DNA from: a virus
Virus record (IMG/VR): IMGVR_UViG_3300010397_000091
Coordinates: 1 to 22,330 of that record
Length of the DNA: 22,330 nucleotides
Strand: one strand, 5' to 3'
In this document: piece by piece, positions 1-22,330 of the stretch
Layout: each line of letters starts with the position of its first letter
Position numbering within the stretch: the first letter of the stretch is position 1
The notes under the pieces: generated by a model
What the model was told of the DNA's origin: nothing
What the model saw: only the letters and a program-made list of their open reading frames with translations
Database searches by the model: none
Translations under genes and position numbers: made by a program

Positions 1-390
1 GCCCGCATGACGCACGAGCAGACGATGGCCGGCCACGCCGCTTCGATCGCTGACAAGAATGCGATCGCCGCCGAGCACAACGCCACGACGGCGCAGACGC
101 AGGCCGACCCGCGCTATGAGGCGCTTGCCGACGCAATTGAGCAGCTAAAGGCCGCCGTCATTCAAATCGCCGACTCAGTCGGCACGCACGTCGATCAGCT
201 GGCCGTCCCGCCTGAACCGCCGTTCATGAGCGATCTGCGCGGCACCCTCGAAAAGCTGGCGAACCAAAAGCGCCCGACCGGCATCAAGCGCACGCCGCAG
301 GGAATGCAGCTCGTGTTCGACGAGGCTAGTCCTGCGCCTCAAAATCTCGGCGCGCCGACTCCAGGTCCTGCTGTAACTCCGCCGGCGTGA
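1..390 (+). CDS. 3' end of a phage structural gene, possibly portal C-terminus (partial)
   Basis: The reading frame is open to the left edge of the window. The ATG at 7 has only six bases before it, so the true start is probably upstream. The visible ~127 residues are Ala/Gln/Asp-rich and predicted helical in the first 60, then Pro-rich at the very end, with no hydrophobic segment. In P22-like phages the portal gene lies just before the scaffold gene and its C-terminus is an alpha-helical barrel followed by a disordered tail. This end has that character, but no diagnostic portal motif lies within the window. The identity is therefore inferred from position and composition only; it could also be an independent small protein starting at 7. 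Its last 65 bases overlap, tail to tail, the minus-strand gene at 326-619. Confidence 0.55.
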   Translation, partial: ARMTHEQTMAGHAASIADKNAIAAEHNATTAQTQADPRYEALADAIEQLKAAVIQIADSVGTHVDQLAVPPEPPFMSDLRGTLEKLANQKRPTGIKRTPQGMQLVFDEASPAPQNLGAPTPGPAVTPPA

Positions 391-619
391 TCAATCTCGC
401 GGAGATTGTCGCCCCGGTGCGCTCCCACTGACCGCACCAGCGATCGGCATCGATCATCGGGAAAAAGCTGCGCTGCACGAGGTCCTGCTTGCCGTCCACC
501 TCCATTGGTACGAGGTGCAGCACCGGCGGGCGCCAGACGCAGTGACCGACTTTCGTGTTTTCGCCGGTGCTCGGGTGCTTGATCGGCGCCCAATACCTGC
601 ACGTCCCGCAACTAGGCAT
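326..619 (-). CDS. Small four-cysteine zinc-type phage protein, antisense to the late operon
   Basis: This 97-residue protein reads on the strand opposite to all its neighbours. It begins with CGTCRYW (Cys4, Cys7), then GHC (Cys27), then DRWCGQWE (Cys62). The CxxC...C...WCG(E/Q)W layout recurs in small uncharacterised proteins of tailed phages and is consistent with one bound zinc; that family assignment is from memory of the pattern. The start is supported by a strong Shine-Dalgarno, GGAGG, 8 nt upstream of the ATG. The 3' end converges on and overlaps the end of the gene at 1-390 by 65 bp, and the start diverges from the gene at 664. Its promoter would have to lie inside or just before the 5' end of the divergent gene. 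Function is unknown. Confidence 0.8.
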   Translation of the reverse strand: MPSCGTCRYWAPIKHPSTGENTKVGHCVWRPPVLHLVPMEVDGKQDLVQRSFFPMIDADRWCGQWERTGATISARLITPAELQQDLESARRDFEAQD

Positions 620-627
620 CTGAAAAG

Positions 628-632
628 CCTCC
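628..632 (-). promoter_or_regulatory. Shine-Dalgarno of the antisense zinc-type gene
   Basis: Read on the minus strand this is GGAGG within AACGGAGGC, with 8 nt to the ATG at 617-619. It is one of the best ribosome binding sites in the window and is the main reason to believe the antisense gene is expressed. Confidence 0.75.
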
Positions 633-663
633 GTTGGGGGCGCACTCTATAGGACAAATCAGT

Positions 664-1212
664 ATGGACGACAAATTGAACGCCGCGGCTGCGGTGGGCG
701 CCAGCCTTGTGCGCCGAGGCGACGCGGCTGAGGCACTGATCCCGGTCGGGATGTATCACGTTGAGTGCTACGACAAGGACGGGAATCTGAAGTGGACCGA
801 TGTTGCCCACAACCTCGTGACCACTGAGGGCAAAAACGCCATCCTCGACAAGTTTCTCGGGCTCGGCGCGGCCTATGCGGCGATCAGGCTCGGGCTGCAT
901 ACGACGGTCGGCAACGCGGCGAGCACCTATGCGACGCCGTCGCCCCAGGTCGAGAGCACTGTTTCCAGCCGCGTGACGCCGTCGTTTAGCGCCGCGTCGT
1001 CCGGCTCGAAAGCCACCTCCTCGGCCGCATCCTTCGCAATCTCCGGCTCGGCGACGATTACCGGCGCCTTTTGCGCTATCGGTGCAGCGGGCATTTCGTC
1101 CGCAGGCGACACGGCGGCCCGGGCCGTTTTGCTGTCATCCGGCTCGTTCTCGGGCTCGCGCGCCGTGGTGAACGGCGACACGATCAACGTCACCTATAGC
1201 TTGGCTCTGTAA
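664..1212 (+). CDS. Phage virion-associated structural protein, uncharacterised
   Basis: This is a 182-residue protein when started at the ATG at 664, which has AGGA nine bases upstream; the in-frame TTG at 634 lacks a comparable site. After a short Ala-rich helix comes a segment reading MYHVECYDKDGNLKW, then HNLVTTEGKNAILDKFL. The rest is low-complexity Ser/Ala/Thr beta-type sequence ending in VNGDTINVTYSLAL. This head-and-tail pattern recurs in short structural proteins of phages and resembles surface-exposed beta-sandwich proteins; its exact role is unknown. It is the first plus-strand gene of the accessory cassette, and is followed after 14 bp by the next gene. Confidence 0.8.
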   Translation: MDDKLNAAAAVGASLVRRGDAAEALIPVGMYHVECYDKDGNLKWTDVAHNLVTTEGKNAILDKFLGLGAAYAAIRLGLHTTVGNAASTYATPSPQVESTVSSRVTPSFSAASSGSKATSSAASFAISGSATITGAFCAIGAAGISSAGDTAARAVLLSSGSFSGSRAVVNGDTINVTYSLAL

Positions 1213-1226
1213 GAGGCACACAGACA

Positions 1227-1583
1227 ATGGCGGTTCAATTCTCAGATATGGACGCGCTGCGATCCGACTCTGCATTCCAGGGCCGCATTCGCGCTGCGAT
1301 GATTCAGGGATGCGTCACCATCGGCAATGAGGCGGACAGCACCGGCTATCACCGCGAGCGCGTGACCTATACGGCGCAAGTGATCAACAGCCCGGATTCT
1401 TTCGTTCCGCTCTTCGCCAATGCAATTGCTACCGACAGCGGCGTGATTAACGCCGCGACCTCTAATGGCACAGTCGCTATCACCGCCGCCAACGCGGCGA
1501 CGCGCGCCGCCGTCGTAACCGACGCGCAGATCAGCACCGCCTTGGGCAATGTGTTCAACGCATTTTTCCGGCGCCCAGCGTGA
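1227..1583 (+). CDS. Conserved hypothetical phage protein
   Basis: This 118-residue protein is soluble and has no signal peptide or membrane segment. The N-terminal half (residues 1-60) is charged and helical around FSDMDALRSDSAFQGRIRAAM. The second half is Ala/Thr/Val-rich (SGVINAATSNGTVAITAA) and ends in a basic VFNAFFRRPA. AAGAGG lies about 10 bases before the ATG. Its size and place in the late operon suggest a minor virion or assembly protein, but I recognise no characterised family. The next gene begins with a GTG that overlaps this stop codon (GTGA), so the two are probably translationally coupled. Confidence 0.75.
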   Translation: MAVQFSDMDALRSDSAFQGRIRAAMIQGCVTIGNEADSTGYHRERVTYTAQVINSPDSFVPLFANAIATDSGVINAATSNGTVAITAANAATRAAVVTDAQISTALGNVFNAFFRRPA

Positions 1584-1750
1584 AGTCGGTCACTGTCGTC
1601 TATGACGTGGTGACTAACAAAATTCGCCGCATTGAAATCGACGCAAAATCAAAGCTTTCCCGCGATGAGCGGGCGCGAACGATGTCGCCGGCCGCATACA
1701 AGCAATTCGCCTCACATGGGGAAGTGGCAAAGGCGCTAGGTTTGAACTGA
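1580..1750 (+). CDS. Small basic hypothetical protein (56 aa)
   Basis: A GTG start overlaps the preceding stop as GTGA, and the TGA stop overlaps the next ATG as TGATG, so this frame exactly bridges two genes. The 56-residue product starts VKSVTVVYDVVTNKIRR and ends SHGEVAKALGLN. It is basic, with a beta-hairpin-like N-terminus and a helical C-terminus. Without it there would be a 166-bp hole in an otherwise gapless operon. No family was recognised and the function is unknown. Confidence 0.7.
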   Translation: MKSVTVVYDVVTNKIRRIEIDAKSKLSRDERARTMSPAAYKQFASHGEVAKALGLN

Positions 1751-2793
1751 TGATGTGGAATGCCGAGTGGACCCGCAAGCACTTGCTCGGCCATATTCCG
1801 CACATTTGGCAAGATCGGATTTACTTTCTCGACAAGCCGCATTCTCAGGGCTGGCAACGCGATTGGTTCATTGAGCTCTGGCTAGACCGAAAATTTCAAC
1901 GGTTCTGGCTGTCATCGCAGTCGTTTCAGACGAGTGGCACGAGTGTCACGCTGTCGGGCCTTTCGCCGAGTTGGAATAACGCCAACAATTTCGTTGAAGG
2001 GGTTGGTGGCGGGGGCAGTGGGGCAGCAGCGCAGCAAAGCGGCGGCCCTACGACCACGGGCGGCGGCGGTGGTGAATATAGAAAGATAGCAAATTTTTCC
2101 GACCCTGGCGGCGCTACGCCCATGCAAATCGGCCAAGGCGGGGCATCCAAGGCCACTACGGCGGGAGGCGGGAACCAGCAAATAGCGGGTGCAGATGGCA
2201 CAGCAACGCTTTGGAATACTACTAGCCTGATTGCGAACCCTGGCAAGGGCGGCGCTGTCGGCACTCAACCACAAAACGGCGGTGCAGGCGGAACCGGGGG
2301 GACAGGCGCTGCCGCCAACAATGACGGCGGTCGTGGCGGGAATGAGACGGCTACTCTCGGCGCGTCGGGTGGCGGCGGTGCAGGTGGCCCAAACGGCGTG
2401 GGGACGCACGGGGTTGATACTGGCGTGTCAACCGCATCGGCTGGCGGGCAGGGTGATGGCACGTCTGGCGGTACGGGAACCGCTGGCAGCAGTTCGGCGT
2501 CGAGCAATGGCAATCCCGGCACAGAACTAGGTGACGGTGTTCACGGTTGCGGTGGCGGGAGCGGCGGCTGTCGTGGTGCGACGAATGCGGCAATCACCAG
2601 CGGGACCGGGGGGCTTTACGGGGCGGGCTCTGGCGCTTGCTACAACAACGGGTCAGGTGGCAACGGCTCGACCAAAGCCACATCCGGCGCTGGCGCCGCC
2701 GGCATTATTGTTCTGACGTGGACGGCCGCAGCGACCGTCCAACAATTAATTTACGCGATAAACCAGTCGATCAATCGCAGCAGAAATTGGTGA
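1750..2793 (+). CDS. Glycine-rich phage tail/adhesin-type protein
   Basis: The first ~60 residues form a distinct aromatic-rich domain, with many Trp and Phe around WTRKHLLGHIPHIWQDRIYF. From about residue 85 to 325 the chain is extremely Gly-rich (GGGGS, GGAGGTGG, GGGGAGG runs), and it ends with the hydrophobic strand GAAGIIVLTWT. Glycine-rich domains closing with such an IIV(L/I)xW strand are typical of phage tail and receptor-binding proteins that fold as polyglycine-II sandwiches, as in gp38-type adhesins; that is known of the class. Here the Gly-rich part follows an unrelated N-terminal head that could anchor it to the virion. After the terminal strand an extra ~22 residues (ending NQSINRSRNW) hang off. 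Specific function is inferred. Confidence 0.8.
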   Translation: MMWNAEWTRKHLLGHIPHIWQDRIYFLDKPHSQGWQRDWFIELWLDRKFQRFWLSSQSFQTSGTSVTLSGLSPSWNNANNFVEGVGGGGSGAAAQQSGGPTTTGGGGGEYRKIANFSDPGGATPMQIGQGGASKATTAGGGNQQIAGADGTATLWNTTSLIANPGKGGAVGTQPQNGGAGGTGGTGAAANNDGGRGGNETATLGASGGGGAGGPNGVGTHGVDTGVSTASAGGQGDGTSGGTGTAGSSSASSNGNPGTELGDGVHGCGGGSGGCRGATNAAITSGTGGLYGAGSGACYNNGSGGNGSTKATSGAGAAGIIVLTWTAAATVQQLIYAINQSINRSRNW

Positions 2794-2796
2794 AAT

Positions 2797-3309
2797 ATGG
2801 CACTTTATTTGATCGGCAGCGGCCCGATGCAGACCACTGCATCGTTTGCGACGCTGGCGACCGGCACGAGCATTATCACGCTGCTGCAAGTCAAACCCTC
2901 GGCTACGATCACGGCGAAAATCATCGAATGGGGCGTGTCGTTTGACGCCTCCGCCGCTGCAACGCCGGGCAAAATTGAGTTGATCGAAACGGACGTGGCG
3001 GCCACCGTTACGGCGTCAGTCGCCAACGACATCACGAAGTATGATGCTGACGCGCTGAACGGCGGCGACCCGACGACGAACCTGATCGTGGTCGGTACTA
3101 CCTCGACCGGCTACAACGCGAGCGGCGAGGGCTCGATCACGACGATCCGCAACCTCGCCGGCCCGCAGCTTATCGCGCCCACAAATCAATTCGTCCAGCA
3201 ATTCCCGCTGGGCCGCGAGCCGGTCATCCAGGTTTCAAAGTTCGCGCGCATCCGCGTCAAGTTCGGCACTGGCGTCAACGCCTACGCCTACATGATTGTG
3301 CAGGTCTGA
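2797..3309 (+). CDS. Predicted beta-rich minor virion protein
   Basis: This 170-residue protein alternates hydrophobic and Thr/Ala-rich strands from residue 1 to the end. It has no signal peptide: the N-terminus is MALYLIGSGPMQTT. Segments such as ITAKIIEWGVSFDASAA and the final FARIRVKFGTGVNAYAYM suggest a compact beta-sandwich, a common shape for decoration or minor capsid proteins. It starts 3 bp after the preceding stop, in GGTGAAATATG. It sits between a glycine-rich protein and a repeat protein, which supports a structural role, but the precise role is unknown. Confidence 0.75.
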   Translation: MALYLIGSGPMQTTASFATLATGTSIITLLQVKPSATITAKIIEWGVSFDASAAATPGKIELIETDVAATVTASVANDITKYDADALNGGDPTTNLIVVGTTSTGYNASGEGSITTIRNLAGPQLIAPTNQFVQQFPLGREPVIQVSKFARIRVKFGTGVNAYAYMIVQV

Positions 3310-3318
3310 GGCTAGGAT

Positions 3319-4287
3319 GTGGCTCGTCACTTCAGAGGCTACCCGTCCCGGCCGGTAATAGTCGGCAAGTCTGCCCTCGTCGGGAACGCGTATGACTTCA
3401 CGGTAGCGGAATCGGCCACAGCGGCCGAGACGCTAACGAATTTAGCGGTCTTTGCTAATACGCTTTCCGAGTCGGTTTCGGCGACCGATACCAGCAGTTC
3501 GGCTGCTGTTTTCGCGTCGAGCATATCCGAAACCGGCTCGGCCTCAGACTCCATTACCGGCGGCCTGCTACTCACGGGCACGGCCTCTGAGTCTGCGAGC
3601 GCAAGCGACACCGACAGCGCGCTTGCGGTTTTTGCCTCGGCCCAGGCCGAAAGCGGCACTGCGGCTGATACTGACAGCGCCTCGGTCGTCTTCGGCCCGA
3701 CGTTAAGCGAGTCCGGGTCCTCTAGCGACACGATCGCCGCGGCCGCGGTGTTCGGCTCGACGGTTTCGGAAACCGGAAGCGCATCGGATAGCGATAGCGG
3801 CGCAGCGGTCTTTGCCGACAGCCTCTCGGAAACCGCGACAGCAGCGGACTCCGTAAGCGCCGGCGCGACGACCATCAACGAAACCGTCGCGGAAACTGCG
3901 ACGGCGATCGATAGTCTCAGCGCCGAATTTATCAGCACTGCGCCGGTTGCCGGCGGCGGCCCCGCATTCCCCTACCCCCGCTCGCGACGCGGACCAGGGC
4001 GCGGCAGACCGCTCAAGGACATCTGCGACGAGCTTGAGCGCGAGTTAGCCGAGCCGGTCATTGCGCTCGCGCCTGGCCTCGACCAATTCGCAGGCGAGTA
4101 TTTCGGGCGACAGATCGACGAACTGGAGGGCGCTATTGCGGCCTTCATCGCCGAGCGGCGAGCCGAGGAGCGTGATGCGCTCAACGCTTACCGCGAGACA
4201 GCCGTCGAGGCCCACGCCAACGCCTTGCTGCGCCGATTGCGCGACGAGGAGGAAATGTGCGCGATCCTGCTCCTGACGCACCACTGA
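3319..4287 (+). CDS. Ser/Thr/Ala-rich repeat protein with charged helical C-terminus
   Basis: The start is a GTG with GAGG seven bases upstream. Residues ~30-210 are nine imperfect ~20-residue repeats of the form SETGSASDS-x-SGAAVFAS-x-L, with regularly spaced Glu and Asp and a VF pair in most units. After a Pro/Gly/Arg linker (residues ~220-237) comes a charged helical region of about 85 residues, GRPLKDICDELERELAEP to LLRRLRDEEEM. Such SE(T/S)xSASD repeats occur in phage tail or fibre-like proteins; I infer an extended, probably fibrous, virion component. No catalytic motif is visible. The 3' end overlaps the next gene by 31 bp. Confidence 0.75.
   Translation: MARHFRGYPSRPVIVGKSALVGNAYDFTVAESATAAETLTNLAVFANTLSESVSATDTSSSAAVFASSISETGSASDSITGGLLLTGTASESASASDTDSALAVFASAQAESGTAADTDSASVVFGPTLSESGSSSDTIAAAAVFGSTVSETGSASDSDSGAAVFADSLSETATAADSVSAGATTINETVAETATAIDSLSAEFISTAPVAGGGPAFPYPRSRRGPGRGRPLKDICDELERELAEPVIALAPGLDQFAGEYFGRQIDELEGAIAAFIAERRAEERDALNAYRETAVEAHANALLRRLRDEEEMCAILLLTHH
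3403..3945 (+). repeat. Nine ~60-bp coding repeats (20-residue units)
   Basis: These units encode SE(S/T)xSAxD(S/T)...AVFA. Each is about 60 bp with few indels. The DNA copies differ mainly at synonymous or conservative positions, so the repeat is maintained at the protein level rather than as a recent DNA duplication. Confidence 0.75.
4247..4252 (+). promoter_or_regulatory. AGGAGG ribosome binding site inside an upstream gene
   Basis: A perfect AGGAGG lies within the last codons of the repeat protein, 4 nt before the GTG at 4257. It fixes the start of the overlapping CxxC protein. The ATG at 4255 belongs to the frame of the upstream gene and runs straight to its stop. Confidence 0.6.
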
Positions 4288-4469
4288 GCACGCGCGTCCT
4301 CTGCGACGGCTGCGACCGCGCTGTCAACTTGACCACATCGGGCAAGGCTCGCATCGTCACCGAACGCAAATGCGCCGACTTCTACCTGTGCGCACGATGC
4401 CTCGAAACCTTTGAAGATTTCAGCCCGCGCCACTGGCCGCGGTATTGGAGAAGCAAAACCCATGCGTAA
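4257..4469 (+). CDS. Small CxxC...CxxC zinc-ribbon-like protein
   Basis: This 70-residue protein has the pairs CDGC (Cys16, Cys19) and CARC (Cys46, Cys49), about 27 residues apart. The first pair follows STRVL and the second is embedded in ADFYLCARCLETFEDF. Two CxxC pairs at this spacing form a typical zinc ribbon. The start is a GTG behind AGGAGG, nested in the final 31 bp of the upstream gene. Its own stop overlaps the start of the next gene by 8 bp. Zinc ribbons of this size in phages can bind DNA, RNA or protein; nothing here says which. Confidence 0.7.
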   Translation: MRDPAPDAPLSTRVLCDGCDRAVNLTTSGKARIVTERKCADFYLCARCLETFEDFSPRHWPRYWRSKTHA

Positions 4470-4902
4470 GCTAATCGCCGTCCTCTGCGCCCTCGCGCTC
4501 GTGACGCCCGCGCTTGCTGGCACGACTTACCAAGAGCTTCCCGACCGAGCAGTCGCGATCAATGCGACCTCGGGCGATGTCGCCGCAGCAACCGCGACAG
4601 CCACGCTCACCGCGCCCACTGCCGGCGCCGGGAAGTCAATTTACCTCTGCGGCTTCGACATGCGCGGCACAGGCGCCACATCGGCGACGACCGTTGCGCT
4701 GACTATCACGGGGCTAATCGGAGGCACGCAGACCTATCAGGTGCTCGTTATCGCCGGCGCAACCACTGCGACGCCGAGCCTCACCGTGACTTTCCCGGTC
4801 TGCCTCAAAGCAACGCCCGAGACAGCCGTTGTCGTTTCCATGCCGACATTCGGCACGGGCGCCCTGCACGCGATGATTAACGCGTGGGGATACGTCTACT
4901 AA
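4462..4902 (+). CDS. Exported (Sec signal peptide) phage protein
   Basis: The chosen ATG at 4462 gives 146 residues beginning MRKLIAVLCALALVTPALAG: a basic n-region, a hydrophobic h-region and an ALA cleavage site after about residue 19, a textbook Sec signal peptide. GGAG lies 11 bases upstream. An in-frame upstream start at 4411 would bury the signal and is less likely. The mature part is Thr/Ala-rich beta-type sequence with two cysteines, in YLCGFDM and PVCLKAT, which could form a disulfide after export, and it ends in INAWGYVY. A periplasm-directed protein among virion genes is notable; it might act at the cell envelope or be acquired by particles. Function is unknown. Confidence 0.8.
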   Translation: MRKLIAVLCALALVTPALAGTTYQELPDRAVAINATSGDVAAATATATLTAPTAGAGKSIYLCGFDMRGTGATSATTVALTITGLIGGTQTYQVLVIAGATTATPSLTVTFPVCLKATPETAVVVSMPTFGTGALHAMINAWGYVY

Positions 4903-5036
4903 TGGCGAAAGCCATCGCCGCGCCGGTCGCGCGCTTCCCCGTCAAAAAGCGCACGTCGATCGGGGGCAAGCATTTCCCCAAGAACAAGGCCGCGCGCCGT
5001 TCTTGGAAGGCATACCGCGGTCAAGGCCGCGTTTAA
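4902..5036 (+). CDS. Very basic small protein (44 aa)
   Basis: The ATG overlaps the preceding stop as TAATG. The 44 residues run from MAKAIAAPVARFPVKKRTS to KAYRGQGRV, with 14 Lys/Arg and only Ala, Gly, Val and Phe otherwise common, and no acidic residue. It is the last gene before the terminator-like hairpin at 5085. A highly basic peptide directly upstream of scaffold and coat could bind nucleic acid or the acidic scaffold, but this is speculation. Confidence 0.65.
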   Translation: MAKAIAAPVARFPVKKRTSIGGKHFPKNKAARRSWKAYRGQGRV

Positions 5037-5084
5037 GAGCTTCGGGCAGGCGTCCGCGCGACGTGGACAGCCGCCACGATGACC

Positions 5085-5107
5085 AAGCCGCCTCCGGGCG
5101 GCTTTTC
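5085..5107 (+). terminator. Rho-independent-type terminator before the scaffold gene
   Basis: AAGCCGCC and GGCGGCTT form an eight-pair stem around the tetraloop TCCG, followed by TTTTC. It lies between the basic 44-residue gene and the preferred scaffold start at 5124, and would end or attenuate the upstream transcript. Confidence 0.6.
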
Positions 5108-5123
5108 TACGAGTGCAACTCAA

Positions 5124-6005
5124 ATGCAGGACGACACCCTAGACGGGACCGAGGCCGCCCAAAGCGAGCAGCCGGGGAACGACGAACAGTCTGAGGCCAC
5201 AGAGGTCGAACAGACCGACGAGGCCGAAACAGAGACAGACGACTCCGAGAAATCGGAGGACGGCAGCGACGACGAAACCGAGGCTAAGGACGGCGACGGC
5301 GAGGACGACGAGGGCAAGGACGAAAAAGCCAAGCCCAAACGCGAACCTCGACACGCACGTTACCAGCGCCAGATTGATCGACTGAAAGCCCAACTCGCCG
5401 AGGCGAGCAGCCGCACAAGCGGCAGCCCCTCAGCCGCAGATGTGGCGAGCGAGGTCGAGAAGATCATCGGCAAGCCGCCGCAGGAAGCAGATTTCAAGGG
5501 CGATTATCTCGCCTTTGAGCGTGCGCAAACTGCCTACGAGATCGACAAGCGGATTGAAACCCGCCGCGTGCAAGGCGAAGCACAGCGCCATCAGGCCCGA
5601 GCGGCCGAACGGCGTGCCGAGCTCGCCGAGGCGCATCAGGAGCGCGTCGAGGAATTTCGCGAGCGTGCGAAAGACTTCGACGACGTGATGAAGGCGGCTA
5701 AATCCGCAGACCTTAAGGCATCGCCGGTAGTCGAAGACCTGATCCTCGACTCCGACAAGTCCGCACACGTTGTCTACTACCTCGCCAAAAATCCCGGCAG
5801 GCTCGATGAACTCAACCGAATGACCGAGCGCCAAGCCGCTCGCGAAATCGGTCGCATCGAGGCCCGGCTGTCTCTGCCGCAACCCAAAAAGCAAACCCAG
5901 GCGCCTCCCCCGGTCAAGCCGCCACGCGGCGGCGCCGCTGCGCCCTCTCCCGAAGCCGCGCTCAATGCATGGCTCAAGAAGACGTATCGAGGCGCCCAAA
6001 TTTAA
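5124..6005 (+). CDS. Capsid scaffolding protein
   Basis: Scaffolds direct assembly of the coat shell and then leave or are degraded. From the ATG at 5124 the product is 293 residues. Residues ~1-70 are extremely acidic (TDEAETETDDSEKSEDG). Then comes a basic patch, KPKREPRHARYQRQ, and long charged coiled coil to about residue 200. A conserved-looking block, SPVVEDLILDSDKSAHVVYY to NPGRLDELNRM, follows, then a Pro-rich linker and a short basic tail, LNAWLKKTYRGAQI. Acidic N-terminus, helices and basic helix-type C-terminus immediately before a P22-type coat gene are the hallmarks of this role. An alternative in-frame ATG at 5079 adds 15 residues but places the terminator-like hairpin inside the gene; neither start has a strong ribosome site. 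Confidence 0.85.
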   Translation: MQDDTLDGTEAAQSEQPGNDEQSEATEVEQTDEAETETDDSEKSEDGSDDETEAKDGDGEDDEGKDEKAKPKREPRHARYQRQIDRLKAQLAEASSRTSGSPSAADVASEVEKIIGKPPQEADFKGDYLAFERAQTAYEIDKRIETRRVQGEAQRHQARAAERRAELAEAHQERVEEFRERAKDFDDVMKAAKSADLKASPVVEDLILDSDKSAHVVYYLAKNPGRLDELNRMTERQAAREIGRIEARLSLPQPKKQTQAPPPVKPPRGGAAAPSPEAALNAWLKKTYRGAQI

Positions 6006-6019
6006 GGGCCTAAGCAGAA

Positions 6020-7255
6020 ATGGCTAATCGCCAACTTACTACAAGCTTGATCGCGCAAGCCGCGGTCAAGATTCTCGACAACGAACTCGTGATGGCCAAG
6101 CAGGTCTATCGCGGTTACGAAAACGAGTACGACAAGCGCGTCAACGGGTACACGCCCGGCGACACGATTTCGATCAAGCGCCCGACCGACTTCACCGTTC
6201 GTGATGGCCGCACTGCGAGCAATCAGGACGTGAGCGAGGGCAAAACCTCGATCGTCATCAACAAGCAAAAGGGTGTTGACTGGCAGTTCACCTCTCAGGA
6301 ACTGACCCTCAACATCGACGAGCTTGCTGAGCGCGTGATCAAGCCGGCAATGGTGCAGCTCGCCAACCAGGTCGACGGCGACCTGATGGCACTATACAAG
6401 GACGTGTGGAATTGGGTCGGCACTGCCGGCTCGACCGTCGACAGCTTCGCCGACTTCGCGAAGGCTACTGAGCGCCTTGACCAGGGCGCGGTCCCGCAGG
6501 ACAGCCGCTATGGTGTTCTGTCGCCGACCGACTATTGGGCACTCGCAGGCTCACAGACGGCTCTGTACATGCAGAATGTCGCGCAGCCGGCCTACCGCAA
6601 GGGCTCGATTGGCTCGATCGCCGATGTCGACACGTTCATGTCTCAGAACGCGCCGACGCTCGCTACAGGCACCCGCGACAATAGCACGCCGGTTGTGAAC
6701 GCCACTCAGTCGACCGACTGGGCGACTTCGCAGGATACCGGCACCATGACCCTGAATACCAAGGGCTGGGACGCTTCCGTCACGATCAAGCAGGGCGAAG
6801 TGTTCACCATCTCCGCGGTGTTCGCGGTCAATCCGGTAACGAAGGCGACGCTGCCCTACCTGCAGCAGTTCGTCGTGAAGGCAGACGCGACTGCGAACGG
6901 CACCACGACCTCGACCACGACCCTCACCATCAGCCCGCCGATCATCACGACCGGCGCGTTCCAGACGGTGAGCGCGGTTGCGGCTGACGCTGCCACGATC
7001 ACCATTGTCGGCACGGCTTCGACCAACTACCAGCAGAATCTCGTGTTCCACCGGAACGCGTTTGCGCTGGCCGTTGTGCCGATGATCAAGCCGCCGGGCG
7101 CCGTCGACGTGGCGCGCGAGAGCTATAAGGGCCTGAGCGTCCGTCTGATCCCGTACTACACGGGCTCGACCGACATCGCGAATTATCGTCTCGACGTTCT
7201 CTACGGCGTCAAGGCGGTCGATCCGCGGCTCGCGACCCGTCTGTCGGGCACCTAA
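6020..7255 (+). CDS. Major capsid (coat) protein, P22 coat-like, HK97 fold
   Basis: This 411-residue protein forms the icosahedral shell. The N-terminal third reads like the P22 gene 5 coat family: an N-terminal helix (residues 5-30), GDTISIKRPTDFTVRDG, then KQKGVDWQFTSQELTLNIDE and ERVIKPAMVQLANQVDGDL. The middle (about 215-340) is Thr-rich beta sequence consistent with an inserted domain. The C-terminal part resumes the core fold with FHRNAFALAVVPM and VRLIPYYTGSTDIANYRLDVLYG. Length is close to the 430 residues of P22 coat. It follows the scaffold by 14 bp and is followed by a strong terminator, as expected for the most highly expressed late gene. Confidence 0.93.
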   Translation: MANRQLTTSLIAQAAVKILDNELVMAKQVYRGYENEYDKRVNGYTPGDTISIKRPTDFTVRDGRTASNQDVSEGKTSIVINKQKGVDWQFTSQELTLNIDELAERVIKPAMVQLANQVDGDLMALYKDVWNWVGTAGSTVDSFADFAKATERLDQGAVPQDSRYGVLSPTDYWALAGSQTALYMQNVAQPAYRKGSIGSIADVDTFMSQNAPTLATGTRDNSTPVVNATQSTDWATSQDTGTMTLNTKGWDASVTIKQGEVFTISAVFAVNPVTKATLPYLQQFVVKADATANGTTTSTTTLTISPPIITTGAFQTVSAVAADAATITIVGTASTNYQQNLVFHRNAFALAVVPMIKPPGAVDVARESYKGLSVRLIPYYTGSTDIANYRLDVLYGVKAVDPRLATRLSGT

Positions 7256-7278
7256 GCCTGACAGTCTGAACTGACTAA

Positions 7279-7315
7279 CCCTCGGCGGGAATCAACCCGC
7301 CGGGGGCTTTTATTT
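7279..7315 (+). terminator. Rho-independent terminator after the coat gene
   Basis: An 11-pair stem (CCCTCGGCGGG with CCCGCCGGGGG, one T-G wobble) with loop AATCAA is followed by CTTTTATTT. It lies 23 bp after the coat stop and ends just before the ribosome site of the methyltransferase, separating capsid expression from the modification genes. Confidence 0.9.
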
Positions 7316-7327
7316 GCGGAGGCAAAA

Positions 7328-7852
7328 ATGGAATTGCTTGTCGGGTGTGGCTCGAACCATACCAAGCGGATGTCGCTGCCCGGCTCTGAGGAATGGAAAG
7401 AGCTGGTCACTCTCGACATCGACCCGACCGTGCAGCCCGACGTGGTGCATGACCTCAATATCCGGCCGCTGCCGTTCCCCGACAACCACTTCGACGAAAT
7501 TCACGCCTACGAGGTGCTTGAGCACTTAGGCCGCCAGGGCGACTGGCGGGATTTCTTTGCGCAGTGGACCGAGTGGTATCGGATTTTGAAACCGGGCGGC
7601 GTCCTGTTCGGCACGTCACCGCACTGGTCGAGCCCGTGGGCATGGAGCGATCCCGGCCACGCGCAGATCATTTCCGGCGAAAAGTTCGTGTTCCTGATGC
7701 AGCCGAACTACGACGCGCAGATCGGCAACACGGCGATGACCGACTATCGCCACATCTACAAAGCCGACTTCGATTGCCCCTATGCTGAAGTGCAGGGCGA
7801 GAATTTCATCTACGCAATGCAGGCTGTTAAGCCGTCGCGGTGCTCGATATGA
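7328..7852 (+). CDS. Class I SAM-dependent methyltransferase
   Basis: This 174-residue enzyme is expected to transfer a methyl group from S-adenosylmethionine. Motif I is LLVGCGSN (residues 3-10), the acidic residue after strand 2 is in VTLDIDP, the substrate-side motif is LPFPDNHFDEIHAYEVLEHL, and motif post-II is YRILKPGG. The later part, PHWSSPWAWSDPGHAQI, is typical of phage-borne members of this family. GGAGG sits 5 bases before the ATG. The gene overlaps the glycosyltransferase by an ATGA, so the two are co-translated and probably act in one pathway, such as modifying a sugar or surface polymer. The substrate cannot be read from the sequence. Confidence 0.88.
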   Translation: MELLVGCGSNHTKRMSLPGSEEWKELVTLDIDPTVQPDVVHDLNIRPLPFPDNHFDEIHAYEVLEHLGRQGDWRDFFAQWTEWYRILKPGGVLFGTSPHWSSPWAWSDPGHAQIISGEKFVFLMQPNYDAQIGNTAMTDYRHIYKADFDCPYAEVQGENFIYAMQAVKPSRCSI

Positions 7853-8610
7853 GCCGCCGGCCGACTGGCGTCCTCATTTGCTGCCCGGCGTATGGCAGCA
7901 CAATGCGGGCCGAAACTGCCGAGACGATCTACTCGATCGGTCAGTTTCTCACGCGCTGCGGCATCGCCAATCAGCTTGCGTGGTTCTCGGCTGCGGACAT
8001 CGCCGAGGTCCGCAATCTGTTTCTGACCATGTGGTACGACAATCAGAAACAATTCAGCCACATGCTGTTCATCGACTCGGATATGGGCTTTTCCCCCGAG
8101 CTGATCCGCGATTTCATCAAGTTCGACAAGCCGCTGATGGGCGCTCTTTATGCCCGCCGCGAAATGACGCCGAGCATCGTCGGCAACGCGCCGCTCGGGC
8201 ACTCGCTCAAGGACGCGCAGGACAATCACGGTTTCCTGCCGGCGACCGCGCTCGGTGGCGGCGTGATGTGGATTTCGCGCAAGATGATCGACGAAATGCT
8301 CCGGCGAAAGCCCGAGCTTTCGGACAAGATGCCCGAATACTTGCGCAAAGCCATGTCGCGGCTTGAGCCAAGCGGAATGCCGCGCATTCTGCGCATGTTC
8401 GACGTGATCCAATCGCCCGACTTCGGGCGGCTCTCCGAGGACGTGTCGTTCTGCCATCGCGTGCGCGACGCTGGGTTCGAGATTTGGGCCAACGTCCGGC
8501 ACAAGATCGATCACATCGGCACATTTAATTACCACCTCCGTTACGAAGGAATCCTTGAGCAGAAAGCCAAGGCTGCTGCAAACGCGGAGATTCAGCAGGT
8601 GACGGCGTGA
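7849..8610 (+). CDS. Glycosyltransferase, GT-A-like
   Basis: This is a 253-residue protein from the ATG that overlaps the preceding stop (ATGA); a GTG nine bases earlier is the alternative. Strand-1 residues GVLICCPAYGS open a nucleotide-binding fold. MLFIDSDMGF (about 72-81) carries the DxD metal/nucleotide-sugar motif (Asp76, Asp78). KPLMGALYARRE follows. A late LSEDVSFCHRVRDAGFEIW (about 195-213) supplies the ED catalytic/acceptor region found in GT2-like enzymes. No membrane segment is seen, so it is cytoplasmic. Its pairing with a methyltransferase and a 30-residue membrane peptide suggests glycan decoration of virion proteins or a host surface molecule; this is inference. Confidence 0.85.
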   Translation: MSRRPTGVLICCPAYGSTMRAETAETIYSIGQFLTRCGIANQLAWFSAADIAEVRNLFLTMWYDNQKQFSHMLFIDSDMGFSPELIRDFIKFDKPLMGALYARREMTPSIVGNAPLGHSLKDAQDNHGFLPATALGGGVMWISRKMIDEMLRRKPELSDKMPEYLRKAMSRLEPSGMPRILRMFDVIQSPDFGRLSEDVSFCHRVRDAGFEIWANVRHKIDHIGTFNYHLRYEGILEQKAKAAANAEIQQVTA

Positions 8611-8699
8611 CCACCGTAGTGTGGGTCGCCATTGGCGCCAGCGGCCTCGTTATGGGGTTCTACCTCCTTCTCCTTTGGGATACTCAAAGCGGTGAATAA
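8607..8699 (+). CDS. Single-pass membrane micropeptide (30 aa)
   Basis: A GTG start overlaps the glycosyltransferase stop (GTGA). The 30 residues are almost all one hydrophobic helix (VVWVAIGASGLVMGFYLLLLW) followed by a short polar tail, DTQSGE. The stop lies 3 bp before the next ATG. Exact tiling between two genes and the clean transmembrane character argue for a real gene. It could tether the glycosyltransferase at the membrane, or be an unrelated small membrane effector; there is no evidence to choose. Confidence 0.65.
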   Translation: MTTVVWVAIGASGLVMGFYLLLLWDTQSGE

Positions 8700-8702
8700 A
8701 TA

Positions 8703-9128
8703 ATGGCGACCACCAGGACGCGGCGCGAGCTTATCGACGCCGTGCTCGACAATCTCGGCGTCCTCGTCCCCGGCCAAGCGCCGAGCGACGAGGAGGTCGG
8801 CCGCGTTGATGGCCACATTGACAGCACGATCGCCGAACTTGAGGCGCAGGAGATCGTCTATGTCGCAGATGCGGGCACGGCATCGCCTCCGAACGGCGGC
8901 GAAATCGAACTCGCGATCTTCAACGCGCTCGCTGATTGCCTCGCCTGGGCCGTCGCACCCGCGTTCAACCTCGCCGGCGATGCCGCACTGAAAGTCATTT
9001 CCGACCAAGCCGAGGAGACGCTGCGGCGCATTCAACGGCCACCGCGGACTCGCAAGCTGTTGACTACGGATATTCAACTGCGCGCGGGCCACCGCTATGC
9101 GCCGTTTAACTTCACGACCGGGCAGTAA
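8703..9128 (+). CDS. Head-tail adaptor, P22 gp4-like tail accessory factor
   Basis: This 141-residue protein is expected to bind beneath the portal ring and start tail assembly. It is helical, with RRELIDAVLDNLGVLVPGQ at the N-terminus, then EVGRVDGHIDSTIAELEAQ, and a helix AIFNALADCLAWAVAPAF that packs the core. A basic C-terminal tail, RPPRTRKLLTTDIQLRAG, would face the portal or tail. Size, helix order and its place immediately before a gp10-like gene match the P22 gp4 family (166 residues in P22). The stop overlaps the next start as TAATG. Identification rests on pattern and synteny. Confidence 0.78.
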   Translation: MATTRTRRELIDAVLDNLGVLVPGQAPSDEEVGRVDGHIDSTIAELEAQEIVYVADAGTASPPNGGEIELAIFNALADCLAWAVAPAFNLAGDAALKVISDQAEETLRRIQRPPRTRKLLTTDIQLRAGHRYAPFNFTTGQ

Positions 9129-10555
9129 TGGCCGGCGTCGTAGATATACCTTTCCCGACGAGCACGTCTCCGGGAATCAGGTTTCAGGAAAGCGGCGGAC
9201 GTATCATAAACGGCTACGTCGAGCCCCTGTCGAACACAGCACCATCGCCGGTCGTGTACAGACGCGCGCCGGGTCTGCGGAACTTCGGCACCACGGGCCG
9301 CAGCGGTTTTCGTGGCGCTTTGCTTAGCGGCGGCGTGCTCTATTGCGCCTTCGACGGCAAGCTTGAGAAGTTCACGAGCTCGGGCGGTTCATCGACCAAC
9401 GTCGGCAACCTCACCGGCAGCAAAAAGGGGTTCTTTGCCGTCAATAACAAAGCCGGCACGCCCGACAAAGTGTTCGTCGATCCTGACGGCAACATCGCCA
9501 CGTTCACGTCGTCGGCTGTGACGAATAGTTCGCCTGACGCCGATTTGCCATCGTGCAATTCGGTCTGCTGCATCGATGGTTTCTTTGTATTTACGGTCGG
9601 CGATGGCCGCGCCTTCGCTAGCGACCTGAACGCCACAACCGTCAATGCGCTGTCGTTCGGCACAGCCGAGGCCAAGCCGGACGGATTGACCCGTGGCATT
9701 CCATTCGGCGGCCAGCTATTCCTATTCGGCAGCTTCACGACCGAAGTGTGGGCCGATGTCGGAGCGACTCCCTTCCCGTTCCAGCGGGCAGTTGTCATCC
9801 CGCGCGGAATTGCGGGACCTTACTGTGTGGCCGGACACGAGGACAATTTCGGGCGAGCTCTCGTCTGGGTCGGCGACGATAACTGCGTCTACCGGCTAAA
9901 CGGCTACACGCCCGAGAAGATCAGCCCGCCGGACCTCGACGGCCTGATCGAAGCAGTGTCCGACAAGACCGCGCTTGAAGTCTCGGTCTACATGAGCCGG
10001 GGCCACGCCTTTGTGCTTGTGTCATCGAGCACGTGGTCGTGGGTGTTCGACCTCAATAATTCGACATGGGCTGAGCGCAACAGCTACGGGCTGACGCGCT
10101 CGCGCATCACCGGCGGCATCGGCGCCTTCGGCAAGTGGCTTTGCGGCGATACGCAGACGGGCAACATTCAAGAGATCACGTCAGCCGTTCACCAAGAGAT
10201 CAGCAGCCCGTTTCGCTGGCGGCTGGAAAGCGCCGCAGTAGAGAAATTCCCGGTCGGTGCCCGAGTAGGGCGAGCGGACTTCAATTTCGTCACCGGCGTC
10301 GGCATTTCTGCTGGCAGCGACCCGATACAGACCGACCCGACCGTCGAGATTTCGTGGTCCGACGACGGCGGCCAAACTTACCGCGCGCCGCTGATCCGAC
10401 AACTCGGGCGGCAATCCGAGACAGATCAGCTTGTGTCGCTGATTGCCTGCACTGGCCGATCGTCATGGAACGGGCGGCGTTGGCGGATCGACATTGCTGA
10501 CCCGGTGCATGTTGGATTTATGAACGCCACGCAAGCCGAAAGCCCGAGAGTGTAA
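9128..10555 (+). CDS. Packaged-DNA stabilisation protein, P22 gp10-like
   Basis: This 475-residue protein is mostly beta-propeller-like blades. In P22 gp10 forms the hub that closes the portal channel after packaging. Features seen are an N-terminal INGYVEPLSNTAPSP that resembles the family entry, RRAPGLRNFGTTG, repeated blade strands such as FFVFTVGDGRAFASDLN, IPFGGQLFLFGSFTTEVW and FGRALVWVGDDNCVYRLNG, and a C-terminal VEISWSDDGGQTYRAPL domain. The length agrees with the family (about 470 residues). It is coupled at both ends by TAATG overlaps, between the gp4-like gene and the needle-position gene, the same order as in P22. Confidence 0.9.
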   Translation: MAGVVDIPFPTSTSPGIRFQESGGRIINGYVEPLSNTAPSPVVYRRAPGLRNFGTTGRSGFRGALLSGGVLYCAFDGKLEKFTSSGGSSTNVGNLTGSKKGFFAVNNKAGTPDKVFVDPDGNIATFTSSAVTNSSPDADLPSCNSVCCIDGFFVFTVGDGRAFASDLNATTVNALSFGTAEAKPDGLTRGIPFGGQLFLFGSFTTEVWADVGATPFPFQRAVVIPRGIAGPYCVAGHEDNFGRALVWVGDDNCVYRLNGYTPEKISPPDLDGLIEAVSDKTALEVSVYMSRGHAFVLVSSSTWSWVFDLNNSTWAERNSYGLTRSRITGGIGAFGKWLCGDTQTGNIQEITSAVHQEISSPFRWRLESAAVEKFPVGARVGRADFNFVTGVGISAGSDPIQTDPTVEISWSDDGGQTYRAPLIRQLGRQSETDQLVSLIACTGRSSWNGRRWRIDIADPVHVGFMNATQAESPRV

Positions 10556-11013
10556 TGGCCTCGCTGTTGCCTATTCCGGGGCAGGACGTTCCGTTAACAG
10601 ATGCGCAAAGCTTTGTCCCGGCTAAGCCTTGGTACGACTGGCTTCTACGGGTGCAACGGACGATTGCCGGGACGTGGGTCACGTTTACGCCAACGCTTGC
10701 GCCACAAACGGGCTCGTTCACAACGGTTGCCGCGACCGGGCGCTATTATCAGCTCGGCAAGCTCGTCTTTGTCAATTTTGGCATCACCATCACGACCAAC
10801 GGCACTGCCGCTGGATATATCGATGTTTCCGTCCCTGTAGCGCCTAATGCAATTCTAGGTCATGTGGGCTGCGGGAAAAATCAATTGGATTCGACATCTC
10901 TCAATGTGAAGGTGGTGTCTACCGCCAACTTCCGAGTGCGCAAATACGACGGCACCTATCCCGGTGTCGACGGGGCGCTTTTGGAATGTTCGATCACTTA
11001 TGAGGCTGCCTGA
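10555..11013 (+). CDS. Tail protein in needle/plug position, beta-rich
   Basis: This is a 152-residue protein starting in a TAATG overlap. Residues 1-40 hold a short polar segment ending in PWYDWLLRVQRTIAG, a (W/Y)-rich motif often found near the N-terminus of small phage tail proteins. Residues 41-152 are beta strands, with GRYYQLGKLVFVNFGITIT at the centre, like the C-terminal domains of tail fibres. In P22 the tail needle gp26 occupies this position, but that protein is mostly a long trimeric coiled coil, which is not visible here. A compact plug or short fibre is therefore more likely; this is inference from position. Confidence 0.7.
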   Translation: MASLLPIPGQDVPLTDAQSFVPAKPWYDWLLRVQRTIAGTWVTFTPTLAPQTGSFTTVAATGRYYQLGKLVFVNFGITITTNGTAAGYIDVSVPVAPNAILGHVGCGKNQLDSTSLNVKVVSTANFRVRKYDGTYPGVDGALLECSITYEAA

Positions 11014-11015
11014 GA

Positions 11016-11903
11016 ATGGGAATTTTCGATATTTTCACTAACGACGCCGCCAAGAATGCGGCGTCGCAAAACGCGGCGCTTTATCAGAACTACGGCACGA
11101 CCGCGAACAACGCGCTGAGCACATACGGCACGACCGCGGACAGCCTGTTCAATAACGCCTATAAGACCGGCACGAATACCCTCACCAACTACGGCAACCA
11201 GGCGCTCAGCGCGGTTGATACGGGTGAGAACAAAGCCGTCGACGCTTACGGGAATGCCGTAGACGCGTACACTCCGCTTTCCGACCTCGCCACGAAATAC
11301 GGCGGCGCGACCAGTCTCGCCCTCGACTCGCTCGGCGTGAACGGTGCGGATGGCACTGCGCGCGCTCAGTCGGCATTCACGACCAGCCCCGGCTATCAAT
11401 TCGCCGTCGACGAGGCCACTAAGGCCGCAGCGAACAGGGCGGCGTCGCTCGGCATCGCTGGCAGCGGCAACACGCTCGACGAAATCCGCAACCGCGCGCA
11501 GGGCGTCGCGGCTCAGGACTACGGCAATTGGCGCAATAGCCTCCTCGGCTTCCTGCCCTATGAGGCATCGACGACGGCGGGCGCCGCGAGCGGCAAGGCG
11601 GGCGTCTACGGCAACGAAGCTGGGCTCTATAGCAATGACGCCGCACAGCGCGCCAGCCTGCTCACGGGACTCGGCACATCACTGACGGGCCTCGATACGA
11701 ATACCGCAGCGGCACGCGCGGGCGTCGCGCAGAACGTTGCGCAGGGTCAGACCGGCGTTGCGTCGAACGTCGCCAGCGGCCTCGCGAGCAGCAATAACGC
11801 CGAGGCCCAGGCCGAGCAGAACGCCAGCAATACGTTCTGGAACGGGCTGTTTAGCCTCGGCGGCGCAGCGGCCAAGGGCTATCTCGGCGGCAAGGTGGCC
11901 TAG
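11016..11903 (+). CDS. DNA-ejection / internal virion protein (gp7-like)
   Basis: This 295-residue protein is Ala/Gly/Asn/Thr-rich and follows the needle-position gene, as P22 gp7 does among the ejection genes. The N-terminal GIFDIFTNDAAKNAASQNAAL is an amphipathic start. The segment TSPGYQFAVDEATKAAANRA followed by LGIAGSGNTLDEIRNRAQG is a recognisable signature of phage DNA-transfer proteins. The long C-terminal part is low-complexity helical and ends FSLGGAAAKGYLGGKVA. Such proteins are packed in the head and injected to form a conduit across the envelope. Function is assigned by signature and neighbours, not by overall similarity to P22 gp7. Confidence 0.8.
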   Translation: MGIFDIFTNDAAKNAASQNAALYQNYGTTANNALSTYGTTADSLFNNAYKTGTNTLTNYGNQALSAVDTGENKAVDAYGNAVDAYTPLSDLATKYGGATSLALDSLGVNGADGTARAQSAFTTSPGYQFAVDEATKAAANRAASLGIAGSGNTLDEIRNRAQGVAAQDYGNWRNSLLGFLPYEASTTAGAASGKAGVYGNEAGLYSNDAAQRASLLTGLGTSLTGLDTNTAAARAGVAQNVAQGQTGVASNVASGLASSNNAEAQAEQNASNTFWNGLFSLGGAAAKGYLGGKVA

Positions 11904-11905
11904 CG

Positions 11906-13204
11906 ATGGTCTTCAAAATTGAGCCGCTAGACCTTCCGCGCCCCGTCACTCCGCAGCAGCCAGACTTCCGGCCGCTTAGCGAGATTGGCGACACGATCGC
12001 CGCATATCGGCGCAAGCAGCAGATCGCGGACACAGTCGCCGGCGCCACCGACGCAAACGGCAACCTCGACGTGGACAAAGCTGGCGCGGCGCTTGCGCAG
12101 CAAGGCTTGCTCGACGAGGCCCGGCCGGTGCTCGCGCTGGCGCAGCAAAAGGCGGCGCTGGCGCAGTCGAGCCAACAACATCAGGCCTCGTTGGCCGAGG
12201 AAGTTCGCTTCCACGATCTTTCGGCTAAACAGCAGGCCGCCGCACTGGCGCAAACTGCAAAGCACGAAACCGCAATGGAGGGGATTGCGAGGCTGACGGC
12301 GGAGAACAACGCCAACAAATTCGGAACTATCCCCTACGGCGGCGGCGTCTTCAACCAGAAGACGGGCGAAATGATCAGCGCGCCAAGCGGCGAGGGCCTT
12401 CTCGACGACGATACCGTCAAGGCGATGGCGGAGCAGGCGCGCGCCGGCGATACCTCGGCCCTGATGAATCTCGGCCGCGGGGCGCAAGGTGCCACAAATC
12501 TCGCCGCCGTCCGCAAAGAGATCGCCCGACAGAACGCCGCGGAAGGAAAGACCGGCGCTGATCAGGCCGCTGCGAATGCGGAGTTCGTAGGCGAGAAATC
12601 GGGCCAGCGCACGATCGGCACGAAGCAGGCCAACATCGAAATGGCCTCGACCGAATTTACAAAGATTGCGCCGCTGGTCGTGGCCGCGTCAGACGCGGTC
12701 GATCGAACGAAATATCCAGCGGTTAACCGGATCATCGAGGCGTGGCGAACCAACACGGGCGACGAAAACGTCGTCAAGCTTGGGCAGGGATTAAATTCCC
12801 TTGTGAACATTTACGCTCGCGCGATTAGTCCTACAGGAAGCCCGACAGTCCACGACAAAGTCGAGGCTCAGAACGTCATTCAGGCGGCGTGGTCCAAAGG
12901 ACAGATTAAGGCCGTCGTCGATTTCATGGGTCAGGAGATCGGCGCAGGAATTGAGGCGCCGAGCGAAGTCAAAGGCCGGATGCGGCAACGCTTCCTTGAG
13001 GATAAGGGCGGCACCGCATCGCCCGCAGCGCCCGCCAAGACGCCGACTATTCCTAAAGTGCAAAATGCCGATGAGGCCAATTCGCTTATTGCGCAGGCGC
13101 GGGACGCGATAGCAAAGGGTGCGCCGCGCGATGTCGTGCTTAAGCGTCTAATTGAAGCCGGCGTACCATCGGCTGCGGCTACATCGGCCACGGCAGGGCA
13201 GTAA
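11906..13204 (+). CDS. DNA-ejection / internal virion protein (gp20 position)
   Basis: This 432-residue protein starts with a hydrophobic/proline segment (FKIEPLDLPRPVTP), then a long Gln/Ala-rich helical stretch (about 45-135) with repeating LAQQ and ALAQ. A central domain from ~145 contains TIPYGGGVFNQKTGEM and a better-folded region around EFTKIAPLVVAASDAVDR to IYARAISPTGSPTVHDK. A Pro/Ala linker near 370 precedes a helical C-terminus. The helical Gln/Ala-rich body and its position between two other ejection-type proteins suggest the second of three pilot proteins. No lytic transglycosylase motif is visible. The next gene begins immediately after the stop. Confidence 0.75.
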   Translation: MVFKIEPLDLPRPVTPQQPDFRPLSEIGDTIAAYRRKQQIADTVAGATDANGNLDVDKAGAALAQQGLLDEARPVLALAQQKAALAQSSQQHQASLAEEVRFHDLSAKQQAAALAQTAKHETAMEGIARLTAENNANKFGTIPYGGGVFNQKTGEMISAPSGEGLLDDDTVKAMAEQARAGDTSALMNLGRGAQGATNLAAVRKEIARQNAAEGKTGADQAAANAEFVGEKSGQRTIGTKQANIEMASTEFTKIAPLVVAASDAVDRTKYPAVNRIIEAWRTNTGDENVVKLGQGLNSLVNIYARAISPTGSPTVHDKVEAQNVIQAAWSKGQIKAVVDFMGQEIGAGIEAPSEVKGRMRQRFLEDKGGTASPAAPAKTPTIPKVQNADEANSLIAQARDAIAKGAPRDVVLKRLIEAGVPSAAATSATAGQ

Positions 13205-15082
13205 ATGGCCGCATTTGACGACCTGATCCCATCAGGCGGCGCGCCCACTACACCCGCGCCAGCAAACGCGTTTGCCGATCTTATCCCGGCGCCGTCAAAG
13301 GGCGTGCTCGGACACGTCGATGACGCTGTGCGGTCGCTCGCCCAAGGCGCCACGTTCGGCTTTGCCGACGAGCTCGCGGCAGCCGGCAATACGCTGCCGA
13401 TCATCGGCACGGGCAAGAGCTACGAAGAAAACCTCGCGGACGAAAAAGCCCGCAACGCAGCGATCCCCGCAGCGGTCAAAATCCCCGGCGAAGTCGCCGG
13501 GGCTGTCGGCTCCGCGGTCGCGGCCGCCCCTGTTACGGGGGCCGTTAGCGCCGCGACGGGCCTTGCCAAGCTTCCGGGCCTCGTGCGCGCGATCCTTGGC
13601 GGCGGTGCTGCAGGCGCGGCGTATGGCGCAGGCAATGCCGAACCGGGCCTAGAAAACCGCGCTGCAGGCGCCGCGGAAGGCGCTGGCGTCGGCGCAGCCG
13701 CGGGCGGCGTCATTGGCGGCGTTGTCGCCCCGACCGTCCGGGCTCTCGCGACCGGCGTTCGCAATGCGCTCAATCCGCGTGCACAGGCAGGCATCGATCT
13801 CGGCCGCGCCCTGATCCGCGACGAAACTACGCCGGCGCAATTCGCTTCCGACGTAGCTGACGCTCAGGCGGTCCGCCCCGGCGTCGCCACCGCGGCCGAT
13901 GCTCTCGGAGAGAACGGCCGCGGCCTCCTCGAACGCATCGCGCAGACGCCCGGCGCTGGCCGCACGCAGGTCGTGCCGGCACTTACGGCGCGACAAGAGC
14001 AGCAGGCCACGCGACTTTCGATGGACCTCGCCAGCCTCACCGGCACGCGCCGGTCGGCGATCGAGGCGACTAAGGAGACGATGGCGCAACGCGCTACGGA
14101 TTCCGCCCCAATCTACAAAGAGGCAATGGACTTCAACGCTCGGGACGTGCCCGAGATCGTGCAGGCGTTTGGGAAAGAAGTCTCGACCGGCTACGGCAAG
14201 CAGATCGCAAACAGCGCGGAGTTCCGCAACGCGCTGCAGACCGAATACGGCATTCAAGACCCGACGCAAGCGCCGCTCATGCAAGTCATCGACGCTTGGA
14301 AAAAGGCGGCCGATGACATGGTCGGCTCGGCGCTCCGCGGCGGGAATAAGAACGCAGCGCGCGTCATCGGCGACATGCGCGACCGCGTCGTGGGCGTGGT
14401 CGACCAATTCAATCCGAAATATGCCGAGGCGCGCAATGCGTGGTCCGGCCCGTCACAGTATCTCGACGCTATCCAGGAAGGCGCAAATCTCCCAAGCCCG
14501 AAGGTCGGCGCCGACGAGGTGAAGGCCGCGCTCGCGGACATGACGGACGCTAACCGCGAGGCATATGTCACCGGCGCCCTTTCTGCGCTCTTTCGGCAAA
14601 TGGGCAACAAGCCCAGAATGGCGGACCTCGCCGGCGCGCTCGACAGACCCGAGATGCGCGCAAAGATCGATGCTCTAATGCCGACGCCCGAGGCGCGCGC
14701 GCAGTGGAATGCCGCGCTCGACTTTGAGATCAAGTCATCGGCGATGACCCATCGGGCGCTCGGCAATTCCGCCACACCGCGGCGCCTTGCTGAACAAGAG
14801 CAGGCCCAAGGATTGCCGACCGAGCTCGTAAAGCTCGCGCTGCACCCGAGCGCGATCCTGCCCGCCATCTTGGCAAAGAAACTCGGCGCCCTCTCCGCGG
14901 GCTACCGCGATACAGTGCGCTCGCGTTCTGACCGGGTGCTCGCCGACGTCCTGACGAATCCGCAAGCCAATCAGCAAGATGTGGCCGGCGTTCTCAACGC
15001 CGCGCAACGCCAATTGCGTCCGCCTTTCGTCCCGGTCGGGGCCCCGACCAACGCGACGACCGAGGCCATCGAAGGCCAATAG
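13205..15082 (+). CDS. Large DNA-ejection / pilot protein (gp16 position)
   Basis: This 625-residue protein is the largest in the window. Two copies of AF(D/A)DLIP (residues 3-9 and 22-28) open the protein, then GATFGFADELAAAGN. Both motifs recur at the N-termini of internal virion proteins of alphaproteobacterial phages. Residues ~97-183 are almost continuous Ala/Gly/Val (GEVAGAVGSAVAAAPV, GAAAGGVIGGVVAP), able to insert into membrane. The rest is helical and charged with no enzyme motif seen, and ends in a Pro-rich tail. As the third of three tandem ejection proteins it likely corresponds to P22 gp16. The start codon abuts the previous stop, indicating coupling. Confidence 0.8.
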   Translation: MAAFDDLIPSGGAPTTPAPANAFADLIPAPSKGVLGHVDDAVRSLAQGATFGFADELAAAGNTLPIIGTGKSYEENLADEKARNAAIPAAVKIPGEVAGAVGSAVAAAPVTGAVSAATGLAKLPGLVRAILGGGAAGAAYGAGNAEPGLENRAAGAAEGAGVGAAAGGVIGGVVAPTVRALATGVRNALNPRAQAGIDLGRALIRDETTPAQFASDVADAQAVRPGVATAADALGENGRGLLERIAQTPGAGRTQVVPALTARQEQQATRLSMDLASLTGTRRSAIEATKETMAQRATDSAPIYKEAMDFNARDVPEIVQAFGKEVSTGYGKQIANSAEFRNALQTEYGIQDPTQAPLMQVIDAWKKAADDMVGSALRGGNKNAARVIGDMRDRVVGVVDQFNPKYAEARNAWSGPSQYLDAIQEGANLPSPKVGADEVKAALADMTDANREAYVTGALSALFRQMGNKPRMADLAGALDRPEMRAKIDALMPTPEARAQWNAALDFEIKSSAMTHRALGNSATPRRLAEQEQAQGLPTELVKLALHPSAILPAILAKKLGALSAGYRDTVRSRSDRVLADVLTNPQANQQDVAGVLNAAQRQLRPPFVPVGAPTNATTEAIEGQ

Positions 15083-15110
15083 TCGCTTCCTGACATCGAA
15101 GGACTGAATA

Positions 15111-16193
15111 ATGGCAGGCACCATCAGCCTTAGCCTATCGCAGCAATTTGACTCGGATGGAAGGCCGCTCTCGGGCGGCCTTCTTTATTTCTACCAGGCC
15201 GGGACATCGACGCCGCAAAGCGCCTACCAGGATTCCGGGCTGACGATCGCCTATCCGAATCCGATCACTCTCGACGCGTCCGGTCGCGTGCCGGCGTTTT
15301 TCCTCGCTGACGGCAACATTAAGATCAGGCTGACCGACTCGACGGGCGTGACGGTGATCTCTGCCGACAATCTTCTCGTCGTCGGCGCATCGAGCGGCAG
15401 CGGCGGCAGTGTTGCGGTGGACGCGACCACCGTGCTGCAAACCGGCGACGTTAAGCACCGTTACGGCACGGGCACTCACACAGGCTGGGTCCGCACAAAC
15501 GGTCGCACCATCGGCAGCGCAACGTCTGGCGCTACGGAGCGCGCTAATTCTGATTGTCAGGCGCTTTTCGAGTACCTCTGGGGTGCAGATTCTAATCTGA
15601 GCGTATCGACGGGCCGCGGGGCCACGGCAACCGCGGACTGGTCGGCAAACAAGACTATCGCGCTCCCGGATTTCCGCGGCTGCGTGCTGGCCGGAATGGA
15701 CGACATGGGGACGACGGCGGCGAGCCGTCTAACCTCGGCTGGCTCAGGTGTTGACGGCATCACGCTCGGCGCCGGCGGTGGTTCCGAAACCGTAGCGTTG
15801 GCGACGGCAAATATTCCGGCTCATACACATTCGTTTTCTGCTAGTGCGACGACCGGCACACAGAGCGCCGATCATACGCACTCGCTGAGCGTCAGCGGCT
15901 CCGCGACGACCAGTTCGGATGGTGCGCATACTCACAGTGATGGTTCGGCGTCAAACGTTGGGGGCGCCGCAGGCGGCCTCATCGGCGCGGGCAGCGGTGC
16001 GCAGGCGACGACGAGCTCCAACGGCGCGCATACTCACACGGTTAGTATGACCTCCACGGGTACGTCGGGGGGCGTTAGCGCGAGCCATACGCATAGCGTC
16101 TCGATTTCTGGCACGAGCGGCAGCACCGGTTCAACGTCGGCGTTTTCGCGAACCCAGCCTACAAAGGTTGTCACCATCTACATGAAGCTCTGA
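15111..16193 (+). CDS. Tail fibre with collar domain and five His-Thr-His motifs
   Basis: This is 360 residues with AAGGA seven bases before the ATG. Residues 1-95 form a virion-attachment domain, with GRPLSGGLLYFYQAGTSTP and NPITLDASGRVPAFFL, widely seen at the N-terminus of phage tail proteins. Residues ~112-200 resemble a tail-collar domain ending LPDFRGCVLAGMDDMG. From 236 on there are five HTH tripeptides (238-240, 255-257, 273-275, 307-309, 326-328). In T4 gp12-like and related tips, HxH pairs from three chains bind a metal ion along the fibre axis, so five coordination layers are plausible here. The C-terminus is QPTKVVTIYMKL. Likely receptor binding. Confidence 0.87.
   Translation: MAGTISLSLSQQFDSDGRPLSGGLLYFYQAGTSTPQSAYQDSGLTIAYPNPITLDASGRVPAFFLADGNIKIRLTDSTGVTVISADNLLVVGASSGSGGSVAVDATTVLQTGDVKHRYGTGTHTGWVRTNGRTIGSATSGATERANSDCQALFEYLWGADSNLSVSTGRGATATADWSANKTIALPDFRGCVLAGMDDMGTTAASRLTSAGSGVDGITLGAGGGSETVALATANIPAHTHSFSASATTGTQSADHTHSLSVSGSATTSSDGAHTHSDGSASNVGGAAGGLIGAGSGAQATTSSNGAHTHTVSMTSTGTSGGVSASHTHSVSISGTSGSTGSTSAFSRTQPTKVVTIYMKL
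15160..15190 (+). terminator. Terminator-like hairpin inside the 5' end of the collar-fibre gene
   Basis: GAAGGCCGC and GCGGCCTTC are perfect nine-pair arms around TCTCGG, followed by TTTATTT. It lies about 50 bp inside the gene and encodes part of RPLSGGLLYF, so it may be a coding by-product; the structure nevertheless meets the usual hairpin plus T-tract pattern. Confidence 0.4.
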
Positions 16194-16196
16194 TCC

Positions 16197-16541
16197 ATGT
16201 TCACAGGTTCGCTTCCGCCCACGTCCAATCGCGAGACGTGGCAACTCATCATCACGCTCACCGACCCCGATACGAACACGGCGCCCGACCTTACAGGGGC
16301 GACGGCGACTCTTGGGGTGCGGCCAGATGAGCAATCACTTTGCATCCTCACCGGGTCAACGGACGACGGACACATCACCATCGACACCGACGCCGGCACG
16401 CTCACGATTCTGTTCTCTGATACGGAAATGCGCAATCTGTCGGCGGGAGAATACGACATCGGCATTATGCTGACAGTCGACGGACAAAAACATCAGCTAT
16501 TAGCCGGAACGCTCCCGGTCATAGATGGGGTGCTCGATTGA
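16197..16541 (+). CDS. BppU-like Ig-fold tail/baseplate protein
   Basis: This 114-residue single domain begins with RETWQLIITLTDPDTN and continues DLTGATATLGVRPDEQ, then DGHITIDTDAGTLTILFSD, and closes with LSAGEYDIGIMLTVDG and LLAGTLPVIDGVL. That strand order, with DLTGA early and the final (A)GxY...G...V pattern, matches the N-terminal Ig-like domain of the BppU baseplate family. In fibres it links the receptor-binding part to the tail. Here it is a stand-alone gene, between the collar fibre and a fibre whose start overlaps its stop. It probably serves as an adaptor for a neighbouring fibre. Confidence 0.78.
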   Translation: MFTGSLPPTSNRETWQLIITLTDPDTNTAPDLTGATATLGVRPDEQSLCILTGSTDDGHITIDTDAGTLTILFSDTEMRNLSAGEYDIGIMLTVDGQKHQLLAGTLPVIDGVLD

Positions 16542-17611
16542 GCAACGAGACATTAAAGGCGCGCTTCCTGCCAGCATTGCCCAGCACGGCTGTGCGCTAT
16601 GATGTTGCGCAAACGCTAACGGGGCCGCAGCAGACGCAAGTTAAGGAAAACATCGGCCTAGGCTCTGAAGCTGAACTCGGCGTCGGCAGCATCACCGCGA
16701 GTTATGCGCGTCTCGGCAGCGACCAAGTTGAGCGCAGCCCCCCCGCGTCCGTCCTGCAGGTGTCCAACTTTTTTGATGCCGGCGGCTCTCAGAACAACGC
16801 ACATATTGTCGCTTTCGCGTCGCCAAGCGGCGCGACTGCGACATATGAAAAAGCGGCCCTGCAAATCACGGCCGGCACGGCGGACCCAAGCCCCGATCCC
16901 GACACAGAGTTAGCGATGGTCGGGCTCGACTGCATTGGCTACATCGACGGTAGCAATCCTACGGGTCTTGCTTGGGCGGCAAACTTCGTTGCTCAAATTG
17001 ATCCCGGTGGGGTCGGCGATGGGTTTATAACGGGCATTGAGCTTGCGATCGTTAACAACGGCACGGACCAGGCCACTCCCGGCACCATCTACGATAAGCT
17101 TGGCATCACGGTCATTGCCCGCACCGGGAATACCACGGCCGGGCTGTGGTTCAAAAAATTAGACGGCGCCTTTCACCGCGCCATCTACGCCGAACCCGAC
17201 GTTATCGTAGCCGGCGGCACATTCATCGAACTCGCCAATCGGTTCTTTGTCGACAAAAACGGGTCAATCGACACCATCGGCTATTTTGCCACCGAAACAA
17301 ATCCGATCACACTCGTGAACGGCCTTAACTCGGACATCGACATCGGGCCGTGCGCATTCTGCCGTCTAAGCGGCCCCACAGGGGCGTTTTCCATCGGCGG
17401 AATAAAAGACCCTACCGACGGAATGCGGTTGACGTTCTACAATTCGACGGCCCAACAAATGACGATTGTGAATGAGGACGCGTCTTCTACTGCGGCATTT
17501 CGCATTAACACCCTAACAGGCGGCAACGTAGTTCTGCGCTCCGGCAGGTCTGCGGCGACATTCATTTATGCCGCGACAGATACGCGCTGGATACTGGTGG
17601 GCACGAACTAA
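16538..17611 (+). CDS. Tail fibre/appendage protein A, shared N-terminal anchor
   Basis: The start is a TTG overlapping the preceding stop (TTGA), with GGGG seven bases before. Residues ~6-41 (RFLPALPSTAVRYDVAQ, then LTGPQQTQVKENIGL) form an anchor that is 27 of 36 identical to that of the next gene. The remaining ~310 residues are beta-rich and unlike the next gene. They include LAMVGLDCIGYIDGSNPTG, GDGFITGIELAIVNNGTD and FVDKNGSIDTIGYF, and end with VLRSGRSAATFIYAATDTRW, a strand pattern typical of fibre tips or capsid-like beta proteins. No peptidase triad or sugar-hydrolase motif was recognised. A distal receptor-binding or appendage role is inferred. Confidence 0.8.
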   Translation: MSNETLKARFLPALPSTAVRYDVAQTLTGPQQTQVKENIGLGSEAELGVGSITASYARLGSDQVERSPPASVLQVSNFFDAGGSQNNAHIVAFASPSGATATYEKAALQITAGTADPSPDPDTELAMVGLDCIGYIDGSNPTGLAWAANFVAQIDPGGVGDGFITGIELAIVNNGTDQATPGTIYDKLGITVIARTGNTTAGLWFKKLDGAFHRAIYAEPDVIVAGGTFIELANRFFVDKNGSIDTIGYFATETNPITLVNGLNSDIDIGPCAFCRLSGPTGAFSIGGIKDPTDGMRLTFYNSTAQQMTIVNEDASSTAAFRINTLTGGNVVLRSGRSAATFIYAATDTRWILVGTN

Positions 17612-17660
17612 TGGCAACTGGATGTTGCGGCCGACAAATTAACGTATTGGATCATCAGAT

Positions 17661-18911
17661 ATGCCTGCTTTAAGGGCGCGATTTGCGCCGGCGCTCCCCA
17701 GCACCGCGCTACGTTATGACATCGCGCAGAACCTCACGGGGACGCAACAGACGCAGGCCATCGAAAATCTGGGGCTCGACGCAACCACGCTCCGTAATCT
17801 CCCAGACATTCCCGAAATTCTGCAGGACGACCGCGCCTACTACGTCGCCACGACAGGCAGCAATAGCAATAGCGGACAGAGCAGCCTCGATCCATTTCTG
17901 ACGATTCAGCACGCGATAGATGCCGTCTATAGCCTCGATGTGAACGGCCATGCCGTCACGATAAACGTTGCGGCTGGCACATACAGCGAAGACCTATCGC
18001 TTAACGGAGGGCTTCGTGGCGACAATGGCTTTTCGCTATCGCTGGTCGGCGACACGGTCACACCGTCAAATGTAACGCTCAGTTCGACGGATACGTGCAT
18101 ATTTGCGTTCGGCGGCACCGTCATCGTACGAGGATTAAAGTTCGTTAATCCGACGGGGCACGCTCTTTATTCTATTTACGGCGGCGTGATCAACTACATG
18201 TCGTGCGAGTTCGGCGACTGCACGGCGGGCTACCACGTCGTCGCAGTCGGCACTGGCTCGACGAACGGGTGGACATCGAACGGCACCAACACGATCTCGG
18301 GGAACGGCATCGCCCATATCGCAGCGTTCGGCCAAGGCGCAAACGCGGGCGGCTCCGCGGTATCGACGATAAACCTCGTCGGCACCCCACACTTCTCTGA
18401 TGCTTTCGTGGTATGCGAGGGCGGGGGCATCGACGTAGAAAACATAACCTTTACTGGCACTGGAGCCACCGGCGTTCGTTTCCATGCTGAATATATGGGC
18501 GCAATCGTCCCCACGTTTGGCTCGTCGGCAACCTACCTGCCGGGAGATCAGCCGGGCTACATCGACGACACGTCCAGCTATAACCAATGGTCGAAGATAA
18601 GTTCCCGCAGTCTCGGCACTGTTTCGTCGGGAACGATAACCGCGCTTGCTCTTTCAAACACCGATCTGCCATCGGTGCGGCAATGGTATTACACCAACGG
18701 AGGCGCGCACACGTTGCCGGCGCCGACGATGGACGGTGAGTTGCGTATATTGGTGACGAATAATGCGTCGGCCGGCGCGATTACGTTCTCGGGCTTCACC
18801 ACTAAGGCCAGTCCAGGCGATGCGCTCGACACGACCAACGGCCACAAATTCTTGATTGAGATTTTCACGATCAACGCGATCTCGACATATCGCGTTTACG
18901 CTCTGCAGTAA
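17661..18911 (+). CDS. Tailspike/fibre protein B with parallel beta-helix
   Basis: This is 416 residues. Residues 4-39 repeat the anchor of the upstream gene (RFAPALPSTALRYDIAQ, LTGTQQTQAIENLGL). At about 59 comes YYVATTGSNSNSGQSSLDPF and then LTIQHAIDAVY, the classic entrance of right-handed parallel beta-helix tailspikes of the pectin-lyase type. Short helical coils follow (AVTINVAAGTYSEDLSL, GTVIVRGLKFVNPTG). A C-terminal domain from ~330 begins near LSNTDLPSVRQWYYTNG. Such spikes often cleave host polysaccharide, with carboxylates on the helix face, but no specific catalytic pair can be chosen from sequence alone. It probably competes with, or complements, fibre A on the same attachment site. 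Confidence 0.85.
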   Translation: MPALRARFAPALPSTALRYDIAQNLTGTQQTQAIENLGLDATTLRNLPDIPEILQDDRAYYVATTGSNSNSGQSSLDPFLTIQHAIDAVYSLDVNGHAVTINVAAGTYSEDLSLNGGLRGDNGFSLSLVGDTVTPSNVTLSSTDTCIFAFGGTVIVRGLKFVNPTGHALYSIYGGVINYMSCEFGDCTAGYHVVAVGTGSTNGWTSNGTNTISGNGIAHIAAFGQGANAGGSAVSTINLVGTPHFSDAFVVCEGGGIDVENITFTGTGATGVRFHAEYMGAIVPTFGSSATYLPGDQPGYIDDTSSYNQWSKISSRSLGTVSSGTITALALSNTDLPSVRQWYYTNGGAHTLPAPTMDGELRILVTNNASAGAITFSGFTTKASPGDALDTTNGHKFLIEIFTINAISTYRVYALQ

Positions 18912-18914
18912 GCC

Positions 18915-19496
18915 ATGCGATACAGCGCAATGTGGCCCCGCTACGCGGCGTGGTGGGATAAGATGACGATCAACCATGCTCGGCTCGCCGAGTTCAAGGC
19001 GATCGCGCAATTCGCCGTAGATCATAAGGGCATCTATCAGGCGGTTACGCTACTGACCGCCGTGCCGTGGGAATTGATCGCGGTTCTGCACCGCCGCGAG
19101 AGTGACGCGGATTTTCACACCTATCTGGGCAACGGCCAGTCCCTTAATCACCGCACGACCATTGTGCCGAAGGGGCGCGGGCCATTCCTGGGCTCACACG
19201 CCTTTATCGATGGCGCGGTCGACGCGCTAAAGTTGGATGGCCTCGCCGGCGTCCCGCGCCTCGACATCATCGAGAAACAACTTTTCTGGTGCGAGACGTT
19301 CAACGGCTGGGGTTATGCCGCGCGCGGATTGCCGTCGCCATACGTGTTCGGGGGCACCTCAGTACAGCGCCCCGGCAAGTTTGTCCGCGACGGTGTTTTT
19401 GACTCACACGTCATGGACCCGCAGCCCGGTTGTGCGCCGATCTTAGCGACGATTGCGCAACTCGATCCGACCGTAAAATTTGCGAGGGAATCTTGA
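18915..19496 (+). CDS. Endolysin, lysozyme-like muramidase
   Basis: This 193-residue protein has no signal peptide, so it would need a holin for release. The candidate catalytic glutamate is Glu62 in VLHRRESDADF, placed at the end of a helix as in lysozyme-fold enzymes. Conserved-looking blocks follow: TYLGNGQSL, VPKGRGPF, FIDGAVDAL, ETFNGWGY (127-134) and SPYVFGGT (141-148). The whole pattern matches a lysozyme family of phage and alphaproteobacterial genomes whose members carry FNGWGY and SPY(V/L)W-like motifs. It would cut the glycan of host peptidoglycan at lysis. It sits at the head of the lysis cassette and overlaps the next start by TTGA. Its own ribosome site is weak. Confidence 0.85.
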   Translation: MRYSAMWPRYAAWWDKMTINHARLAEFKAIAQFAVDHKGIYQAVTLLTAVPWELIAVLHRRESDADFHTYLGNGQSLNHRTTIVPKGRGPFLGSHAFIDGAVDALKLDGLAGVPRLDIIEKQLFWCETFNGWGYAARGLPSPYVFGGTSVQRPGKFVRDGVFDSHVMDPQPGCAPILATIAQLDPTVKFARES

Positions 19497-19630
19497 GCGG
19501 ACATAAATGCGATGATGTAAGCCGGCGCCTCGCCACTACCACGGAGGCGCTAAAGGTCATTCAGGCGATGGCCGATGAGCTGTCGCAGCGCGTCGCCTGG
19601 TTGGAAAAGACGCTCGGGATCAAGCGGTAA
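19493..19630 (+). CDS. Small coiled-coil protein in the lysis cassette (45 aa)
   Basis: The start is the TTG that overlaps the endolysin stop (TTGA), with GAGGG 4 bases before it. Longer in-frame starts would lie within the endolysin and are less likely. The 45-residue product has a short Cys/His-bearing head (SGHKCDD) followed by one heptad-patterned helix (LATTTEALKVIQAMADEL, VAWLEKTLGIKR). Its stop overlaps the next ATG as TAATG. It has no membrane segment. It might regulate or oligomerise with a lysis protein; function is unknown. Confidence 0.65.
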   Translation: MSGHKCDDVSRRLATTTEALKVIQAMADELSQRVAWLEKTLGIKR

Positions 19631-20172
19631 TGGTGAAGGGTTTCGTTATCCGCGGGCTTTTTAGCGTGTGGCTCACTCGCGGCCCAGAACACTTGCTCGC
19701 TATGCTCAACACAATTCCCGGTGTGGAATTGGAAATCGAGGACCATGGGACTTGGCCGGCTAGTTTCGGGCACGTCGGAAGCATCACGGAACGTGCGCGA
19801 TCTTACAAACTCAATCATCATAAAGTCGTGCTAATCGGGCACTCGTTCGGAGCGACGGCCGCGATCAATGTGAATAATCGCCTCGCGAATATGGACATCG
19901 GCGTCGACCTGCTGTGTCCGATCGACCCGGCGGCGCAATACTCCACCGAAATAGTCGACACCGGATGCCGCGTGCTCGGGTTTTTCCAGCGCGAGCCGGC
20001 GAACCTGGGCCAAGGAATTGATGTGCCGGGCCAAGGCTGGACCGGGAACGAATGGAGCGATCGCGTGGCGCAGTACCAGCGCCATGAATCGCACATCGCG
20101 ATCATCAATGATCCGTGGGTGCACAACAAAATCCGAGCGGCGGTCGCCGACTTGGCGAACTCTACTACCTAA
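19630..20172 (+). CDS. Alpha/beta-hydrolase-like serine esterase/lipase in the lysis cassette
   Basis: This 180-residue protein has the nucleophile elbow VVLIGHSFGATAA (Gly70-His71-Ser72-Phe73-Gly74), preceded by a hydrophobic strand as in alpha/beta hydrolases. LLCPIDPA (Asp99) and a His in RHESHIAII (152 or 155) or in DPWVH (165) could complete a Ser-Asp-His triad, in the usual order. The N-terminus FVIRGLFSVW matches the oxyanion-loop strand of lipase-like members. No signal peptide was seen. Position between endolysin and holin suggests a role in envelope breakdown, for example hydrolysing a lipid or ester bond in the outer envelope. LysB-type esterases of mycobacteriophages are the known precedent in another host group. 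The substrate is not readable from the sequence. Confidence 0.8.
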   Translation: MVKGFVIRGLFSVWLTRGPEHLLAMLNTIPGVELEIEDHGTWPASFGHVGSITERARSYKLNHHKVVLIGHSFGATAAINVNNRLANMDIGVDLLCPIDPAAQYSTEIVDTGCRVLGFFQREPANLGQGIDVPGQGWTGNEWSDRVAQYQRHESHIAIINDPWVHNKIRAAVADLANSTT

Positions 20173-20176
20173 CCAC

Positions 20177-20184
20177 AAAAGGAG
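20177..20184 (+). promoter_or_regulatory. Strong ribosome binding site of the holin-like gene
   Basis: AAAAGGAG lies 8 nt before the ATG at 20193. A competing ATG at 20188 is only 3 nt away and is followed by a stop after two codons, so it may divert some initiations. Confidence 0.7.
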
Positions 20185-20192
20185 AATATGAC

Positions 20193-20378
20193 ATGACGGG
20201 CTTTCGCACTCTACTGGTTTCGGCCGGCATCGCACTCGCTGGCGTCGCCCAAACATTCGATTGGGCCACCGTTATCCCGCAGGGGCATGTCTGGTCCGGT
20301 GTTGCCATGATCGGCATGGGCGTCGTTATGGCTATGCTCCGCACCGTGACAGGCACGCCAGTCGGCCAGCCAAAATAA
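20193..20378 (+). CDS. Holin-like small membrane protein, two transmembrane segments
   Basis: From the ATG at 20193 the product is 61 residues. Residues ~4-19 (FRTLLVSAGIALAGVA) and ~33-50 (VWSGVAMIGMGVVMAML) are hydrophobic and separated by a short loop with DWATVIPQGH. The polar C-terminus is RTVTGTPVGQPK. Two-segment small proteins with the TVT(G/T)TPVG tail are common in phages of alphaproteobacteria; a hole-forming or holin role is inferred from size, topology and position. In-frame starts upstream of 20193 fall in the hydrolase and have no ribosome site. It is coupled to the next gene by TAATG. Confidence 0.78.
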   Translation: MTGFRTLLVSAGIALAGVAQTFDWATVIPQGHVWSGVAMIGMGVVMAMLRTVTGTPVGQPK

Positions 20379-20566
20379 TGCGCTTCGTCGAAACCGCAGC
20401 CCTCCATTTCGAGGGCTTCACCGACGAGCAAATCGCTCAGATCGACGCGGCGCTGCCTGACATTGAACACCTGCTCGGTGTGCTCAAGGCAGAACTTCCC
20501 CGCATCAATCGGCTCGTGCCCGTGTTGCAAATGGCAGTGCGGACGTTTAACGCGACTAACAAATGA
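20378..20566 (+). CDS. Small amphipathic helical protein of the lysis cassette (62 aa)
   Basis: The ATG overlaps the holin-like stop (TAATG), and the stop overlaps the next start (ATGA). The 62 residues run from MRFVETAALHFEGFTDEQIA to RTFNATNK with no full membrane span. Two helices are suggested, QIAQIDAALPDIEHLLGVL and LPRINRLVPVLQMAVRTF. It could be a partner of the flanking membrane proteins, for example an antiholin-type regulator, but nothing in the sequence proves it. Confidence 0.7.
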   Translation: MRFVETAALHFEGFTDEQIAQIDAALPDIEHLLGVLKAELPRINRLVPVLQMAVRTFNATNK

Positions 20567-20766
20567 CCTATCCGCCGGCGTGTCACGCCGAGGTGCTTGA
20601 TCGCCTCGCGCGCATCGAAACAAAGCTCGATGACATGATCGGCGCACGGAAGGATCATGAGTCGCGCATCCGCACTCTAGAAACGCGCTGGCATTGGGCC
20701 AGCGGAGCGGCGGCGGTCGTCGGGGCGTTAGCAGGCTTAGTGAGCTCGCACCTGCCGCGCCTCTAG
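20563..20766 (+). CDS. XhlA-like membrane protein, coiled coil plus C-terminal transmembrane segment
   Basis: This 67-residue protein has residues ~9-42 as a heptad-like coil (EVLDRLARIETKLDDMIG, then HESRIRTLETRW) and one hydrophobic segment (~46-63, ASGAAAVVGALAGLVSSH) at the C-terminus. That topology is known from haemolysin XhlA-type lysis proteins. It starts in the stop of the preceding gene (ATGA) and is the last plus-strand gene of the cassette, just before the terminator. Role in membrane disruption or holin regulation is inferred. No spanin lipoprotein box was seen in the cassette. Confidence 0.78.
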   Translation: MTYPPACHAEVLDRLARIETKLDDMIGARKDHESRIRTLETRWHWASGAAAVVGALAGLVSSHLPRL

Positions 20767-20798
20767 GGCAAACAAAATATTTGCAAGCACCTAATAAC

Positions 20799-20832
20799 GC
20801 CCCAGGGCTCCGGCTCTGGGGCTTTTTGTTTT
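20799..20832 (+). terminator. Rho-independent terminator at the convergent end
   Basis: GCCCCAGGGC and GCTCTGGGGC form a ten-pair stem (one G-T wobble) around TCCG, followed by TTTTTGTTTT. It ends the plus-strand late/lysis transcript. Read on the minus strand, the hairpin is followed only by GTTATTAG, so it is a weaker stop for the opposing genes. Confidence 0.88.
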
Positions 20833-20853
20833 GCCGCGGGGCTACTCTGACAA
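20833..20853 (-). repeat. Junction repeat type A, copy 1
   Basis: On the minus strand TTGTCAGAGTAGCCCCGCGG spans the stop of the gene at 20842 and the following C run. It matches copies 2 and 3 except for a few bases, and here the start codon after the C run is absent (GCGG replaces ATGG). Confidence 0.5.
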
Positions 20854-21045
20854 TCTGCGGAGGGCATAAATGCCCTCAAGGATGTTGACTACATCATTGC
20901 GGCTGAGTGCCAGCGTGGGCTCGTGATCAGCGTCGCGCCATTTTTGTAATGCCGCGACAATCGGATCAAGTTTCTCGATCCGCTGAATGTCATACTCGCG
21001 TTTATAGACCGTTGCCGTCGCCGGGCCTTGCTGGGGTGTATTCAT
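20842..21045 (-). CDS. Small hypothetical protein, minus-strand cluster
   Basis: This 67-residue protein reads from MNTPQQGPATATVYKREYDI to NILEGIYALRRLSE. It is helical and charged, with no cysteines or membrane segment. It is the distal gene of the minus-strand cluster and has its own GGAG nine bases before the ATG, unlike several neighbours. The upstream gene stop lies only 3 bp before this ATG (TAG-CCA-ATG). Its 3' end faces the convergent terminator and carries a copy of the C-rich junction repeat just after the stop. No family was recognised. Confidence 0.65.
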   Translation of the reverse strand: MNTPQQGPATATVYKREYDIQRIEKLDPIVAALQKWRDADHEPTLALSRNDVVNILEGIYALRRLSE

Positions 21046-21048
21046 TGG

Positions 21049-21240
21049 CTATTTCTCCAACTTGATCTGATCCCATCCAGCGAACCAATCCTCACGCGAC
21101 TGTGGGAGGAACTCGGAGAACGGGTTGCTGTCACGGCTGCGCCCTTTCCGAGCCGCAGACCGGCCGCGCTCAAGCGGTGTTACGCGATCTTGCCAGCGCC
21201 TTGAGTATGCGTAGCTACAGAGTTCGTCATAGTTGGCCAT
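21049..21240 (-). CDS. Small basic hypothetical protein, minus-strand cluster
   Basis: This is a 63-residue protein with N-terminus MANYDELCSYAYSRRWQDRV and an Arg/Ser-rich centre (RGRSAARKGRSRDSN). A Trp/Phe-rich C-terminus contains SEFLPQSREDWFAGWDQIK. No domain was recognised. It starts immediately after the upstream TAG and a run of six C, with no purine-rich ribosome site visible, so translation may depend on coupling to the upstream gene. Confidence 0.6.
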   Translation of the reverse strand: MANYDELCSYAYSRRWQDRVTPLERGRSAARKGRSRDSNPFSEFLPQSREDWFAGWDQIKLEK

Positions 21241-21258
21241 GGGGGGCTACCGTGACAA
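21236..21258 (-). repeat. Junction repeat type A, copy 2
   Basis: On the minus strand the element reads TTGTCACGGTAG, then six C, then ATGGC: the end of one gene and the beginning of the next. It is identical to copy 3 apart from one C, the first base and one base before the TAG. Confidence 0.6.
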
Positions 21259-21459
21259 TTGGACAACGAGCCAGTCGCGAAGCTGGATTGCTTGCTCTGG
21301 TGTCATTGTCAGGGTGCATTCAAATGACTGATTATAGCTATCGACCGCCTTTTCCTCGCTGACGGAAACAAGCAAATGGCCGCGCTGGTCGAATGCGAAA
21401 GTTGCGCCCTCTTCAAAGGTGTTATTCGGCTCAAATCTTATCGTCTGATCAATCGGCAT
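21247..21459 (-). CDS. Small hypothetical protein, minus-strand cluster
   Basis: This 70-residue protein runs from MPIDQTIRFEPNNTF to QLRDWLVVQLSR. It is mixed alpha/beta: strands around ATFAFDQRGHLLVSVSE and SFECTLTMTPEQ, then a helix AIQLRDWLVVQ. The upstream gap is 18 nt and holds AGAGCACCCCCGT before the ATG, shared with the gene at 21910. The last three residues, LSR, are the same as in the gene at 21714, within a longer DNA repeat. Function unknown. Confidence 0.65.
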   Translation of the reverse strand: MPIDQTIRFEPNNTFEEGATFAFDQRGHLLVSVSEEKAVDSYNQSFECTLTMTPEQAIQLRDWLVVQLSR

Positions 21460-21472
21460 ACGGGGGTGCTCT
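21460..21472 (-). repeat. Junction repeat type C, copy 1
   Basis: AGAGCACCCCCGT on the minus strand lies immediately before the ATG of the gene at 21247-21459. An identical 13-mer is at 22088-22100. Confidence 0.5.
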
Positions 21473-21477
21473 GCTAG

Positions 21478-21708
21478 TCAGTTTGGTTTTCTGGCGGCGG
21501 CGGCCACTGCGGCGTCCATCGCGGCGGTCACATTGCGAATTACTGCCTCGCGCTCGTCCTCAGTGCAGGCGGACTGGGCAATGATCGGAAGGGTCAAAAG
21601 TGAATACAGCGCGCGTTCGGTAGTTGAGAGCGGATATGCAGGATCGCGCGAAATCTCGATTAGATGTGCCTTCAGATCATCCGATGTGACTTCGGGGAAT
21701 GATGCCAT
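21478..21708 (-). CDS. Small helical hypothetical protein, minus-strand cluster
   Basis: This is a 76-residue, largely helical protein: MASFPEVTSDDLKAHLIE, then TTERALYSLLTLPIIAQS, and an Ala-rich C-terminal helix, NVTAAMDAAVAAAARK. There is one cysteine and no motif. It begins five C after the upstream TAG in the same sequence context as the gene at 21049, and lacks an obvious ribosome site. No family was recognised. Confidence 0.65.
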   Translation of the reverse strand: MASFPEVTSDDLKAHLIEISRDPAYPLSTTERALYSLLTLPIIAQSACTEDEREAVIRNVTAAMDAAVAAAARKPN

Positions 21709-21725
21709 GGGGGCTATCGTGACAG
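21704..21725 (-). repeat. Junction repeat type A, copy 3
   Basis: On the minus strand the element reads CTGTCACGATAG, five C, ATGGC. Together with copy 2 it gives a ~22-nt repeat at two gene junctions about 467 bp apart. Confidence 0.6.
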
Positions 21726-21905
21726 GCTGTCACGCTCCTGTTCCAGTCGTTTCAATATCCTCGCTGCCATTTGCGTCGCCGTGACCACGACTCCGGTCCA
21801 TCCGTATAGATCGGATGGCTTGTGAACCACTATCCAGCCGACTGAGAGTGGACCAAAATAGTCTCTGGCGTCGTAGACCACGAACTCAGATGCGGGGTTG
21901 GGCAC
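21714..21905 (-). CDS. Small hypothetical protein, minus-strand cluster
   Basis: This 63-residue protein starts at a GTG four C after the upstream TAG. The N-terminal half is beta-like (SEFVVYDARDYFGPLSVGW, then IVVHKP), followed by VVVTATQMAARILKRLEQER. The residues around the stop encode LSR and lie in a junction repeat. A perfect 15-nt palindrome, GTGACAGGCTGTCAC, occurs in its last codons. Function unknown. Confidence 0.6.
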   Translation of the reverse strand: MPNPASEFVVYDARDYFGPLSVGWIVVHKPSDLYGWTGVVVTATQMAARILKRLEQERDSLSR

Positions 21906-21914
21906 GGGGCTAGT
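21903..21914 (-). repeat. Junction repeat type B, copy 1
   Basis: ACTAGCCCCGTG on the minus strand joins a TAG stop to a GTG start. The identical 12-mer is at 22235-22246. Confidence 0.5.
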
Positions 21915-22089
21915 TTTTCAGCAGTTCGGCGGCTTGCTTGGCATTCCCGTCACCGCAATTCGGGCAAGTCCATTGCCCGTCGCTGTCTGGATGCTCAGCA
22001 CCGTACCGGAACGCGCATCCACCGCATACGACGCAGTTCGTTTCCTCTTGGTATTCCCAGCCGTAGGGAAGATTGTCGGGTGCGGACAC
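21910..22089 (-). CDS. Small zinc-ribbon protein, minus-strand cluster
   Basis: From the GTG at 22089 this is 59 residues. Cysteines are at 19, 22 and 25 in CVVCGGC and at 42, 45 in CPNC, preceded by WT, forming two CxxC knuckles typical of a zinc ribbon. The frame is open further upstream to 22293, but that extension would overlap the better-supported 22100-22237 gene, so the shorter form is preferred. The start follows AAGAGCACCCCC, the same motif found before 21459. Zinc-ribbon phage proteins can bind nucleic acid or protein; role unknown. Confidence 0.65.
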   Translation of the reverse strand: MSAPDNLPYGWEYQEETNCVVCGGCAFRYGAEHPDSDGQWTCPNCGDGNAKQAAELLKN

Positions 22090-22100
22090 GGGGGTGCTCT
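22088..22100 (-). repeat. Junction repeat type C, copy 2
   Basis: The AGAGCACCCCCGT 13-mer leads directly into the GTG start of the zinc-ribbon gene ending at 21910. Confidence 0.5.
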
Positions 22101-22237
22101 TACAACCAAAACCAAAGCGGACTTCCGTAGTACAGCGCATTGCATGGATCACAGACCCAAGCCCAGCCGCGCGTCCAGTGACATCCATTCGTAGTTGCCC
22201 TCCAACCCGAACAGCGCAAGCAATATCCAATGACCAC
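22100..22237 (-). CDS. Tiny Trp-rich zinc-type protein (45 aa)
   Basis: This small frame begins at a GTG with AAGGA eight bases upstream and ends at TAA in 22100-22102. The 45 residues contain CLRC (Cys6, Cys9) and CDPC (Cys29, Cys32), again two CxxC pairs, plus six Trp (including WTRGWAWVCDPC and the end PLWFWL). The spacing of 19 residues between pairs fits a small zinc ribbon. It fills exactly the space between the partial gene at the right edge and the zinc gene at 21910-22089. Function unknown. Confidence 0.6.
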   Translation of the reverse strand: MVIGYCLRCSGWRATTNGCHWTRGWAWVCDPCNALYYGSPLWFWL

Positions 22238-22246
22238 GGGGCTAGT
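22235..22246 (-). repeat. Junction repeat type B, copy 2
   Basis: The same ACTAGCCCCGTG 12-mer joins the partial right-edge gene to the 45-residue gene. Confidence 0.5.
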
Positions 22247-22330
22247 CCTTCAGCTTTCGCGCATCTGCACGAGTGATGCGCGCACCGCCGCATATCGTAC
22301 AGCGGCCATCCGGCCGCAACAGGTCTCTCA
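22242..22330 (-). CDS. 3' end of a CxxC protein running off the right edge (partial)
   Basis: Only the C-terminal 29 codons are inside the window. They read RDLLRPDGRCTICGG and then ARITRADARKLKD before a TAG. One CxxC pair (CTIC) is visible; more may lie outside. The arrangement is like the neighbouring zinc-type genes, and its stop is followed directly by CCCC and the next GTG start. Confidence 0.6.
   Translation of the reverse strand, partial: RDLLRPDGRCTICGGARITRADARKLKD

Follow-up and report, generated by a model that had tools for sequence, protein, structure and literature searches.

The minus-strand small-gene operon of this phage sequence is punctuated by short C-rich repeats, and on balance we read these as a phage-specific start-associated sequence that serves as the standard connector between the accessory small genes of a polycistronic operon. 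From the arrangement of the junctions, we infer both a role in translation and a coupling mechanism. The analyzed stretch of DNA, hereafter the window, is a complete, linear IMG/VR virus record of 22,330 bases with a GC content of 61%, and probably represents a fragment of a phage genome. The phage is P22-like, with late genes of the P22 type on the plus strand (scaffold, major head protein, head closure, and tail genes). No near DNA match to the window was found among 50,697 isolated phage records, and the 1.4-kb block that holds the repeats had no distant DNA match among them either. Relatives of the coat protein were found in Hyphomicrobiales contigs, namely in Camelimonas and in a Hyphomicrobiales MAG, and since they sit in such contigs, the host is probably a member of this order. 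A further conserved late protein is tentatively named lysozyme here from its position and residues; the annotation and family searches assigned no family to it. The late operon and the small-gene operon converge, and a terminator-like hairpin with a T-run (20799–20822, plus strand) lies between them.

Eight small genes tile the minus strand from 20842 to 22330. Only the 3′ part of gene 1 (22242–22330) lies in the window, its translation containing a CxxC motif and continuing past the window end. Gene 2 (22100–22237, 45 aa) has pairs of Cys residues and no family, while gene 3 (21910–22089, 59 aa) is zinc-ribbon-like on weak Pfam matches only. No family was found for gene 4 (21714–21905, 63 aa), gene 5 (21478–21708, 76 aa), gene 6 (21247–21459, 70 aa), or gene 8 (20842–21045, 67 aa), with genes 5 and 6 also being without a match in isolated phages. 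Gene 7 (21049–21240, 63 aa) is RMF-like, scoring 29.9 bits against PF04957 (cutoff 27.9), and its PDB matches were chains of the ribosome modulation factor (RMF) alone, all of them weak. A search of the cluster proteins against isolated phages returned no match, and no RMF-like protein resembling gene 7 was found in viral contigs. Within the operon, the genes have no detectable similarity to one another while the junctions are conserved, which bears out the earlier observation that the encoded proteins are unrelated and the boundaries more alike than the genes.

The preliminary description had listed repeats of three types, A, B, and C, at these boundaries, and every listed copy was found in place on the minus strand. 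The division into types held only in part. After alignment of all copies, types A and B merged into a single longer element, YTG-N6-TAG-CCCC. Here, YTG encodes Leu in the frame of the upstream gene, which TAG terminates; the element spans the final three codons plus stop of that gene and reaches 9 nt further upstream than first described. It is seen at junction 1 (CTGAAGGAC-TAG-CCCC-GTG, 22235–22253), where an SD-like AAGGA lies within the upstream gene, at junction 3 (CTGAAAAAC-TAG-CCCC-GTG, 21903–21921), and, without a Shine-Dalgarno (SD) core, at junction 4 (CTGTCACGA-TAG-CCCCC-ATG, 21706–21725) and junction 6 (TTGTCACGG-TAG-CCCCCC-ATG, 21238–21258). The gap from stop to start is 4–6 nt at these four junctions. 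Junction 7 (TTGGAGAAA-TAG-CCA-ATG, 21043–21060, start at 21045, sequence TTGGAGAAATAGCCAATG) carries a GGAG core and is a weak member. A terminal copy (TTGTCAGAG-TAG-CCCC, 20838–20853) follows the last gene; the copy reported there as degenerate type A (20833–20853) is indeed present, but ends gene 8 and precedes no start. The upstream genes at the YTG-type copies end on LKD (gene 1), LKN (gene 3), LSR (gene 4), LSR (gene 6), LEK (gene 7), and LSE (gene 8), each directly before the stop. Type C, which has the form TAR-GAGCA-CCCCC or an AGAGCA variant thereof, is found at junction 2 (TAA-GAGCA-CCCCC-GTG, 22087–22102), and junction 5 (TGA-CTAGCA-GAGCA-CCCCC-GT-ATG, 21457–21480) is a hybrid of types B and C, of which no exact copy was found in viral contigs. 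A perfect palindrome with 8-bp arms, CGTGACAG-C-CTGTCACG, was also observed at 21718–21734, overlapping the end of gene 4 and junction 4. It is absent from the other TGTCACG junctions and was the sole palindrome seen by eye at the junctions.

The heptamer TAGCCCC starts at 22244, 21912, 21716, 21249, and 20844, and the only further copy on either strand of the window is found at 4716, antisense to a late ORF. As a chance control, the 1.5-kb block was shuffled 2000 times with dinucleotides preserved. TAG followed by at least four C was observed five times against a shuffle mean of 0.07 and a maximum of 2, and GAGCACCCCC twice against a mean of 0.003; none of the 2000 shuffles reached either count. 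Six of the seven cluster starts have a run of at least four C within 2 nt, compared to 0 of 23 late-gene starts (Fisher p 1e-5), and amber stops terminate six of the eight cluster genes versus 2 of 24 late genes (Fisher p 8e-4). Chance, or the base composition of a C-rich genome, might be invoked in view of the GC content and of C4 runs elsewhere in the sequence. This explanation is refuted by the shuffles, by the comparison with the late genes, where none of the repeats occur, and by the retrieval of junctions across two phages by a scoring matrix, as described below.

Viral contigs were scanned for the exact pattern GTCACGRTAGCCCCC, which yielded 66 stretches, mostly due to chance or internal to genes, and led to a second phage, IMGVR_UViG_3300025936_000061 (36,118 bases, hereafter G046). 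Its cluster occupies the same genome position as that of the window and converges on a lysozyme gene whose product shares 73% identity with the window lysozyme; all junction types are present at 932–2200 around unrelated genes. These are CTGTCACGG-TAG-CCCCC-ATG (LSR tail), TTGTCGGAG-TAG-CCCCGTTT-ATG (LSE tail), a non-coding CTGAAGGAT-TAG-CCCCC-ATG after an earlier TAA, the type C junction TAG-GAGCA-CCCCC-GTG, TTGAGGGAC-TAG-CCCCG-ATG (LRD tail), and a final copy, TAG-GAGCAG-CCCCC. None of the six proteins of this operon resembles a window cluster protein, and none is RMF-like. When a matrix trained on the window was applied to the cluster-holding half of G046, four junctions ranked first with scores of 16.1–20.4, whereas the best non-junction reached 11.1 in this half and 12.8 in the other. 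Conversely, the top five hits of a G046-trained matrix on the window were window junctions. When relatives were searched without prior bias for 7-mers present four times within 1.5 kb, only TAGCCCC, in the window and G046, had all four copies at stop/start junctions. Thus, rather than a common gene order with diverged junctions, the relative shows different genes with conserved junctions, and the local frequency of the motif far exceeds chance, with no enrichment in Hyphomicrobiales host genomes; neither outcome that had been named beforehand as refuting was found. On the G046 sequence, an orphan gene of 192 aa (128–706) is oriented divergently to the operon. The gap between them (707–785) is a candidate for the promoter region and contains a terminator-like hairpin on the minus strand at 727–748.

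A possible, if unlikely, explanation for this pattern is cassette exchange, whereby the junctions would be alike mainly through swaps of single genes at short shared ends, any effect on translation being secondary. Genes within and between the two operons lack detectable similarity while the 16–21 nt junctions share it, and CCTGTCACGRTAGCCCCCATG is identical at 20 of 21 positions between the phages. Junction 5 with its extra TAG looks like a hybrid or remnant, as does the c/d junction of G046, where an LKD* tail is left after an earlier TAA, and a copy persists at the operon end with no gene following. However, the analysis turned up no two relatives that differ by a single swapped gene, the closest G046 relative (99.7% over the shared DNA) does not cover the cluster, and an identity of 16–21 bp is short for ordinary recombination. 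Nor does exchange alone account for the start codon at the end of nearly every copy. The shared junctions may also allow genes to be exchanged, which is compatible with a role as connector.

In the proposed connector, Leu-x-x and the amber stop of the upstream gene are followed by a C-tract of 4–6 nt and the next ATG or GTG. The two x codons can supply a Shine-Dalgarno core (AAGGA, GGGA, or GGAG), with the stop and the C-tract acting as spacer, so that a ribosome terminating at UAG would be placed 4–6 nt from the next start and could reinitiate there by translational coupling. In type C, GGAG or AGAG is located just past the stop instead. Good pairing to the anti-Shine-Dalgarno sequence was found at four of five G046 junctions and two of seven window junctions, the rest being weak, and was mostly provided by the last codons of the upstream gene. 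A coupled stop-spacer-start connector is favored because of this pairing from upstream codons together with the termination–reinitiation geometry at junctions 1, 3, 4, and 6. The earlier statement that most starts lack a purine-rich site has to be narrowed accordingly, as SD cores within the upstream gene precede the starts at 22237 (AAGGA) and 21045 (GGAG); the remaining starts are weak. Likewise, the suggestion of a non-standard initiation signal is backed with regard to initiation, by position and by a precedent in mycobacteriophages (PMC3203893), but the signal is not clearly non-standard since several copies carry an SD core in the last codons of the upstream gene. Counting against the connector, the TGTCACG copies are among the best conserved and yet have no SD core, the terminal copy precedes no gene, and more distant relatives that share the coat or lysozyme genes are without the motif. 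Folding of the junctions revealed no consistent effect on accessibility, and the RNA structure around the starts was not distinctive. Readthrough of the amber codon into the next gene was rejected, as the frame differs among C4, C5, and C6 spacers.

The junctions without a core raise the question of whether the C-tract itself recruits ribosomes independently of SD pairing, through the G-rich regions of the 16S rRNA. Such sites have come out of in vitro selection and have also been described in some phages (PMC3310771), and the TGTCACG junctions do combine a C-tract with a missing core. We consider this very improbable, as half of the junctions carry SD cores, and the same study reports that poly-C by itself performs poorly and that C-rich sites work with low efficiency in E. 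coli (PMC3310771). Moreover, the complementarity of the junctions to 16S rRNA was 5–7 nt, no longer than for shuffled junctions, and C-tract pairing was not supported by this test, for which the E. coli 16S rRNA, not that of the host, served as proxy because no SSU rRNA was found in the two host genomes tried. Post-transcriptional control of the whole operon by a regulator acting at every start, whether an RNA-binding protein or a small RNA whose seed is GGGGCUA, is improbable as well. It would fit the terminal copy without a gene and the conservation of YTG, TAG, and C-tract beyond the SD core in unrelated contexts, an argument also made for the mycobacteriophage repeats (PMC3203893); however, no candidate regulator was identified, no Rfam RNA was present in the window or in the G046 sequence (L158), and no consistent RNA structure emerged.

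Gene 7 offers a further, highly speculative thought, to which we give very little credence. E. coli RMF is thought to occlude the anti-Shine-Dalgarno region of the ribosome. If the phage RMF-like protein did the same, it could dampen SD-dependent host translation, while the C-tract junctions, several of them without an SD core, would continue by termination–reinitiation.

Beyond these two phages, the lysozyme alignment was used as a profile to search 249 Hyphomicrobiales genomes, which pointed to a contig of 7,773 bases (L251, G250:C148) that carries a related gene. Four copies of YTGGAGGGATAACCCCATG, each preceding a gene, are found at 4475–5774, and the order of parts (YTG, purine core, TAR, CCCC, ATG) matches. 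At least three of the four copies follow a hairpin, and as the copies lie in intergenic gaps, their TAA is not an upstream stop. Scanning 397 genomes with two mismatches allowed, an exact copy or a cluster of YTGGAGGGATAACCCCATG was found only in the genome of this contig. Because the copies reach only moderate matrix scores (13.0–13.6, ranks 2–5 in the contig, below one non-site), homology to the motif of the window and G046 is suggestive. Should this be one and the same motif, then its action is at the level of nucleotides, and overlap accounts for the Leu-x-x-stop tails of the other copies. Among the other, more distant coat and lysozyme relatives, the motif is absent from most, and it is therefore not a general feature of the group. 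A candidate in one coat relative (L121, ACTAGCCCCGTG) was rejected as a junction; it lies in the gap after a repressor-like gene. The pattern GGAYTAGCCCC(N)RTG had 20 matches in the 397 Hyphomicrobiales genomes, fewer than the reversed control, and no clusters were found around any of them. The type C form TARGAGCACCCCCRTG is present in 22 viral contigs, and outside G046, 19 of 21 matches stand at the beginning of an ORF with 72 or more codons. Hence, TARGAGCACCCCCRTG genuinely serves as a start context in further phages, although some of these contigs are near-copies of each other, which lowers the number of independent cases. Separately, TAGGAGCACCCCCATG, whose stop codon overlaps the Shine-Dalgarno core and whose spacer is C-rich, opens long ORFs in many otherwise differing viral contigs (L165–L186, e.g., L186 5967–5982).

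Several known systems invite comparison. The PeSL of T4-type phages are mobile regulatory cassettes with promoters and stem-loops and are far longer. They likewise represent a repeated sequence beside unrelated small accessory genes, a proposed aid to gene shuffling, but no promoter or stem-loop is common to the window junctions. The C-rich sites selected in vitro (PMC3310771) also place a C-rich stretch directly upstream of the start, as in some phages, but are C-rich over 18 nt versus only 4–6 C here, where an SD core is often present and the 16S complementarity is not above that of shuffled junctions. Closer is the SAS-like motif GGGAAAGGACCCC of Cluster EF Microbacterium phages (PMC7302621), in which an AAGGAC purine core leads directly into CCCC before starts, similar to CTGAAGGAC-TAG-CCCC in the window. 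In contrast, it has no stop between core and C-tract, is linked to extended motifs, and belongs to unrelated phages.

The closest parallel is the start-associated sequence (SAS) of Cluster K mycobacteriophages, with the consensus GGGATAGGAGCCC, which was described in 2011, its function then being unknown (PMC3203893). Both SAS and the Cluster EF motif place a purine core and CCC(C) before the starts of unrelated genes and are conserved beyond rRNA pairing (PMC3203893, PMC7302621). As with SAS, the window repeat is short, asymmetric, in a single orientation, and immediately upstream of the starts of unrelated non-structural genes, being absent from the structural ones (0 of 23 late starts). It can likewise show an SD core followed by CCC, is conserved beyond rRNA pairing, and is rare rather than enriched in hosts; the upstream stop codon is sometimes located within SAS, too. 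The differences are just as clear. The window repeat usually includes the last codons and stop of the upstream gene, with junctions at coding-sequence ends and gaps of 4–6 nt versus more than 50 bp; it is confined to one operon, and the phage is proteobacterial. An AGGAG-type core is present in some copies only, being absent from the TGTCACG and GAAAAAC copies, and YTG-N6-TAG-CCCC resembles the SAS consensus only in a purine core followed by a C-tract. About half of the SAS copies have extended (ESAS) inverted repeats upstream (PMC3203893), none of which were seen here. Since some copies have no core, the consensus differs, and no extended repeats were seen, we regard the repeat as a new SAS-like variant, not as a SAS member. 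A shared connector around different genes suggests a standard way to make several proteins from one message, and the repeat offers a sequence handle for finding accessory small-gene operons of almost entirely unknown genes. While the described SAS cases that we found are from actinobacteriophages, the present one comes from phages of probable alphaproteobacterial hosts. New in comparison are the fusion to the upstream stop codon and the natural variants with and without a Shine-Dalgarno core, which make the questions of translation, regulation, and recombination testable with short reporters.
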